DNA of 64,000 nucleotides. Source: Paenibacillus sp. FSL H8-0079 (GTDB lineage: Bacteria; Bacillota; Bacilli; Paenibacillales; Paenibacillaceae). The notes under the pieces are model-generated. The model had not been told where the DNA came from. It saw only the letters and a program-made list of their open reading frames with translations, and did not search any database. The DNA lies in NCBI RefSeq assembly GCF_037991315.1, contig NZ_CP150300.1:682001-746000 (forward strand), in the 5' to 3' direction. Both the position numbers and the translations under genes were made by a program. This document shows, piece after piece, positions 1 to 64,000 of the stretch. Each line of letters opens with the position of its first letter. Position 1 is the stretch's first letter.

Positions 1-1889
1 TAACATGGACATTTGAACAAGGTGCTATGTACGAGTTATATCTATATGAAGGAAGCGAAGGACCAGAAGATCCAGAGGATTGGGTCGCGGTAGGAAACTA
101 TCAGAATCAGTTTGTTACAGGGCTGACGAACGGTATATCTTATGTCTTTGCTGTCAAAGCATATTATATCGAGGATGGTAGTGTATCCGAATTCATCCCA
201 TCCAATATGGTTACACCACAAGCAGCTGGGACGCCAGTGCTACCTGATGCACCTGAAACTATTGTTGCACAAGCTGGAGATGGAAAAGCTACTGTCTATT
301 GGGCTGGAGTAATCAATGTAAATCAATTTGTACTCTATAAATATCAAGGAACCCAAGCCCCCCAAGATACGAAAGATTGGATTAAGGTTAAAAGTGGTAT
401 TGAAGCCGCATCTTATACTGTTGATGGGTTAACGAATGGTCTTCCTTATGTATTTGCAATACGATCATCGAATGAGAATGGGCTATCCAATTATAAGGTG
501 TCCGGTCCTGTTACACCTAAAGGATCAGGAAATGAAGGTGGCGGAACACCTACACCAGGACCAACACCAACGCCTTCTCCATCACCATCTACACCTGTTG
601 TAACTCCGGCACCGCAGAAGGAAGTTATTAAGGTAAACGTCGAGAATGGAGATCAAGCTGCTACCGTTGCATCGTTGGAGATCAGTCGCACTCGGGGAAC
701 AGATGGTACAGTGAAAGACGAACTTCAGCTCAATCAGAGTAAAGCACAGTCAATCATCGATCAGTTGAAGCAGACGGGTTCTAACACAGCAGTTATTCTT
801 ATTCCGGATGCAAAGGACGAAGTATCGCAATGGGACCTGACTCTTTCTTCAGGATCGTCTGCGTTGTTGGCTGAGCAAGGTGTGAACCTGGTTATTTCTA
901 ACCCTAACGTTCGTATCACAGTTCCAGCCAGCTCTCTTAAAGATAGTACAGATGATATCTACTTCCGACTGGTACCCATCAAAAAAGAGGCTGAACGTGC
1001 AGATATTCAAACGAGAGCACAAGCTAATGAGTCGATTATACAATTCGCAGGTACAAAGGATATTCAGATTCTTGGCCGTCCAATGACCATCGAAACCAAT
1101 TTGCAGAGTCGTCCTGTAACGCTCGTATTGCCGGTTGTAGCTAACCAGCTTGCAGGTGTGAACTCTAAAGAGCTGGGTGTGTATATCGAGCACAGTGACG
1201 GGACTAAGCAACTTGTACACGGTAAACTGGTTACACTAAATAGTGATAATCAACAAGGTGTGGAGATTGAAGTAGACCATTTCAGTACGTTCTCCATTGT
1301 TAAAGTAAAAGACTGGGCAGACAACACCCTGAAAGAACAGCCTTATATTCAAGGGTATGCTGATGGCAGTTTCAGACCGGAACGCTCCGTAACTCGTGCG
1401 GAGATGGCTACGTTGATTTCCCGTGTTCTGGGTACGTCAATAGCGGAAGGGAATCACACGTTTAAAGACGTGAAATCTACTCACTGGGCACAATCGGCCA
1501 TCGCGGCCGCTGCACAATCTGGTTATGTTAAAGGCTACACAGACGGCAGTTTTAAGCCGGATCAAGCAATGACTCGTGCCGAATTGGCAAGCGTGTTACA
1601 GCACTTGCTGAAGACCGAACAGACAGATGATACAACGAGTACATTTAATGATGTGAACAATCATTGGGCGCAGCAAGCCATAGCTCAGCTCAATGCAGCA
1701 GGAGTGATAACAGGATATGCGGATGGTACCTTCCGTCCTGGGCAGCCTGTAACTCGCGCTGAAGCTGTTACGATGCTCAACAAACTGATAGGTCTTGAAT
1801 CTGCAACGAATGCAGCAAGACAGTGGTCGGATGTGCCGAATACACATTGGGCTTATAAAGCAATTGAAGCGGCATCAATCAGTCAATAA
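1..1889 (+). CDS. SLH-domain surface protein, C-terminal part (5' end outside window)
   Basis: The reading frame is open to the first base of the window, so this is the 3' end of a larger gene; the ATG at 27 is internal. The visible part starts with two fibronectin-III-like repeats, each with the pattern LTNG..YVFA. Next come a Pro/Thr/Ser linker (PTPGPTPTPSPSPS), a beta-rich region of about 250 residues, and SLH modules with GYADGSFRP, GYTDGSFKP and GYADGTFRP followed by TRAE. A fourth stretch (WSDVPNTHWAYKAIE) is cut short by the stop. SLH modules bind pyruvylated secondary cell-wall polymer, so the protein is expected to be exported and held on the cell wall. FnIII repeats often space out catalytic or adhesive domains, but the N-terminal function cannot be seen. 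A strong terminator follows. Confidence 0.9.
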   Translation, partial: TWTFEQGAMYELYLYEGSEGPEDPEDWVAVGNYQNQFVTGLTNGISYVFAVKAYYIEDGSVSEFIPSNMVTPQAAGTPVLPDAPETIVAQAGDGKATVYWAGVINVNQFVLYKYQGTQAPQDTKDWIKVKSGIEAASYTVDGLTNGLPYVFAIRSSNENGLSNYKVSGPVTPKGSGNEGGGTPTPGPTPTPSPSPSTPVVTPAPQKEVIKVNVENGDQAATVASLEISRTRGTDGTVKDELQLNQSKAQSIIDQLKQTGSNTAVILIPDAKDEVSQWDLTLSSGSSALLAEQGVNLVISNPNVRITVPASSLKDSTDDIYFRLVPIKKEAERADIQTRAQANESIIQFAGTKDIQILGRPMTIETNLQSRPVTLVLPVVANQLAGVNSKELGVYIEHSDGTKQLVHGKLVTLNSDNQQGVEIEVDHFSTFSIVKVKDWADNTLKEQPYIQGYADGSFRPERSVTRAEMATLISRVLGTSIAEGNHTFKDVKSTHWAQSAIAAAAQSGYVKGYTDGSFKPDQAMTRAELASVLQHLLKTEQTDDTTSTFNDVNNHWAQQAIAQLNAAGVITGYADGTFRPGQPVTRAEAVTMLNKLIGLESATNAARQWSDVPNTHWAYKAIEAASISQ

Positions 1890-1918
1890 TACTGATATAT
1901 TAATATCAACGTTATACC

Positions 1919-1964
1919 AAAAAGAGATATCTTTCAGTCATTCGGCTGGAGATATCTCTTTTTT
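1919..1964 (+). terminator. Rho-independent terminator of the SLH gene
   Basis: A long stem (AAAAAGAGATATC pairing with GATATCTCTTTTT) encloses a second short stem (CAGTC with GGCTG, loop ATTC) and ends in a T-run. It could also stop transcripts of the convergent sod gene on the other strand. Confidence 0.85.
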
Positions 1965-1985
1965 CTAAGCCATCTAACCCCAAGC

Positions 1986-3266
1986 TTAATAAGGCGGCCA
2001 CAACAGCTTGCGTGCTGTTTCATACCGCTCTGCCACAGCTGGCCAGTAGACCACATTCCACCAGTCTTCAATATACTTTTTGCGTTCGTTCTGATGCTTC
2101 AGATAGTAGGCGTGTTCCCACACATCCAGTGGCAGGAGTGGTACGATGTCGGACTGGGACAGGTTCTGGTGTTTTTCCGCCTGCAAAATCTCCAAACGGT
2201 GTGCTCTCGGGCTCCAGACAAGCATCGCCCAGCCACTGCCTTCCACCTTGTTCGCAGCTTCCGTGAATTGATTCTTAAACGCTTCATAACTTCCGAAATC
2301 CCGCTTGATCTGCTCTGCGAGCATACCGGAAGGTTTCCCCCCGCCAACAGGGTTCATAATCGTCCAGAAGATCGTATGCAGATAGTGACCTGCCCCGTTA
2401 AAGGCGAGTTCACGTTCCCAGTGCTTGATGAGTTCAAAGTTATTCTTTTTTCGCGATTCCGCCAGCTTCTTCTCCGCTACATTTAGTCCGTCCACATAGG
2501 ATTGATGGTGTTTGTCATGGTGGATACGCATCGTCAGCTCATCAATATGCGGCTCCAGCGCATTGTACGCATAGGGGAGGGGCGGCAGTGTGTGACCACC
2601 AATGGGAACCGGCTTTTCTTTGACGGGAGGTGAGGTAGAAACAGGCTGGCTCGAAGCACTTTCGCTGGGTGAAGGCTGAAGTGCTGCGGATTGGATCTGA
2701 GCTGAAGCAACAGGTGCATTTACATTTCCCTCTGGGGAAATTGGAGTTTCTGAAGCTTGGCGATGGACGCTTCCTGACCCTGAGGCATGTAATGCATTTT
2801 CCAGCAAAAGTGATGGCTCGGAATCCGTTTCTCGCAAGATGCCAGGTTGACCGAGCGTATCCAATACCCCCAGAAAATACTCCGATTCGCGGATAAAATG
2901 CAGAATGAGTACTTTGGCAAGCGGAACAGCTTGCACAGCAGCACTTTGCTCCAGAAGAACATACAGCTGTTTGATGAACTCCCTTGATTGCTGACGAGCT
3001 GCCGCCACAAGTTGATCGATACAACGAATGATGTAAGGAGCGGGCGGATGGGTTGCGGGTAATAGTTGTTTTAAAATCTGATTCGCTACTCGCTCACTGT
3101 TTGCAAAGGTAGCCTCCCATTCCTCCAATAGCTTGACGTATGCGGGCTCCAGATCAGGAACCAGTGCACGAATAACGAGCGTATGTTCCTTCTCCTGCTC
3201 TTTCCAGAAACGAATTTCCTCCAATATCCGCAGAGGCAGCAGGTGACCATATTCATACCAGTTCAT
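1986..3266 (-). CDS. sodF: Fe/Mn superoxide dismutase with N-terminal helical domain (SodF-like)
   Basis: This 426-residue protein converts superoxide to hydrogen peroxide and oxygen. The C-terminal 200 or so residues are a complete Fe/Mn SOD. Metal ligands sit in MRIHHDKHHQSYVDGLN (first His of the HH pair), GAGHYLHTIFW (second His) and DVWEHAYYL (Asp and His). Ordinary SODs are about 200 residues. Here about 150 N-terminal helical residues rich in E and H (EEIRFWKEQEKEH, HFIRESEYF) resemble DUF2935 or ferritin-like helices, joined by a Ser/Pro/Gln linker. Bacillus subtilis SodF also has an N-terminal extension, and the catalytic part looks closest to it. The ATG has AGGAGGT about 8 nt upstream. 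The choice between Fe and Mn cannot be read from sequence by eye. Confidence 0.9.
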   Translation of the reverse strand: MNWYEYGHLLPLRILEEIRFWKEQEKEHTLVIRALVPDLEPAYVKLLEEWEATFANSERVANQILKQLLPATHPPAPYIIRCIDQLVAAARQQSREFIKQLYVLLEQSAAVQAVPLAKVLILHFIRESEYFLGVLDTLGQPGILRETDSEPSLLLENALHASGSGSVHRQASETPISPEGNVNAPVASAQIQSAALQPSPSESASSQPVSTSPPVKEKPVPIGGHTLPPLPYAYNALEPHIDELTMRIHHDKHHQSYVDGLNVAEKKLAESRKKNNFELIKHWERELAFNGAGHYLHTIFWTIMNPVGGGKPSGMLAEQIKRDFGSYEAFKNQFTEAANKVEGSGWAMLVWSPRAHRLEILQAEKHQNLSQSDIVPLLPLDVWEHAYYLKHQNERKKYIEDWWNVVYWPAVAERYETARKLLWPPY

Positions 3267-3410
3267 GTACGTTAGACCTCCTTCAGATGAAATTCAAAAT
3301 GCAAAATAGTTCATACAGGTAACCTAATCCGACAAATGATCTATGCGTTCAGACCGTCTGTTCATGCGTCCCAAGAGTATATTCCGATAGTCTGTTGTCC
3401 TATGAGTGCA

Positions 3411-3436
3411 AAAAAAAAAGAGCCCCTGAGGGCTCT
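3411..3436 (-). terminator. Terminator of the alpha/beta hydrolase gene
   Basis: AGAGCCC (3419-3425) pairs with GGGCTCT (3430-3436), loop CTGA. A run of nine A on the plus strand gives the U-tract on the minus strand. Confidence 0.8.
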
Positions 3437-3470
3437 GGAATTAACGAAAAGTTCGATGATTGAAATTTGG

Positions 3471-4496
3471 TTATTGTCCACTATTCGTGTTTTGCACATC
3501 GTCACTGCTTGTCTTCGTTACATGACTCAGGAATGTAGAGACACGACGAAGGTATTCTTTCGGATGCTCCCGGAAAATAAGTTCATGATGCGCGTCCTGG
3601 ACAATCCATACATCCGAGTACGGATTAGTCTGATTGGCAGCGAGCTGCTCTGCAATCGGGTAAGGTGCCTTCTCGTCCTCCGTACCATGAATGAAGAAGA
3701 TCGGGAACGGATAGTCCTCTTTTTTCACTTCCTGATAAGGGATCTGTTGCAATCCGGTACCATTCAGAACAGGGAACAACAGTTTCATAATCTCCAGTGT
3801 AGGCTGACGCGGAAGATCGATCTGGTTGTGAATGTTGTGGTACAGCGTATCTGGCTCCAGCAGGAACGCACTGTCCAGAATCATTGCATCCACTTCCTTC
3901 GTAATAAGTCCCGTTTGTAACGCTGTACCGGCACCCATCGAGAAGCCCCAGACAACCAGTTCCTGTGCACCACGTTGCTTGGCGAACTGGATCGCGCCCA
4001 GCAATTGCTGTGACTCAGCTTTGCCACCTGTGGCTACAGCTTTGTTCACCTGTGAGGCGAAGCCATAATCGAACATGACCACGTTGAACCCGAGTTGATG
4101 GGCATAATGTGCCAGGTCATACATGGGTACCCATGTTTCTTCACGATTGGCACCATAGCCGTGACTGAAAATAATCGTTTTGCTCGCGGCATTGTCAGCA
4201 GGAATATACCATCCTTGCATCGTTCGACTGCCATCTGCTGCCGGGAACGTGATGTCTTCATACTTCATGTTCTTGGCTTGCATCGGATTGGAGAAGACGG
4301 GTGCTACCGTTGGATTGGATAATACCCATGCGATATAACCATGCAGTGCAATAAAACAAAACAGTAGAAAAAATACAACGGAGAGCAGCAACGCTACGAT
4401 AATATGTTTGAACCGAATCAGCCTCGGTGATAGCGAAGAGGGCAGATCGGACACTTTTGTTTGCAGCGGGGCTTCGCTCTGGGATGTTGGATACAT
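3471..4496 (-). CDS. Membrane-anchored alpha/beta hydrolase (S33-like)
   Basis: 341 residues. A hydrophobic segment near residues 30-55 (VALLLSVVFFLLFCFIALHGY) looks like an N-terminal anchor, with the catalytic domain outside. The alpha/beta hydrolase triad can be followed: oxyanion region HGYGANREE, nucleophile Ser in GFSMGAGTA, Asp in HGTEDEKAPYP and His in DAHHELIF. Overall it resembles the YqkD-type serine hydrolases of Bacillus; the substrate is unknown and could be an ester or a peptide. AAAGGAGG precedes the ATG at good spacing. It stands alone, with its own terminator and divergent from iclR. Confidence 0.8.
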   Translation of the reverse strand: MYPTSQSEAPLQTKVSDLPSSLSPRLIRFKHIIVALLLSVVFFLLFCFIALHGYIAWVLSNPTVAPVFSNPMQAKNMKYEDITFPAADGSRTMQGWYIPADNAASKTIIFSHGYGANREETWVPMYDLAHYAHQLGFNVVMFDYGFASQVNKAVATGGKAESQQLLGAIQFAKQRGAQELVVWGFSMGAGTALQTGLITKEVDAMILDSAFLLEPDTLYHNIHNQIDLPRQPTLEIMKLLFPVLNGTGLQQIPYQEVKKEDYPFPIFFIHGTEDEKAPYPIAEQLAANQTNPYSDVWIVQDAHHELIFREHPKEYLRRVSTFLSHVTKTSSDDVQNTNSGQ

Positions 4497-4778
4497 GAAT
4501 GCCCCTCCTTTGAAGTTCAGTTGAAGATAACAACGACATGAAAAGAGAATTGCGTCTATTTCAGAGCCTGCTTCAGAGCGATATCTTAATGTAATGTATC
4601 TTTATCGTATGTTCCAATATAGTCAAAGTCAATTGATTGAGGGCATTTGTTACGCAATTGTTATATAGTTCTTAAGATATATGGGTAACATTACCTTAGT
4701 GTGTAAATTACAGGGGATTAAGTCTTATAAAAAGGAAAAATTTACACTATAACCTCTTCGGGTATTGGCTCTTTTTGG
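4497..4778. other. Non-coding AT-rich region
   Basis: Intergenic DNA between the divergent hydrolase and iclR genes. I see no coding frame with a ribosome binding site. The right end leads into the iclR promoter. Confidence 0.5.
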
Positions 4779-4807
4779 TTTACAGATGAGACCGTTTCTC
4801 ATATAAT
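4779..4807 (+). promoter_or_regulatory. Sigma-A promoter of the IclR gene
   Basis: -35 TTTACA (4779-4784), a 17-bp spacer and -10 TATAAT (4802-4807). The predicted start, near 4814, lies just before a perfect inverted repeat. Confidence 0.65.
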
Positions 4808-4819
4808 TTATGTAACCAA

Positions 4820-4836
4820 GTTTCATGTGATGAAAC
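4820..4836. promoter_or_regulatory. Candidate IclR operator
   Basis: GTTTCAT, three bases, ATGAAAC: a perfect 7-bp inverted repeat just downstream of the predicted start site and just upstream of the ribosome binding site. The position fits autorepression by the IclR protein; this is inference from location and symmetry. Confidence 0.45.
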
Positions 4837-4855
4837 ATGAGGAGGGCATTATGCC

Positions 4856-5599
4856 ATGGAAGATCGAAAGTTAACCGTCCGGGCTGTGGAACGGGCGCTG
4901 GATATATTATTATGTTTTACCACACGCAGTGATCTTGGACTCACCGAGATTGCCAGCCAGATTGGCTTGCACAAAAGTACAGTGCACCGCCTGATGGCGA
5001 CGCTGGAGGATCGAGGGTTTGTCATCCGGGATGCGGCAACGGAGAAGTACCGACTTGGCATCCGAATATGGGAGTTATCCGCTCATATGTCCCGAAGTGA
5101 TGATCCGGCTATTCTACTGCTGCCTGCGATGGAGCGACTGAGAGATCGATTGGGGGAGACGGTAAGTCTGTACCTGCGTGATGGCAGTGAACGGATTCGT
5201 ATTCAGGCTGTGCAAAGTGATCAGGCGATCCGCCGTGTCGCTCCCGTAGGCGTTAGACTCCCGTTGTCTGTCGGGGCTTCCAGCAAAGTCTTGATGGCTT
5301 TTGCCACGGACGAGGATCGTGAAGAACTGATGAACGGACCAGAATGGCCGGTGTTTATTGATCCGGCGGTGTATTTGGCACAGATGGGAGACATCCGGGA
5401 TAACGGATATGCCACGAGTTACGAGGAACGTGAGCCGGGAGCTGCCGCAGTATCGGTACCGATTATGGATCGTAGAGGTAATATTGCAGCTGCCCTCTCG
5501 GTCTCAGGGCCTGTCAGTCGACTCTCGCAGGAGACATTGCATGAATACGCACCTGTGTTGAAGGATGCAGCTACGCAAATGGGACTCATGTTATCCTGA
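4856..5599 (+). CDS. IclR-family transcriptional regulator
   Basis: 247 residues, typical family length. An N-terminal winged helix-turn-helix covers about residues 7-70 (LGLTEIASQIGLHKSTVHRL, then the wing with EKYRLG). The C-terminal effector-binding domain holds the usual GxRLPLSVGASSKVLMAF stretch and a PGAAAVSVPI motif. IclR proteins act as dimers that sense small carboxylic or aromatic acids. No catabolic operon sits next to it, so its target is not evident. GAGGAGG lies about 10 nt before the ATG; an ATG at 4851 is in another frame. The TPP riboswitch of thiC follows and no clear terminator was found between. Confidence 0.85.
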   Translation: MEDRKLTVRAVERALDILLCFTTRSDLGLTEIASQIGLHKSTVHRLMATLEDRGFVIRDAATEKYRLGIRIWELSAHMSRSDDPAILLLPAMERLRDRLGETVSLYLRDGSERIRIQAVQSDQAIRRVAPVGVRLPLSVGASSKVLMAFATDEDREELMNGPEWPVFIDPAVYLAQMGDIRDNGYATSYEEREPGAAAVSVPIMDRRGNIAAALSVSGPVSRLSQETLHEYAPVLKDAATQMGLMLS

Positions 5600-5752
5600 T
5601 GTTGAGGTAAGGTTTTTCTCCAATGGAGTTGGTCATTTGGAATATAAAGGTTGTTTTTATGTTCCGGTTGCGCTACTCTGTTATGGACGGCCCAGCGGGG
5701 CCAGCTTCATTGAATATGAACTGCGGCGTGTGTATGCCGTAACTTGTTAACG

Positions 5753-5849
5753 TTACTGGGGGAGTCCGAATTGTCCGGACTGAGACGGAATCGCATGAGA
5801 TTCCGGACCCTTTGCACCTGATCTGGATCATACCAGCGTAGGGAAGTAA
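5753..5849 (+). promoter_or_regulatory. TPP riboswitch (THI element) upstream of thiC
   Basis: The conserved blocks of the thiamin-pyrophosphate aptamer are all present: GGGGGAGTCC, ACTGAGA, GACCCTTTGCACCTGATC, TGGATCATACCAGCGTAG and GGGAAGT. The ends TTACT (5753-5757) and AGTAA (5845-5849) pair as P1. Binding of TPP would favour the terminator about 95 nt downstream and lower thiC expression when thiamin is plentiful. Confidence 0.95.
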
Positions 5850-5943
5850 TCGGCGATATGACCACAACCACCACATGATGTGACCCTTGTAGAGCTCCGT
5901 TAAGGAGCTGCATAAAGGTGCATTATTGGTGTTGGACATTAAA

Positions 5944-5972
5944 AGTCGGTTCCTTCGGGGACCGGCTTTTTT
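5944..5972 (+). terminator. Terminator of the TPP riboswitch expression platform
   Basis: AGTCGGTTCC pairs with GGGACCGGCT around a TTCG tetraloop and runs into six T. It sits between the aptamer and thiC, which suggests control by premature termination. A small hairpin AGCTCC/GGAGCT (5893-5909) in between may take part in the switch. Confidence 0.85.
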
Positions 5973-8068
<2,096 letters not shown>

Positions 8069-8108
8069 GCGTCACTACAGCGTAAGCTGGGCAGTCTGAA
8101 ATAGAGAT

Positions 8109-8151
8109 AAAGCCGTCTCTCTCTGTCATTGCAGAGAAGAACGGCTTTTTT
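8109..8151 (+). terminator. Terminator of thiC
   Basis: AAGCCGT (8110-8116) pairs with ACGGCTT (8141-8147), inner stem CTCTG/CAGAG, then a T-run. Confidence 0.85.
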
Positions 8152-8183
8152 GATTCTGTGACATGAGTTTATTTTAAACTAGG

Positions 8184-8360
8184 CTAGTGCTCTCCATGTT
8201 CTTCAGAATTAGCTTTATGATTGTTCTGGGTCCATATCTTATACAGAATGCCTGCGATAACAAATAGGAGGGCGTCACTGAGTTTAGGAGCTCCTCCATA
8301 TAGAAATGCAGAGCAGGCAAAACCCACTATAAACAGTACAATAATATAGAGGAAACGCAT
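8184..8360 (-). CDS. Small two-helix membrane protein, 58 aa
   Basis: Translation gives 58 residues beginning MRFLYIIVLFIVGFACSAFL. Two hydrophobic stretches (about residues 3-20 and 30-42) flank a short GGAPKLSDA loop, and the tail is polar and charged (NNHKANSEEHGEH). A GAGGTG ribosome binding site precedes the ATG by about 8 nt. I do not recognise a family. It may be co-transcribed with the racemase-like gene upstream on the same strand (gap 44 nt). The composition of helix plus charged tail supports a real small membrane protein, but there is no functional clue. Confidence 0.55.
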   Translation of the reverse strand: MRFLYIIVLFIVGFACSAFLYGGAPKLSDALLFVIAGILYKIWTQNNHKANSEEHGEH

Positions 8361-8404
8361 ATTAGTTCACCTCGTTAATGAATGGTGTTAGTCAGTAAGT
8401 GATT

Positions 8405-9100
8405 TCATTGCGGAGCCAAGCCCAAATTCTTCTCCAAATACGCCGCAAGCAATGCCAGCGGGCTATGAATCGCAATTCCCGTGTCTAACGTAACCTGTGC
8501 AGCTGCGGGAGCCATAGAGAGCTGGGCTGCAACTAGCCTTTTACCGGGATACTGTTCAGCAATCTGTTGTAAGCCTTCACGTACCGCTTCGAGGTACCCT
8601 TTCTGATCTCCACGCATAATCAACTCAAATGTCCCAGGGATGCACACCGCTTCCGTCTGAGATACCTTGGCAACGTGTAATTGCCCACTCTCATCCTCAT
8701 GCTGTTGCTGTAACGCCTGATTCACCCGTGCCATCGTTCCTTCAACGGTTGCCGGGTTGGTGAACACGATGATGAACTCTCCCGGTACTCTCCGCATTTC
8801 CTGCAATAGCGGATCATCTATGCCAATCACCGGCACGGGGACCTGTTTGGCTTCCTGCTCCAATACTGTCGCAAATAGGGTGCAAGTGACCAGAATGGCA
8901 TCGGCATGACACTCAGCGATCCATTGGAGCGTCTGGGCTACCTTCTCATGAATAACGGCATCGGAAAAGTCAGCATCATGTTTAAGACGATCCAGACCTG
9001 GATCGACGTAATGGACCAATTCTATATCATATTGAGCAAGCGTCTCTTCAATCAATGCGATGTTGGAATAATGAGCGTGAAAACAACCAATGGTGATCAT
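8405..9100 (-). CDS. Asp/Glu racemase-like protein
   Basis: 231 residues, about the length of aspartate/glutamate racemase family proteins. A Cys lies in VTCTLFATVLEQEA, where the family has a catalytic cysteine, and the next block VPVIGIDDPLLQEM matches the conserved region after it. The N-terminal motif is IGCFHAHYSN rather than a standard racemase motif, so an actual racemase is not assured; maleate isomerase or hydantoin racemase-like roles are alternatives. AAAAGGGG precedes the ATG. There are no pathway neighbours. Confidence 0.55.
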   Translation of the reverse strand: MITIGCFHAHYSNIALIEETLAQYDIELVHYVDPGLDRLKHDADFSDAVIHEKVAQTLQWIAECHADAILVTCTLFATVLEQEAKQVPVPVIGIDDPLLQEMRRVPGEFIIVFTNPATVEGTMARVNQALQQQHEDESGQLHVAKVSQTEAVCIPGTFELIMRGDQKGYLEAVREGLQQIAEQYPGKRLVAAQLSMAPAAAQVTLDTGIAIHSPLALLAAYLEKNLGLAPQ

Positions 9101-9209
9101 GTGATAAGTCCCCTTTTACAGTTCGGATATGTCATGGATCTCGTAGATATTTAAACCATTATAGAAACATGACTGAGGACTGTACAGTCGTTTATTGCTC
9201 AACGCCAAT

Positions 9210-9243
9210 AACCGCCATTCCGCCAAGCTGCGGAAAGACGGTT
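9210..9243. repeat. Imperfect hairpin between small genes
   Basis: AACCG..TTCCGC (loop CAAGCT) GCGGAA..CGGTT. There is no T-run on either strand, so it is not a standard terminator. It lies between the 55-aa gene and the racemase-like gene. Confidence 0.5.
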
Positions 9244-9277
9244 GATAACCGGACTCGAATACGGTCAGGTGTCCATT

Positions 9278-9445
9278 TTATCGAAGGGAAGGAGAAGCAT
9301 TCTTCTTCGCCATTTTTTGCTGTAAAATTTCATGAAAGGATAGACCTTGAGTGTTCTCATTCTCCTTTTTAGGAGCAGTGGTCGCCGTGTTGCGCGGATA
9401 TTGGTGGTGGTACGGGATCATTTGCTGAATAGGCATGCGGATCAT
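9278..9445 (-). CDS. Small hypothetical protein, 55 aa
   Basis: 55 residues beginning MIRMPIQQMIPYHHQYPRN and ending KKNASPSLR. The start is strongly supported by AAAGGAGG 8 nt before the ATG. The middle is a lysine- and asparagine-rich linker and the C-terminal half (LSFHEILQQKMAKK) should be a short amphipathic helix. I do not recognise the family; a short FHEILQQK-type helix occurs in several small adaptor proteins, but that is not evidence of function. It stands alone, on the same strand as the nearby IS110 transposase. Confidence 0.55.
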   Translation of the reverse strand: MIRMPIQQMIPYHHQYPRNTATTAPKKENENTQGLSFHEILQQKMAKKNASPSLR

Positions 9446-9814
9446 CTTGGTTCCTCCTTTGATGCATTTTTTGAATTATGTATTTCGACTGGTGATATTG
9501 CCAGGTGCGCATATAGGTACATATGACTTGTTAGACGAAATAGATGACTTTAGAATGTAATTCCAATTGGATTGTAGTGATTTTACCCGGTTTTAAGGAG
9601 ATGTAAACGTTTTTAGGGAAATTCAGGAGGAAAGGACCTGATATGAGAGGTTTGATATGGGAGGATCGAATTGGTTGTTATGTGAATAGTCCCAATTTTA
9701 AGGAAGTCAATGGTACCCGCATATGAGGCATATTGTCTGGTTGAATGATGCAAAGCATGCTAACTAACTTGGTACCATGGTCGGGTTGTTTCGATGGTAA
9801 TGTAGTTCCGGATA
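9446..9814. other. Non-coding region left of the insertion sequence
   Basis: No convincing gene. One 27-codon frame at 9643-9726 has AGGAGG in front but no recognisable sequence. Confidence 0.4.
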
Positions 9815-9853
9815 TAACAAAAACCAGCTAATGTTTGTCAAGCATTTCTGGTT
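9815..9853 (-). terminator. Probable terminator downstream of the IS110 transposase
   Basis: On the minus strand AACCAG and CTGGTT pair around a 20-nt loop and are followed by TTTGTTAT. A second hairpin, AACCTCC/GGAGGTT at 9900-9921, lies between it and the transposase stop. Confidence 0.4.
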
Positions 9854-9936
9854 GGATGAGTTCTCTTTTCGTGATATACTTTTTCCGACCAACACGAATA
9901 ACCTCCACGGCTATGGAGGTTTTGGTTAAATATGGA

Positions 9937-11115
9937 TTACACTTGGTAGGGCTGGCTCTTCTGCAAGATGGCGAAAATGTGATGCAACAGCTTGTTCGCG
10001 CAGGCAATTACGGCCACCTTGCAGGGCTTGCCCTCTTTTCTTTTTTTATCGTAGTACGACCGGATTCTTGCATTGGCATTCTTTCGCATTCCGCATTGCA
10101 CCGCTAAATACAGTGAACGTCTAAGCCTTTTCGAGCCTCTTTTCGTGATTCGTGTACTGGTCGCTGTGAACTTTCCCGAACTGAAAATCCCTGGGTCAAG
10201 GCCTGCAAACGCCACAAGTTGCTTCGCATCACTAAACTGTTTTACATCACCTAGTTCAGCTACAATGGCTGCGGCCAGTTTCGTTCCAATCCCCGGAATA
10301 CTTTTCACCAGTTCAACCTCGGGCAGACCTTTCGCCATGTCCTCCATTTGCTTTTCAAGCTCCTCCAGCTGTCGGATCATCGTCAATAATAAAGAGACCA
10401 TTCCGAGCAGTGCCTTGCTTTGAGATGGGCTACGCCGAGTTTCTCCCCATTCACCCACTATTGCCTCCAGTTTTTTGGCTTTTTCATTGACCCATCTCTT
10501 GGAATGGGATCGTCCCGAATTTCCCTGAATGACTTCATTCCAATTCGTCACACTTCCCTCCAAACAATGAGACAGCACCGTCAATGATGTTGTTGAAAAC
10601 ACATTGTAAAATATCTGCTCATACGCCGGAAACACTTGCTCCAGCAAGGCTCTGCTGTTCAGCTTCGCCTGCACAAAGATTCCCGTGACAAACTCATGCT
10701 GCCGAGTCAAATGCTGTAGCTCTGTAAACATCTCATCCCAATTTCGATGCGGCTTCACGTCGCCGCGATAGTACATCTCTGCCAGATGCCAAGCATCTGC
10801 AGCATCTGTTTTAACTTTGCGTAACTGCGTTCCCTTGGCTCGCTTGGATTGCAAGGGATTCACAATGTAGTAGGTGTAGCCACTCCGATTTAGACAGGAT
10901 ACCAAAGCACGATGATAATGTCCCGTCGCTTCCAAAACGACCACTGGAGCAACACCTGTTTCGACTTGAAGCGCGCCTAACATCTCCGTAAATTGTTCGA
11001 ACCCACTCGCTCCATGCGCAATGACTACTGCTTTACCAACGGGCTCATTTCGTTTTCGAAATGCCTGTACCACACTTGAACCTTTAGCGACATCTACACC
11101 GACAACAGGTTCCAT
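9937..11115 (-). CDS. IS110-family transposase
   Basis: 392 residues. The N-terminal DEDD (RuvC-like) domain starts VVGVDVAKGSSVVQ, continues with VVLEATGHYHRALV and KTDAADAWHLAEMYY, and holds the expected acidic residues (D, E, DxxD). The C-terminal Transposase_20 domain shows VKSIPGIGTKLAAAIVAELG and FAGLDPGIFSSGKF, then GSKRLRRSLYLA. The frame extends to 11172, but ATG 11113-11115 has GGAG 9-10 nt upstream and begins at the family's usual MxxxVGVDV, so I chose it. The gene is full length with no frameshift, so the element may still be active. Confidence 0.92.
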   Translation of the reverse strand: MEPVVGVDVAKGSSVVQAFRKRNEPVGKAVVIAHGASGFEQFTEMLGALQVETGVAPVVVLEATGHYHRALVSCLNRSGYTYYIVNPLQSKRAKGTQLRKVKTDAADAWHLAEMYYRGDVKPHRNWDEMFTELQHLTRQHEFVTGIFVQAKLNSRALLEQVFPAYEQIFYNVFSTTSLTVLSHCLEGSVTNWNEVIQGNSGRSHSKRWVNEKAKKLEAIVGEWGETRRSPSQSKALLGMVSLLLTMIRQLEELEKQMEDMAKGLPEVELVKSIPGIGTKLAAAIVAELGDVKQFSDAKQLVAFAGLDPGIFSSGKFTATSTRITKRGSKRLRRSLYLAVQCGMRKNANARIRSYYDKKRKEGKPCKVAVIACANKLLHHIFAILQKSQPYQV

Positions 11116-11124
11116 GTCCTCACT

Positions 11125-11310
11125 CCTTATCTTTCGTTTCGCCGGTCCTTTCCACGATGGTTCCAAACCCATAGCTTCGCTTGTTATACGGGGTCAACTG
11201 CCCCTACCAGCCCAAACATGGTCTTTTGGAGGTCGTGGGAGAACTGTTTTTGTTACGAGGTCCAAGCCCCTAAAGCCGCCACGTTCTCCCGGCTCCCCCC
11301 ATCGTAAAAC
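11125..11310 (-). ncRNA. Candidate IS110 bridge (guide) RNA region
   Basis: The transposase 5' flank holds two hairpins. One has an 8-bp stem, GGGAGAAC (11237-11244) with GTTCTCCC (11283-11290), enclosing a 38-nt loop. The other is a GGGG/CCCC stem with a 7-nt loop (minus-strand text GGGGCAGTTGACCCC). Stem-loops with large internal loops in this position are what IS110 bridge RNAs look like. RNA ends and target-binding loops are not determined. Confidence 0.4.
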
Positions 11311-11359
11311 GACCACAAAAAAAGGCCAACCAGTAATTACTGGCTAACCTGATAATACG

Positions 11360-11384
11360 AAAAACTGCCGAGCAAACTCGGCAG
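11360..11384 (-). terminator. Terminator of the zinc-ribbon/effector-domain gene
   Basis: CTGCCGAG (11365-11372) pairs perfectly with CTCGGCAG (11377-11384), loop CAAA, with five A on the plus strand giving a U-tract on the minus strand. A second hairpin, CCAGT/ACTGG with loop AATT, lies about 25 nt further on before a run of seven T (minus strand). Confidence 0.8.
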
Positions 11385-11448
11385 CTGATGTGATATGAAG
11401 AAGGATGCGAATTAACTTTGATTCTGTCTGAGATGTATATCTTACTCT

Positions 11449-12267
11449 TTATCTAGTTTGGCGAACAGCGATGTATATATCCACTTGTACACTTTCGGGA
11501 TTCAGGCTGCGTTCATCATATAATTCAAAATCCCCGGTGAACGTACGATCGCTTTGTTTATCCCATGCCCACACGGCGCCCCAAGCTTCGCCAACAACCT
11601 CTGCCATCGGTCCTTTTCTGGAAGTGAATACGGCGTAAGTTGCAGGAGGGAACAGAATGTCATTCAATCCTTCAGGTAATGTTTCATCAGAGCTGACCTC
11701 ATGCCCCACTAGTATGGTGTACTCTCCAGTAATGCCATGGGTGTAATCTGCGTAACAGCCATAGCGAGCAACTTCAGGTGCAGGGAGGTGCTCTGAGGCA
11801 AAATAATTGTTCCAGAGTCCCTGAATATAGCCTTTGCCACTGATCTCAATGGCGTTGGTTGTGCGGGCGGATACGCCGGCAAGACGTTTGCCGGGGAGCG
11901 TGACATAACGAACGGGCTGGGCAGAGAACGAATGATCTGTTGTTACCTGACCCGGATGAGTAGCAGCAGCTGAGTTCTCCGTCAGAGAATTTGCATGCTG
12001 ATCCGTTGTATTTGTGCGCCAACGTTTCAAAAAAGGAAGCTGGTTACGCAGCATCGAACGAGCCGATTCTTCATCCATGCCCTCGTCCTTCAGAATGGCA
12101 GTGCACATCTCCGTCATGCTTTCGAGTGAAATACCGGGCTGCTCGAATTTTCCCTCTTTGTAACAATAAATACAGTATTCGCGGGTTGTGCTTCCATCTG
12201 CTTCCGTTCCGAATTGGGCAGGGGTTGTGAGCGGCATGCCGCAGCTTTGACATACAGTGACGTTCAT
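11449..12267 (-). CDS. Zinc-ribbon plus GyrI-like effector-binding domain protein
   Basis: 272 residues in two parts. The N terminus is a treble-clef zinc ribbon with CQSCGMP and CIYC (Cys 6, 9, 32, 35), of the kind found as a putative zinc-ribbon domain before other modules. The C-terminal 150 residues (VRYVTLPGKRLAGVSARTTN to DIYIAVRQ) look like the AraC effector-binding/GyrI-like fold, with the usual GYIQGLWNNYFAS and YTILVGHEV stretches. Such proteins bind small ligands without a DNA-binding domain. ATG 12267 has AAGGAGG at good spacing; the frame upstream of it overlaps the WYL regulator and is discarded. It follows the WYL regulator by 73 nt, probably as an operon. Confidence 0.75.
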   Translation of the reverse strand: MNVTVCQSCGMPLTTPAQFGTEADGSTTREYCIYCYKEGKFEQPGISLESMTEMCTAILKDEGMDEESARSMLRNQLPFLKRWRTNTTDQHANSLTENSAAATHPGQVTTDHSFSAQPVRYVTLPGKRLAGVSARTTNAIEISGKGYIQGLWNNYFASEHLPAPEVARYGCYADYTHGITGEYTILVGHEVSSDETLPEGLNDILFPPATYAVFTSRKGPMAEVVGEAWGAVWAWDKQSDRTFTGDFELYDERSLNPESVQVDIYIAVRQTR

Positions 12268-12340
12268 GATTAGTTCCTCCTTGTATATGTACAGATTGAA
12301 TATATCTGAAGTATACGGGGAGGAACTGGACAGCTGTCTG

Positions 12341-13291
12341 TCAGGTTTGAGTCGGAGGTATATAATTTTGTACAATTTGCTCGGCGATACGGCAGATCTC
12401 GTCTCGAATATGCTGAGGTTCCAATACCTCAACATCTGCGCCGAAGCCCAGAATGAACCCATATAACCACGCATCCTCTGGAAAAGCAACCTGGCTGATA
12501 TAATACCCAGTCCCATCAGGCATGACGTTCTCGATCCCAAACCATTCTTCCGCAATATGACGGACGCGAGCATGGAATTTCAAGGTTAACCCAGCCTGAT
12601 TGCATGTACGAGTCCATTCCTGCTGCCAGGGTCTGTCCTGTGGGTTGATTACTTTACGCTCGAAGCGCTCATCAGCAAGTGTGACATCTTGCATGCGTAC
12701 GAGTTTGAACATGCGAAATTGATTCCGCTCGTGGCAAAAGGCATACAGGTACCAGGAATGCTTTTTAAGCACGATGGTATGAGGATCGGCAGTTCGGTGA
12801 GTCCGGGTACCTTCCGCACTGCAGTAGGTAAAGGTGACGGGGCGTAATTGATCCATGCCCTGTTCGATAAGCTGAAGCTTGATTTGTAGGGCTTCGGGAT
12901 GCGTCCAGGTTGAATAATCAACGATGAAACGATTGGTATTGGCCTGAAAATCATCATTCTTGGCTTCAGGCACGATACTGCTGAGTTTTTCGACCAGAAG
13001 CTCACGCGCCGCATTGGCATGGGAGGTGGATACGCTGCGCAGTGCAGTGACGATGGACGCGAGGTCCTTGTCTGTTAATACGTTTCGATCCAGACGGTAT
13101 CCTTCTGCCAGACCAATCCCACCGCTTGCCCCCTGATACGTCACCACCGGAATGCCAGCTTGTCCCAATGTGTCGATGTCTCGATATATGGTCCGAATCG
13201 ATACTTCGAACGTATCTGCCAAGTCTTTGGCTTGTACTCGTCCGCGATTGATTAGTAACACCACGATAGCTAACAAACGCTCAAGTTTCAT
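12341..13291 (-). CDS. WYL-domain transcriptional regulator (YafY type)
   Basis: 316 residues. An N-terminal HTH_11 winged helix (residues 1-60) carries AKDLADTFEVSIRTIYRDID. A middle WYL domain contains SWYLYAFCHERNQFRMFKLVRM, and a C-terminal extension follows (WCX type). WYL proteins sense ligands or nucleic acid and control DNA-damage, defence or metabolic genes; the target here is unknown. The upstream start has only AAGGAA as a ribosome site. It is divergent from the vanR-like gene over 84 bp and runs into the zinc-ribbon protein gene, which may be its regulated partner. Confidence 0.85.
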   Translation of the reverse strand: MKLERLLAIVVLLINRGRVQAKDLADTFEVSIRTIYRDIDTLGQAGIPVVTYQGASGGIGLAEGYRLDRNVLTDKDLASIVTALRSVSTSHANAARELLVEKLSSIVPEAKNDDFQANTNRFIVDYSTWTHPEALQIKLQLIEQGMDQLRPVTFTYCSAEGTRTHRTADPHTIVLKKHSWYLYAFCHERNQFRMFKLVRMQDVTLADERFERKVINPQDRPWQQEWTRTCNQAGLTLKFHARVRHIAEEWFGIENVMPDGTGYYISQVAFPEDAWLYGFILGFGADVEVLEPQHIRDEICRIAEQIVQNYIPPTQT

Positions 13292-13375
13292 ATCTATGTA
13301 TTCCTTTCATTGGTTTATCTGTTGGATTCAAATATGTTATATTGTTGAGCATCACACATAGGAGTGGAATAAGCA

Positions 13376-14071
13376 ATGAAGCGAATTACGATTCTAATCG
13401 CAGACGATGAAGTTGAGATCGCTGATCTGGTTGCTTTACATTTACAAAAAGAAGGATATCACACCGTTAAGGCCTTTGACGGGAAGGCGGCGGTACAAGC
13501 CGTTCAGACCCAAGCGATAGATTTAGCGATTCTGGACATTATGATGCCTGGCATGGACGGGTATGAGGTGACTCGTAAAATTCGGGAGCAGCATCACTTA
13601 CCGATCATTTTCCTGAGTGCCAAAACGTCAGATATGGACAAAATTACGGGACTCGTGATGGGCGCGGATGATTATATGACCAAACCATTCAATCCGATGG
13701 AGCTTGTTGCCCGGGTGAATTCCCAGTTGCGTCGTTCCCTACAATTCAGCCAGTCTGCGCCTGTTCAGCGCTCCATTCTGGAGAAGGGCGGGCTTATCAT
13801 CACGCCAGATCAACATCGCGTTACACTCTACGGCAAACCAGTGGAACTAACACCGAAGGAATTCGACATTCTGTATCTGCTCGCGAGCCACCCCAAGCAG
13901 GTGTTCAGTGCAGAAAATATTTTTGAACAGGTATGGGGAGAAGCCTATTACGAGAGTGGTAATACCGTGATGGTCCATATTCGCACCCTGCGCAAAAAGT
14001 TGGGAGAAGATGTGAACAAGAACAAGTTTATCAAAACCATCTGGGGTGTGGGGTACACGTTTAATGACTAA
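13376..14071 (+). CDS. OmpR-family response regulator, VanR-like
   Basis: 231 residues. The receiver domain has the acidic pair ADDE near residues 9-12, the phosphorylated Asp in LAILDIMMPGMDGYE, a Ser in LSAKTS and Lys in TKPFNPMEL. The C-terminal winged helix (VELTPKEFDILYLLASHP to IWGVGYTFN) is of the OmpR/PhoB class. Sequence style and the vanS-vanY-vanZ genes that follow point to VanR of glycopeptide-resistance clusters. The stop overlaps the kinase start (ATGACTAA), a sign of translational coupling. ATG has GGAG about 11 nt upstream. Confidence 0.85.
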   Translation: MKRITILIADDEVEIADLVALHLQKEGYHTVKAFDGKAAVQAVQTQAIDLAILDIMMPGMDGYEVTRKIREQHHLPIIFLSAKTSDMDKITGLVMGADDYMTKPFNPMELVARVNSQLRRSLQFSQSAPVQRSILEKGGLIITPDQHRVTLYGKPVELTPKEFDILYLLASHPKQVFSAENIFEQVWGEAYYESGNTVMVHIRTLRKKLGEDVNKNKFIKTIWGVGYTFND

Positions 14072-15152
14072 ACGAAGAAGTTTTCGCACAACCATGATTA
14101 TGTTGTTAGGGTTAAGCATGCTTGCCTCTGGCGCAATTACCTATGGGATTTATAAGCTTATGCAAGCCTATTATTCGGGTGTCCGTGCAGAAGATCAGCT
14201 CGCTGAATATCGTCATTTTATGAGAAGTATCGGGGATATCTATTTCTTCCTGATCTTATTTATCCCTCTTGCCATTCTATTTTTCTTCTGGTTTACCAAA
14301 CCCTACGCGACGTATTTCAAGGACATTTCCACAGGGATCAGGCATTTGGCCAGTGGAGACTTTCAGCATCGTGTGCAGATTTCCTCGAAGGACGAGTTAG
14401 GTACGATTGCGGAGGATGTGAATCTGGCAAGTGAGAAGCTGAAGGAAGCTGTAGAACGAGGGGATTTTGCTGAAAATAGTAAGGACCAGCTAGTTGTTAA
14501 TCTGGCGCATGACCTGCGAACACCGCTGACCTCTGTGCTTGGATATTTGGATCTGCTCATGAAGGATGACCAACTGACGGAGGAGCAGGTCAGGCACTTT
14601 ACGGCAATTGCATTTACCAAATCACAGCGTCTGGAGAAACTGATTGATGATTTGTTCGAAATTACTCGCATGAACTATGGCATGTTGCCTATAAACAAGA
14701 CACAGCTGGATCTTAGTGAGCTACTAAAACAGATGAACGAAGAACTCTATCCTGTATTCGAAAAGAACCAACTAGTCGCCCGATTAAAAATAGACACTGA
14801 CCTTACGGTCTCCGGTGATGGCGAGTTGCTGGCACGTGTGTTCGAGAATCTGCTAATTAACGCTGCACGGCACGGCAAGGATGGCATGTACGTGGATATT
14901 AACGGATATCGTGATACAGAACAGATCATCATTCACGTGATTAACTATGGTGGACATATTCGTCTGGAGGAATTGCCGCATATCTTCGATATGTATTATA
15001 CCGGAGATCGTGCCAGAACCCCTCAGGAAGGTGGGACAGGCCTTGGTCTGTTTATCGCTCGCAATATTGTGGAGCAGCATGACGGTACGATCTCGGCTCA
15101 GAGCGATGTGGTAAGGACGTTATTCGAAGTTCGTTTGCCCGTATTCCAATAA
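14064..15152 (+). CDS. Sensor histidine kinase, VanS-like
   Basis: 362 residues. Two transmembrane segments (about residues 10-30 and 60-80) flank a short outside loop; then come a HAMP domain (SGDFQHRVQISSKDELGTI), the H box NLAHDLRTPLTSVLGYLDLL, the N box ENLLINAARHG and the G2 box GTGLGLFIARNIVEQH. The short sensor loop is typical of VanS and similar kinases that watch the envelope. I prefer ATG 14064 over 14046 because ATGACTAA overlaps the regulator stop and starts MTKRRSFR. The predicted role is to phosphorylate the VanR-like protein in response to a cell-wall signal. Confidence 0.85.
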   Translation: MTKRRSFRTTMIMLLGLSMLASGAITYGIYKLMQAYYSGVRAEDQLAEYRHFMRSIGDIYFFLILFIPLAILFFFWFTKPYATYFKDISTGIRHLASGDFQHRVQISSKDELGTIAEDVNLASEKLKEAVERGDFAENSKDQLVVNLAHDLRTPLTSVLGYLDLLMKDDQLTEEQVRHFTAIAFTKSQRLEKLIDDLFEITRMNYGMLPINKTQLDLSELLKQMNEELYPVFEKNQLVARLKIDTDLTVSGDGELLARVFENLLINAARHGKDGMYVDINGYRDTEQIIIHVINYGGHIRLEELPHIFDMYYTGDRARTPQEGGTGLGLFIARNIVEQHDGTISAQSDVVRTLFEVRLPVFQ

Positions 15153-15251
15153 GGTTCGACGTCAAATTTAAGAAAAACTTTAAAATTGCCCTGCTTTTTC
15201 TTTAACTTGTGTTGTCTATCCTTGATGTATGAGGTAAAAGGAGGAACAAGC

Positions 15252-16115
15252 ATGAAGAAGTGGGGCTTTTTGATATGTATCATTTTGATCGGATATATCG
15301 TTACGCAATCACCGGGAGGGCTTCAGCAGAAGAATGAGTTGCCGATCGAGATTCAGAATACGCGTGAAAATCCTGCAGGTTATACCGTATCTGTCACCGG
15401 AAACATTCAGGATCAGGTACACAAGGGCAACTTGTTACTGGTTGATAAGCAATACCCCGTTCACCCGGAAGGGGTTAAATCCGATATTGTATATGTGGCA
15501 CATGAGGATGAGCTACTTCGTGGTTATGGAATACTGAATCAGAAAATCATGTTATCCCGGCAAGTCGCGCAGGAGTTTCGGAAGATGGTTGAAGCAGCAG
15601 GCGAAGAGGGAGTCCGATATTTCCTCATTAGTAGTGGTTACAGGGACTTTGCGAAGCAGGACGAGCTTTATCGTGAAAAGGGTTCAGACTACGCACTTCC
15701 TGCGGGTCACAGTGAGCACAATCTCGGCTTATCCCTGGATGTTGGTTCAAGCTTGGCTGCCATGAATGAAGCACCAGAGGGTGCTTGGCTGGAGAAGAAT
15801 GCATGGAAATACGGATTTATTTTGCGTTACCCAAAGGATAAAGTGCGCATCACGGGTATACAGTATGAACCATGGCACTTTCGATATGTAGGGCTGCCGC
15901 ACAGTGCTGTCATGTATAAAAATAATCTGGTGCTGGAACAGTATCTGGATTTGCTAAAAGAGAAAGAGAACATTACTGTGGAAGTAGAGGGTGAGGAGTA
16001 TCACATCCGCTATTATAGGGTCACCCAAGATACGACCGTTTACATACCTGAGCAAGGCCACACTGAAATATCGGGAGATAACATGGATGGCGTCATTGTC
16101 ACCGTAAAGAAATAA
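15252..16115 (+). CDS. vanY: D-Ala-D-Ala carboxypeptidase, VanY-like (M15B)
   Basis: 287 residues. An N-terminal hydrophobic anchor (WGFLICIILIGYIVTQ) precedes an external zinc peptidase domain. Zinc ligands are His and Asp in SEHNLGLSLDVG and His in EPWHFRYVG; the substrate region SSGYRDFAKQDELY is also typical. VanY trims the terminal D-Ala from peptidoglycan precursors, which lowers binding of glycopeptides. AAAAGGAGG sits about 7 nt before the ATG; the frame open back to 15186 is ignored. The 99-nt gap after vanS could hold a promoter. About 60 residues follow the catalytic core, with no family recognised. Confidence 0.85.
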   Translation: MKKWGFLICIILIGYIVTQSPGGLQQKNELPIEIQNTRENPAGYTVSVTGNIQDQVHKGNLLLVDKQYPVHPEGVKSDIVYVAHEDELLRGYGILNQKIMLSRQVAQEFRKMVEAAGEEGVRYFLISSGYRDFAKQDELYREKGSDYALPAGHSEHNLGLSLDVGSSLAAMNEAPEGAWLEKNAWKYGFILRYPKDKVRITGIQYEPWHFRYVGLPHSAVMYKNNLVLEQYLDLLKEKENITVEVEGEEYHIRYYRVTQDTTVYIPEQGHTEISGDNMDGVIVTVKK

Positions 16116-16143
16116 CAAGGCAACGCAAGGGAGGCAAAACAAC

Positions 16144-16704
16144 ATGAAGCACAACAACCAGAAGAAAACCAAACATTACATCCTTTGGATTGCCGTTTTC
16201 ATTATCTATTTATATCTACTTACTAAGCTAATCCTGTTCAAAGGGAGCCCGGTCGATTTTGGCATCGTGAAGGATCGACTTATGGCGTTCTTGCAACAAC
16301 CTGATCTGATCCATACGCGAACCGTCAACCTGACACCGTTTCAGGAAATCTCACGAGACTGGAACAGTCTGTCGTTACATCGTCCGGGCACCGCAATCCA
16401 TCTGGTAGGCAATATACTGGCCTTTATCCCACTGGGCATCTTCATTCCTGTATTGACGGGCAACAAGTTATTCTCTGGCGTAAAGGTACTCTTGCTGTCG
16501 CTGCTGCTCAGTCTGGGCTATGAAGTGACACAGTTAGTGACTGGCATGGGCATATTCGATGTGGATGATCTGATGCTTAATACACTCGGCGGCTTGATTG
16601 GATATATTGTTTTCACTATGGCTATGGGTCTGAAAAAGGTGCTGGTGGGAGGAGAATCCCGCGTGACAACGAAGAAGTTGAATTCTAAGGAAAGTCACGT
16701 GTAA
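16144..16704 (+). CDS. vanZ: VanZ-family membrane protein
   Basis: 186 residues with four hydrophobic segments. The family marks are the TVNLTPFQEI loop, the VGNILAFIPLGIFIPVL helix and the DVDDLMLNTLGGLIGY block. VanZ proteins raise tolerance to teicoplanin or other lipoglycopeptides by an unknown mechanism and are common in Firmicute chromosomes. GGGAGG precedes the ATG and the vanY-like stop is only 28 nt upstream, so both are one transcript. There is no vanH, vanA/B or vanX nearby. Confidence 0.85.
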   Translation: MKHNNQKKTKHYILWIAVFIIYLYLLTKLILFKGSPVDFGIVKDRLMAFLQQPDLIHTRTVNLTPFQEISRDWNSLSLHRPGTAIHLVGNILAFIPLGIFIPVLTGNKLFSGVKVLLLSLLLSLGYEVTQLVTGMGIFDVDDLMLNTLGGLIGYIVFTMAMGLKKVLVGGESRVTTKKLNSKESHV

Positions 16705-16774
16705 GAAATGGCATTGGGCATTAAAAGGAAGTTGGCCTTGAAGCAACGGAGAACACACACATACTGAAACCAAA

Positions 16775-16818
16775 GGCTCTCCATCACTGTGCAGATTGCA
16801 CGTTACGGGGAGTTTTTT
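16775..16818 (+). terminator. Terminator of vanZ (first of a related pair)
   Basis: CTCC (16779-16782) pairs with GGAG (16809-16812) and GTGC (16789-16792) with GCAC (16798-16801); seven T follow. The stretch is clearly similar to the terminator at 17718-17764, with shared ATTGCACGT and GGGAG blocks. Confidence 0.7.
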
Positions 16819-16940
16819 TGCTGTTTCGTAAGGTGTAATATTTAGGATAGAATCAGTGAACTTTGCGAGTAGCATCGCAAATGAGGTAGAGTAGAGATGA
16901 TGCGTTAGTACCTATTCCTTACAAAAAAGGAGGACATACA

Positions 16941-17339
16941 TTGTATTCATTAGCTAAAGAACTAGCAGGAACAATGAAAGCCATTATACAAATTGAAAGC
17001 GAAATTGTTGAAGCTAAGATTGATCAAGAGGGTGAAGAGATCATACTTGGTATGGAAAAGAGAAGATCAGCTTTATTAAATAGTGTCACACGTGATGAAT
17101 TAATGGTCATCCAAACAGTGATGAACGTAGGAAGGTCAGAAAGAGGGTATCGGTATCATTTTAATTCGGAAGACGTTGAGATTATTAACCTTCCCATTGA
17201 GTTAAACGAGCATGAGTTGATGCAGAAATATTCCTATTATCTGATACATAAAACCAAAGAGGAATTAGCACATGGAATTGAATATCATACGCTTGTCTCA
17301 TCATTTCTAAAAGAAGGTATAGAGATCTTAAAACTCTAG
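16941..17339 (+). CDS. Hypothetical protein, AT-rich gene
   Basis: 132 residues from a TTG start chosen for the strong AAAAAGGAGG site 7 nt upstream; an in-frame ATG exists at 16974 without such a site. The protein is charged and predicted mainly helical with a beta middle (QEGEEIILGMEKRRSALLN, GRSERGYRYHFNSEDVEIINL). No signal peptide or membrane segment is seen. I do not recognise a family. The next gene starts 35 nt later. Base composition is visibly richer in A and T than the van cluster or acnA, which suggests the pair was acquired together. Confidence 0.7.
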   Translation: MYSLAKELAGTMKAIIQIESEIVEAKIDQEGEEIILGMEKRRSALLNSVTRDELMVIQTVMNVGRSERGYRYHFNSEDVEIINLPIELNEHELMQKYSYYLIHKTKEELAHGIEYHTLVSSFLKEGIEILKL

Positions 17340-17374
17340 ACCGTTACCCGACATGCTGATAGGAGGTCTGCAAG

Positions 17375-17689
17375 ATGATAATGAAAATTTCGTATTATAC
17401 GCCAGATGGATTCTACTATTATGTCCCCGATCAATATGCAGAGAAGATGGAAGAGTGGAGAATTGAATTTTCAGATTTTTTGCAGAGTATAGAGGGGAAA
17501 CATCCATTCACAGAATACACAGAGTCCATTAATTATGAGGGTGAGCTGGAATATGCCGTTTTTGTAAGATGCTACGGAGGAGATGAGTTTGTAGACTGGA
17601 TTAACGTAGAGAAATTAAACTGCAGAGGTATATATCGTATAGCTGAGCCACCTGATGATTCGGAAGTTGACTTGAAGATTGATTTTTAA
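17375..17689 (+). CDS. Hypothetical protein, partner of the preceding gene
   Basis: 104 residues, acidic, with many aromatic residues (ISYYTPDGFYYYVPDQYAEKMEEW). The rest alternates short strands and turns (EYAVFVRCYGGDEFVDWINVEKLN). No membrane segment or signal peptide. AGGAGGT lies before the ATG; a second ATG at 17381 is possible. Small acidic proteins like this are often immunity or antitoxin-like partners, but nothing here shows a toxin, so this is only a thought. A perfect terminator follows. Confidence 0.7.
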   Translation: MIMKISYYTPDGFYYYVPDQYAEKMEEWRIEFSDFLQSIEGKHPFTEYTESINYEGELEYAVFVRCYGGDEFVDWINVEKLNCRGIYRIAEPPDDSEVDLKIDF

Positions 17690-17717
17690 ACATATCCCGA
17701 TTATGAAAAGCAAAGCC

Positions 17718-17764
17718 AAAAAGCTCCCCGTCACGTGCTGATTGCACGTGGCAGGGAGCTTTTT
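17718..17764. terminator. Bidirectional terminator between hypothetical gene and acnA
   Basis: AAAAAGCTCCC (17718-17728) pairs exactly with GGGAGCTTTTT (17754-17764), with an inner perfect stem CACGTGC/GCACGTG. U-tracts form on both strands, so it can serve both convergent genes. Confidence 0.9.
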
Positions 17765-17796
17765 GTATAACTTCATCACATTAATGATTCATGTCA

Positions 17797-20511
17797 TTAA
17801 GCTTTTTTCATCATTTGACGCAATACGGTTTGCAGGATACCGCCGTTATGGTAGTAATCCACGTCAACCATGCTGTCCAGACGAGCGATAACAGGGAAGT
17901 CGAACTGTGTACCGTCTTCACGAGTTACGGTTACTTTCAACTCTTGTCCTGGTTTCACGTCATTGCTGAGGCCAGTAATGTCATACGTTTCACGTCCGTT
18001 CAAACCAAGGCTGGACCAGCCGTGACCTTCCTGGAATTGCAATGGCATTACGCCCATGCCGACCAGGTTACTACGGTGAATCCGCTCGAAGCTTTCTGCG
18101 ATAACAGCTTTGACGCCGAGCAAGAATGTTCCTTTTGCCGCCCAGTCACGGGAGCTTCCTGTACCATACTCTTTACCAGCGATAACGATCAGGTTCTGTC
18201 CTTCATCCTGATACTTCATGGAAGCATCGTAGATGGACATTTCTTCGTCGGTTGGCAGGTACTTCGTAATACCACCCTCGGTGCCCGGAGCCACCTGGTT
18301 ACGAATACGAATGTTGGCGAATGTACCACGCATCATCACTTCATGGTTACCACGGCGTGAACCGTAGGAGTTGAAGTCCTTGCGTTCTACGCCATGCTCT
18401 TTCAGGTACAGTCCAGCCGGGCTGGATGCTGCAATATTACCTGCTGGCGAGATGTGGTCCGTAGTTACGGAATCCGCAAGCAATGCCATAACGCGTGCAG
18501 AACGGATATCTGCGATATCGTTCAACGTGTCGCCAAGCTCTTGGAAGAACGGAGGATTCTGAATGTACGTGGAGTTCGGATCCCACTCGTACAATTCACC
18601 TTCCGGTACAGAAATTGAATTCCAACGCTCATTAGCTGTAAATACGTTCTCGTACTTGTTGCGGAACATCTGAGCGTTCAGGGAACTAGCGATGGTATCC
18701 TTGATTTCCTCGGAGGTAGGCCAGAGGTCTTTCAGGAACACAGGCTCATTGTTAGTATCATAACCGATTGGATCGGTTTCAAAGTCAATATTCACTGTAC
18801 CCGCAAGTGCATATGCCACAACGAGTGGTGGTGATGCCAGGTAGTTGGCTTTAACCTGTGCATGCACACGGCCTTCGAAGTTACGGTTACCGGACAATAC
18901 AGCCGCTACGGTCATATCGTTATCAGCAATAGCTTCGCTCACTTCGTCCGGCAGTGGGCCGGAGTTACCGATGCATGTTGCACAACCGTAGCCGGCAACG
19001 TTGAATCCGAGTTTGTCGAGATACGTGTTCAGGCCTGCTTTTTCCAGATACTCCGTAACAACAAGGGAACCTGGTGTCAGACTGCTTTTCACATATCCTG
19101 GTTTGGTCAGGCCGCGTTCAACTGCTTTTTTCGCCAGCAGTCCCGCTCCGACCATAACGCTTGGATTCGAAGTGTTCGTACAACTTGTGATCGCAGCGAT
19201 CACAACAGCGCCTGCTTTCAGTTCACTGTTGGAACCGTTCGGGTGCTTCGCAGGTACGCTTTGTTCAATTTTCTCATCGCTCAGCCCGTAGCCGCCTTTA
19301 TCTACAGGTGTGCGGATGATGCTGTTGAAGCTTTCTTTCATTTGTGTCAGCTCGATGCGATCTTGTGGACGTTTTGGTCCTGCAAGACTTGGTACAACAG
19401 AGCCGAGATCCAGTTCAATCACATCTGTAAATTCAGGATCAACGGTGCTGGAAGTACGGAACATGCCTTGAGCTTTGTAGTAAGCTTCAACCAATTCTAC
19501 CTGTTCGTCAGGACGACCCGTGCTGCGCAGATAGTTCAATGTTTCACTATCGACAGGGAAGAAACCGATGGTAGCGCCGTACTCAGGTGCCATGTTGGCT
19601 ACTGTTGCACGGTCAGCCAGACCGATGTTGGCAAGACCTGGTCCATAGAACTCAACGAATTTACCAACAACGCCTTTTTTACGAAGCAATTGGGTAACGG
19701 TGAGTGCCAGATCCGTTGCTGTTGCGCCTTCGCTCAGGCTGCCTGTCAGTTTAAAACCGATAACGTCTGGTGTTACAAAATAAAGCGGTTGGCCCAGCAT
19801 GCCTGCTTCGGCCTCGATTCCACCAACACCCCAACCAACAACGCCAAGTCCGTTGATCATGGTGGTATGGGAGTCTGTACCTACAAGGGAATCCGGGAAT
19901 ACAACGGTCTCGCCGTCCACGGTTTTTGTCGCTGCCACGGAAGCCAGATACTCCAGGTTAACCTGGTGAACGATCCCTGTGGATGGTGGAACTGCACGGA
20001 AGTTGTTGAATGCCGTTTGTGCCCAACGCAAGAAGCGGTAACGCTCTTCATTACGCTCGAACTCGACTTGGATATTATAATCAAGTGCATCGTTGGTACC
20101 GAATGCATCAACCATGACGGAGTGGTCGATAACGAGATCGACGGGTACGAGCGGGTTGATTTGTTTCGGGTCGCCGCCTGCTTTTTTCACGGTATCACGC
20201 ATTGCAGCGAGGTCAACGACAACCGGTACACCGGTGAAATCCTGCAGAACGATACGTGCAGGGATGAATGGAATTTCCTTGTTATTGTCACGGCCATCTG
20301 CCCAGCCGGTCAGTTGTTTCACGTGTTCTTCGGTAATGGCACGTCCGTCGAATTGACGAATTGCTGCTTCAAGCAACACTTTAATGGAGAAAGGGAGCCT
20401 GGAAAGATCGCCGTGGCCGCCTTCTTGAAGAGCATCGAGACTGTAGTAGCGGTAAGACTTGCCTCCAACCTCAAGACTGCGAGCGGCGGAGAAATGATTC
20501 TTTGCTGACAT
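17797..20511 (-). CDS. acnA: Aconitate hydratase
   Basis: 904 residues, the length of bacterial AcnA/CitB. It interconverts citrate and isocitrate in the TCA cycle and, without its cluster, may bind mRNA as the IRP-type family does. The [4Fe-4S] ligands are Cys in [12 protein letters not shown] and two Cys in [14 protein letters not shown]. The catalytic Ser region [13 protein letters not shown] is intact, as are [19 protein letters not shown] and [16 protein letters not shown] lies 6 nt before the ATG. The gene is monocistronic with a probable sigma-A promoter about 140 nt upstream. Confidence 0.97.
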
Positions 20512-20649
20512 ACATGTACCTCCTTGGAATGTGTCGGTGAGATGAAGAAAACGTTCATTTAGGTGAAGAACAGGCCTTCATCGTTCCGTGTTCTCGTTCG
20601 TTAGTTTCATCAGGTGAAACGTAATTTCATAATCATAACTTTAGTTTTA

Positions 20650-20678
20650 AGTATACCGTTTTCACCTTCGTACGTAAA
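20650..20678 (-). promoter_or_regulatory. Probable acnA promoter
   Basis: Read on the minus strand: TTTACG (-35), a 17-nt spacer and TATACT (-10). The predicted start is near 20643, giving a leader of about 130 nt. I looked for CcpA or CcpC sites and saw no good match. Confidence 0.45.
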
Positions 20679-20894
20679 GGGCTTTTTACCTGTTCAATCA
20701 AGCTTTTGAACCAATGAAGGCGTTTTCGTGAAGCGAGAAGGAATAAGATATATCATGCACCTGTATTTGCCGAATTTAGAGTCTTCATCCCGAGCTATGT
20801 ACATACAACCGAAGACCCTCTCATATGAATAGTAGGAGTTTATATATGCAATGAAATATTCCAGACAGAACTCATGCCAAAGGGGGACATAGGC

Positions 20895-21893
20895 TTGGAA
20901 CGGGAATGGAAGAGTGCCTTATATACTTACGTGAACCAGTACAATCGCTGTGAAATCGACTACCGTCCACAGACCAGCGAACGGATCGTTACTGATCCTG
21001 ACTTCGTGGTGGAACGGGGAGAGCGTATGGCAAGGCTGGACGAATGGTACCGTAAGCGGCGCGCCGTGCCTCTTCGCAGCGAGACGAGCGCCAAGCTTGT
21101 GCGTACGCTTATGGATGGACAGGAAGAAGCGGTGGTGGATGTACAATTGTACAGCAGACTGTTCTACGAGAAGAGCGGGATCACCCACCGGGAGGACCGG
21201 ATTGAGCGGGAGCGGTTAACCTTTCTGCGGCAGAGTGGTGGATGGATCATTGGACGGGTCGAGCGAGAAGTGCCGGAGCGTCGCCCCGCTGGGGAAGGAC
21301 GTCCGTTTCAACAGGCCGATTTTGTACAGGCGATGAATCGGCCGCTGCTGAATCGGGAAGTTTTGGGTCAAGGCAGAAGCTCACGTCAGCAAGCATATCG
21401 CAGGGATCTGGCGGTTGCCTATGCGGATCGCTGGTGGAATGCGGGGAATCCCGCCTTTGAGGAATTTGATGTGGATTGCACCAATTACGTGTCCCAATGT
21501 CTCTTTGCAGGGGGCGCACCCATCCACTATACTGGTAGAAGAGAAGCTGGTTGGTGGTATAAAGGGTATGTGAATGGCTCCGAAATGTGGAGTTACAGCT
21601 GGGCAGTCTCCAATAGTCTGGAGCGTTATTTATCAGGCAGCAGCTGGGGTCTGACTGCGACAGTCGTAGATCGTCCGGAGCAGCTGATGCTGGGAGATGT
21701 TATTCTCTATGATTGGGACGGAGATGGGCGATTTCAGCATAGCACCGTTGTAACCGCGTTTGATGCGGGTGGTATGCCTCTTGTTAACGCACATACGGTT
21801 AGCAGCCGTCACCGATATTGGGATTACCGGGATTCATACGCTTGGACGGAGCGGACGGTATACCGGCTTTTTCATGTTGCAGATGAGTTTTGA
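20895..21893 (+). CDS. Amidase-domain (Amidase_6) cell-wall protein
   Basis: 332 residues. The C-terminal half is an Amidase_6-type NlpC/P60-like domain: catalytic Cys in DCTNYVSQCLFAGG, conserved GWWYKGY and WSYSWAVSNSL, and His in FQHSTVVTAF. The N-terminal 150 residues are charged and not recognised; they have no signal peptide, which is unusual for a wall hydrolase and leaves room for an internal or spore role. I chose TTG 20895 because AAAGGGGG lies 9 nt before it; ATG 20874 has no ribosome site. No operon partner is evident. Confidence 0.75.
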   Translation: MEREWKSALYTYVNQYNRCEIDYRPQTSERIVTDPDFVVERGERMARLDEWYRKRRAVPLRSETSAKLVRTLMDGQEEAVVDVQLYSRLFYEKSGITHREDRIERERLTFLRQSGGWIIGRVEREVPERRPAGEGRPFQQADFVQAMNRPLLNREVLGQGRSSRQQAYRRDLAVAYADRWWNAGNPAFEEFDVDCTNYVSQCLFAGGAPIHYTGRREAGWWYKGYVNGSEMWSYSWAVSNSLERYLSGSSWGLTATVVDRPEQLMLGDVILYDWDGDGRFQHSTVVTAFDAGGMPLVNAHTVSSRHRYWDYRDSYAWTERTVYRLFHVADEF

Positions 21894-22030
21894 TGACGAA
21901 AGATTTTCGGGATGCGGTGACGTAGACATCCAGTTCCGTGTAAAATAAGATCAGGTAACGCAAGCAGAATAACAAGGGTGCTGAGCATGCAAGGATGACA
22001 GCATCAGGCACAGATAATCGGAGGTTACGC

Positions 22031-23131
22031 ATGAGTATGGATAAATTAAAAGTAGGCGTCGTGTACGGCGGAAAATCGGGCGAGCATGAGGTTTCGCTGC
22101 AAACGGCGTTTGCTGTAACGAACGCATTTGATTATGAGAAGTATGAATTGGTTCCTTTTTATATCTCCAAGCAGGGTACGTGGAAAAAAGGACCTGTCAT
22201 GCATGCGCCGTTCGCGCAGATTGAAGGTTTGAAGCTGGAGCAATCGGCAGGCGGAACTCAGGATGCACTGAACGCACTGTTTGGCCGTTTGTATGGCGGA
22301 GCGGAAGCGCTGGACGTTATGTTCCCTCTGCTGCATGGTACGTTTGGAGAAGATGGTACCATTCAGGGCATGTTCGAGATGGCGGATATGCCATATGTAG
22401 GTGCAGGTGTACTCGCTTCGGCTGGTGGCATGGACAAAGTGGTCATGAAGAAGCTGTTTGCACAGGCTGGCATTGACCAATGTGCCTTTACGTATTTTAA
22501 TGCGACACAATGGAAACAGACCGAGCACGAAATGATCGTACAGGTCGAAGATCAGCTGGGATATCCTTGTTTTATCAAACCGGCTAATCTGGGCTCCAGC
22601 GTAGGCATCTCCAAAGCGCGTAACCGTGATGAACTGAAGACAGCTGTCGAGTTCGCACTTCGGTATGATACGAAGGTGGTCATTGAGGAGTTCGTTGAAG
22701 CACGCGAGGTTGAGGTCAGCGTTCTTGGCAATGACGAGCCAATGGCTTCCGTTCCAGGCGAGATCGTATCCTCAGGTGAGTACTATGACTATGCAGCCAA
22801 GTATATTGATGGTCAATCACAGATGCTGATTCCGGCTCCACTGGACCCTGAGGCCGCAGATCGCATTCGCGAAGCCGCATTGCAGGCATTCCGTGCGATT
22901 GAAGGTAACGGCATCTCCCGTGCAGACTTCTTCATTCGGAAAAATGACGGCGCATTACTTATTAATGAAGTAAACACCATGCCTGGTTTCACACCGTATA
23001 GCATGTATCCACTTCTGTGGCGCGAGACAGGTGTATCTTATGCAGAGCTGCTGGATCGCATGATTGAGCTGGCACTGGAGCGTTACAACCGCAAGCAGGC
23101 ACTGAATTACGAGAACGGCGTACAGGCGTAG
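22031..23131 (+). CDS. ddl: D-alanine--D-alanine ligase
   Basis: 366 residues. An ATP-grasp enzyme that joins two D-Ala for peptidoglycan precursors. Marks: VGVVYGGKSGEHEVSLQTA, LHGTFGEDGTIQGM, YVGAGVLASAGGMDK, GYPCFIKPANLGSSVG, EARVEVSVLG-type region with EVEVSVLGN, and NEVNTMPGFTPYSMYP. The serine/tyrosine region fits a normal D-Ala-D-Ala ligase rather than a D-Lac ligase. I chose ATG 22031 with GGAGGTT 6 nt upstream; the longer frame from 21995 lacks a site. The next small gene begins 30 nt after the stop. Confidence 0.93.
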   Translation: MSMDKLKVGVVYGGKSGEHEVSLQTAFAVTNAFDYEKYELVPFYISKQGTWKKGPVMHAPFAQIEGLKLEQSAGGTQDALNALFGRLYGGAEALDVMFPLLHGTFGEDGTIQGMFEMADMPYVGAGVLASAGGMDKVVMKKLFAQAGIDQCAFTYFNATQWKQTEHEMIVQVEDQLGYPCFIKPANLGSSVGISKARNRDELKTAVEFALRYDTKVVIEEFVEAREVEVSVLGNDEPMASVPGEIVSSGEYYDYAAKYIDGQSQMLIPAPLDPEAADRIREAALQAFRAIEGNGISRADFFIRKNDGALLINEVNTMPGFTPYSMYPLLWRETGVSYAELLDRMIELALERYNRKQALNYENGVQA

Positions 23132-23161
23132 CCTGAGACGACAAGATCAGGAGGGGTATGC

Positions 23162-23485
23162 ATGGGATTTCAGACTGAATTCAATTCCGTATGCAAATTC
23201 AAGAGTGAGCAAGAGTTATTCGAACTGCTTGAATACGGTCGCGGAAAAATGGTTAAACAGGGCTTCCGGGTATTTCCTACCGGCCAGAAAGTCATTGCTT
23301 ATACACCGGATAACGTGGCTGTAGCCATCGTGAAGATCGTGGTTTCCATTGCAGAAATCAACTTCCAGGGGCAAGAGGTAACCGAAGTGGAGATGCAACT
23401 GATCCGCAAGTTGACCGAGGAAGAATCACGTATCCAGACCGCACTTGCGGATGAGATGTTCTTTGGAGAGCAGGCTCAGGAATAG
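23162..23485 (+). CDS. Small conserved-looking protein (DUF2584-like?)
   Basis: 107 residues, soluble, with strands rich in V and I (GFRVFPTGQKVIAYT, AVAIVKIVVSIAEINF) and a helical tail. The middle recalls the short DUF2584 proteins of Bacillus by eye only, so I do not assign it. AGGAGGGG precedes the ATG. It follows ddl by 30 nt and likely shares its transcript. Confidence 0.6.
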   Translation: MGFQTEFNSVCKFKSEQELFELLEYGRGKMVKQGFRVFPTGQKVIAYTPDNVAVAIVKIVVSIAEINFQGQEVTEVEMQLIRKLTEEESRIQTALADEMFFGEQAQE

Positions 23486-23640
23486 TTATTGATTGTGAGT
23501 GTGGGTCAGATTGGCTGATTTGCGAAAATACGATTATGGTCACTCTTTTAGGGTAAAACTTGGTTATATACAGTGACGGTACATCCTGACGGTTGAATAT
23601 GCCGAGCAGGTTTTCCGCCCTAACAGAGAGGAAGAAATTC

Positions 23641-24642
23641 ATGCTTGTACGTTTTGGTTATGTGGCGATGTCCGTGCTTGTTGAGAATGCCTCACCTTCC
23701 CGGACCATGACCATGTCCAGTTTTAATAAAATCGATGACAGGGAAGCAGCCATCCGCAAGCTCGAACGGATTGCAGCCGAGAACCTGCACAATACACTAC
23801 GATTGCTCCGGCACAACAAGGGCAGCCATATTCATGTATATCGCTTCTCTTCCAAATTGATTCCACTGGCAACACACGAGGATTTGAATGATTGGGACCC
23901 GTTTCCGGCACTGAAGCAGGACTTTGCGGCCATTGGTGATTTTGTGAAGGAGAATCATATGCGTGTGTCCTTTCATCCGGATCATTTTACCGTACTTAGT
24001 ACACCCCGCGAGCAAGTTCTGCACAACTCGATTCGCGACCTTCGTCATCATGTTCGGATGCTGGATGCCATGGGTCTGAATGCCACTGCCAAGAACAATA
24101 TACATATTGGTGGTGCATACGGGGACAAGCCTTCGGCGGCGCTTCGTTTTGAAGAAAACTTTTTGAAGCTGGATCGGGACATCCAGGAGCGACTGACACT
24201 CGAAAATGATGACAAAACGTTCAATGCGGCCGAGACACTCGCTGTAAGCCAGCATTTGGGATTGCCCATGGTGCTGGATATTCATCACCAGTGGGTCAAT
24301 AATGAGGGTGAACAGCCATGGGATCTATGGCCTGATATCCTGAAGACTTGGGAGTCATCGCTCGCGCAGGCAGACTCACCAGCTGATCAGCCATTACCAC
24401 CCAAAATTCATGTGTCCAGTCCGAAGAGCGAGAAGGATCTGCGAGGTCATGCTGATGGTGTAGAGGTAGAGCCTGTGCTCGACTTCTTGCGTCATATCGC
24501 AGCAGATACCCCAAGGCTGGACGTGATGATCGAGGCTAAACGCAAAGATGAGGCACTTGTGCAACTGATGCAGAAGCTGGCATTCTATCACGAAGAGGGT
24601 GTGGAGTGGGTGGACGAGTCTACCGTCATCATTCATCCGTAG
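23641..24642 (+). CDS. uvsE: UV damage endonuclease UvsE
   Basis: 333 residues. UvsE (UVDE) nicks DNA 5' to pyrimidine dimers and other lesions. It is a TIM barrel with a metal cluster; visible family blocks are VRFGYVAMSV at the start, RFSSKLIPLATHE, MRVSFHPDHFTVLS, NIHIGGAYGDKP, LVLENDD-like LTLENDDKTF, MVLDIHHQW, KIHVSSPK and DVMIEAKRKDEAL, giving the expected His, Glu and Asp ligands. ATG 23641 begins at the usual MLVRFGY and has AGAGGAAG upstream; the frame from 23593 is dropped. In spore formers it helps repair sunlight damage. It is a single gene. Confidence 0.95.
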   Translation: MLVRFGYVAMSVLVENASPSRTMTMSSFNKIDDREAAIRKLERIAAENLHNTLRLLRHNKGSHIHVYRFSSKLIPLATHEDLNDWDPFPALKQDFAAIGDFVKENHMRVSFHPDHFTVLSTPREQVLHNSIRDLRHHVRMLDAMGLNATAKNNIHIGGAYGDKPSAALRFEENFLKLDRDIQERLTLENDDKTFNAAETLAVSQHLGLPMVLDIHHQWVNNEGEQPWDLWPDILKTWESSLAQADSPADQPLPPKIHVSSPKSEKDLRGHADGVEVEPVLDFLRHIAADTPRLDVMIEAKRKDEALVQLMQKLAFYHEEGVEWVDESTVIIHP

Positions 24643-24740
24643 TGCCAAAAGGGGCCTGGGCAACGAGAAACTTTACGACCTGTCGGGCGTATACTTTTAA
24701 CAAGAATTTCAACTTTTCGTAGATTGATATAGAAAGTAGA

Positions 24741-25613
24741 GTGAACGCTTTGAATGAGAAGGAAAAGATACCTTATGTCGTGACAAGCAAAAGCTATACT
24801 GCCGTTGCCATTAATGCAGCTTCCAAAGCTGGAGAATGGATCAAAAGCCGTCTTGGGACGGTAACTGAACCTGGAACCAAATATTCACCCCAGGATCTGG
24901 TGACTGAAGTGGATAAAGGAGCGGAGCAGATGATCCGCCGCCTGATTCTTACGCATTTTCCCCACCATGCCATTCTGGGTGAAGAAGGCGTCGAACCGGG
25001 ACCGGAAGCTTCGGCAAAAGCACTGAAAGAGGCAGAGGAAGAAGAGTTCCTCTGGATTGTTGATCCGGTGGATGGAACAACGAACTTTGTACACGGATTC
25101 CCGTTTTATTCGGTGTCCATCGCATTGGCTCACCATGGTGAAGTCATTGTCGGCGTAATATACGACCCTTCCCGTGATGAACTGTTTGTTGCGGAAAAAG
25201 GGAAAGGAGCTTATGTCCACGGAAACCGGATGCTTGTATCTGGTGAAAAGGAACTGGCTCAGAGCCTGATTGCGGTTGGATTTCCGGCAGACACAACCTT
25301 TGCATTGCCACTGAATATGGCTGCTGTGCAGGCTCTTGCTCCGCAAGTTCGTAACTTGCGTGCAGGCGGATCTGCCGCCCTTCATCTGGCATATGTGGCC
25401 GCAGGACGTCTCAGCGCCTACACTGAAGTCGGATTGAAACCGTGGGATATTGCCGCAGGTGCGCTGCTGGTTGAAGAATCTGGCGGTAAGGTGACCGATA
25501 CCATCGGAACGCCTTATCAACTGTCTGTGAATCATGTCGTTGCCAGCAATGGTAAAATCCATGATGCACTGACGGGTGTGCTGAAGGAAGCGAAGGCTAC
25601 GGGTTTGGAGTGA
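24741..25613 (+). CDS. suhB: Inositol monophosphatase family protein
   Basis: 290 residues. A magnesium-dependent phosphatase fold. Metal-binding motifs: GEEGVEP (Glu), IVDPVDGTTNFVHGFPFYSVSIAL (Asp-x-x-Asp-Gly-Thr) and KPWDIAAGALLVEESGG (Trp-Asp). The substrate may be inositol phosphate or a related sugar phosphate, and sequence does not settle this. The start is uncertain: GTG 24741 and TTG 24750 both lack a good ribosome site. I kept GTG 24741. Confidence 0.85.
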   Translation: MNALNEKEKIPYVVTSKSYTAVAINAASKAGEWIKSRLGTVTEPGTKYSPQDLVTEVDKGAEQMIRRLILTHFPHHAILGEEGVEPGPEASAKALKEAEEEEFLWIVDPVDGTTNFVHGFPFYSVSIALAHHGEVIVGVIYDPSRDELFVAEKGKGAYVHGNRMLVSGEKELAQSLIAVGFPADTTFALPLNMAAVQALAPQVRNLRAGGSAALHLAYVAAGRLSAYTEVGLKPWDIAAGALLVEESGGKVTDTIGTPYQLSVNHVVASNGKIHDALTGVLKEAKATGLE

Positions 25614-25668
25614 GTTTATTCAACTCATCCATGCTTTAATAACCTGTAATTGTACATTAACGGAGGGG

Positions 25669-25777
25669 ACAGAAAGCATCTGAAGAAGCGGAGCGCTCGC
25701 CTTTATCACCGGATTTCTCCCTTGGAAAAGGGAATCAAAGAAATCAGGGGATAACAGCGATCGAAAGATGATTCTGT
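25669..25777 (+). ncRNA. Structured element, copy 1
   Basis: An outer stem of ACAGAA..CATCT (25669-25681) with AGATG.TTCTGT (25766-25777) encloses a GGAGCG box, GCCTTT, and a hairpin of GATTTC+TCCC (25712-25721) with GGGA + bulge ATCAAA + GAAATC (25730-25745), then AACAGCG. The same architecture recurs at 36121-36233. It ends 65 nt before the 96-aa gene. Role unknown: a repeat, a small RNA or a leader element. Confidence 0.6.
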
Positions 25778-25842
25778 ACACGAAGTGAAAGTACAATAGT
25801 ATAGGTAACGCAGGTATGACTTTAATTAAAGGAGCGAAAACA

Positions 25843-26133
25843 ATGGATGAATCCAAAGAACTGGAACGACGGCTCAGTGATATGCTGACGGAAGGGGACA
25901 TGGAAGAGTCCGGCGACACCGATCAGCGTGAACGCCAGCTGATTCCTCCCAAATATGAAGTGCGGATTCAGACGGAACGTGATCCAATCGTCGAGGAAAC
26001 GTTAAAGTACCGGAAGTTGGCACGTGAAGTGGACGATCGTTATGATCGCTATCTGGAGCGAACTACCGGGAACAAACTGGAGAGCGACATGGATCATTCG
26101 AATTCTAAAGACCCGGATAAGCCGCAATCTTAA
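25843..26133 (+). CDS. Small acidic hypothetical protein
   Basis: 96 residues from ATG 25843, which has AAAGGAG 8 nt upstream; a longer frame from 25816 lacks one. Very acidic and hydrophilic N terminus (MDESKELERRLSDML), then PPKYEVRIQTERDPIVEE, with a basic coil in the middle (REVDDRYDRYLER). No membrane segment. I do not recognise the family. It stands alone after structured element copy 1 and ends at a terminator. Confidence 0.6.
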   Translation: MDESKELERRLSDMLTEGDMEESGDTDQRERQLIPPKYEVRIQTERDPIVEETLKYRKLAREVDDRYDRYLERTTGNKLESDMDHSNSKDPDKPQS

Positions 26134-26164
26134 TTATCACTGAACGTCATAGCTGAGCTTAACC

Positions 26165-26198
26165 AATAACAGGCTCCCCATCAGGGAGTCTGTTATTT
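26165..26198 (+). terminator. Terminator of the acidic protein gene
   Basis: AATAACAG(G)CTCCC pairs with GGGAG(T)CTGTTATT, followed by a short T-run. Confidence 0.75.
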
Positions 26199-26334
26199 CA
26201 TGCGTGCTTCTAGCAGAGAGGACAACGCCTACTTTAAAATGATAGAATAGAGTAACACGAACCGATGTCATTGGAATGACCAATGTACTATACAATAGTG
26301 TAATTATAGATTAGAAGAAGGAGTGTTACCCCGA

Positions 26335-27657
26335 ATGAAGCGTAAACGTATATGGGAAAATACAGCTGCAGGCTTAACGGCCAGCATGCTGGCAGGGATG
26401 CTGCTCTTCACATCGTCTGCATTGCCTGCACATGCTGCAGACGTTAAGACTGGCGGATTGCCTGCGGGTACTAACGAGGCATCACTGACTGCCAAGAAAG
26501 ATGCCGTTGCCGTAACGAAGGAGTTCCGCATCGTTACATTGGGAGACTCTATTACCGTAGGTTATGAGCCCAACACAAAAGAGCTGCCTTATGGTTATGT
26601 AGAGCGTTTGCAGGAGCAGGGATTGCTGCATGGACGTACACAGGTGGACAACTATGGGATTGCTGGATTGAAAACCAGTGGCCTGAAAAACTTCACCACT
26701 GCAATTAAGGATGGCAAGACACTAACTTCTGAAGCCATTCAACCCAGTCTTCCCGATCCAAGAGCGGGACAGATTGGAGCCAATACTGCTGCAATTCGCG
26801 AGAGTATAGCGCAGGCGAATCTGGTTGCAATCACCATTGGGGGGAATGATGTATCGGAGTTGCTCGGTACAGCAGACAAACTGAGTGATCAGGAGCTCCA
26901 AGAGAAAGTAAAAGAATTACTCGCAACCTACACAGCCAATATCAGTGCAACGATTAATGATATCCATGAGATTAACCCGACAGCTAAAATTGTCATCGCT
27001 GACCAGTATCAACCGATGCCAGAAGTAGCGGGCAAGGCCCTCTATGCCAAACTTATGGAGGCATCCCAAGGTTTCACACAGACTATTGATGGTATTGCAG
27101 CACAATTCACTGCTCAGGGTACCGATGTCAAAGTCGCACACGTGGCTAAGGAATTTGTTGGCGGCGAAGGCACCATGACACATATGATCAAAAATCGTGA
27201 TTTCCACCCGAATCAATTCGGATATGCAGCCATTGCCGAAGTATTTGCCAAAACGATCTGGGGCGACTACACCAAGCTGACTGCACCTGCGACGGGTGAG
27301 CCGATGAACATTATTGTGAGTGGCAAAACATTGAATACACCGTACAAACCGATTATCCGTAACGGCAAAAACTTTGTGGCGATCCAGGACATCGTGAACG
27401 CGGTCGGTGCTACTACCGTGTGGGATAACAAAACTTCAACCGCAACGATTACATACGGAGACCGTAAGGTAGCCGTGACGATTGGTGCCAATGCGGTGAA
27501 GGTCAACGGAGCATCCGTTACTGTGGATACACCTGCCTTCCTGAACAAGGTAGGCAAAGAGTCCAAAACATATGTACCGCTTGCGATGGTAGCTGAAGGT
27601 CTTGGCTTTGACGTGCAGTATGTAGCGAAGCTGAAAACGGTTTTTGTTAATCCGTAA
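26335..27657 (+). CDS. Secreted SGNH/GDSL hydrolase with stalk domain
   Basis: 440 residues. A signal peptide (positively charged start, hydrophobic LTASMLAGMLLFTSS, cut near AHAAD) is followed by an SGNH hydrolase domain: block I LGDSITVGY with the nucleophile Ser, block III GGNDVSEL, and block V DFHPNQFGY with Asp and His. The last 120 residues (PMNIIVSGKTLNTPYKPII to VFVNP) match the copper-amine-oxidase N-terminal-like stalk domain common in Paenibacillus wall proteins. The substrate is probably an ester on polysaccharide or lipid. AAGGAG is about 11 nt before ATG 26335. Monocistronic. Confidence 0.85.
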   Translation: MKRKRIWENTAAGLTASMLAGMLLFTSSALPAHAADVKTGGLPAGTNEASLTAKKDAVAVTKEFRIVTLGDSITVGYEPNTKELPYGYVERLQEQGLLHGRTQVDNYGIAGLKTSGLKNFTTAIKDGKTLTSEAIQPSLPDPRAGQIGANTAAIRESIAQANLVAITIGGNDVSELLGTADKLSDQELQEKVKELLATYTANISATINDIHEINPTAKIVIADQYQPMPEVAGKALYAKLMEASQGFTQTIDGIAAQFTAQGTDVKVAHVAKEFVGGEGTMTHMIKNRDFHPNQFGYAAIAEVFAKTIWGDYTKLTAPATGEPMNIIVSGKTLNTPYKPIIRNGKNFVAIQDIVNAVGATTVWDNKTSTATITYGDRKVAVTIGANAVKVNGASVTVDTPAFLNKVGKESKTYVPLAMVAEGLGFDVQYVAKLKTVFVNP

Positions 27658-27695
27658 AATGCATTTCGTGCTCTAACATAATATGTTATTCATTA

Positions 27696-27734
27696 GCCAG
27701 AATTCCTTGATCTGTTCAAGGCGTTCTGGCTGTT
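27696..27734 (+). terminator. Terminator of the SGNH hydrolase gene
   Basis: GCCAGAA..CCTTG pairs with CAAGG..TTCTGGC and ends in TGTTTTA. Confidence 0.75.
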
Positions 27735-27907
27735 TTACGTTCTGTGAGAGTTCCTTACATAGGTGTATACCTTCTCTAATGACCTCAAATGTTGCATAAA
27801 TATATCTTGTCAGATGACCATGGATGTGTAAATATGAAAATAACTTACAATAAAACCACTAACCCATAGCACGATAGCACCCTTCGCAAGCCAAAGGAGC
27901 GCTTAGG
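27735..27907. other. Upstream region of the sensor kinase
   Basis: Non-coding. It ends in AAAGGAG before the kinase start. I see no clear promoter or operator. Confidence 0.4.
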
Positions 27908-29695
27908 ATGAGTAAAATTAAGAACGCTTTCACAACACTGCCGATTCATCACAAAACGATTCTTCTCATCGGACTGTTGATGCTAATCAGCTTTACGTTT
28001 TATGCGTCCGTACTCCGATATGTGTTCAGTATCTACGACCGCCAGATTTATGAGAAATCCTCACAGGTCCTTAATATGTCTTCGGTAGGTATTGAGAACC
28101 AACTGCGTGAGATTTCCAATCTTTCCTTCAAGGTGATGTCGGACGAGCCGCTGCAACAATATCTGCTCCAACTGAAAAAGGTCGAAACGGGTTATGAGAA
28201 AAATGGATTGCGTAAAAAGATCACCAACAGGCTAGTCGCTTACGCGGGTTCCGAAAAATACGTCTATTCCATGTTATTTATCGATAATGATAATAACGTT
28301 ATGGCCGCAGGAAATCGGGAGGGAATTTCGGAGTCGAAGCAGAAGGAACTGGTTGCACTGGGACAGCAATACTCGGGCTCCAATGCCTGGCATACCAGCG
28401 GGGATAAACAGTCCCGACTTTTGTCCGTCCGACAGGTGAAATCCTTTATTGGCGGAGCGTTTACATTGGAAGACCTCGGGACATTGATCATCCGCGTACG
28501 TCTGGACCGAATTGTACAGGATCAGATGCAAGAACCAGCCGAGGACTCTCAACTACTGATTACGGATGGAAAAGAAGTGATCTACCCAACAGAATCAACA
28601 GTCAGTGAAGCTGAGATTGAATCTGAATTGAAGCGCACCCAGCCCTACGGAATTGCGATGTTGGAGCAGGGAAGACACTTTGTTGCCCGGGCCCATTCTT
28701 CCTATTCGGATTGGACTTATTTGTACACAACCCCGTTTGACCAGATGTTCAAACAGGTCCAATTTGTCAAACAGTTGGTCACGGTCATCTTTATCATGAT
28801 TTTTCTCGCAGCGCTTATTATTGGAGCGAGATTCTCTCGCAGCATTACCCACCCGATTGCACAGTTGATCAAAAAGATGCGTAATATCGAAAAAGGCGAT
28901 CTGGATAAACTGGAGGAGGCAGCCCTTGGCAATGTTCCGATATCTCCACAGAATGAGGTCGGACTGCTACATCGCACATTCAAGATGATGCTTCAACGGA
29001 TACGTGAATTAATTGATGAGAATTATGCGAAGCAATTGGTGATTCGTGAGACCGAATTGAAAGCGCTTCAGGCGCAGATTAATCCCCATTTTCTGTACAA
29101 CACGCTTGAATCCATTAACTGGCTAGCCAAAGTACAGAAGCAACGACAGATCTCGGAAATGGTTGAGGCGCTTGGATTCCTGCTGCGCAGTTCTGTGAAT
29201 ATGACCGAGAAGTGGATCACGCTGGAAAGAGAGCTGGATATTGTCCGCAGTTACGTGACGATTCAGCGCACTCGTTTTGAGGAAAGACTGGATTTCGACA
29301 TGGAGATTGCCCCAGAGGTTGGGACGGCGCGAATTCCGAAGTTAACATTACAGCCTTTGGTGGAGAACGCCATACACTATGCACTCGAACCAAGCATTGA
29401 CCCTTGCCGGATTCGGATCCGGGCGAGAGCAGATGGAGATAAGGTGATTATTGAAGTCGAGGACGATGGTCCGGGGATGACACCGGAATTCCTGGAACAA
29501 CTACATGAAGGACGTATTCAGACAAGAGGACAGGGCATTGGGTTATCTAACATCCAGGAACGAATCAGACTGACCTTCGGTGATGAAGGTGGAATGGTGA
29601 TGAGCAGCAAGCCCGGATCAGGAACTGTAGTATCGATCAGCATACCTTGGATTAGAGAGGACGATGACGATGTACAAAGTGATGCTCGTAGATGA
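27908..29695 (+). CDS. Sensor histidine kinase, YesM-like
   Basis: 595 residues. The N-terminal membrane segment (ILLIGLLMLISFTFYASV) is followed by an extracellular Cache-like sensor to about residue 280, a second membrane segment (LVTVIFIMIFLAALIIG), HAMP, the His-kinase domain with QAQINPHFLYNTLESINWLAK, and HATPase (LVENAIHYALEPS, DGPGMTPEF, GIGLSNIQERI). This is the LytS/YesM type that works with AraC-class regulators. Its place before a sugar importer and a pectin esterase suggests it senses pectin breakdown products. The next gene overlaps its end by 26 nt. Confidence 0.9.
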   Translation: MSKIKNAFTTLPIHHKTILLIGLLMLISFTFYASVLRYVFSIYDRQIYEKSSQVLNMSSVGIENQLREISNLSFKVMSDEPLQQYLLQLKKVETGYEKNGLRKKITNRLVAYAGSEKYVYSMLFIDNDNNVMAAGNREGISESKQKELVALGQQYSGSNAWHTSGDKQSRLLSVRQVKSFIGGAFTLEDLGTLIIRVRLDRIVQDQMQEPAEDSQLLITDGKEVIYPTESTVSEAEIESELKRTQPYGIAMLEQGRHFVARAHSSYSDWTYLYTTPFDQMFKQVQFVKQLVTVIFIMIFLAALIIGARFSRSITHPIAQLIKKMRNIEKGDLDKLEEAALGNVPISPQNEVGLLHRTFKMMLQRIRELIDENYAKQLVIRETELKALQAQINPHFLYNTLESINWLAKVQKQRQISEMVEALGFLLRSSVNMTEKWITLERELDIVRSYVTIQRTRFEERLDFDMEIAPEVGTARIPKLTLQPLVENAIHYALEPSIDPCRIRIRARADGDKVIIEVEDDGPGMTPEFLEQLHEGRIQTRGQGIGLSNIQERIRLTFGDEGGMVMSSKPGSGTVVSISIPWIREDDDDVQSDARR

Positions 29696-31223
29696 TGAAC
29701 GTGTCATTCTGGAAGGGATTTCTCAAGTGGTCGATTGGGCCGCGGCAGGTACGGAATTGGTGGGCACGGCGAGGAATGGAATTGAAGCATTGGACAAAAT
29801 CGGGCAGTCGAGACCCGATATTATCATTACGGATATTTCCATGCCGGGCCTGGATGGTCTCGGGCTCATAGAGAAGGCATCCGAAGCATATCCGGGTGTG
29901 CGCTTCATTATGTTATCCGGCTATAAAGAATTCGAATATGCCCGCAGAGCGATGCAATATGGTGTGAAGCATTATTTGCTCAAGCCCTGTAACGAGAATC
30001 AGATCCATGATGCGCTGACTGAACTGTTGCAGGAGCATCAGGATGCTCAGGTGAAAGAGCATGTTGCTGGTGAGATGAAACAGCGGCTGCAACGGGTGCT
30101 TCCGCATGTGAAGGAGCAGTTTCTGCTGGAGTTCATGACCAACCGAACCTATGGTCCGGTTGATCTGGAGTATTATCAGGAGCTGTTCGATCTGGAGCTT
30201 GAAGAGAACGCGGTTCGATTACTGCTGTTCCGAATTGTGGATGAACATGATTACAGTCACTTATTTGCGATTAAAAATATTGCCAGCGACCTGCTCCCAC
30301 ATGTACTGTTAAGCACAACCATTGAAGGCAAACTCCTGATTCTGCTGGCTGATTCAGCTGATTCGGTTGGATTGAAAGAAAGTATTGAAGAGGTTCGGGC
30401 TGCATTTACCAGACTATATAAATTGGAAGTGACCGCTGCGCTGAGTGAAGCAGATCGAATGATTCAGTCCCGGCGGTTGTTTCGTGAGGCGTTGCAGTAT
30501 CTGAACCATCGCTTCTTTATCGGTGAAGGCAAGCTGATTACGAAGAATGATCTGATACTGGCCGGAGAATGCGACGGGGTGCATGTAGAACAGGATGCGG
30601 AGCAACTGTGTCAGTTGATCAAATCGGGCAATACCGAGGAAACAGCGGTAGAAGTGGATCGTCTGTTTGATCTATTATCGCGTCAGCAGCTGGAAATTGA
30701 GGTGACTCGCTCTTACGTAGTACAGCTCTACTCGGCGATGGTTCATGTCTGTCCGCCTGAGGAGGCAACGGAATTCACCCAACGTATGGCAGAATTGCCT
30801 CATATCGATACGTTATCTGGTTTGAAGTCTTTTGTAGCAAGCAGTACAGCCCGATTAACGTCCGGTTATTACAAAAATCATATCAGTCGCCAGTCTTCTG
30901 CCGTGGAGAAGATGATGGATATCGTGGATCGTCATTATGGAGAGGCAGATCTCTCGCTCAATGGAGTCGCCCATCAGATGCTGTATATGAATCCAGATTA
31001 TTTGGGCAAAATTTTCAAAAAAGTCACAGGCGAGAATTTCTCCAACTACGTGAATCGTCTGCGCATTGAACGCGCATGTGACCATATTCGCAGAGGCGGG
31101 GATGTGAAAGTATTCGAGCTTGCTGAATTGTTCGGATTCGGCGGGAATTCACAATATTTCAGTCAGGTGTTCAAAAAGTGGACTGGTATGACACCTACGG
31201 AATTCCGTAGGATCGGCATATAA
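29670..31223 (+). CDS. AraC-type response regulator, YesN-like
   Basis: 517 residues. The receiver domain at residues 1-120 starts MYKVMLVDDERVILEGI with phospho-Asp in IIITDISMPGLDGL and Lys in LLKPCNENQI. A long middle region follows, then a C-terminal AraC helix-turn-helix pair (LSLNGVAHQMLYMNPDYLGKIF, FAELFGFGG-type VFELAELFGFGGNSQYFSQVF). ATG 29670 is chosen over 29664 because the AGAGAGG site is then at proper distance. It is the partner of the kinase upstream and the likely activator of the transport genes downstream. Confidence 0.9.
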   Translation: MYKVMLVDDERVILEGISQVVDWAAAGTELVGTARNGIEALDKIGQSRPDIIITDISMPGLDGLGLIEKASEAYPGVRFIMLSGYKEFEYARRAMQYGVKHYLLKPCNENQIHDALTELLQEHQDAQVKEHVAGEMKQRLQRVLPHVKEQFLLEFMTNRTYGPVDLEYYQELFDLELEENAVRLLLFRIVDEHDYSHLFAIKNIASDLLPHVLLSTTIEGKLLILLADSADSVGLKESIEEVRAAFTRLYKLEVTAALSEADRMIQSRRLFREALQYLNHRFFIGEGKLITKNDLILAGECDGVHVEQDAEQLCQLIKSGNTEETAVEVDRLFDLLSRQQLEIEVTRSYVVQLYSAMVHVCPPEEATEFTQRMAELPHIDTLSGLKSFVASSTARLTSGYYKNHISRQSSAVEKMMDIVDRHYGEADLSLNGVAHQMLYMNPDYLGKIFKKVTGENFSNYVNRLRIERACDHIRRGGDVKVFELAELFGFGGNSQYFSQVFKKWTGMTPTEFRRIGI

Positions 31224-31254
31224 CAATGGACTACCAATCATGTGATTCATGTCT

Positions 31255-31306
31255 GAGGAGGACGAACAGCGCCGAGAGGGGGACTGTTGTCCTCCTCTGT
31301 TTTTTG
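31255..31306 (+). terminator. Terminator after the two-component genes
   Basis: GAGGAGGAC.AACAG pairs with CTGTT.GTCCTCCTC, then TGTTTTTT. It separates the regulator genes from the transport operon. Confidence 0.9.
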
Positions 31307-31374
31307 AACCAACAAGACGGTTTTGTGTATTCAACTATGGTCGTACATTTGCGAAAATGACATTAACAAGTTTG

Positions 31375-31388
31375 TGAAAGCGTTATCA
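31375..31388 (+). promoter_or_regulatory. CcpA catabolite-responsive element (cre)
   Basis: TGAAAGCGTTATCA matches the consensus TGWAANCGNTNWCA at every fixed position. It lies 57 bp before the start of the binding-protein gene, so glucose should repress this importer through CcpA. Function is inferred from the match and the location. Confidence 0.75.
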
Positions 31389-31444
31389 GTAACGGAGGGA
31401 TAACTCGTTCACACAACCATATCAACATAAAAGGGGAGATTGAC

Positions 31445-32728
31445 ATGGTGAAAAAGGCAATATTCCTGATGATGGCTGCTTTGCTCGTGTTTACAGCGGC
31501 ATGTAGCTCAGGTGGAGGAACTGAAGGAGCATCTGGAGATGACTCAGTTACCCTGCGGATCGCTTGGTGGGGCTCGGATGCAAGGCATGAATATACACAG
31601 AAGGTCATCGACCTGTACAAAACGAAAAACCCGAATGTCAAAATCGACGTGGAATATGCTTCATTTGATGACTACTGGAAAAAGCTCGCACCACAAGCAG
31701 CGGCAAATCAGTTGCCTGACATCGTTCAGATGGATATTTCCTACATCAGCCAATATGCACAGAATGGTCAACTTGAGGATCTAGCACCTTATCTGGGCAA
31801 CCAGATCAAAGTGGACGATGTGTCCGAGAATGTTATCAGCACAGGTGTAATTAACGGTAAACAATACGGTGTACCTGCCGGTGTTAACGTTCTGGGCTTC
31901 CAGTATGATCCAGCGTTGCTTAAAACAGCAGGCGTGGATGCAATCCCTGACAATATGACTTGGGAATCGTACGAAGCACTGGGTAAACAAACCGCAGATA
32001 AAGGTCTGTATTTGGATGGAGGGATAGCTCCGGATATTTTCTTCCACTACTTCCTGCGTACCAAAGGATTGTCGCTTTACAATGCAGAAGGAACAGGTCT
32101 TGGCTATGATGATAATCAATTGTTTGTGGAGTTCTTCGGGCTCATGCGCCGCATGATCGAGCAGGGCGCAGCACCTACACCGGATGTAGCTAACCAAACC
32201 AAAGGCATTATTGAGGAATCGGATCTGGTGAAGGAAAAAGGAATTGGCGTATGGCAATGGTCCAACCAGTTCGTAGCCTTGCAACAAGTCGCGAACCGTC
32301 CACTCGAAATCGCTCCAATGCCAGGACCGGATATGGAAAAAGGACTTTATATGCAGCCAAGTATGTACTGGGGTGTGACGTCCAACTCCAAAGTGAAGGA
32401 AGAAGCAGCTAAATTCATCGATTTCTGGGTGAATGATGTGGAAGCCAACAAACTGATCAAAGGTGAGCGCGGTGTGCCAATCTCAGGAGCAATCAAAGAA
32501 GCCATCGCACCTGAGCTGAGTGATGCAACGAAACAGGTCTTTGAATTCGTAGCAGCGATGGAGCCTAAGGCTTCACCAATGAGCCCTCCGCCACCGGTTG
32601 GTTCACCTGAAGTAATCTCTTCCCTGGCAGATGTGGTTGAAGAATTGAACTTTGGCAAAATTACACCCGAACAGGCAGCAGAAACTTTCCGCAAGAACGC
32701 CGAATCTGTACTTGCGAACAATAAATAA
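31445..32728 (+). CDS. Sugar ABC transporter substrate-binding lipoprotein
   Basis: 427 residues. The signal ends in a lipobox (LVFTAACSSGGG), so the Cys is lipid-anchored outside the membrane. The body is a family-1 extracellular solute-binding protein (RIAWWGSDARHEYTQKVIDLY, then WKKLAPQAAANQLPDIVQMD, and FIDFWVNDVEANKLI). Family 1 proteins of this size carry oligosaccharides. The two following permeases are of the CUT1 class. No ATPase gene is in the operon, so a shared MsmX-like ATPase is expected. GGGGAG precedes the ATG. Confidence 0.92.
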   Translation: MVKKAIFLMMAALLVFTAACSSGGGTEGASGDDSVTLRIAWWGSDARHEYTQKVIDLYKTKNPNVKIDVEYASFDDYWKKLAPQAAANQLPDIVQMDISYISQYAQNGQLEDLAPYLGNQIKVDDVSENVISTGVINGKQYGVPAGVNVLGFQYDPALLKTAGVDAIPDNMTWESYEALGKQTADKGLYLDGGIAPDIFFHYFLRTKGLSLYNAEGTGLGYDDNQLFVEFFGLMRRMIEQGAAPTPDVANQTKGIIEESDLVKEKGIGVWQWSNQFVALQQVANRPLEIAPMPGPDMEKGLYMQPSMYWGVTSNSKVKEEAAKFIDFWVNDVEANKLIKGERGVPISGAIKEAIAPELSDATKQVFEFVAAMEPKASPMSPPPPVGSPEVISSLADVVEELNFGKITPEQAAETFRKNAESVLANNK

Positions 32729-32769
32729 CAGTTGAATGATAGCTTGCTCGTCCCACTGCAGGGATGGTC

Positions 32770-32806
32770 GGGAAAGGGGCTACTCGCGAATGCGAGGGCC
32801 TTTCCC
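32770..32806 (+). repeat. Intercistronic hairpin after the binding-protein gene
   Basis: GGGAAAGG...CTCGC (loop GAAT) GCGAG...CCTTTCCC, with no T-run. A smaller stem CGTCCC/GGGATG lies just before it. Such hairpins protect the binding-protein mRNA and lower expression of the permeases. Confidence 0.65.
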
Positions 32807-32869
32807 CGTCCAGATAACCCGAAGCAAGGATTGAGGCAGCAAGCTGATCCATGAAGGAGGTTCGTTCCA

Positions 32870-33772
32870 TTGAGGCAGTATTCATCGCTACGTAGAAACT
32901 TAACCGGATATGCGTTCATCAGCCCGTTTATTATTGGATTCCTGGGCTTCACGCTCATCCCCATGTTTGTTTCCCTGTATATGTCGTTCACGAGTTATAA
33001 CTTGTTCACTTCTCCGCGGTGGATTGGGCTCGATAACTACACCAAAATGTTTTTTGATGACCCGAAATACTGGAATTCGGTCAGAGTGACGTTTCTGTAT
33101 GTATTCATTGGGGTACCGTTAAGATTGATCTTTGCTCTCTTCGTAGCGATGGTCCTGAACACTGGCTCTCGTATGATTGGAACGTACCGGACACTGTACT
33201 ACCTGCCATCCATTATCGGTGGTAGTGTGGCCGTATCCATTATGTGGCGTAACCTTTTCAGTAATGAGGGTGTTGTTAACAGCGCACTAACGGCAATCGG
33301 GATTGGGCCTATAAGCTGGTTCGGTGACCCAAATGCGTCCCTCGTTATGCTTATCTCTCTGTCTGTGTGGCAGTTCGGTTCGTCCATGCTGATCTTCCTC
33401 GCTGGTCTCAAAAATATCCCGACTGAGATGTACGAGGCAGCAGGTGTAGATGGTGCGAATCCTATTCGAAAATTTTTCAGCATTACCTTGCCGCTCCTTA
33501 GCCCGATCGTTCTATTCAATATGATTATGCAAACGATTGGTGCATTCATGACGTTCGTACCAGCCTACATTATCTCCAAAGGAGAAGGCGGTCCAATGGA
33601 TGGTACGATGCTGTACTCCCTGTATCTGTTCCGTCAGGCATTTATGTTTAACAACATGGGTTATGCTTCGGCCATGGCCTGGATCATGCTTCTTATGATT
33701 GGTGGACTTACAGTAGCAGTATTCTTAACATCCAAGTACTGGGTGTTCTACGAATCTGAAGGAGGGAAGTAA
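32870..33772 (+). CDS. Sugar ABC transporter permease (MalF-like, CUT1)
   Basis: 300 residues, six predicted membrane segments. The EAA loop is visible as [26 protein letters not shown], where coupling to the ATPase occurs. The start is TTG 32870, with AAGGAGG 9 nt upstream. It works with the permease gene that follows 2 nt after its stop and the lipoprotein before it. Confidence 0.9.
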
Positions 33773-33774
33773 CG

Positions 33775-34614
33775 ATGGTTTGGAGAAATGTAAAATGGCC
33801 CATTTATCACCTGTTCGTTGCAGCGCTTGCCCTCCTGATGTTGTATCCCGTACTCTGGATGCTCTTCAGTTCATTCAAGGAAAGTCGTACGATATTCGTC
33901 ACTGCCGATACCCTGTTCCCTACCGAGTGGATTTGGAGTAACTATGTGGATGGTTGGAAAGGTACCGCTGGAAGACCGTTTATGGATTACATCACCAATT
34001 CACTTGTTATCGTAATTATTTCGACCATCGGTGCCGTGATATCGTCATCGCTGATCGCTTTCGGATTTGCCAGACTTAACTTCAAGGGACGTACATTCTG
34101 GTTCTCCTTGATGATGTTAACACTGATGTTGCCACATGACGTGGTATTGGTTCCTCAATACATTATCTTCACGAAGCTGGGTTGGCTAAATACGATTCTG
34201 CCAATCGTTGTCCCTACATTCTTCGGAATGCCATTCTTCATCTTCCTGATGGTACAGTTCATTCGAACGATTCCGAAGGAGTTGGATGAGGCTGCGACCA
34301 TCGACGGATGTAACAAATTCAGACTGTATATTCAGATTATTATGCCACTGATCAAGTCTTCTCTGGCGACTGCAGCCATCTTCTCCTTCTACTGGAGATG
34401 GGAGGATCTGCTCGGTCCGGTATTGTACCTGAACTCACCTGATAAATACACCGTGTCGATGGCGCTGAAAATGTTCCTGGATAGCGAATCTGCTTCCAAC
34501 TGGGGCGCGATGTTCGCCATGTCCATCGTCAGTCTGGTTCCGGTTGTAGCTGTGTTCTTCATCTTCCAGAAACAGATTGTTCAAGGAATGAGCACCAGTG
34601 GATTGAAAGGATAA
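33775..34614 (+). CDS. Sugar ABC transporter permease (MalG-like, CUT1)
   Basis: 279 residues, six membrane segments. The EAA loop is [26 protein letters not shown], and the N-terminal [12 protein letters not shown] and C-terminal [15 protein letters not shown] match the family. GGAGGG is placed before the ATG inside the end of the previous gene. It forms the second half of the channel with the gene upstream. Confidence 0.9.
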
Positions 34615-34686
34615 GCAGGATTCAATGCATCTTCATATCTTTGCCCGAATGAACGTTACGAAAGTTAAACAAGGAGGTTGTCGCTT

Positions 34687-35928
34687 TTGAATAAAGCTCA
34701 GGGTAGTCAGGCCGTTGCCATGGAGGCAGCGGCAGAGGGCCAGGCAGTGTCCGTGACCAGCTGGAAGTTTAACTTTGGACCGGACTCGGGAAGAGAAGAA
34801 GAGACAGGAGATTATCTGAATGTGACTGCAACAACCACATATGAGGACCGTGGAGGGTATGGATTCGAAGCTGGTTCTCTAGTGTATGAAAAACAACGCA
34901 TTAGTGATGACGATGTGTCTTATTCCACGAAACAAACTCAGAGCAATCAGGGGCAGACGACCATGTCTGCCCGATTGCGTTCAAGCTTCTGTATTCCGCT
35001 CAAAGCATCGTTCATCGTAGATCTTCCCGATGGAACCTACCAAGTATTACTCGTTGCAGGGGATGAATTGGCTGAGACAGTGACCCGCGTGAAAGCTGGT
35101 GAAGGCAGGCTTGTACTGCCAACCATTCGCACACTTCCCGGACAATACGCAGAGGTTAGATTCTCGGTGGTTGTTCGCGGCGGCAGACTTCGTCTGTCAT
35201 TTTCCGGTCCTGCACCTAGAATTAATGCTTTGGAGGTTACTCTTGCGAATCAGACCATGACCGTATTCCTTGCCGGGGATTCAACTGTAACGGATCAGCC
35301 GGAAAGTGGGTATCCGTATTGTGGTTGGGGCCAGCTGTTGCCTGCACAGTTCAAACATGATGTGGTAGTAGATAATCACGCCCAGTCAGGCCGAAGTTCC
35401 CGCAGTTTTATCAATGAAGGCAGACTCAGCGCCATTATGGAGCAGATCAAGCCCGAAGATTTTTTGTTTATTCAATTTGGACATAACGATGAGAAGCCGG
35501 ACCCTGAACGTGGGACCGACCCATTCACAACATATAAGGAATATTTGAAAGAGTATATCGATGCTGCCCGCGAGGCCAAGGCTCGTCCAGTGCTCGTGAC
35601 CCCGGTGCATCGGCGCTATTTCGCGGACGACGGCACATTGAATGATACCCATGGCGATTATATCATCGCCGTGCGTGAGCTGGCGCAAGAGGAAGATGTT
35701 CCATTGATCGATCTGGCTGAGCGCAGCCGTCTTCTGTTCGAGCAGGCGGGCGTGGAAGGCACCAAGGACGACTTTATGTGGGTGCTACCAGGCGAGTATG
35801 TGAACTTCCCGTCAGGAGTGGAGGATAACACACACTTTCAGGAGCGCGGCGCCTCACGCCTTGCCCAGCAGGTGGCAGTAGCCATCCGCGAGTTACAATT
35901 GCAACCGCTGCAAATGTATCTGCGGTAG
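34687..35928 (+). CDS. Rhamnogalacturonan acetylesterase-like enzyme (CE12/SGNH)
   Basis: 413 residues. The N-terminal 190 residues are beta-rich (NFGPDSGREEETGDYLNVT, then VDLPDGTYQVLLVAGD) and look like a carbohydrate-binding jelly-roll. The C-terminal 220 residues are an SGNH domain: block I FLAGDSTVTDQPESGYPYCG with the nucleophile Ser, QFGHNDEKP, and DNTHFQERGASRL with the Asp/His pair. This combination matches YesT/RhgT-type esterases that remove acetyl from pectin. No signal peptide is seen, so it likely acts on imported oligosaccharide. TTG 34687 has AAGGAGGT 8 nt upstream. Confidence 0.85.
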   Translation: MNKAQGSQAVAMEAAAEGQAVSVTSWKFNFGPDSGREEETGDYLNVTATTTYEDRGGYGFEAGSLVYEKQRISDDDVSYSTKQTQSNQGQTTMSARLRSSFCIPLKASFIVDLPDGTYQVLLVAGDELAETVTRVKAGEGRLVLPTIRTLPGQYAEVRFSVVVRGGRLRLSFSGPAPRINALEVTLANQTMTVFLAGDSTVTDQPESGYPYCGWGQLLPAQFKHDVVVDNHAQSGRSSRSFINEGRLSAIMEQIKPEDFLFIQFGHNDEKPDPERGTDPFTTYKEYLKEYIDAAREAKARPVLVTPVHRRYFADDGTLNDTHGDYIIAVRELAQEEDVPLIDLAERSRLLFEQAGVEGTKDDFMWVLPGEYVNFPSGVEDNTHFQERGASRLAQQVAVAIRELQLQPLQMYLR

Positions 35929-36120
35929 GAGAGTAATCGTAGAAGTTGAACAGGACTTGATTTTACTACTCTAGGAGATAACTTACCGCAGGATTTTAAG
36001 TCCTGTGCGTCTGTATTTACGCGAAGCGAGTTAAACGAATTAACGAGCCAGCAAAGTTGCCCAGCGAGTAGCGAAGGCAATAATCTTTTAAATCATTCCG
36101 GCGAGCGTTGCAGCGAAGGA
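35929..36120. other. Spacer with inverted repeats
   Basis: CAGGACTT (35951-35958) pairs with AAGTCCTG (35998-36005), and AGAGTA with TACTCT lies inside. The rest is a run of GCGAAGC/AGCGAG-type words. No gene is seen. Confidence 0.5.
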
Positions 36121-36233
36121 GGGCGGAATCGGGTAGAGGGAGCGAAGTGTCCGCCTTTGGAGTGGGATTTCCCCTGCTGAGGGGGAATGAATAGAAATCC
36201 CGAGCCAACAGCGGCCCACGGCCCGATCCGCCC
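36121..36233 (+). ncRNA. Structured element, copy 2
   Basis: Outer stem GGGCGGA(A)TCGGG (36121-36133) with CCCGATCCGCCC (36222-36233). Inside are GGAGCG, GCCTTT and a hairpin GGGATTTCCCC / GGGG + GAATGAATA + GAAATCCC, then AACAGCG. It shares this plan with copy 1 at 25669-25777, though the outer stems differ in sequence. It ends 65 nt before the next gene. Confidence 0.65.
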
Positions 36234-36298
36234 GCCGAAGCGACTGCATCGCGAGCCGCCCCCACGTTTTTAATTTAATTATTGGAGGATATACTCAA

Positions 36299-36715
36299 AT
36301 GACATTGGACCCGACCAAACAAGGTACTTCAGCCCATCAGACGGCTCCAGCAGCTACAGGTCACACCTATTGGGTGATTCCGGATGGCTATATCCCGCCG
36401 AAGAGTAGCGGCACACTGGAGAGTCATGAGAGCATCTGCGTATTAAACACAGGTGCAACAGATGCGGAGCTGCACATCACGATCTATTTTGAAGATAGAG
36501 ATCCACTTGAAGATATCGTCGCTGAAGTGCCAGCAAGAAGGACCAAACATATTCGTACCGCATCGCTCCGATCCGGAGAGCAGTCTATCCCGTCAGGCGT
36601 ACCTTATGCCATCACTGTTTCGAGCAACATCCCTGTCATCATCCAGTACAGCCGCTTGGACACGACCCAGCCTGAATTGGCGTTAATGAGCGTAATTGCT
36701 TTTCCCATCGCATAG
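36299..36715 (+). CDS. ASRT-family small protein
   Basis: 138 residues, soluble, all-beta. Sequence blocks WVIPDGYIPPKSSGTLESHESICVLN, TIYFEDRDPLEDI, VPARRTKHIR and VIIQYSRLDTTQPELALMS match the Anabaena sensory rhodopsin transducer (ASRT) superfamily. Bacterial members without rhodopsin are often beside sugar genes and are proposed to bind small molecules or sugars; the rhodopsin link does not apply here. GGAGG precedes the ATG. It follows the pectin esterase by 370 nt, so it may be a separate transcript with the structured element in its leader. Confidence 0.75.
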   Translation: MTLDPTKQGTSAHQTAPAATGHTYWVIPDGYIPPKSSGTLESHESICVLNTGATDAELHITIYFEDRDPLEDIVAEVPARRTKHIRTASLRSGEQSIPSGVPYAITVSSNIPVIIQYSRLDTTQPELALMSVIAFPIA

Positions 36716-36742
36716 ATGACAGTAGCAAATATGAATGCAAAT

Positions 36743-36786
36743 AGACGGTTCCAGCCCTGAGTGATCCGGGCAACGGAGCCGTCTTT
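36743..36786. terminator. Terminator between ASRT gene and gerC
   Basis: AGACGG (36743-36748) pairs with CCGTCT (36779-36784), with a TCC/GGA part inside. Only a weak T-run follows. It may serve both convergent genes. Confidence 0.5.
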
Positions 36787-37981
36787 ACTTTTCTGAGGAT
36801 GGATTGTATTTGTAGGTATTCGCATTAAGAATGTTCACTTGAACGTCCACGGTTCCAAGCTTGAACTGTTCTAGTGGGTTATTGCGGTTGTTGGCATGGT
36901 CAGCCCATAACTTATGGTTGTATCGATACAAGTGTTCGACCAGACCATAGGTGTCGATTTTCATGGATTGTGTTTGTTGAAAAGTACTGCGAATCTCGTT
37001 CTGTATTTGCCGCTCCGCTTCTTGTTCCATTGTACGGGTAGGCCGTGGTGTACCATGATCTTCAATGATGGTGCCCTTTACCGTCGTAGTTAGGTCAAAC
37101 CGTACTCCATTCCCGTCTTTCCTGGCTCGCATGATCGTGCGTGGGTTGCGAAGCATAAGAGATAGACGGGGTACCTTTTCATTATCCTGATGAACGTATA
37201 GAGGATACTGATAGACTTTGTCATAGTTAACGTACCTTGCTCCAGTGGCCTTCTCGGCATCCACTTTCCCTTGATTTTCCCCACTGGTGATGACATAGAA
37301 TCCATTCATCTGAACAAGTGGAGGCTTCTTATCCTGATAGGTCCATGTACGATTGATATTGGTAACCGATGGGACAAGAATCGTCGAGGCAGGCTCGCGA
37401 AATCCATCCAGCAACTGATGCAACCGAATGGGTTCGAACGCAGAATATTGCCTGTACAGCTTCATGGGCTCAAACAATTCAATGGTCTGTGCGGACTGAT
37501 TCAGGAGAGCGGAGGAAGAGAGCAGATCCTTCATATCGTCTTCTGTCCCATAGATCCAAGGGGTGTAACGAAGCTGGCCGGAATGCAGGAGGGTGTCGAA
37601 GATATCTTGTAAATGTCCATCCATTGCATTTTGAGTTAATACGATTGCTTTCACATGTGTCCACAAGGTCTGCTGCTGCGAGCTGCGATACAAGTCATTT
37701 ACCGCCATATTTAAGGTTATGCCTTCACCCTGGCCGATCCAGATGTCACTTTCTTCCCTGGGCGTAGGCCCTTCCTGTTTGGCAATGCTCGAAAAATCAA
37801 TCATTTGCGCATAGGCCACATAGTGGTCCTTCACATAATCAATGCCCAGGGCCGTGATGAAGTTAATACTTTGCACTTCCTTCGAATCCCAACATCCTGA
37901 CAGTAGAAAGGTCAGCGTACAGGCGATCAGAGTCAGTCCAATTTTTTTGCTCCAGTATACTACTGTTATAGAGCACTTCAT
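36785..37981 (-). CDS. Germinant receptor C subunit (GerAC family)
   Basis: 398 residues. The lipoprotein signal ends TFLLSGCWDSKEV, the typical GerC start with a lipid-anchored Cys. The rest is a Ger(x)C body (INFITALGIDYVKDHYVAYAQMI, then LWTHVKAIVLTQ). ATG 37979-37981 has GAGGGGGAG upstream and overlaps the gerA stop by 4 nt (ATGA). It assembles with the A and B subunits in the spore inner membrane to sense germinants. Confidence 0.88.
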   Translation of the reverse strand: MKCSITVVYWSKKIGLTLIACTLTFLLSGCWDSKEVQSINFITALGIDYVKDHYVAYAQMIDFSSIAKQEGPTPREESDIWIGQGEGITLNMAVNDLYRSSQQQTLWTHVKAIVLTQNAMDGHLQDIFDTLLHSGQLRYTPWIYGTEDDMKDLLSSSALLNQSAQTIELFEPMKLYRQYSAFEPIRLHQLLDGFREPASTILVPSVTNINRTWTYQDKKPPLVQMNGFYVITSGENQGKVDAEKATGARYVNYDKVYQYPLYVHQDNEKVPRLSLMLRNPRTIMRARKDGNGVRFDLTTTVKGTIIEDHGTPRPTRTMEQEAERQIQNEIRSTFQQTQSMKIDTYGLVEHLYRYNHKLWADHANNRNNPLEQFKLGTVDVQVNILNANTYKYNPSSEK

Positions 37982-39450
37982 GAGTCTCCCCCTCTTCGAG
38001 TGGAGTCCTGCGTATGAAGGGCGGTTGGTCGTTTTTTGCGACGTGTGGAAGGCAACATGGACACCGAATGGGAGAAATCTCCCCGAATGAATGGGGACAC
38101 GGGCGACAGATAGGACACACCATAACATTCCAGAGAAACCAGATGCACAATTAGCGCGAATAGCCCAATCATGAACCCGTATAATCCGAGAACAGAAGAG
38201 GCCAGAAGCATATAGATTCGAATCTGGGAGGTAACGCCACTTAGAACGGAGTTCACCAGGATGTAGCTGGAGATCACGGAGATCGCAACAGTCACAATAA
38301 TGGTCGGAGATGTAATACCTGCGCGGATGGCAGCGTCCCCGATAATTAGCCCCCCAACAACGCTGACCGTCTGGCCTAAAGCCCTGGGGAGCCTACGTCC
38401 CGCTTCGTTAAACAATTCGAACATGAAGATCATCAGAAAAGCTTCCAGCGTAACTGGCATAGGCAGACCGATTCGGGTGCCTGCGATGGTTGCCAAGAGA
38501 GGCAGGGGAATCTGTTCCACATTGAAGCTGGTTAATCCAATATAGAAGGCCGGAAAAAAACAGGCAATAAACAATCCGGCGATTCGCAGAATACGTTCAA
38601 AGGTGACGATAAAGAAAGGGGTACTTTCATCCTCCGGTGACTTGAGTTGGTTAAATAAAGTGGTGGGTGCGATGGTAGCGATCGGAGACCCGTCAAACAA
38701 GACGGCAAAGCGTCCGTTAAGCAGAGAATCTACCACATAGTCCGGACGTTCCGTGCTGTCCGTTAGTGGGAAAATACTTTTCATTTCACCCATAATACTT
38801 CTCTCCATCAGAGACGTTCCGATCACGCCATCAATGTCGATCTGATCCAGATTTTTACGGGCTTCGCTCAGAATGTCGGGGTTAATGATGTCATCAATGT
38901 ACAATAACGCAATAGACGTTTGGGTTCGTTTTCCTTTCACAAACTTTTCGTAACACATCGAGTCGGTCTTCATTCGTTTGCGGATCAGTGCGATATTGGT
39001 GCTGAGTTCTTCGGTGAACCCGTCACGGGGGCCTTTCACGGAGGTTTCGATCGCCGATTCTTCCGGTGAACGGCCCGGGATTGAGGCGATATCCATGCTG
39101 TAGGCGGCATCACCTTTACCGAAGAACAATATGAGTTGTCCGCTGAACAGGAGATGATTGATATTGGGTATATCTGTAATATCCTGAATTGGATTCAATG
39201 CGAGCCTTAGTTCAGAAGGCAAGGGGATATTGGCAGTTATCTCAGTTTGTTCAAGACGCGGTACGATGAACTTGTTGATCTGCTGAATGTCGGTCAGACC
39301 TTCGCAATATAACATGATAACAGGCACAATCGGATGATGATTACCAACGGAGTAGGATTGGACAACAACGTCGGCACAAGGCTGGAACATCTGCTGTAGT
39401 GAGATAAGCAGTGCTTCATGGGACTCTAGGTTAATCCGTGTGTGCTCCAT
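37978..39450 (-). CDS. Germinant receptor A subunit (GerAA family)
   Basis: 490 residues. A cytosolic N-terminal domain (DPDILSEARKNLDQIDIDGVIG region) precedes several membrane helices (IAGLFIACFFPAFYIGLTSF, PTIIVTVAISVISSYILVNSV) and PFIRGDFSHSVSMLPS near the C terminus. Conserved GerA marks include GPRDGFTEELSTNIALIRKR and RPDYVVDSLLNGRFAVLFDG. ATG 39450 has AGAGGAGG upstream. It lies between gerB and gerC and overlaps both, a tight operon. Confidence 0.88.
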   Translation of the reverse strand: MEHTRINLESHEALLISLQQMFQPCADVVVQSYSVGNHHPIVPVIMLYCEGLTDIQQINKFIVPRLEQTEITANIPLPSELRLALNPIQDITDIPNINHLLFSGQLILFFGKGDAAYSMDIASIPGRSPEESAIETSVKGPRDGFTEELSTNIALIRKRMKTDSMCYEKFVKGKRTQTSIALLYIDDIINPDILSEARKNLDQIDIDGVIGTSLMERSIMGEMKSIFPLTDSTERPDYVVDSLLNGRFAVLFDGSPIATIAPTTLFNQLKSPEDESTPFFIVTFERILRIAGLFIACFFPAFYIGLTSFNVEQIPLPLLATIAGTRIGLPMPVTLEAFLMIFMFELFNEAGRRLPRALGQTVSVVGGLIIGDAAIRAGITSPTIIVTVAISVISSYILVNSVLSGVTSQIRIYMLLASSVLGLYGFMIGLFALIVHLVSLECYGVSYLSPVSPFIRGDFSHSVSMLPSTRRKKRPTALHTQDSTRRGGDS

Positions 39451-40537
39451 GATGTTTCCTCCTCTGAGAGCGCGAACTGAACCAGGCAACAACCGTTGCG
39501 ATGACACCAAGGCTGCCCAGATATAACACATTCAACGGGAAAATATAATGTACCAGCATTAATTCAAAAGTAATATCATCCATAGGATATAACATCATCA
39601 TAATGAACAGGACTGTTAGTGCCCCGCAGGCAGCTTGTCTTCTAATGGCGGTTTTAATATTCCAAATCTCAACCACAATATACATGGCGAGGGAAATCCG
39701 TGTAAAAGAGCCTGCTAGCCACTGGTAGATGGAAAAAAAGTCAGTCTGTGCAATGTATTTGCCCAAGGAAGCAATTCTCCACTCCTCATAAGCCGGATAA
39801 CGCATTTTGGCTGCTTCAAACGGATCAAATTCAACAATCGCCCCAATTAATGGACCCAGTGTTAATCCAATCATGATGAATGCAAGCAGCAGATACTGCC
39901 ATAATCGAATACGAGAGCTCAGATGAGGCTGAATAAACCAGATGAACAGCAGTTCGAACATCCCGGCCAGACTATAGAGTGTACCTTCAAAAACGGGTGT
40001 CCATCCATGTTCAAGCACAGGTAACAATCGGCTGTAGTCCTTGTACTGTATATTTACAATGGCGACATAAAAGCCAAGCAGTACAACAACAGGTAACAAC
40101 AATCCTGCTGTGAAAGCCAGTGATCGCATGCCTTTATAGGCGGTATATCCACATACCGCCATCAAGGCTATACTTGTCGCGATGACTGGCGTGTCAGGCA
40201 AATAATTTGTTTTGGCCCATGTGGTTGTATCAAACAAGGTGAAATAGATGACAGATAAAAAGAAGAGGCTGTTGCCAATACGGAAGAGCATTCCGATTGG
40301 TTTGCCCAGATGTGTGGTCAGCCAATTATTTAGCGTCTGGTGCTGAAGCTGTCGGGAGACATAAGCAAGCATGAGGGTGAACAGCAGAAAAGGACCTGCA
40401 GACACCAGAATCGATATCCATGCATCCCGCTTGGCCGTAGCCAGCAGGGCAGGGATAATCAACACGTGACTGATCAGGCCCATGGTTAGCATAATGAGCA
40501 TTAAAGCTTGCAAAAATGAAGGTTTGGTAGGTTTCAT
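39431..40537 (-). CDS. Germinant receptor B subunit (GerAB family)
   Basis: 368 residues with about ten membrane helices, related to amino-acid transporters (APC fold). It begins KPSFLQALMLIMLTMGLISHV and ends in a short charged tail (SQRRKHHGAH). It is expected to bind the germinant itself. The ribosome site before the ATG is weak (GAGAGG). First gene of the operon in the order B, A, C; its end overlaps the gerA start by 20 nt. Confidence 0.85.
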   Translation of the reverse strand: MKPTKPSFLQALMLIMLTMGLISHVLIIPALLATAKRDAWISILVSAGPFLLFTLMLAYVSRQLQHQTLNNWLTTHLGKPIGMLFRIGNSLFFLSVIYFTLFDTTTWAKTNYLPDTPVIATSIALMAVCGYTAYKGMRSLAFTAGLLLPVVVLLGFYVAIVNIQYKDYSRLLPVLEHGWTPVFEGTLYSLAGMFELLFIWFIQPHLSSRIRLWQYLLLAFIMIGLTLGPLIGAIVEFDPFEAAKMRYPAYEEWRIASLGKYIAQTDFFSIYQWLAGSFTRISLAMYIVVEIWNIKTAIRRQAACGALTVLFIMMMLYPMDDITFELMLVHYIFPLNVLYLGSLGVIATVVAWFSSRSQRRKHHGAHTD

Positions 40538-40651
40538 GCTGAGGGGAACCTCTCTCTCCCTTATGGTCTGTTCTCAGCAGTGTTAACGTGATGAAGTCTT
40601 ATCATACTGTTAGTAGAAATAACGAAACAAAGAAAATATTTCCATAAAGGA

Positions 40652-41587
40652 TCACGCTTTTATCCCATTGACCAGCCTATGTTTCCTCCCGCTCATATTG
40701 GTGCCAAGTACACCGGCGATGATCAGTAATGCTCCGATAAAGTGATAGCCACTAACAGGTTCGTTCAGTATCCATGCACCCCCTACGATGGAGATGAGTG
40801 TGGACAGATTGCTGAATACACTCATTTGAGAAGCCTCCAGATGGGTCAGGGCATAGCTAGCGAGCAGGGTGGAGATCATGGTGGATAGGATCGCCAGATA
40901 AGCGAGTGCACCCAGATAGGATGCATCACCAAGTGGTTTGATGTAGTCCATCATGGAACCGCTGGACGCATGTCGGATCAGGGAAGCGGCGTTAAACACA
41001 ATACAGCCAACCATCAGTGTGACCCATGTTAATTCCATCGGTTTATACTTCTGGGCTAATGGTCTCGCAAGCACACCATAACCTGCAAAACAAACTGTGG
41101 ATAGCAGCAATAATGCAATGCCCTTCAGGTTACCCACTGACATGACACTTCCTTGCATCATGAAAATAAAAACCACTCCAGCGACAGACAGAAGCAGGAA
41201 CAGCTTCTGCATCGTGGATGTGCGTTCCTTCAGGAAGACTGAAGCGAGAACGAGTGTGAATACAGGAGCCATAGCCTGAATAATACCGGCTTCCGATGAG
41301 TTGGAAGATACGAGTCCAAAGGCTTGAAAGGCAAAAAATAAAACGGGAGATAGCAGCCCCAGTGGAATAATTCGCCACAGATCACGAAGGCTCAGTCGTA
41401 TTTTGATCCAGCCAAAAATGACAGGAATGCTGACAACGATCAGCGACAGGGCGAATCGGTGGGCAAGCACATCAATCGGATGTGCAACAGTGACGGTCAT
41501 TTTAACAAATAGAAAAGATAGACCTATAATAGCCGCGTATAGAATAGCTGCGATATAAGCGTATCCCCTAGTGTGTGTTGTGTTCAT
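40652..41587 (-). CDS. EamA-family (DMT) transporter
   Basis: 311 residues with about ten membrane helices in two repeats (AAIIGLSFLFVKMTV, SSNSSEAGIIQAMAPVFTLVLAS; SQMSVFSNLSTLISIVGGAWILNEPV). Substrates of EamA proteins are mostly amino acids or other metabolites, and none can be named here. GGAGG precedes the ATG. It is divergent from a MocR regulator with a palindrome between them, so the regulator probably controls it. Confidence 0.85.
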   Translation of the reverse strand: MNTTHTRGYAYIAAILYAAIIGLSFLFVKMTVTVAHPIDVLAHRFALSLIVVSIPVIFGWIKIRLSLRDLWRIIPLGLLSPVLFFAFQAFGLVSSNSSEAGIIQAMAPVFTLVLASVFLKERTSTMQKLFLLLSVAGVVFIFMMQGSVMSVGNLKGIALLLLSTVCFAGYGVLARPLAQKYKPMELTWVTLMVGCIVFNAASLIRHASSGSMMDYIKPLGDASYLGALAYLAILSTMISTLLASYALTHLEASQMSVFSNLSTLISIVGGAWILNEPVSGYHFIGALLIIAGVLGTNMSGRKHRLVNGIKA

Positions 41588-41717
41588 GAATGCTCCTCCA
41601 ATACAGTAGTCATAGCGTTTTATCTTTTATTATCTTGAAATATGTCAGGTTCGAGGCACATGCTGGCCTTATTCAATATACTGCCGGGTGCATCGTGCTA
41701 CAATAGATAAAAGGTTG

Positions 41718-41735
41718 AACTGTATCGGTACAGTT
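41718..41735. promoter_or_regulatory. Candidate MocR operator
   Basis: AACTGTA, TCGG, TACAGTT: a perfect 7-bp inverted repeat between the divergent EamA and MocR genes, just before the MocR ribosome site. MocR/GntR sites are palindromes of this type. Confidence 0.5.
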
Positions 41736-41755
41736 GTTGGAGAGGGATGGGTGCA

Positions 41756-43141
41756 TTGAGAAAATACGAAGTGATTGCCGAAGCATTAAAGCGGTGGATT
41801 CAGGAACAGATGCAGCAGCAGGATCGTCGCCAGTGGGCAGATAAGGGCATTCGACTGCCAGCAGTTCGAGTTGTAGCAGAACAATATCAATGCAGTGTAA
41901 GTACGGCGATTCGTGCATATGAGTGGCTGGAGCAGCGGCATTTGGTGTATGCCATACCTCAATCTGGCTATTATGCTGTACAGAACGGGACAGGTGCTCG
42001 GGACATGGACTGGCAGGGAGCATTGGACTTCGCTTCGGCTGCTCCCGATCCAAGGGTGTTCCCTTATGCAGACTTTCGTCATTGTGTGGATCAGGCGATG
42101 GAGAAGAAGCAGGCAGAGTTATTCATGTATGGAACGGATCAGGGATTACCTTCGCTTATTCTGCTGTTGCAGAAGCAGTTTGCGGATTATCAGGTGTTTG
42201 CGAGAACGGAGCAGTTCTTTATCACATCAGGTGTGCAACAGGCACTGGCTGTACTTGCATTGATGCCTTTTCCCAATGGAAAGAGAAAAGTATTGGTGGA
42301 ACTACCGACCTATCACAATATGCCCTCCCTGCTGAGTGGGTTGAATGTGCCGATTGCCGGTGTGAGACGTGCCCTGGATGGACTGGACTGGGCCTCGCTT
42401 GAACGTCAGTTTGCTGAGGGAGATATCAAGTTTTTTTATGTCATGCCACGTTTTCACAATCCGATTGGCACTTCGTTAACGGTTGCTGAGAAGAAGAGAC
42501 TAATCCGGCTAGCACAGCGGTACGATGTCTATCTGGTGGAGGACGATTATTTGGCCGATCTGGAGGACAACACGAAACAGGACCCGCTATGGTCTTATGA
42601 TACGGAAGGTCGGGTCATCTATCTGAAGAGTTACTCCAAAATTTTGTTTCCAGGCTTACGCATTGGTGTAGCTGTTCTGCCCGCACCTTTAATCCAGTCC
42701 TTTGGTGCGTACAAAAAAATGATCGATATCGACACTTCCGTCCTGTCTCAAGCTGCTCTCGAAATCTATGTGCACAGCGGTATGTTTGCCCATCACAGGA
42801 AAGTGATCCGTAACCGGTATGCTACCCGGATGAACACGGTGCATGAGCAACTGGACTCATATCCAGATTTTGCTCCATTTATGGAGGCTCCTCGAACAGG
42901 AGGAGAGCATACCATATTGCCTTTGGCGGGTGATATGCCGCTTCGTGTTCTGGTGTCCCGGCTCAAAAAGCGCGGAGTCATCGTTGATACGACTGAACGG
43001 TATTATCCGGAGGGAACATATCAGGCGAATCAGGATCAGATGCTGCGCTTGAACATCTCCAATGTGCCGAAGCAGCGAATCGAAGAAGGAATACAGAAGA
43101 TCCGGGAGGAAATTTTGAAACTTCAGATTAGGCAGAGATAA
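41756..43141 (+). CDS. MocR/PdxR-type regulator (GntR HTH plus aminotransferase fold)
   Basis: 461 residues. The N-terminal GntR winged helix (IRLPAVRVVAEQYQCSVSTAI, then YAIPQSGYYAV) is followed by an aminotransferase class I domain that binds PLP: Lys in YLKSYSKILFPGLRIG, the Asp in DDYLADLED and the Asn in RFHNPIGTSLT. Such proteins sense amino acids or vitamin B6. I chose TTG 41756, since GGAGAGGG lies 9 nt upstream, over ATG 41747 which is too close to it. It is divergent from the EamA transporter. Confidence 0.85.
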   Translation: MRKYEVIAEALKRWIQEQMQQQDRRQWADKGIRLPAVRVVAEQYQCSVSTAIRAYEWLEQRHLVYAIPQSGYYAVQNGTGARDMDWQGALDFASAAPDPRVFPYADFRHCVDQAMEKKQAELFMYGTDQGLPSLILLLQKQFADYQVFARTEQFFITSGVQQALAVLALMPFPNGKRKVLVELPTYHNMPSLLSGLNVPIAGVRRALDGLDWASLERQFAEGDIKFFYVMPRFHNPIGTSLTVAEKKRLIRLAQRYDVYLVEDDYLADLEDNTKQDPLWSYDTEGRVIYLKSYSKILFPGLRIGVAVLPAPLIQSFGAYKKMIDIDTSVLSQAALEIYVHSGMFAHHRKVIRNRYATRMNTVHEQLDSYPDFAPFMEAPRTGGEHTILPLAGDMPLRVLVSRLKKRGVIVDTTERYYPEGTYQANQDQMLRLNISNVPKQRIEEGIQKIREEILKLQIRQR

Positions 43142-43173
43142 CGTGAAGAATCGCAGTGTTGTCCGTAAATAAC

Positions 43174-43218
43174 AAAAGGCGTCCACACAAGTTAATCACT
43201 TGTTGGACGCCTTTTCCA
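43174..43218. terminator. Bidirectional terminator between the MocR gene and hemL
   Basis: AAAAGGCGTCCA.ACAAGT pairs with ACTTGT.TGGACGCCTTTT, giving U-tracts on both strands for the two convergent genes. Confidence 0.9.
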
Positions 43219-43278
43219 TGAGTTGCTATCCATCAATCATACAGCTTGTACGCTACATGTGAATGAAATTAATCCGAT

Positions 43279-44598
43279 TTATTCCTGAGCCATTGCCTTG
43301 AAGGAAGCTTCTGCGGCTTCCAAAGTAGCTTGAACATCCTCGTCTGTATGAGCCGTGGTCAGGAACCATGCTTCATATTTGGACGGAGCGAGGTTAATGC
43401 CACGGTCCAGCATGTGACGGAAGAAGGAAGCAAACAGCTCTCCATCCGTGTCTTGAGCATGATCGTAGTTCGTAACTGGGTGGTCACAGAAGTGGGTGGA
43501 GAATGCACCACGAATCCGGTTGATCGTTAGTGCAATGCCATGACGGTCAGCAGAAGCTTGCAGGCCTGCTGTCAGGTCGATAGCAAGACGTTCCATCTCT
43601 TCATATACACCCGCACTTTGCAGGACCTCCAGACAAGCGATACCAGCCGAGATGGATGCAGGATTACCAGCCATCGTTCCCGCCTGATAAGCCGGGCCGA
43701 GCGGAGCAACCTGCTCCATAACGTGTTTACGGCCGCCGTAAGCACCGATTGGCAGGCCGCCACCAATAATTTTACCAAGAGCCGTCAGATCCGGTTCAAT
43801 CTCTGCATGATTATCGAGTCCGGCATACGTCTGAGTAGAACCGTAATGGAAACGGAAAGCCGTAATGACCTCGTCATAGATAACCAGTGAACCGTTAGCC
43901 CGTGTCATGGCACAGAGGCCTTCCAGGAAGCCAGGCTCCGGCATAACCATACCGAAGTTACCAACGATGGGTTCAACCATGACCGCGGCAACATCATCAC
44001 CCCACCGCTCCAAAGCATCTTTCAGGGCTTCCAGGTCATTGTAAGGCACAGTAATGACTTCTTGTGCAATACTGGCTGGAACTCCCGCACTGTCGGGAAT
44101 ACCGAGCGTGGACGGGCCTGAACCGGCAGCTACAAGCACCAGATCGGAGTGACCATGGTAACATCCGGCGAATTTTACGATCTTGTTGCGTTTGGTGTAG
44201 GCACGAGCGACCCGAATTGTAGTCATAACCGCCTCTGTACCGGAGTTTACAAAACGAACTTTATCCATGGAAGGAATAGCTTCCTTCAGCATTTTGGCAA
44301 GCTTGATCTCAAGCTCTGTCGGGGTACCGTACAGCACGCCATTTGCTGCTGCTTCCGTAATTGCCTGTGTAATATGAGGGTGGGCATGTCCTGTAACAAT
44401 CGGACCGTAAGCGGCCAGATAATCAATATAATGGTTGTCATCGACATCCCAGAAGTGAGCGCCTTGGGCTTTTTTCATAAATACAGGTGCACCGCCACCA
44501 ACGGCTTTGAACGAGCGTGAAGGGCTGTTAACACCCCCAACAATATGTTCGAGTGCTTCTGCGTATAAAAGTTCGGAACGGGAACGTGATGTATTCAT
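43279..44598 (-). CDS. hemL: Glutamate-1-semialdehyde 2,1-aminomutase
   Basis: 439 residues. It makes 5-aminolevulinate for heme from glutamate semialdehyde. PLP Lys is in [17 protein letters not shown]; other marks are [53 protein letters not shown] and [13 protein letters not shown]. The length is close to normal. It sits alone here and is not next to hemA or hemB, so it may be a second copy (GsaB-like). AAGGAAG lies before the ATG. Confidence 0.92.
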
Positions 44599-44692
44599 AA
44601 GATAACTTCCTTTCGTAATTCAAAATATAATAAAATAACAAGCTACAGAAAGATATGATGATTTTCTCATAAAGATATAGCCGGGCACAACG

Positions 44693-44718
44693 AGAGGGCA
44701 GCGTAATGGCTGCCCTCT
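44693..44718. repeat. Perfect hairpin downstream of the LCP gene
   Basis: AGAGGGCAGC pairs with GCTGCCCTCT (loop GTAATG). There is no T-run on the minus strand after it, so it may end or stabilise the LCP transcript. Confidence 0.6.
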
Positions 44719-44729
44719 GCATGTTTACA

Positions 44730-45773
44730 TTACTGAGCCGGTTGCTCTGACTTTTGATCGTCACCACTGGCTGTTTTATCTTCGGTGCTGGTCGTACTAT
44801 CATCCGTTGTAGCAGGTGGATGAATAATATCCTGAATATGCTGCTTCAGCTTCTCTTCATTTGTAACCGTCAATACTTGTGCTCCGCCTGCTGTACGTTC
44901 TTCTTTCAACAGGTTCATTGGCGGAATTTGCTCACTGCCATTCATGCTGCTTTGGTATCCAAGTCCACCGAGCTTCCACATATCAGAAAGCGTGAGATTC
45001 GTATCCACATACGGATTGACCTGTTCCAGAATGGCAGGCAGCTTGGCAATGGTAGTCGTTGACTGCATTTTCGCCGTTACAGCTTTCAGCAATTCACGCT
45101 GACGTTCGGAACGAGCAAAATCCGACATCGCATCATGACGGAAACGAACGTACATGAGCGCAGTCTCGCCATCCAGATGCTGATACCCTTTTTTGAGATC
45201 AATATCGTATTCATTATTGTCTGCTTTACTTGTATAGTGCATGTCCTTCTCCACATCAAAATCGACACCGCCAACGGCATCCACCAATTTGATGAATCCT
45301 TGGAAATCCGTATACACATAATACTGTACAGGAATGCCAAGCAGGTCACCGGCAGCTTGCATTGCTGCGTTAGGGCCATGGGTGATGGCTGTGTTGATCC
45401 GCTCCTTGCCATACCCGTCAATATCGACGTATGTGTCGCGCAGAATGGAGAACAGATTAATTTTTTTGGTAAGGGGGTCAAGCGATACGACCATCATGCT
45501 GTCGGAGCGGGGAACTTCGCCTTTTTTCAATCCACGTGCATCGACACCCATAACGAGAATATTTACCGTTTCTGTGCCTTCCCATTTTGGTGGGTCAGGA
45601 GTATTTACTTTCTCCACATTTTCGATACCTGCGAAGGGTGAATCGTCACCGTCCTTTGCCAAACCGTCCAACTGATTGAGAATAGAACCGAAATAGTATG
45701 CCGCTGCTCCTCCGATAATTAACACGAAGGCGGCAAGAGAAATCCAGATGGTTCTCTTCGTCTTTCTGGTCAT
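44730..45773 (-). CDS. LytR-CpsA-Psr (LCP) cell-wall ligase
   Basis: 347 residues. One N-terminal membrane helix (IWISLAAFVLIIGGAAAYYF) and an external LCP domain: NILVMGVDARGL, RSDSMMVVSLDP, FSILRDTYVDIDGYGKERINTAI and YVRFRHDAMSDFARSERQRE. The arginines and aspartates bind the pyrophosphate of lipid-linked polymer for transfer to peptidoglycan. The C-terminal tail is disordered (TTDDSTTSTEDKT). AAAGGAG precedes ATG 45773; the longer frame up to 45881 crosses the promoter and is discarded. Confidence 0.9.
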   Translation of the reverse strand: MTRKTKRTIWISLAAFVLIIGGAAAYYFGSILNQLDGLAKDGDDSPFAGIENVEKVNTPDPPKWEGTETVNILVMGVDARGLKKGEVPRSDSMMVVSLDPLTKKINLFSILRDTYVDIDGYGKERINTAITHGPNAAMQAAGDLLGIPVQYYVYTDFQGFIKLVDAVGGVDFDVEKDMHYTSKADNNEYDIDLKKGYQHLDGETALMYVRFRHDAMSDFARSERQRELLKAVTAKMQSTTTIAKLPAILEQVNPYVDTNLTLSDMWKLGGLGYQSSMNGSEQIPPMNLLKEERTAGGAQVLTVTNEEKLKQHIQDIIHPPATTDDSTTSTEDKTASGDDQKSEQPAQ

Positions 45774-45843
45774 GCTAGCTCTCCTTTGTATTTGAGATGA
45801 AATAAAAAACGAGTTCGGGTATTGCTGAATTTTGACTGATACC

Positions 45844-45872
45844 ATTATAATTTCTTTTTGGGCTACAAGCAA
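45844..45872 (-). promoter_or_regulatory. Promoter of the LCP gene
   Basis: On the minus strand TTGCTT, a 17-nt spacer, TATAAT. The predicted leader is about 64 nt. Confidence 0.55.
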
Positions 45873-45901
45873 TTTCAACAAAATCCAAGTGAGGTATAAT
45901 C

Positions 45902-46948
45902 ATGCTGGCGATTGATGTCAAAGATTTGCGCAAGTCGTTTAGCGTCCAGAAAAGCCGAGGTGGGCTGAAGGGCGCATTCCAAGACCTGTTTGCACGTCAA
46001 TACCAGGAGGTATTGGCTGTAAATGATATTTCATTTCAGATTCCGCAAGGCGAAATATGCGGATATATTGGGGAGAACGGTGCCGGTAAATCAACAACAA
46101 TTAAGATGTTGACCGGCATTTTGGTGCCTACTTCAGGGCAAATATCGGTTGGTGGATATGTTCCGTATCAGGAACGGGAGAAGTTTGTACAGAATATTGG
46201 TGTTGTTTTTGGTCAGCGCAGTCAATTGTGGTGGGATATTGGCGTTATTGAATCCTTCCATTTATTGCGCAAAGTATATCGTGTAGGAGAGGCTGATTTC
46301 CGCAAACGTCTGGATGAACTGGTTGAGCGGCTGCAGCTGCAGGACCTGTTAAGCCGTCCGGTACGTAAGCTCAGTCTCGGTCAGCGCATGCGCTGTGAGT
46401 TGGTGGCAGCCTTGTTGCATAACCCGAGTATTGTTTTCCTGGACGAGCCAACCATTGGCTTGGATATTGTCGTGAAGTCGGAGATTCGAGATTTCCTGAA
46501 AGACATGAACAAGGAGCATGGAACGACTATTTTGCTCACAACCCATGATTTGCAGGACATTGAGGCCTTGTGTTCCCGGGTCATCATGCTTGATGCAGGC
46601 AACATCATCTATGATGGGGGTCTGGATCATCTGAAGTCCCAATGGGGCAAAGAACGGGAAATCCGCTTCAAATTCGGTTCAGCGCACAACATTAGTCAGA
46701 TGCAGGAATGGACTGCGGCATTGCCTGTACGTTGGACGGTTGAGAATGAATTGTCCGCATCCGTATGGATTCCGCTGGAACTGAACGTTTCGGATGTACT
46801 CGGACGTGTCGTTGGACAAGCTGATATTACCGATATTCAGATTATCGAGATCAACACGGATGAGATTGTGCGCAGTATATACCAATCCGGTTCCGCAGAG
46901 CGTCCCGAGATTGTGGGAGCAGGGAAAGAAGCGGTGGGTGTATCCTGA
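45902..46948 (+). CDS. ABC exporter ATPase
   Basis: 348 residues. Walker A GENGAGKSTTIK, signature LSLGQRMRCEL, Walker B IVFLDEPTIGLD and switch His in LLTTHDLQDIEAL. The VVFGQRSQLWWDIG stretch is typical of ATPases for DUF990-type (ABC-2) exporters. It starts a three-gene operon with two permeases. The substrate is unknown; drug, antibiotic or lipid export are the usual suggestions. Ribosome site GAGG, 7 nt before the ATG. Confidence 0.9.
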   Translation: MLAIDVKDLRKSFSVQKSRGGLKGAFQDLFARQYQEVLAVNDISFQIPQGEICGYIGENGAGKSTTIKMLTGILVPTSGQISVGGYVPYQEREKFVQNIGVVFGQRSQLWWDIGVIESFHLLRKVYRVGEADFRKRLDELVERLQLQDLLSRPVRKLSLGQRMRCELVAALLHNPSIVFLDEPTIGLDIVVKSEIRDFLKDMNKEHGTTILLTTHDLQDIEALCSRVIMLDAGNIIYDGGLDHLKSQWGKEREIRFKFGSAHNISQMQEWTAALPVRWTVENELSASVWIPLELNVSDVLGRVVGQADITDIQIIEINTDEIVRSIYQSGSAERPEIVGAGKEAVGVS

Positions 46949-46949
46949 G

Positions 46950-47744
46950 ATGAATAGTGCATTTATTGATTTTATGCGCATCCGTTTTCTAACGATGCTG
47001 GCATACCGGGTGAATTATTACTCCGGCATTTTGATATATACGCTGAATATCGGCGTGTATTACTTTACCTGGCAAGCCATTTACGGTAGCAGTGGTGAAC
47101 TTGGCGGCTTCACGGCAGCGCAGATGACCACGTATATCGCCGTATCCTGGATGGCACGTGCTTTTTACTTTAACAACCTGGATCGGGAGATTGCCGCAGA
47201 CATACGGGATGGCTCCATTGCGATTCAATTCATCAGGCCGATCAATTACGTTATGGTCAAAATGATGCAGGGTCTTGGCGAAGGCATTTTCCGTTTCCTG
47301 CTGCTCATGATTCCGGGGATGCTTATTGCCATTCTGTTGTTCCCGGTTGAATTGCCTACGGCGCCATCCGCTTGGATTGGCTTTCTCGTCATGCTGTTCT
47401 TCAGTTTCCTCATTAATTCCCAGATTAATGTGATAACGGGACTGGCGGCATTCTTTGTGGAAAACAATGAAGGCATGATGCGTATGAAACGCGTCGTGGT
47501 TGATTTGTTCTCCGGTCTAATCATCCCGATCAGCCTGTATCCAGGCTGGATGTCCGCGGTGATGAAGGTATTGCCTTTTCAGGCCATTACGTATCTGCCC
47601 GGTTCCGTGTTCACTGGAAGAGTGGAAGGTACCGCCATCTGGAGTGTACTCGGTATTCAGGTGTTCTGGTTTGCCGTGCTGCTGCTTCCGATGGTACTGA
47701 TCTGGCGTAAGGCGCGCAAGCGTCTGTTCGTGCAAGGGGGATAA
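46950..47744 (+). CDS. ABC-2 permease (DUF990-like), first
   Basis: 264 residues and about six membrane segments (LTMLAYRVNYYSGILIYTLN, FLVMLFFSFLINSQINVI). DFMRIRF at the start and LPFQAITYLPGSVFTG near the end fit the ABC-2 type family. ATG 46950 comes one nucleotide after the ATPase stop, so translation is coupled; the frame open to 46794 overlaps the ATPase and is discarded. Confidence 0.82.
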   Translation: MNSAFIDFMRIRFLTMLAYRVNYYSGILIYTLNIGVYYFTWQAIYGSSGELGGFTAAQMTTYIAVSWMARAFYFNNLDREIAADIRDGSIAIQFIRPINYVMVKMMQGLGEGIFRFLLLMIPGMLIAILLFPVELPTAPSAWIGFLVMLFFSFLINSQINVITGLAAFFVENNEGMMRMKRVVVDLFSGLIIPISLYPGWMSAVMKVLPFQAITYLPGSVFTGRVEGTAIWSVLGIQVFWFAVLLLPMVLIWRKARKRLFVQGG

Positions 47745-47749
47745 CGGAT

Positions 47750-48535
47750 ATGTACTATATGGGTCTGATCTGGGAATATTTGAAGAACTACATGAAAACA
47801 CGTCTTACGTACCGTGCCGACTTCTGGGTGGAGATCTTATCGGATCTGCTGTTCCAGGCGACCAACCTGATCTTTATCTTCGTGGTCTTCCGTCATACGG
47901 ATAACCTGGGCGGCTGGAGTGAGAGTGAAGTACTCTTTGTGTATGGATATTTTATGGTGCCCTATGGCATCTTTAGTTGCTTTATTAATCTGTGGGGATT
48001 CAGTGAGCGGTACATCGTCAAAGGTGAGATGGATCGGATCCTGACACGCCCTGCACATAATCTGTTCCAGATCTTGCTTGAAAATGTAGACCCGCCTGCA
48101 CTCGTGGGCTCGTTTATCGGCTTGATCATCATGATCTTTAGCGGAGCAGAGATGGGTCTGATGCTGGAATGGTGGCATATCCCTGCATTGATTATTTTGG
48201 CACTCAGCTCAGTCATGATCTATGCGGGTATCTATACCACACTGACTTCGTTGTCCTTTTACTCGGATGCGCCAACAGGTATTCTGCCGTTGATGTATAA
48301 CATTCAAGGATACGGACGCTACCCGGTAACGATCTATAACCGTGCCATTCAGGTGCTGTTAACCTGGATCATTCCGTTTGCCTTCGTGGGGATCTATCCC
48401 GCAGCCTTGTTCTTGGAAAGGTCCGAGATGCATCGCATGGCGCTGCTTACACCTGTGATGGGATTGGTGTTTGGCTCCATGGGCTTGCTTCTGTGGAATT
48501 TTGGCGTGAAGCGGTATCGCGGAGCAGGTTCATAA
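47750..48535 (+). CDS. ABC-2 permease (DUF990-like), second
   Basis: 261 residues and six membrane segments (LIWEYLKNYMKTRLTYRADF at the start; PLMYNIQGYGRYPVTIYN before the end). It forms a heterodimeric channel with the preceding permease. GGGGG precedes the ATG, 5 nt after the last stop. Confidence 0.82.
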   Translation: MYYMGLIWEYLKNYMKTRLTYRADFWVEILSDLLFQATNLIFIFVVFRHTDNLGGWSESEVLFVYGYFMVPYGIFSCFINLWGFSERYIVKGEMDRILTRPAHNLFQILLENVDPPALVGSFIGLIIMIFSGAEMGLMLEWWHIPALIILALSSVMIYAGIYTTLTSLSFYSDAPTGILPLMYNIQGYGRYPVTIYNRAIQVLLTWIIPFAFVGIYPAALFLERSEMHRMALLTPVMGLVFGSMGLLLWNFGVKRYRGAGS

Positions 48536-48581
48536 TAACGCCCTATAGCAATTCATGGGGGAGATTTAGGGAGGAACTGAC

Positions 48582-49046
48582 ATGACGTTAAATATAGGCG
48601 AATTGGCACCGGATTTTGAGCTTCCGTCCAGTACGCGAGAACCGGTAAAGCTTTCGGATTACCGCGGACAGCGGGTACTGCTTTATTTTTACCCCAAGGA
48701 TATGACTTCGTCCTGTACGCAACAGGCTTGTGATTTCCGGGATCGACATGCTGAATTTGAAGGACTGAACACGGTCATTCTCGGAATCAGCACCGATCCG
48801 ATGAAACAACATGACAAGTTTATTGCCAAATATGGACTTCCGTTCACTTTGTTATCGGATGAAGAGCACGTTGTAGCCGAGCAATACGGTGTATGGCAGC
48901 TGAAGAAAATGTATGGAAAAGAGTATATGGGGATGGTTCGCTCTACATTTCTGATTGATGAAGAGGGGACGTTGATCAAGGATTGGTCCAAAGTTCGGGT
49001 CAAAGGACATATTGAGGCGGCCCTTGAAGCGCTGAAGGCCATATAG
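48582..49046 (+). CDS. bcp: Thioredoxin-dependent peroxiredoxin, Bcp/PrxQ
   Basis: 154 residues. It reduces hydrogen and organic peroxides. The peroxidatic Cys 45 lies in DMTSSCTQQACDF, with Cys 50 as likely resolving Cys, as in the atypical PrxQ type. The start MTLNIGELAPDFELP and the GISTDPMKQHDKFI block fit. GGGAGG precedes the ATG. It is a single gene downstream of the ABC exporter. Confidence 0.93.
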   Translation: MTLNIGELAPDFELPSSTREPVKLSDYRGQRVLLYFYPKDMTSSCTQQACDFRDRHAEFEGLNTVILGISTDPMKQHDKFIAKYGLPFTLLSDEEHVVAEQYGVWQLKKMYGKEYMGMVRSTFLIDEEGTLIKDWSKVRVKGHIEAALEALKAI

Positions 49047-49077
49047 GCTACCCAGGTAAAATATTTACCAATAATAT

Positions 49078-49118
49078 AAAGGCTGTGCTCGCGGAAGTTG
49101 CCGTGAACACAGCCTTTT
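49078..49118. terminator. Bidirectional terminator between bcp and the gerB paralog
   Basis: AAAGGCTGTG.TC.CGG pairs with CCG.GA.CACAGCCTTTT around an AAGTTG loop. Confidence 0.85.
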
Positions 49119-49137
49119 GCATATTCGGATTTTTCAA

Positions 49138-50247
49138 TCAGAGGGAATTGTTTTGCTTCCTTTTGTTGGAACGAATGCGATGAACCAGCAGGAGGAACAG
49201 CGGGATAATGAAGCTGACGGTGATATCCCAGTCTACCCAAGCAGGCATGATCGTAGTGGTGTAGAAAATAACATTTGGAGCAATCAGGACACCGAGGGCG
49301 AATAATAACAGAGCCGAAGGCAGAATGAGAGGTTTATACGTCTTTAATCGAAATAATTGTGCTGTTCCCAGCACAAAGGCGAATAGATATAGCAGACTTT
49401 TGAAATAGGTAGATATTAACCAGGCGATGGCCATGAACGCTTCGATACGTTCGAAGAAATTACCTATATTAATTTTCTGCGAAAGGGCGTATGAGATATA
49501 GATGCTATGCTGCGTCAGTATAGGTCCCATCACCATGAGCGAAATGAGCAATAGCAAGCTTAACAGTAATCCTCCGAAGAAAGTAGCTAACAGAAAATCC
49601 CGCTTAAAATGAGGCCCTGAATTTACATATGGGAGAAACACGGAGAGAACGATAAGCTCGCCAAAGGAAGTAAATGCTGCGCGGATGATTGATTCCACAA
49701 GATGTATCCAGGGTGTGTTAAAGTACGGCTGCAGATTTGCGCTTTCAGCTTGAGGCATGAGTCCCAAATAGAGAGAAATAATAAACAACAAAACGACAGG
49801 GGTCAACAGTTCGGAGCTTAACCCAATAGTCCGAAAACCATGAATAAGCCCCCAGGCAAGGGTGCAAATGATCATCAGAATAATGACCCGAATTGGGGTC
49901 TTTAGATAAATTTGGGTAGTCAAGAAGTCACCGACCTCACGGACACATATGGATGCACCAATGGCAAAATAAAATAGATAAGCAATTGAAAGCACGGAAC
50001 CAGCCCATGTCCCGAGTATTTTTTTGCAAATTTCAAAAAGACTCAACTGAGGATATGTTCGATGGAGTTTGTACAGAATCCACATGATACCAACACCGAT
50101 CGGCAGACTAACTAGAGAACAAAACCATGCGTCCTGCTTGCCTACTGCGGTAACGAGTGAAGGATAGATGAGAACCATATCTCCAACCATGACCAGGAAA
50201 GTGAGCAGGGTGAACTGCCGAATCGTGAGTTTTTCTTTCATCAACAT
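49138..50247 (-). CDS. Germinant receptor B subunit, distal copy (GerAB family)
   Basis: 369 residues, about ten membrane helices. The start LTIRQFTLLTFLVMVGDMVLIYPSLV and the block GDFLTTQIYLKTPIRVIILM match the adjacent gerB closely, so the two arose by tandem duplication. AAGGAG precedes the first ATG. It is the last gene of a five-gene operon, 46 nt after its paralog. Confidence 0.85.
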   Translation of the reverse strand: MLMKEKLTIRQFTLLTFLVMVGDMVLIYPSLVTAVGKQDAWFCSLVSLPIGVGIMWILYKLHRTYPQLSLFEICKKILGTWAGSVLSIAYLFYFAIGASICVREVGDFLTTQIYLKTPIRVIILMIICTLAWGLIHGFRTIGLSSELLTPVVLLFIISLYLGLMPQAESANLQPYFNTPWIHLVESIIRAAFTSFGELIVLSVFLPYVNSGPHFKRDFLLATFFGGLLLSLLLLISLMVMGPILTQHSIYISYALSQKINIGNFFERIEAFMAIAWLISTYFKSLLYLFAFVLGTAQLFRLKTYKPLILPSALLLFALGVLIAPNVIFYTTTIMPAWVDWDITVSFIIPLFLLLVHRIRSNKRKQNNSL

Positions 50248-50293
50248 GTTCTATACTCCTTCCCGTGGATTAATACTTTAGCATCTTTCAAAA

Positions 50294-51418
50294 TTATCCT
50301 TCCGTTGTTGGTTGGGGTTGTGAATTGGATTTTCTGCGCGACTTCACTAAGGTTATTAGAACCAGCATACCCGGCAGTATGATACCTAACGTGGTATCCC
50401 AATCTACCCAGTACGGAACGATGGTGATGATGATAAACGTCAGACTAGGCGCTATGAGATTGGCCATTCCATATACGAGCATGGTCGATGGCAGAATGAG
50501 CATCTTGAACTGCTTTAGCTTGAAGAGTTCTGCACATCCAACAATAAAGGCATACAAGTAGATCATTGCTTTGAAATAGGTGGAGATGAGCCACGAGCAA
50601 GCCATGATCACCTCGATTCGCTCAAAGAATCCGCCAATGCTAATCTTCTGAGACAAAATAAAGGAAGCGTATATATTGTGTTGGGTAAGAAAAGGTCCGA
50701 GTACGAGCATGGATATCGTAACCAGAACAGCAAGGATCAGGTTGCCCAGCCCCGCAGAAATAATGATGTCACGCATACGATGGCGGCTTCTTGCAACGTA
50801 GGGCAGGATCATCAAAATGGGAATGGTTTCGCCGATGGGGTATATGATACTCACCAGAATACCCTGAGCTATGGATACAACGCCCGTATCTGTTACGGGC
50901 TCCAGATTACTGGTGTCCACCTGTGGCAGAAGACAGAAGGCGAGTACCACGATGAACAATATAGCGATGGGCATGAGCAGTTCACTAGTTCTCGCGATGG
51001 TCTCCAAGCCATGGTATACACCCCATCCGATAGCAATAACAAACATGAGAATGATGACACGTATAGGCGTATACTGAAAAATTTGGGAGGTCATGAAATC
51101 ACCAACCTCCCGGGTATGTGTGGATGTACCAATCAAGAAGAAGAACAGGTAGAAGCATGAAAAAAGGGTGCCAGGCCAAAAACCCAAAGTACTTCGGGCA
51201 ATCTGCACCAGATTTTTCCCCGGATGCATACTGGCCAATTTCATAATCAGGGCCATGAGAGCCATCCCGAGTGGGACACCAATAAGGGCACATATCCAAG
51301 CATCTTGCTTGGCATAGGACGTGATGACGGAGGGGTAGATCAGCATCATATCTCCAACCACTAACATAAATGTTAGGGTGGATAATTGTCTTATTCCGAT
51401 CTGTCCCTTTTCAAGCAT
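50294..51418 (-). CDS. Germinant receptor B subunit, proximal copy (GerAB family)
   Basis: 374 residues, about ten membrane helices; shares QLSTLTFMLVVGDMMLIYPS, GDFMTSQIFQYTPIRVIILM and ISIGGFFERIEVIMACSWLI-type blocks with the copy downstream. Both copies look intact. Having two B subunits for one A and one C suggests two alternative receptors, perhaps for different germinants. GGAGG precedes the ATG. Confidence 0.85.
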   Translation of the reverse strand: MLEKGQIGIRQLSTLTFMLVVGDMMLIYPSVITSYAKQDAWICALIGVPLGMALMALIMKLASMHPGKNLVQIARSTLGFWPGTLFSCFYLFFFLIGTSTHTREVGDFMTSQIFQYTPIRVIILMFVIAIGWGVYHGLETIARTSELLMPIAILFIVVLAFCLLPQVDTSNLEPVTDTGVVSIAQGILVSIIYPIGETIPILMILPYVARSRHRMRDIIISAGLGNLILAVLVTISMLVLGPFLTQHNIYASFILSQKISIGGFFERIEVIMACSWLISTYFKAMIYLYAFIVGCAELFKLKQFKMLILPSTMLVYGMANLIAPSLTFIIITIVPYWVDWDTTLGIILPGMLVLITLVKSRRKSNSQPQPTTEG

Positions 51419-51438
51419 GATGTACCCTCCTCCCTCTT

Positions 51439-51675
51439 CTAAGTTCCAGTCAAACGTGCTAATAAATGGTTCACAGGCTCATAGATCCACATAATGATAT
51501 AGAGTGGGCTGGGGAATTCCCACAAATTGGACGCTATGACACCGAAGACTGTAGCCGTAAGAAGCATTGCACTATATACGGCGGTTTCTCTCCACTCCTT
51601 CCGGCGAATGAGACCAGGCAGATCAACCCAGCCAATAATCACTGCTACGATGATAACCGCGAGTGTAAGCAACAC
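51439..51675 (-). CDS. Small membrane protein of the ger operon (YfkS-like position)
   Basis: 78 residues, two membrane helices (LLTLAVIIVAVIIGWVDL and YSAMLLTATVFGVIASNL), with a basic loop RRKEWRE between. The same order (A, C, small protein, B) is found in the Bacillus yfkQRST operon, so it is the YfkS counterpart by position. GTG 51675 has AAGGAG 8 nt upstream; GTG 51684 would lie directly on the ribosome site. Function unknown; it may help receptor assembly. Confidence 0.7.
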   Translation of the reverse strand: MLLTLAVIIVAVIIGWVDLPGLIRRKEWRETAVYSAMLLTATVFGVIASNLWEFPSPLYIIMWIYEPVNHLLARLTGT

Positions 51676-51680
51676 TTCTC

Positions 51681-52883
51681 TCACTCCTTCATTTCATTCT
51701 TGAATGAATCGTCCAGTGTACCCACACGTTTAATCTGCACAGTGGCTTTGTATTCGATATCCAGATCTTCAAAATGTTTGTCCCAGTCACTTTCCATCGT
51801 TTTGAATAGTTTGGGGTCAGCATGGTACACTTCCTGTCCAAAACCAAATATATCGACATGGAATTTGCGTCTTACTGAATTGACAGATTTCTGCATTAGT
51901 TCAATTAAGCGCTCTTCACTATCGGATTCCAGTTCTTTGAGAACTTTCATCGAACCAATCTTGATGTCACATTCGACTGCACCGATGGAAGAGACATTCT
52001 TGATATCAATGTTGATAACAGGCTTGCCGTTTACGATTTTGGCTTTTCTCTTCGTTGTTGTGCGGAGTGCCTTAAATGTCACGTTGCCCTTCTTGCGACA
52101 AGGCAGGTGGCTGACGGTAGACTGCACATTGTCCCGGATGTAATTGTATCCTTTGGATTCATCCTCCGTTAACCAGCCAATCAGCTTGTCTTTATGGAAT
52201 ACACTCAGTCCCGTTGTATTGAGGCGTGCTGGTGATCGGATGGTGGCTATATTCTCCTTATGACCACTTTGTTCTTGGTTACCGAGGATCTCTACACCCG
52301 TAATGACAGGCTGAATGCCGGGAGATAACATGAACTCCATTAATTCATCCCCGGTTACCGTAGTGGTAGGGGACCAGGTCTTGGAGGATACATCCAGAGA
52401 ATTAAACAACTTCTCCGCAGGAATATTTTCTAAAGGTGTAAGTACATCAAGGACATGGGAGGCCGTTGTATTCTTTGCCACCATAACGTAATAATCAGGT
52501 CGAGCTGTAGGCTCACGCATTAATGCTTCGATAACATCGTAAATTCCCTCTTTACGGGCATATTCTTCGCCAAATACCAGCACACGGACATGCGCCATGA
52601 ATATGCGGCGTGGACTGGTCTCCGTTAATTTCTGAATCGCTTCAAACAAAGTGGTAGCAGATGCTTGATACTGGGTAACTGGCGTACCTTTCCCTCCGCC
52701 TGCCTTGGAAGATACCTCATTCGGAACAACGACTTGAGCACTTACTTTGATCATGTCGCCATCTTTGTCCACGCCGAGACCAAGCATAATGCCAAGTTCA
52801 TTCAATTCCTGGCGATCCCAGCATCCGGTAAGGAGAGGAAGCAGAATGGCACAGGATAAAATTAAGCGTAAGCATCTGTTCAT
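51681..52883 (-). CDS. Germinant receptor C subunit (GerAC family)
   Basis: 400 residues. The lipoprotein signal ends LPLLTGCWDRQELNELGI, and the rest is the GerC body (GLGVDKDGDMIKVSAQVVVP, FMAHVRVLVFGEEYA). The Cys anchors it to the outer face of the spore inner membrane. AAGGAG precedes the ATG, which lies 21 nt after the gerA stop. Confidence 0.9.
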   Translation of the reverse strand: MNRCLRLILSCAILLPLLTGCWDRQELNELGIMLGLGVDKDGDMIKVSAQVVVPNEVSSKAGGGKGTPVTQYQASATTLFEAIQKLTETSPRRIFMAHVRVLVFGEEYARKEGIYDVIEALMREPTARPDYYVMVAKNTTASHVLDVLTPLENIPAEKLFNSLDVSSKTWSPTTTVTGDELMEFMLSPGIQPVITGVEILGNQEQSGHKENIATIRSPARLNTTGLSVFHKDKLIGWLTEDESKGYNYIRDNVQSTVSHLPCRKKGNVTFKALRTTTKRKAKIVNGKPVINIDIKNVSSIGAVECDIKIGSMKVLKELESDSEERLIELMQKSVNSVRRKFHVDIFGFGQEVYHADPKLFKTMESDWDKHFEDLDIEYKATVQIKRVGTLDDSFKNEMKE

Positions 52884-52904
52884 TGAGGTGCACTCCTTAC
52901 CGAA

Positions 52905-54419
52905 TTACCGCTTCGTTTTTTTGGTGGACTGTCTGACTTCATTCGTTGTGTTAGTAGAGAGCGGTCGTGTTTTCATATGGGACCAGGGCACACGAAAGAT
53001 CGTGTCTTTGAGATCTTTCTGAATAAAAGGTGCAAAGGGAGACATGTAGGACACCCCGAAGGAACGCAAGCTACATAGGTGGGTCACGGTAATTAACAGC
53101 ACAATCAGGATGCCATAGAATCCAAAGGCAGCTGCCAGAATCATTAATACGAATCGTAAAATACGGACAGAAATAGATAATCCATTTTCAGGGATGACAT
53201 AGCTGGATATCGCAGTAATCGATACGATAATAACCATTGCAGCGGATACAACCCCCGCATCTACCGCGGCTTGACCTATAACAAGCGTTCCGACAATGGA
53301 CACGGCCTGACCGACCGTTTTCGGTATCCGAATGCCCGCTTCCCGCAAAATTTCATATGTTAGCTCCATAAGTATGGCTTCAATGAAGGCGGGAAAAGGA
53401 ACTCCTTCACGCTGGGCTGCCAGACTAATGAGCAGGTTGGTAGGCAACATTTCCTGATGGAAAGTGGTAATGGCAATATAAAAGGATGGGGCGAGCAGGG
53501 CGATAAAAAAGGCTAGATATCGGATCATTCGAATCAGCGTACTGATATCGGCTCGTTGATAGTAGTCTTCTGGAGACTGAAAGAAATGAACAAACAAAGC
53601 GGGAACAAGCAATACAAAAGGTGTCCCGTCCACAATGATTGCAACACGCCCTTCAAGCAAAGCGGCCGACACGGTATCGGGTCTTTCACTGTTATAGACC
53701 GTGGGAAAGATCGTTCCCGTCTTGTCCTGTACCAGTTCCTCGATATAGCCACTCTCAAGGATACTGTCGATATCGATCTCATCGAGCCTTCGACCCAGTT
53801 CTTCTACAATTTCCTGATCCACGATATGTTCCAGATAGAGCACAGCAACTCGGGTCTTGGTAACCTTACCGATTTCTCTTTCTTCGATCCAGAGATGAGG
53901 ATTGCGGATTCGTTTGCGAATTAATGAGGTGTTGGTCCGCAGGTTTTCGTTGAAGCCCTCCATCGGTCCCCGAACGACGGTTTGGGAGACCGGCTCTCCA
54001 ACGGATCGATCCTCCCAGCCTGCTGCACCAATCTTCAATCCTCGTACAGATCCTTCAAGAAGTAAGATAGCTGATCCCGAAAGAAGTGCATTCATTACAT
54101 CCTGCATATCATCCACCAGTAATACATCACTGGCGATCAGAATATCATTCTGAAGGTAGCTGAGATGTTCATCGTCTGCGGAGAATTCAGGGAGATCACG
54201 CTTTTGCAATAATGATTCCATGATGGAATGATTCAGAATCTGCACGTCCACCAATCCATCGATGTATAACATGACGGCAGGCCATTTATGTAGACACTGG
54301 AGAGGGCGCATCATTAAGTCGTTGCTGTTCCCCATCACCTGCTTGCAGTATTCCATATTTTCGTGCAGATCCGGAGAGATTTGCTTGTGATCTTGACCGT
54401 CCAGCTTCGATTCGCGCAT
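52905..54419 (-). CDS. Germinant receptor A subunit (GerAA family)
   Basis: 504 residues. The cytosolic domain has GPMEGFNENLRTNTSLIRKR and RPDTVSAALLEGRVAIIVDG, followed by membrane helices (YLAFFIALLAPSFYIAITTF, AMVIIVSITAISSYVIPENG) and PFAPFIQKDLKDTIFRVPWS. It matches the GerAA/YfkQ type. AGGGAGGTG precedes the ATG. It is the first gene of the five-gene operon. Confidence 0.9.
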   Translation of the reverse strand: MRESKLDGQDHKQISPDLHENMEYCKQVMGNSNDLMMRPLQCLHKWPAVMLYIDGLVDVQILNHSIMESLLQKRDLPEFSADDEHLSYLQNDILIASDVLLVDDMQDVMNALLSGSAILLLEGSVRGLKIGAAGWEDRSVGEPVSQTVVRGPMEGFNENLRTNTSLIRKRIRNPHLWIEEREIGKVTKTRVAVLYLEHIVDQEIVEELGRRLDEIDIDSILESGYIEELVQDKTGTIFPTVYNSERPDTVSAALLEGRVAIIVDGTPFVLLVPALFVHFFQSPEDYYQRADISTLIRMIRYLAFFIALLAPSFYIAITTFHQEMLPTNLLISLAAQREGVPFPAFIEAILMELTYEILREAGIRIPKTVGQAVSIVGTLVIGQAAVDAGVVSAAMVIIVSITAISSYVIPENGLSISVRILRFVLMILAAAFGFYGILIVLLITVTHLCSLRSFGVSYMSPFAPFIQKDLKDTIFRVPWSHMKTRPLSTNTTNEVRQSTKKTKR

Positions 54420-54524
54420 ACCTTCACCTCCCTATACACCCTATATTTGCAAGTTAGTATGACCTGGATGAATTCGGATTATCACAAAAAAGAATGATGG
54501 ATGCTCCTTCCGTTTGGATAAACG

Positions 54525-54558
54525 CAAAAAAAGGAGCCGCGATGACACGCAGCTCCTT
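54525..54558 (-). terminator. Terminator of dedA
   Basis: AAGGAGC..CGC pairs with GCG..GCTCCTT around an ATGACA-type loop; a run of A on the plus strand gives the U-tract. Confidence 0.85.
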
Positions 54559-54584
54559 ACTTATAGATAGACGTTGGATTAAAT

Positions 54585-55229
54585 TTATTTTTGTCGTTGT
54601 CGAACAGGGGTAGGCTTGGATACGGATCTCGCTGCCAACGCTTTGCGGTAACGGTAAAGTACGGCTGCGATGAGCAATAAGCCGATTCCTCCCACGATAT
54701 ATGCTGCATATTGATGTGCCAGATGGAATACGGCATTCCACTGGGGGCCAAATATTTTGCCAATACCCAGAAATAGCACGACCCAGAACAACGCGCCTGA
54801 ATAGGCGTAGAGAGCGAATTTACGAAAAGGAACAGCGGCTATGCCCGCGAAATATCCGGTGAAATGCCTTACTCCCGGAATGAAATAACCGATGAAGATC
54901 AAGGCATTACCATACTTGGCAAACCACTTTTGTGTTTTATCGAGCTTGTCCTGCTTCAGTAGAAACCACTTTCCGTATCGTGTTATGAAGGGCAGGCCTG
55001 CTTTGGCACCAATAAAATAAGTGATGGTCATGCCAATCGTTGTTCCTAGAAACGCCAGTATGGTGAGGATTCCGAAATCGAGATGTCCCTTGTACGAGAG
55101 AAACCCTGCGTAAGCCATCGTCGTTTCACCCGGAAAGGGGAGTGCGATGAATTCAAGCAACAAGCCAAAAAACAAGACGCTGTATCCGTAGGACCCAAAC
55201 AGATGTTGGATCTTCTCAAGCAATTCCAA
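54585..55229 (-). CDS. DedA-family membrane protein
   Basis: 214 residues with about five membrane segments. The family signature is visible in FIALPFPGETTMAYAGFLSY and FIGYFIPGVRHFTGYFAGIA. DedA proteins act as phospholipid flippases or proton-linked transporters and keep the envelope stable. Start is TTG 55229 with AGGAGAG 9 nt upstream. Monocistronic. Confidence 0.9.
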   Translation of the reverse strand: MELLEKIQHLFGSYGYSVLFFGLLLEFIALPFPGETTMAYAGFLSYKGHLDFGILTILAFLGTTIGMTITYFIGAKAGLPFITRYGKWFLLKQDKLDKTQKWFAKYGNALIFIGYFIPGVRHFTGYFAGIAAVPFRKFALYAYSGALFWVVLFLGIGKIFGPQWNAVFHLAHQYAAYIVGGIGLLLIAAVLYRYRKALAARSVSKPTPVRQRQK

Positions 55230-55470
55230 TAGATTTCACTCTCCTGAAGACGGGGTGGGAGCCTAATTCCTCTCCAAGGTGTTTTGAATACGTTCTGCCT
55301 GTCCATTATGCTACCTAATCCGAGGCGAAGAATCAATCACGCTCCATACCAAATTGTGAAAAATTATTAAACAAAATCGCGTCTTTTTTCAATGAAGCCC
55401 CCATATAATTCTAACAAATCTGCTGAAGTCTATCAGCAAATTACTAGAGACGGTGGAGGTCGATTCGTAA
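55230..55470. other. Intergenic region between divergent dedA and the deacetylase gene
   Basis: A TATAAT (55404-55409) lies upstream of the deacetylase gene without a convincing -35. No gene or hairpin seen. Confidence 0.4.
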
Positions 55471-56772
55471 ATGGTACAGAGACCGGAATTCAGAATCAAG
55501 GAAAAAGGGGAAATCTCCGCAACACCTATACATATGTTTTTATCTGGACAATGGTCTGTCATTCTAGTACGAATTGCGATATTACTATGTGCATTTGCTG
55601 CATATATAGGAACGGCTAACGCATCTTCTGCTTTCGGCTCAGATGAGCCTGTCTCGGCAGAAAAGAATACCCAAGATAAGGTGGTCTATCTGAGTTTTGA
55701 CGACGGACCGGGTAACCATACCCGTGAAGTATTGGATATTTTACGCAAGGAGCAGGTTCCGGCTACATTTTTCGTACTGGGTGAGCAGGCTGAGCGTTAT
55801 CCCGAGTTAATCCGGGCGCTTGTGGAGGATGGACATGCTCTGGGCAATCATACGTTCAATCATCAATACGAACAGCTGTACAGTGATTTCAAAGTGTTCT
55901 GGAAACAGATTAAGCAGACAGAGGAAGTGCTGGAGCGTATAACCGGTTTCCGTCCGGATTTGTTGCGAGCACCTGGCGGTACCTATGGACATTTTGACCA
56001 GAGTTATTTTGATTTGCTCCAACTGGGCGGATACACGGTCATGGACTGGAACGTCGACAGTGGGGATTCCAAGCGCAAAGGTGTTCCGGCCAAAGAAATT
56101 CTCAGCAATTCGACCAAAGTACCTGCGGGAGCACGTTCGGTCATTGTTCTGATGCATGACGGAGGTGCACATGCGGAAACGGTCAAAGCACTTCCGGGTA
56201 TTATCAAATATTATCGTGATCACGGATATCGTTTTGACACGATGAAGAGTACGGATCAACCGGTTCAATTCCGTGTACATCCAGATGGTAAGTATAAGGC
56301 CCGCAAGGCACCAGGAAAGGCCTGGATCGCAGAACATGTAGAAGCGAATGCGACGTTGTGGCTCGAAAGCAAGAAGCTGAAGGTAGAGGTGGGATTGGCT
56401 GCGGCTACCTTGCAACCGGGTGAGTTCCGCATGGAGGGTCAGCGAATCATGGTGCCTTTGCGTACGTTTATGAAAAAATTCGGGGGCAGCACTCGCTGGG
56501 ATCCTGAAACAAGGACAGCCACAGCTGTATGGAAGGAAAGAACGATTCATGCAGACAGTGTGAGTGGAACGCTGACAACGACAGGGGCAATAGAAACGGG
56601 AGCAGTACAGAGTCAGGGGGGAACCATCTGGGTTCCGTTACGTGAGTTGCTGGAGCAGATGGGATTACGGGTGAATTCCTTAACCAGTAATGAAGCAGAG
56701 TGGACGGTGAAGGCAGGCTCTTCCATATCCATTTCGGCAATGAATCTCATATTTAAGTATAAAATGATCTGA
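55471..56772 (+). CDS. Polysaccharide deacetylase with C-terminal stalk domain
   Basis: 433 residues. A non-cleaved or late signal anchor (VILVRIAILLCAFAAYIGTANA) leads into a NodB domain (about residues 70-265): LSFDDGPGNHT with catalytic Asp and metal Asp, GNHTFNH, RAPGGTYG, DWNVDSGDS and LMHDGG. It removes acetyl from peptidoglycan or chitin-like polymers. The C-terminal 150 residues (EFRMEGQRIMVPLRTFMKKF and TIWVPLRELLEQMG) are a copper-amine-oxidase-N-like stalk. GGTGGAGGT precedes the ATG by 12 nt. Confidence 0.9.
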   Translation: MVQRPEFRIKEKGEISATPIHMFLSGQWSVILVRIAILLCAFAAYIGTANASSAFGSDEPVSAEKNTQDKVVYLSFDDGPGNHTREVLDILRKEQVPATFFVLGEQAERYPELIRALVEDGHALGNHTFNHQYEQLYSDFKVFWKQIKQTEEVLERITGFRPDLLRAPGGTYGHFDQSYFDLLQLGGYTVMDWNVDSGDSKRKGVPAKEILSNSTKVPAGARSVIVLMHDGGAHAETVKALPGIIKYYRDHGYRFDTMKSTDQPVQFRVHPDGKYKARKAPGKAWIAEHVEANATLWLESKKLKVEVGLAAATLQPGEFRMEGQRIMVPLRTFMKKFGGSTRWDPETRTATAVWKERTIHADSVSGTLTTTGAIETGAVQSQGGTIWVPLRELLEQMGLRVNSLTSNEAEWTVKAGSSISISAMNLIFKYKMI

Positions 56773-56875
56773 AGAAAGTCATTCTTGCAGGACTATTCTC
56801 TCTACTTCCGGGCAACACTGAATCATAGATTACTATGGCTCAGGAATGCCGATGGATGGAAGGAGATTGAGAGAA

Positions 56876-57865
56876 ATGTCTTATATTCGAATGGAACATG
56901 AACATGCGGTTGAATTGTTAAACAGGGTCATGAAGCGTGTTGAAAGTGTGATTATTGGCAAAAAACAAGAGATTCGTTATGTCCTCACTGCAATGCTTAG
57001 TGGGGGTCATGTACTTCTGGAAGATGTGCCGGGTACCGGGAAAACGATGCTGGTTCGTGCTGTTGCTTCTGCGCTGGATTGCTCTATGGGGCGGATTCAG
57101 TTCACGTCCGATGTGATGCCGGCAGATGTGACGGGCACTTCAATCTATCAACCCCATACAGCTGAATTCAAGTTTCGGCCCGGGCCCGTCATGTCCAACA
57201 TCGTCCTCGCTGATGAAATAAATCGGGCTTCACCCCGTACCCAGTCTGCCCTCCTGGAGGCAATGGAGGAACGACGTATTACGGTTGATGGCACAACCTA
57301 TGCCTTGCCACGCCCCTTCTTTCTGCTGGCGACACAGAATCCGTTACAGTTCGAGGGTACGTACCGTCTGCCAGAAGCTCAGTTGGATCGATTTATCATG
57401 AGGATTGGACTGGGGTATCCCGATCCGGAACAGGAATTGGAATTGTTAACCCGCATGCAAAATAGAGAAGCGATTGATGATCTTCGCCCCGTCCTGCTTG
57501 CGGAAGAGGTCGTAGCTATGCAGCGTGAAGTCAAACAGGTACATGTTGATCCGGTCGTCAAACAGTATCTGGTGGCAGTTGCTGTGGCCTCTCGCAGCCT
57601 TCCGGCGGTAAGACTGGGCATCAGCCCGCGTGGAACACTGGCCTGGATGGCTGCGGCGCAGTCATATGCTTACCTTCAAGGACGCAGTTATGTCATTCCG
57701 GATGATGTGAAAGAGGTCGCTGTGCCTGTTCTTTCCCATCGTATTCAATTGAAGGCTCAGAACAGAGCGGAGATTTGGGGGCAAGTACAAGTCATTGAAG
57801 AAGCATTGTCATCGGTCCCGGTGCCTGTACAAATGGCATCACAGGGAAGGGGACGTAGGCAATGA
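56876..57865 (+). CDS. MoxR-family AAA ATPase
   Basis: 329 residues. Walker A EDVPGTGKTMLVRA, Walker B VLADEINRASPRTQSALL, sensor TQNPLQFEGTYRLPEAQLDRF and the C-terminal lid RLGISPRGTLAWMAAAQSYA. MoxR ATPases act as chaperones that assemble protein complexes with DUF58 partners. ATG 56876 has AAGGAGAT 8 nt upstream; an earlier ATG at 56846 lacks one. The stop overlaps the next start by 4 nt. Confidence 0.92.
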   Translation: MSYIRMEHEHAVELLNRVMKRVESVIIGKKQEIRYVLTAMLSGGHVLLEDVPGTGKTMLVRAVASALDCSMGRIQFTSDVMPADVTGTSIYQPHTAEFKFRPGPVMSNIVLADEINRASPRTQSALLEAMEERRITVDGTTYALPRPFFLLATQNPLQFEGTYRLPEAQLDRFIMRIGLGYPDPEQELELLTRMQNREAIDDLRPVLLAEEVVAMQREVKQVHVDPVVKQYLVAVAVASRSLPAVRLGISPRGTLAWMAAAQSYAYLQGRSYVIPDDVKEVAVPVLSHRIQLKAQNRAEIWGQVQVIEEALSSVPVPVQMASQGRGRRQ

Positions 57866-59121
57866 ATGCGCTGGGACAACGGATTTTGAGTGCTGCCTTG
57901 GTGGTGGCTTTCGCTTCCTTGTATCAGTGGCGTGGGGGCAAAGCGGCGTTATTTCTATCCATTATGGCTTTCTTGATGTTCGCAGGAGGTCTGCTTCTTC
58001 ATTGGTTCAGACCACGGCGTATTAATATCCGTCGGAAAATGCACGCGAGCCGGATTGAGGCAGGTGAGCGGGTACGGGTTCTGGTCGAGCTGGAATTCGA
58101 ATGCCGTATTCCATTGCTATGGATCGTTCTGTGTGAAAACACCCCTGCAGGTGTTCATCGCAAATTGATTTTTCCGGGAACACGTCGTCAATTTACCTAT
58201 CAATATGAATGTTCTGGTTTACGCAGAGGAGTCTACAGATGGAATACAGGAAGATTGTACTGGGGGGATATATTTGGCTGGAATACGCTCTCCGCAGAGA
58301 CCACAGGCGACACGCCCTTGATTGTTGTTCCTCAAGCAACGGCTTGGGGGACAGGGGATTCGGTAGAATCTGCAGCCATGATCGAAGGGACGCTGTCTGA
58401 ACGGAGAAACAGCCAGGCAAACCGTAGTCCTGAATTCCGTGAATATCAGCCGGGGGACCCGCTGGGACGTGTTCATTGGAAAAGCACAGCCAAAACGGGT
58501 CGACTTCAGACCTTTTTGCCCGAAACCACGGATTTAGCTTCGCTGGGCATCTTTGTGTATGAAGCCGCGTCGGGTTACGACGTGAAACAGGCGGAGATCA
58601 TGGATTCACCTGCCTTTGAACGTGTGGTTTGTGCAGCTGCCCGCTGGATTCATACGGCAGAACGGGATGACATCCCTTATCATCTGTGGATGGAAGGCGG
58701 CAATGAGAGCTACGCTGCACAAGATCATTGGCAACAGGGACCATTCCATGTAGATGATGAGAATCATGGACTGGACAAGCTTGCGGGGGCACGAATATCC
58801 AAGGCACAGTCTGTTTCTATTTCGCTTTGCACGGAGATGTTGGATAGACTGGCGAGCGGGTCGCAAATTGTAGTTCTCACAGGTAAGCTGGATCAGGCTC
58901 TGGCGGAATGGATCATGTCTGCAATGGGGTTGGGTTACCGCGTAGAGGTGCAGCTGACTGAAGCGACTCAGTTAAGATCAACGGATCGATTGATGAATGG
59001 ATTGGAATATGACAGTTTGAGCGTGGAGCAGCTTCGTCACAGCGGGGTGTCGATCCATTCGGTTACAGACCATGCGTTATCTTCAATGGGAAAGGCGGAG
59101 GTAACGGATGTGGGAGCGTAA
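57862..59121 (+). CDS. DUF58-domain protein
   Basis: 419 residues. Two N-terminal membrane segments (RILSAALVVAFASLYQW, FLSIMAFLMFAGGLLLHWF) and a DUF58 motif EFREYQPGDPLGRVHWKSTA. Partner of the MoxR ATPase (overlap ATGA). The transglutaminase gene follows with a 14-nt overlap. These trios are common in Firmicutes; the substrate is unknown. Confidence 0.85.
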   Translation: MNALGQRILSAALVVAFASLYQWRGGKAALFLSIMAFLMFAGGLLLHWFRPRRINIRRKMHASRIEAGERVRVLVELEFECRIPLLWIVLCENTPAGVHRKLIFPGTRRQFTYQYECSGLRRGVYRWNTGRLYWGDIFGWNTLSAETTGDTPLIVVPQATAWGTGDSVESAAMIEGTLSERRNSQANRSPEFREYQPGDPLGRVHWKSTAKTGRLQTFLPETTDLASLGIFVYEAASGYDVKQAEIMDSPAFERVVCAAARWIHTAERDDIPYHLWMEGGNESYAAQDHWQQGPFHVDDENHGLDKLAGARISKAQSVSISLCTEMLDRLASGSQIVVLTGKLDQALAEWIMSAMGLGYRVEVQLTEATQLRSTDRLMNGLEYDSLSVEQLRHSGVSIHSVTDHALSSMGKAEVTDVGA

Positions 59122-61471
59122 TGGAAATGATCGACCGAATTCTACTGTGGCTGACAAAGAGTCGACAGCCCGTCTGAGAATAGAATCGGCCCATTCTGTA
59201 TATGAAGCTGTGAACAAGACATTGGTAACCGATTTGAATGATGAAGGACATGTTGCAGTACCTGTGCTGTACAACATTTTTATTTCGGCCATTTTACTCA
59301 TACTGTCTCTGGAATGGATATATCCTGTTACGTCATCGAATCAGCCGGGCAGTGAACGGTTCTTGTCCGTGATGGCGGGATTAACGGGAGCTTTGCTGCT
59401 CGCGGGGTTAATTCGTACAGGCTGGGTCACGGGAGTACTGATCCGATTGTTCATTGCACTCGCTGCTCTATGTCTGATGTACGGAGGAAGTGATCCTGCC
59501 CGTTGGGCAGTTGCATACCCGGGAATACTTTCAGAGGATATGCACACTTATATGAATAACTGGCGATTCCATTCGATTAGTACAGAAACGAGAGGTTTGT
59601 TCATGATGTGCGGCTGGAGCATGCTCATGGCTTCGGTGCAATCCCTTGTATTGCACCGTCGAAGCGTTATGCTGTTTTGCAGTGCAACGCTGCTCTATTT
59701 GCTTCTGCTCGAATCCTTTGCTGGGCTGGATGTGTATGCTTCAGTGATACGGTCTGTCCTATGGATTTTTCTTATTCAGGCTCTGCTTCAGCTACTTCGT
59801 CTTAACGGGGGAGTTACTACCCCGAGTTATCGCAGCAGTCCCTATGGCCGTTGGAGTGTGGTAACCATTGTGGCTTCCGCAGGTATGGTGCTTTTCTCTG
59901 CATTACCCGGTCAGTTCGCTTCCATACCTCAACCGGAACGCATTTCCCTAGAAAAGATGGGTGAACGCTTAGCTCGCTGGGCAGGTTATACGCAGAACAA
60001 TAGTATCCCTGCTGCAACGGCGGTCACGGGATATAGCACAGCGGATGCGCCCATGGGAGCACCTTTGGTGCAGGGGAATTCCATCTTTTTTACGGCGAAA
60101 AGTCCGGAAGTGACGTATTGGCGAGGAGAGACTCGTTCATATTATAACGGTAGTACCTGGAGTGATCCTGGTCAAAGCTTCGAGACGGCGAGTCCGTCCG
60201 GATTGCTGCGCACAGATGGATGGGAGAATCCAACCTTTTGGAATCGCATTCGCCAAACCGTTACGATGCAGCGAGAGTGGAAAGGACCGAATCCACTCTT
60301 TACCGGGGGCATACCGGTCGACGTATCGTTCCAGGATAAGAACAAGGATAATCAGGAGAACATGCTTTCTTTGCTGTCTAATCGTGAGTCGGCAACATTG
60401 TGGCTCGCAGGCTCCGGAAACGATAAGATGGTTAAAAATTATTCTGCAGACGTCATGGTTTCTGTGGCATCCCCGGAACAGTTACGTCTGCTTGGGGAAA
60501 CGAATAAAGAGAAAGATCCGGCAGCCATTCGTAGGACATATCTGCAACTACCCGCGACACTTCCTGGTCGAGTGCAGAGTCTCGCCAAGGAAATCATACA
60601 AGGGAGCGATACCCGTTATGATGCTGTGCAGGCTGTAAAGACTTATCTGGCTGCACATGCCGAATATACGCTAGATACCCGTATGCCACCGCGTGGAACA
60701 GATTTTGTGGACGATTTTCTATTCGTCACACGGCAGGGATATTGTAATCATTTCTCGACAGCCATGATTGTGTTACTTCGTGCGGAGGGGATTCCTGCAC
60801 GCTGGGTTAAAGGCTTTGGGCCTGGAGTAGCTGACCCGGAAATACCTGGTCAGTACATGATTTCCCAAGGAGATGCACATTCTTGGGTAGAGGTGTATTT
60901 TCCAGGTGCAGGCTGGATGCCGTTCGAGGCTACGCCAGGCTTCACCATGGCGCAAGGCGCGGGCGAAGATGTCGCGGCGCTCGCCGGGCCGCAGCCTGTT
61001 GCGGAGACTCCGCCGTACATGGGCGGCGGAGTGGGTTACGCGGGCGCATGGCTGCTCGCCCGCGCACGGGCCCTTGCCGCGGAGCCATGGCTCGCGGCAG
61101 GGCTTGTGGCAGCGGCCCTGCTGGGCGCCGCTGCTCTGGTCCGCATGCGGCGGCTACGCCCCGCGCTGCGGATCAGGCTGCTGCTGGCGTGGCCACGCAG
61201 CAGCTTCCCGGACCGCGAGCGGCTGCTGGGCGCCGCCGCTCCGGTCTGGACCGCGCTCGCGCGCCGGTACGGCCCGCGGCCGCCGGGTATGACGCTGCGT
61301 GAATATGCAGCGTCACCGGCATTGGCCGCAGGCGCGGACGGCGCGGACATCGCGCGGTTTGCAGCCGACTGGGAACGGCTGCTGTACGGGCCAGACCGTC
61401 CGCTGCGCGCGGACAGTCTGGACTTCCTGCGCCGGGCACTTCGTTTGGCCCAGCGCTTACAGGCGTTGTAA
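59108..61471 (+). CDS. TgpA-like transglutaminase membrane protein
   Basis: 787 residues. Five or more N-terminal membrane segments (residues 55-230, as IFISAILLILSLEWIYPV), then an external transglutaminase core: Cys in RQGYCNHFSTAMIVLL, His in GDAHSWVEVYFPGAG and Asp-like FEATPGF. One further membrane segment follows (WLAAGLVAAALLGAAALV), then a DUF4129-like tail with LTLREYA-type GMTLREYAAS. The last 500 bases are far richer in G and C than the rest and code for Ala/Arg-rich sequence. GGAGG precedes the ATG. Last gene of the operon with moxR and DUF58. Confidence 0.88.
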   Translation: MWERNGNDRPNSTVADKESTARLRIESAHSVYEAVNKTLVTDLNDEGHVAVPVLYNIFISAILLILSLEWIYPVTSSNQPGSERFLSVMAGLTGALLLAGLIRTGWVTGVLIRLFIALAALCLMYGGSDPARWAVAYPGILSEDMHTYMNNWRFHSISTETRGLFMMCGWSMLMASVQSLVLHRRSVMLFCSATLLYLLLLESFAGLDVYASVIRSVLWIFLIQALLQLLRLNGGVTTPSYRSSPYGRWSVVTIVASAGMVLFSALPGQFASIPQPERISLEKMGERLARWAGYTQNNSIPAATAVTGYSTADAPMGAPLVQGNSIFFTAKSPEVTYWRGETRSYYNGSTWSDPGQSFETASPSGLLRTDGWENPTFWNRIRQTVTMQREWKGPNPLFTGGIPVDVSFQDKNKDNQENMLSLLSNRESATLWLAGSGNDKMVKNYSADVMVSVASPEQLRLLGETNKEKDPAAIRRTYLQLPATLPGRVQSLAKEIIQGSDTRYDAVQAVKTYLAAHAEYTLDTRMPPRGTDFVDDFLFVTRQGYCNHFSTAMIVLLRAEGIPARWVKGFGPGVADPEIPGQYMISQGDAHSWVEVYFPGAGWMPFEATPGFTMAQGAGEDVAALAGPQPVAETPPYMGGGVGYAGAWLLARARALAAEPWLAAGLVAAALLGAAALVRMRRLRPALRIRLLLAWPRSSFPDRERLLGAAAPVWTALARRYGPRPPGMTLREYAASPALAAGADGADIARFAADWERLLYGPDRPLRADSLDFLRRALRLAQRLQAL

Positions 61472-61635
61472 CACAAGGATGTTACAACAAGGACGCCACA
61501 CAACCTGTCGTTAGTTAACTCTCGCTATCGCTTTCCGAGACAGTTTGGCGGGTTGTTGACGGATGATGATTATCACTGGCGCCTCTATTCTATTGTTTAC
61601 TGTGCCGTGTTTGTTGATCGTTGCATGCCATACAT
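61472..61635. other. Intergenic region after the transglutaminase gene
   Basis: Non-coding; contains no clear element. Confidence 0.4.
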
Positions 61636-61674
61636 AAGACGCCTTTCTCGCTATGCTGAGAACGAGGCGTCTTT
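61636..61674. terminator. Hairpin terminator upstream of guaA
   Basis: AAGACGCCT..TCTC pairs with GAGA..AGGCGTCTT; the T-run is short (TTTCC). Confidence 0.6.
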
Positions 61675-61792
61675 CCACGATCATACACTTGAACCATCAT
61701 CTTGCTGCCAAGCTTTCTATTCGAAATTTCATATTCAGAGGTATTCGGTAACCCTTGTTTTGAAATGTCGAAAAAAGGAGTTTCGCCTTTCC

Positions 61793-61822
61793 TTGACGGT
61801 ATGTTTTGTCGTTGCGTATAAT
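61793..61822 (+). promoter_or_regulatory. Sigma-A promoter of guaA
   Basis: -35 TTGACG (61793-61798), 18-bp spacer, -10 TATAAT (61817-61822). The predicted leader is only about 25 nt, so there is no room for a purine riboswitch; none was found. Confidence 0.7.
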
Positions 61823-61852
61823 TAGCTTCATTGAATTGAGGGAGGCACGGTT

Positions 61853-63391
61853 ATGAATAAGCAGAATGAAATTGTGGTTGTCCTTGACTTCGGGGGCCAA
61901 TACAACCAGTTAATCGCCAGAAGAATCCGGGATCTTGGCGTATACAGCGAGCTTTTGCCGTATAATACACCGGCGGAAAAGATCGCAGAAATAGCACCAA
62001 AAGGAATCGTATTTTCGGGTGGTCCGTCGAGCGTATATGCTGAGAACGCTCCGCACGTGGACCCGGCTGTCTATGACCTAGGCTTGCCGATCTTTGGTAT
62101 CTGCTACGGAATGCAGCTTATGGCCCAGCAACTCGAAGGTAAAGTAGAACGTTCCGAGAAGCGAGAGTACGGTAAAGCAGACCTTGAGTTTGCCGCTGGC
62201 TCTACACTGGCAAAAGGCATTGAAGGCGAACATACCGTATGGATGAGTCACGGTGACCACGTGGTTACACTTCCTCCAGGTTTCAAACTGGATGCAGGCA
62301 CGGAAAGTGCGCCAATCGCTGCCATGAGCGACGATGAGCGTAAATTGTATGCTGTTCAGTTCCATCCGGAAGTACGTCACTCTGTTCGCGGTAACGACAT
62401 GATTCGTAACTTCCTGTTCGAAGTTTGTGGTTGCGAAGGTAACTGGACGATGGAGACATTCATCGATGACACGATCAAAGACATTCGTGAAAAAGTTGGC
62501 GACAGTAAAGTGCTGTGTGCGCTTAGCGGCGGTGTAGATTCTTCCGTTGTAGCTGCATTGCTTCACAAAGCCATTGGTGATCAACTGACATGTATGTTTA
62601 TCGACCACGGTCTGTTGCGTAAAGGCGAAGCAGAAAGTGTAATGGAGACGTTTGTCGGCAAATTCGACATGAAAGTTGTCAAAATTGATGCACAAGAGCG
62701 CTTTATGTCCAAACTGGCTGGCGTGGATGATCCAGAACAAAAACGTAAAATCATCGGTAACGAGTTTATTTACGTATTTGATGAAGAGTCCAAGCAGTTC
62801 GATGACTTTGCATTCCTGGCGCAAGGTACACTGTATACGGACATCGTAGAAAGTGGTACAGCAACTGCACAGACGATCAAATCCCACCACAACGTGGGAG
62901 GTCTGCCTGAGGACATGAACTTTAAACTGATCGAGCCACTGAACACGCTGTTCAAGGATGAAGTGCGTAAAGTGGGTACCGAGTGTGGCCTGCCGGACGA
63001 AATTGTTCACCGTCAGCCGTTCCCTGGTCCGGGTCTTGCGATCCGTGTTCTTGGGGAGGTTACTGAAGAGAAACTCACCATCGTTCGTGATTCAGACTAC
63101 ATCCTGCGTGAAGAGATTGCCAAAGCCGGTCTCGACCGCGAAATCTGGCAGTACTTCACAGCCCTGCCGAACATGAAGAGTGTCGGCGTTATGGGTGATG
63201 CACGTACGTACTCCTACACTGTAGGTATTCGTGCCGTAACTTCCATCGATGGTATGACTGCGGACTGGGCACGTATCCCTTGGGATGTGCTGGAGAAAAT
63301 CTCCGTACGGATCGTTAACGAAGTCGATAACGTAAACCGTATCGTGTATGACGTAACTTCGAAACCGCCTGCAACAATCGAGTGGGAGTGA
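61853..63391 (+). CDS. guaA: GMP synthase (glutamine-hydrolysing)
   Basis: 512 residues. It makes GMP from XMP. The N-terminal glutamine amidotransferase has catalytic Cys in [12 protein letters not shown] and His/Glu in [10 protein letters not shown]. The ATP pyrophosphatase part has [17 protein letters not shown], and the C terminus has the [14 protein letters not shown] and KPPATIEWE end. GGGAGG precedes the ATG. Its 3' end is a known entry site of genomic islands in bacteria. Confidence 0.97.
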
Positions 63392-63504
63392 TCTGGGTAG
63401 TTTTCAATTGATTAATGACTGTAAAGCCTTACTGTATAAGGGTTTGTAGACAACGGTTGAAAATTTCATTTCATTCACCTGCAACTATTGGTCTTTAAAA
63501 ATTA

Positions 63505-63547
63505 CTCTCTTTTATTTGTGTTATTTCACAAATAGAGGGGAGTTTTT
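63505..63547 (+). terminator. Terminator of guaA, overlapping the integrase ribosome site
   Basis: ACTCTCT..ATTTGTG pairs with CACAAAT..GGGGAGT (loop TTATTT), then seven T. The integrase ATG is directly after the T-run, and the GGGGAG ribosome site is part of the 3' stem. Confidence 0.65.
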
Positions 63548-63549
63548 TT

Positions 63550-64000
63550 ATGTCAAGAATCAATGAATTAATTGATGACTTTAAGCTGAATCAAGAAATC
63601 CAAGGTAGAAAAAAGGAATATATTACTGGTTGTATGTATCGCTTGCATCGTTGGATGGAGTTCACTAAGGAGCAACTAGAAATCGAGGAAGCCGAAGACG
63701 TGACTTCAATGCATATTAAGAAATACATTCAGCATTGTCAGAGTAGAGGTAAAGAAGCCAATATTACAATCAACGGTCATATCGCTACAATCAAAGTTTT
63801 TTTCCAGACTCTTGTTGATGAGGAATATATAGATGAGAAGGATAATCCTATGCGGAGAATTAAGAACTTGAAGGAAGAGAAGCGGGTAATCATCACATTC
63901 AATGATGAAGAAGTAAAGCGTATCATCAATGATGTGGATGAAGTAACCTACTCTAATATAAGGGATAAGTTAATTCTTATCATGCTATTTGATACTGGGA
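63550..64000 (+). CDS. Tyrosine recombinase / integrase, N-terminal part (cut by window end)
   Basis: The frame begins MSRINELIDDFKLNQEIQG and is open to the last base (about 150 residues). The N-terminal SAM-like (core-binding) domain is seen: YITGCMYRLHRWMEFTKEQL, a middle HIATIKVFFQTLVDEEYI and NPMRRIKNLKEEKR, then the start of the catalytic domain (ITFNDEEVKRIINDV, RDKLILIMLFDTG). The catalytic Arg/His/Arg/Tyr residues fall outside the window. AGGGGAG precedes the ATG at about 7 nt. Its position next to guaA suggests it belongs to an integrated element. Confidence 0.8.
   Translation, partial: MSRINELIDDFKLNQEIQGRKKEYITGCMYRLHRWMEFTKEQLEIEEAEDVTSMHIKKYIQHCQSRGKEANITINGHIATIKVFFQTLVDEEYIDEKDNPMRRIKNLKEEKRVIITFNDEEVKRIINDVDEVTYSNIRDKLILIMLFDTG

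Follow-up and report, generated by a model that had tools for sequence, protein, structure and literature searches.

A large family of interspersed repeats in Paenibacillus with a covarying structured core and, in many copies, IS630-like ends

Extragenic palindromes of the REP/RAYT type, among which REPs measure 20-40 bp, and hairpins derived from IS200/IS605 elements are thought to be moved in trans. A second kind of small repeat is represented by RUP of Streptococcus pneumoniae, which, as described in PMC3049150, has terminal inverted repeats similar to those of a host IS630-type element and is over-represented between convergent genes. According to the same source, BOX of S. pneumoniae is a modular stem-loop repeat that is transcribed as an extension of operons and can affect neighbouring genes; its movement by a host insertion sequence has been proposed, and its ends have been compared with those of ISSpn2 (PMC3049150). 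For the bcr repeats of Bacillus cereus, 84 of 165 and 62 of 155 copies were reported in mRNA in two strains (PMC3446304), bcr1 was given up to 130 copies, and some bcr repeats a predicted RNA structure (PMC3446304, PMC6542083). The accounts of these repeats link their mobility to a TTTAT motif (PMC6542083) and describe the first bcr element as restricted to the B. cereus group (PMC3446304, PMC6542083). The available text of a survey of stem-loop repeat families makes no mention of Paenibacillus (PMC2267715).

RUP, BOX and the bcr repeats appear to be the closest kinds to the Paenibacillus repeat analysed here, a likeness that concerns their descriptions and not their sequences. Like RUP as described, the Paenibacillus repeat is small and interspersed, and has IS630-like ends and a predicted RNA fold (PMC3049150); unlike RUP, it has a core with conserved loops and with stems that covary over the bacterial family, and it lies mostly sense to genes. 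With BOX, as far as the published account goes, it shares the organisation of a modular stem-loop repeat (PMC3049150); nevertheless, the modules and the ends differ, and the Paenibacillus repeat has one cassette at one of two positions. The bcr repeats resemble it by description as interspersed repeats of Bacillales, and differ from it in their TTTAT-linked mobility and in the confinement of the first bcr element to the B. cereus group.

The repeat was noticed in a window of 64,000 nucleotides of Paenibacillus sp. FSL H8-0079 (contig NZ_CP150300.1, positions 682,001 to 746,000), to which all positions below refer unless another locus is named; the syntenic region is also present in relatives such as Paenibacillus xylanexedens, P. 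amylolyticus and P. taichungensis. An initial annotation of this DNA had reported a structured element present twice, with several words in the same order, and these were found by direct reading at GGAGCG 25690-25695, GATTTC 25712-25717, GAAATC 25740-25745 and AACAGCG 25753-25759 in copy A, and at 36139-36144, 36166-36171, 36194-36199 and 36207-36213, respectively, in copy B. The two places had been located correctly, with limits that were slightly narrow: the covariance model R1 places the whole unit of copy A at 25659..25791 (plus strand, 133 nt, 138.1 bits) and that of the GC-rich copy B at 36112..36246 (plus strand, 135 nt, 116.3 bits), and pairing runs on past the unit. Copy A lies between a gene of the inositol monophosphatase family (PF00459; 24741..25613, plus) and a gene with no Pfam family (25843..26133, plus), the start of which was set at a conserved ATG after AGGAG at 25843 and not at the 25816 of the ORF caller. 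Copy B precedes a gene of the Anabaena sensory rhodopsin transducer family (PF07100; 36299..36715, plus), whose start codon is 52 nt past the unit.

In copy B, the outer stem P1 is predicted to form between GGGCGGAATCGGG (36121..36133) and CCCGATCCGCCC (36222..36233), followed on the 5' side by the internal-loop strand GGAGCGAAGTGT (36139..36150; family consensus AGCGNAGCGY) and by the inner stem P2, whose arms CCGCCTTTGGAGTGGGATTTC (36151..36171) and GAAATCCCGAGCCAACAGCGG (36194..36214) are given alike by the letters, the fold and the covariance model. The plus strand of copy A has the same arrangement, with P1 arms ACAGAAAGCATCT (25669..25681) and AGATGATTCTGT (25766..25777) read from the letters and the predicted fold, the internal-loop strand GGAGCGC (25690..25696), and P2 arms at 25697..25717 and 25740..25760 on which letters, fold and covariance model again agree. 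Beyond the model, TTGTAC (25650..25655) pairs with GTACAA (25791..25796) and extends the outer stem of copy A, with pairs that differ between orthologues. The pairing of both inner hairpins despite changed bases was as the initial annotation had described it, and the outer stems, which differ in sequence, yet pair in the predicted folds (ACAGAA..CATCT with AGATG.TTCTGT in copy A, GGGCGGAATCGGG with CCCGATCCGCCC in copy B). The fold of 36114-36240 has a z of -4.95, equalled by 0 of 200 dinucleotide shuffles, and that of 25655-25790 a z of -2.82, equalled by 1 of 200; the minus strands also fold strongly (z -4.13 for the copy B region and -3.32 for that of copy A), because the unit is nearly palindromic. 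A search of the window with the covariance model (E up to 10) returned copies A and B on the plus strand and two weaker minus-strand matches at the same places, and a three-word gapped pattern derived from copy B matched copy B alone (0.00 expected), copy A being outside the gap range of the pattern. The sole Rfam match in the window at gathering scores is a TPP riboswitch at 5748-5861 (plus strand, 79.9 bits).

Copies A and B are members of a large family of interspersed repeats found in Paenibacillus and related bacteria. The search for further copies by covariance model that the initial annotation had proposed, extended to the strain's own genome and to relatives, returned many. The 6.71-Mb genome of the strain contains at least 149 matches to R1, a model built from ten of its own copies, among 150 scored candidates, and more copies adjoin the loci analysed; an independent word pattern found 121 places in the genome (control 0), and the gapped pattern GATTTC..GAAATC..AACAGCG gave 12 matches (control pattern 0). 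The tandem triplet at C1:4640871-4641366 (L137), which is represented in two of the 148 own loci, consists of three direct copies with a period of ~182 bp; a similar triplet occurs in genome G010, and a tandem pair in G040. By covariance-model search, 43 of 59 relatives carry the repeat. All 36 sampled genomes of the genus were positive, the own genome included, with 1 to at least 57 matches each, and in other families of the same order the repeat is sporadic (7 of 23 genomes). Under strict filters, the class sample gave 34 positives in 348 genomes (31 from the own family, one from the order and two from the class; best 9 candidates per genome scored) and the phylum sample 5 in 299, all from the own family (best 11 candidates per genome scored). 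No match was obtained in plasmid and phage records with the one class-1 copy used as query. No Rfam 15 family matched the repeat when the whole window was searched at gathering scores, when 36080-36300 was searched at E up to 1, or when 10 loci of the repeat were searched at E up to 0.1, and no report of the family was found in the open-access papers searched.

In the common core of ~125-135 nt, the long outer stem P1 leads through an internal loop to the inner stem P2, with an apical loop beyond it. The stems vary widely between copies, P1 being very variable in sequence, and the two strands of the internal loop, GRAGRAGCG(N)AGCGYUCGCCUUU and the opposite AACAGCGAUCGGA, are largely conserved. 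A hairpin cassette of ~39 nt, TAAAAGCTTTC...AAGCATACGC, may be present in the internal-loop region at one of two places (for example in L173, L176 and L183); it was scored in 45 of the 148 own copies, after UCGCC in 24, in the AGCG bulge in 15, and unclassified in 6. An alternative hairpin GCGRA/YUCGC, judged by eye only, was not adopted: copy L163 alters both sides of the base of P2 and leaves the upstream GCGA unchanged. Pairs within the own genome were counted in alignment A3 (115 matches in 100 of the 148 loci), leaving out alignment A4, whose 53 matches are largely longer, cassette-bearing copies. In the 108 distinct rows, 95.2% of the cells were paired (86.9 when shuffled) and two-sided change was seen in 32 of 37 pairs and 340 cells (63.8 when shuffled), with a covariation score of 0.292 against 0.140 for shuffled and at most 0.066 for slid alignments. 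In 45 diverse copies, 94.6% of the cells were paired (shuffled 67.0), with two-sided change in 35 of 37 pairs and 468 cells (shuffled 134.5) and a score of 0.748 (shuffled 0.228, slid at most 0.146). Because both alignments were fitted to the model, pairing is favoured in them; the shuffled and slid controls meet this in part. Covariation beyond the controls is what is expected of a structured RNA; together with the many copies, the two-sided changes support the earlier suggestion of selection on an RNA or on hairpin DNA, and neither outcome that would have spoken against it, a lack of further copies or stems that lose their pairing, was seen.

Outside the core, many copies elsewhere in the genome bear CTATATAARTTGAACTAA and its inverse, a feature not noticed in the initial annotation. 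Allowing at most 4 substitutions, these ends were recognised on both sides in 59 of the 148 copies, on one side in 30 and on neither in 59, against 0.1, 3.8 and 144.2 for shuffled motifs. This cut-off was adopted because at a laxer one of 6 substitutions, where 82 copies had both ends, 42 had one and 24 had neither, the shuffled motif gave 18.5 both-sided copies by chance. The 50 copies with strict 18-base ends have unit lengths of either 190-197 bp (36 copies) or 222-235 bp (14 copies). Copy A has no IS630-type ends at up to 6 substitutions and copy B none at up to 5, and 57 other own loci are also without recognised ends. The genome has two resident insertion sequences of 1173 bp, at 341-1513 of locus L226 and 344-1516 of locus L227, in which each end is one substitution from the end motif of the repeat, and which encode a 174-residue HTH protein and a 227-residue DDE_3 protein in overlapping frames; the element is of the IS630 type. 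The core is absent from both. A third, diverged match to the protein (68% identical, C1:2388849-2389517) adjoins another such end. Relatives of the DDE_3 protein were found in 7 of 20 genomes of the genus, in contrast with the repeat, present in 36 of the 36 sampled; therefore, the present insertion sequence does not account for all genomes. As in a MITE, the unit is short, of narrow length and without a gene of its own (ORFs overlap 5 of the 148 copies), and the end-bearing copies, unlike copies A and B, share terminal inverted repeats with a host insertion sequence. Both filled and empty orthologous sites were seen, and three filled sites gave no clean target duplication, their junctions being too diverged for one to be called. 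A Y1 transposase of the IS200/IS605 or REP/RAYT type was rejected as the mobiliser, given 0 matches to PF01797 in the own genome; 21 of 36 genomes of the genus are positive for this family. In addition to this difference from REPs, the Paenibacillus unit is longer than their 20-40 bp. In genome G051, the outer arms of four loci (L249, L258, L265 and L271) are built, as judged by eye, on GTGTTCAAAAA-like sequence and not on IS630-type ends, a hint that the core may be packaged by another transposon or between other ends.

The genomic context was analysed for the 148 own loci with a home-made gene caller, and 143 remained after dropping five with an overlapping ORF. Both neighbouring genes are sense to the element in 92 of them and antisense in 15, whereas 22 lie in divergent and 14 in convergent gaps. 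The excess of sense over antisense is found whether a copy has both ends (38:3), a single end (21:5) or none (33:7), and also in genomes G022, G024 and G025 (23:7) and in 38 further loci (20:4), two sets that may include mutual orthologues and are not fully independent. Taking the origin near 0 and the terminus near 3.35 Mb, the ratio is 83:8 for leading-strand genes and 9:7 for lagging-strand genes, and the 36 copies in divergent or convergent gaps run with the presumed replication fork in 25 cases and against it in 11; both the direction of the genes and that of replication seem to matter for orientation. The median distance from the end of the model to the called sense start is ~57 nt, and in the lax end-bearing set (71 copies) the medians are 28.5 nt to the called sense start and 61 nt from the upstream sense stop; these are rough values, since the start codons are those of the caller and some fall inside the element. 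Scanning 12 downstream proteins revealed no common family or pathway. Between 12 nt upstream and 15 nt downstream of the model end, a run of five T occurs in just 7 of the 148 own copies, which rules against an intrinsic terminator. The one copy found in genome G021 (L248) precedes a prepilin peptidase gene and has a terminator-like hairpin downstream of it.

The initial annotation had left the choice between RNA and hairpin DNA undecided, and the mispairs left in the stems bear on it. What reads as a G-T mispair on one strand reads as A-C on the opposite strand; selection on one single strand predicts more G-T than A-C, and symmetry at the level of DNA predicts equal numbers. The test used a sequence-only alignment of 36 strict cassette-free copies, with pairs of G-T consensus left out. 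In the ends, 34 G-T and 36 A-C mispairs were counted, against 16 and 0 in P1 and 8 and 2 in P2; the contrast between P1 plus P2 (24:2) and the ends has a Fisher p of 5e-5. Strand-biased mutation is controlled for, because the ends lie in the same copies. On the other hand, the apical stem, which is of variable length, poorly aligned, and was treated separately only once the list of pairs had been seen, does not follow this pattern (17:36); when it is included in the core together with the short helix P1b, the comparison becomes 57:41 versus 34:36 (p 0.27), and an earlier, coarser split that lumped P2 with the apical stem had given 51:49. The lax-end set gave 30:2 for the core and 45:52 for the ends, and a 3-substitution set, with column borders shifted by one, 29:5 versus 26:25 (p 0.001); structure-fitted counts were 163:17, of which 71 come from one conserved G-U pair, and 59:19 in alignment A6. 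The ends would thus behave as double-stranded DNA around a core that folds as a single strand, most likely RNA, which is the likeliest single strand because of the sense bias; the same strand in the form of single-stranded DNA would account for the asymmetry of P1 and P2 as well.

The history of the two sites of the window was followed in 27 syntenic loci. At the 25.7 kb site, 26 of these could be compared (L092 could not): seven have a full-length model match, L086 a cassette-bearing copy and L076 a truncated one, L075, L097 and L081 show deletions or remnants, and 14 have no element, in most of them the inositol monophosphatase stop being followed by ~30 bp and the next gene. In ten sequences of this site, two-sided change was seen in 6 of 36 pairs, and the mispairs were 11:2. 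The stem extension of copy A reads TTGTAC/GTACAA in the window, TTGTAC/GTGCAA in L079 and TTGCAC/GTGCAA in L080, a series expected of a compensating change with a G-U pair as intermediate. At the 36.1 kb site, the element is present in 19 of the 27 loci; seven of the other eight have the downstream gene and no model match, and L078 has no gene match. Counting the window copy, the window and the 19 loci contain 33 copies at this site, one to three in tandem, and the tandem copies that precede the sensory rhodopsin transducer gene (L072-L098) have a period of ~250 bp. Copy B is 79-98% identical to same-site copies of other species and 72% identical to its nearest other copy in the own genome, and the adjoining gene has an identity of 73-93% across the same loci. 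When the best copy of each locus, ignoring gaps, was compared with the local blastn identity of the downstream coding gene, the element was the more conserved of the two in all 17 loci measured (92.5% versus 75.5% in L077); third-position values, partly distorted by differences in length, were set aside. Two-sided variation was found in only 2 of 35 pairs here, with mispairs of 27:20; therefore, this site shows conservation of sequence and not covariation. The absence of the element from many orthologous sites indicates that single copies are dispensable.

The family, its structure, the contrast in mispairs between P1/P2 and the ends, the sense bias and the conservation of one copy in place are results, and they bear on several explanations. 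That the repeat is nothing but selfish DNA, a MITE whose palindromic form reflects only a need for hairpin DNA in its mobility and whose RNA strand is meaningless, seems to us unlikely, also in the variant in which the single-stranded DNA of one strand matters during movement. Such an element would have IS630-type ends above control, narrow unit lengths and presence or absence at orthologous sites, and the effect of replication direction in divergent and convergent gaps (25:11) and the loss of the asymmetry once the apical stem is counted agree with it as well. Nevertheless, it does not lead one to expect mispairs in P1 and P2 that are almost only G-T on one strand, with symmetric ends in the same copies, nor a sense bias of 92:15 that persists in copies without ends (33:7), nor an identity of copy B across species that exceeds that of the neighbouring gene in 17 of 17 loci; the core, moreover, is absent from both copies of the insertion sequence. 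Neutral template switching, by which palindrome correction keeps the arms complementary and mimics covariation, would produce what the family has, long imperfect palindromes with arms that differ between copies yet pair; it also predicts equal G-T and A-C leftovers, against the 24:2 of P1 and P2 beside ends at 34:36, and leaves the conserved loop sequence unexplained, so that we regard it as the least probable of the accounts given here.

Among the explanations at the RNA level, a riboswitch-type cis-regulatory element sensing one ligand is improbable given at least 149 copies, unrelated genes among the 12 scanned downstream, an antisense gene downstream in 29 of 143 copies and T-runs of five near the model end in just 7 of 148, in spite of the mostly sense orientation, the median of ~57 nt from model end to called sense start, the combination of conserved loops with variable stems and the lack of an Rfam match. 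Even less probable is that the copies are independent genes for trans-acting small RNAs that multiplied: the terminator-like hairpin after the one copy found in G021 would suit such genes, whereas 141 of 148 own copies lack a run of five T near the model end, and the copies are sense and close to start codons. The explanation that we favour, with moderate confidence, is an IS630-mobilised repeat with a structured RNA that acts in cis within mRNA leaders. The position of the core between IS-like inverted ends in 59 of 148 copies suggests that an IS630-type transposase acting in trans has, most likely, spread the copies as DNA; those without ends, copies A and B included, would be older and have decayed ends, or would have moved by another route. 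The core would probably be transcribed as part of an mRNA, in its leader or between cistrons, and then fold; the folded core would have a cis effect on that transcript, most likely on its processing, stability or translation.

A bolder proposal, which we put forward tentatively and with considerable doubt, is that the core is a functional structured RNA of a new class, whose conserved loops underlie a tertiary fold and whose cassette helix is swappable, spread through the Paenibacillaceae between ends recognised by a transposase, and that some copies, such as that before the sensory rhodopsin transducer gene, have been domesticated as cis-acting leaders and selected more strongly than the neighbouring protein gene. 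Whether a bacterial interspersed repeat is called a junk DNA hairpin or an RNA element has often been decided on thin evidence, and this family offers an inner control within the same copies, in which the ends drift like DNA and the stems seem to drift like RNA. Since there are at least 149 copies in one genome and natural empty sites in relatives, the RNA role is directly testable, and the annotation of a genus with uses in agriculture and biotechnology would gain a common, uncatalogued motif.
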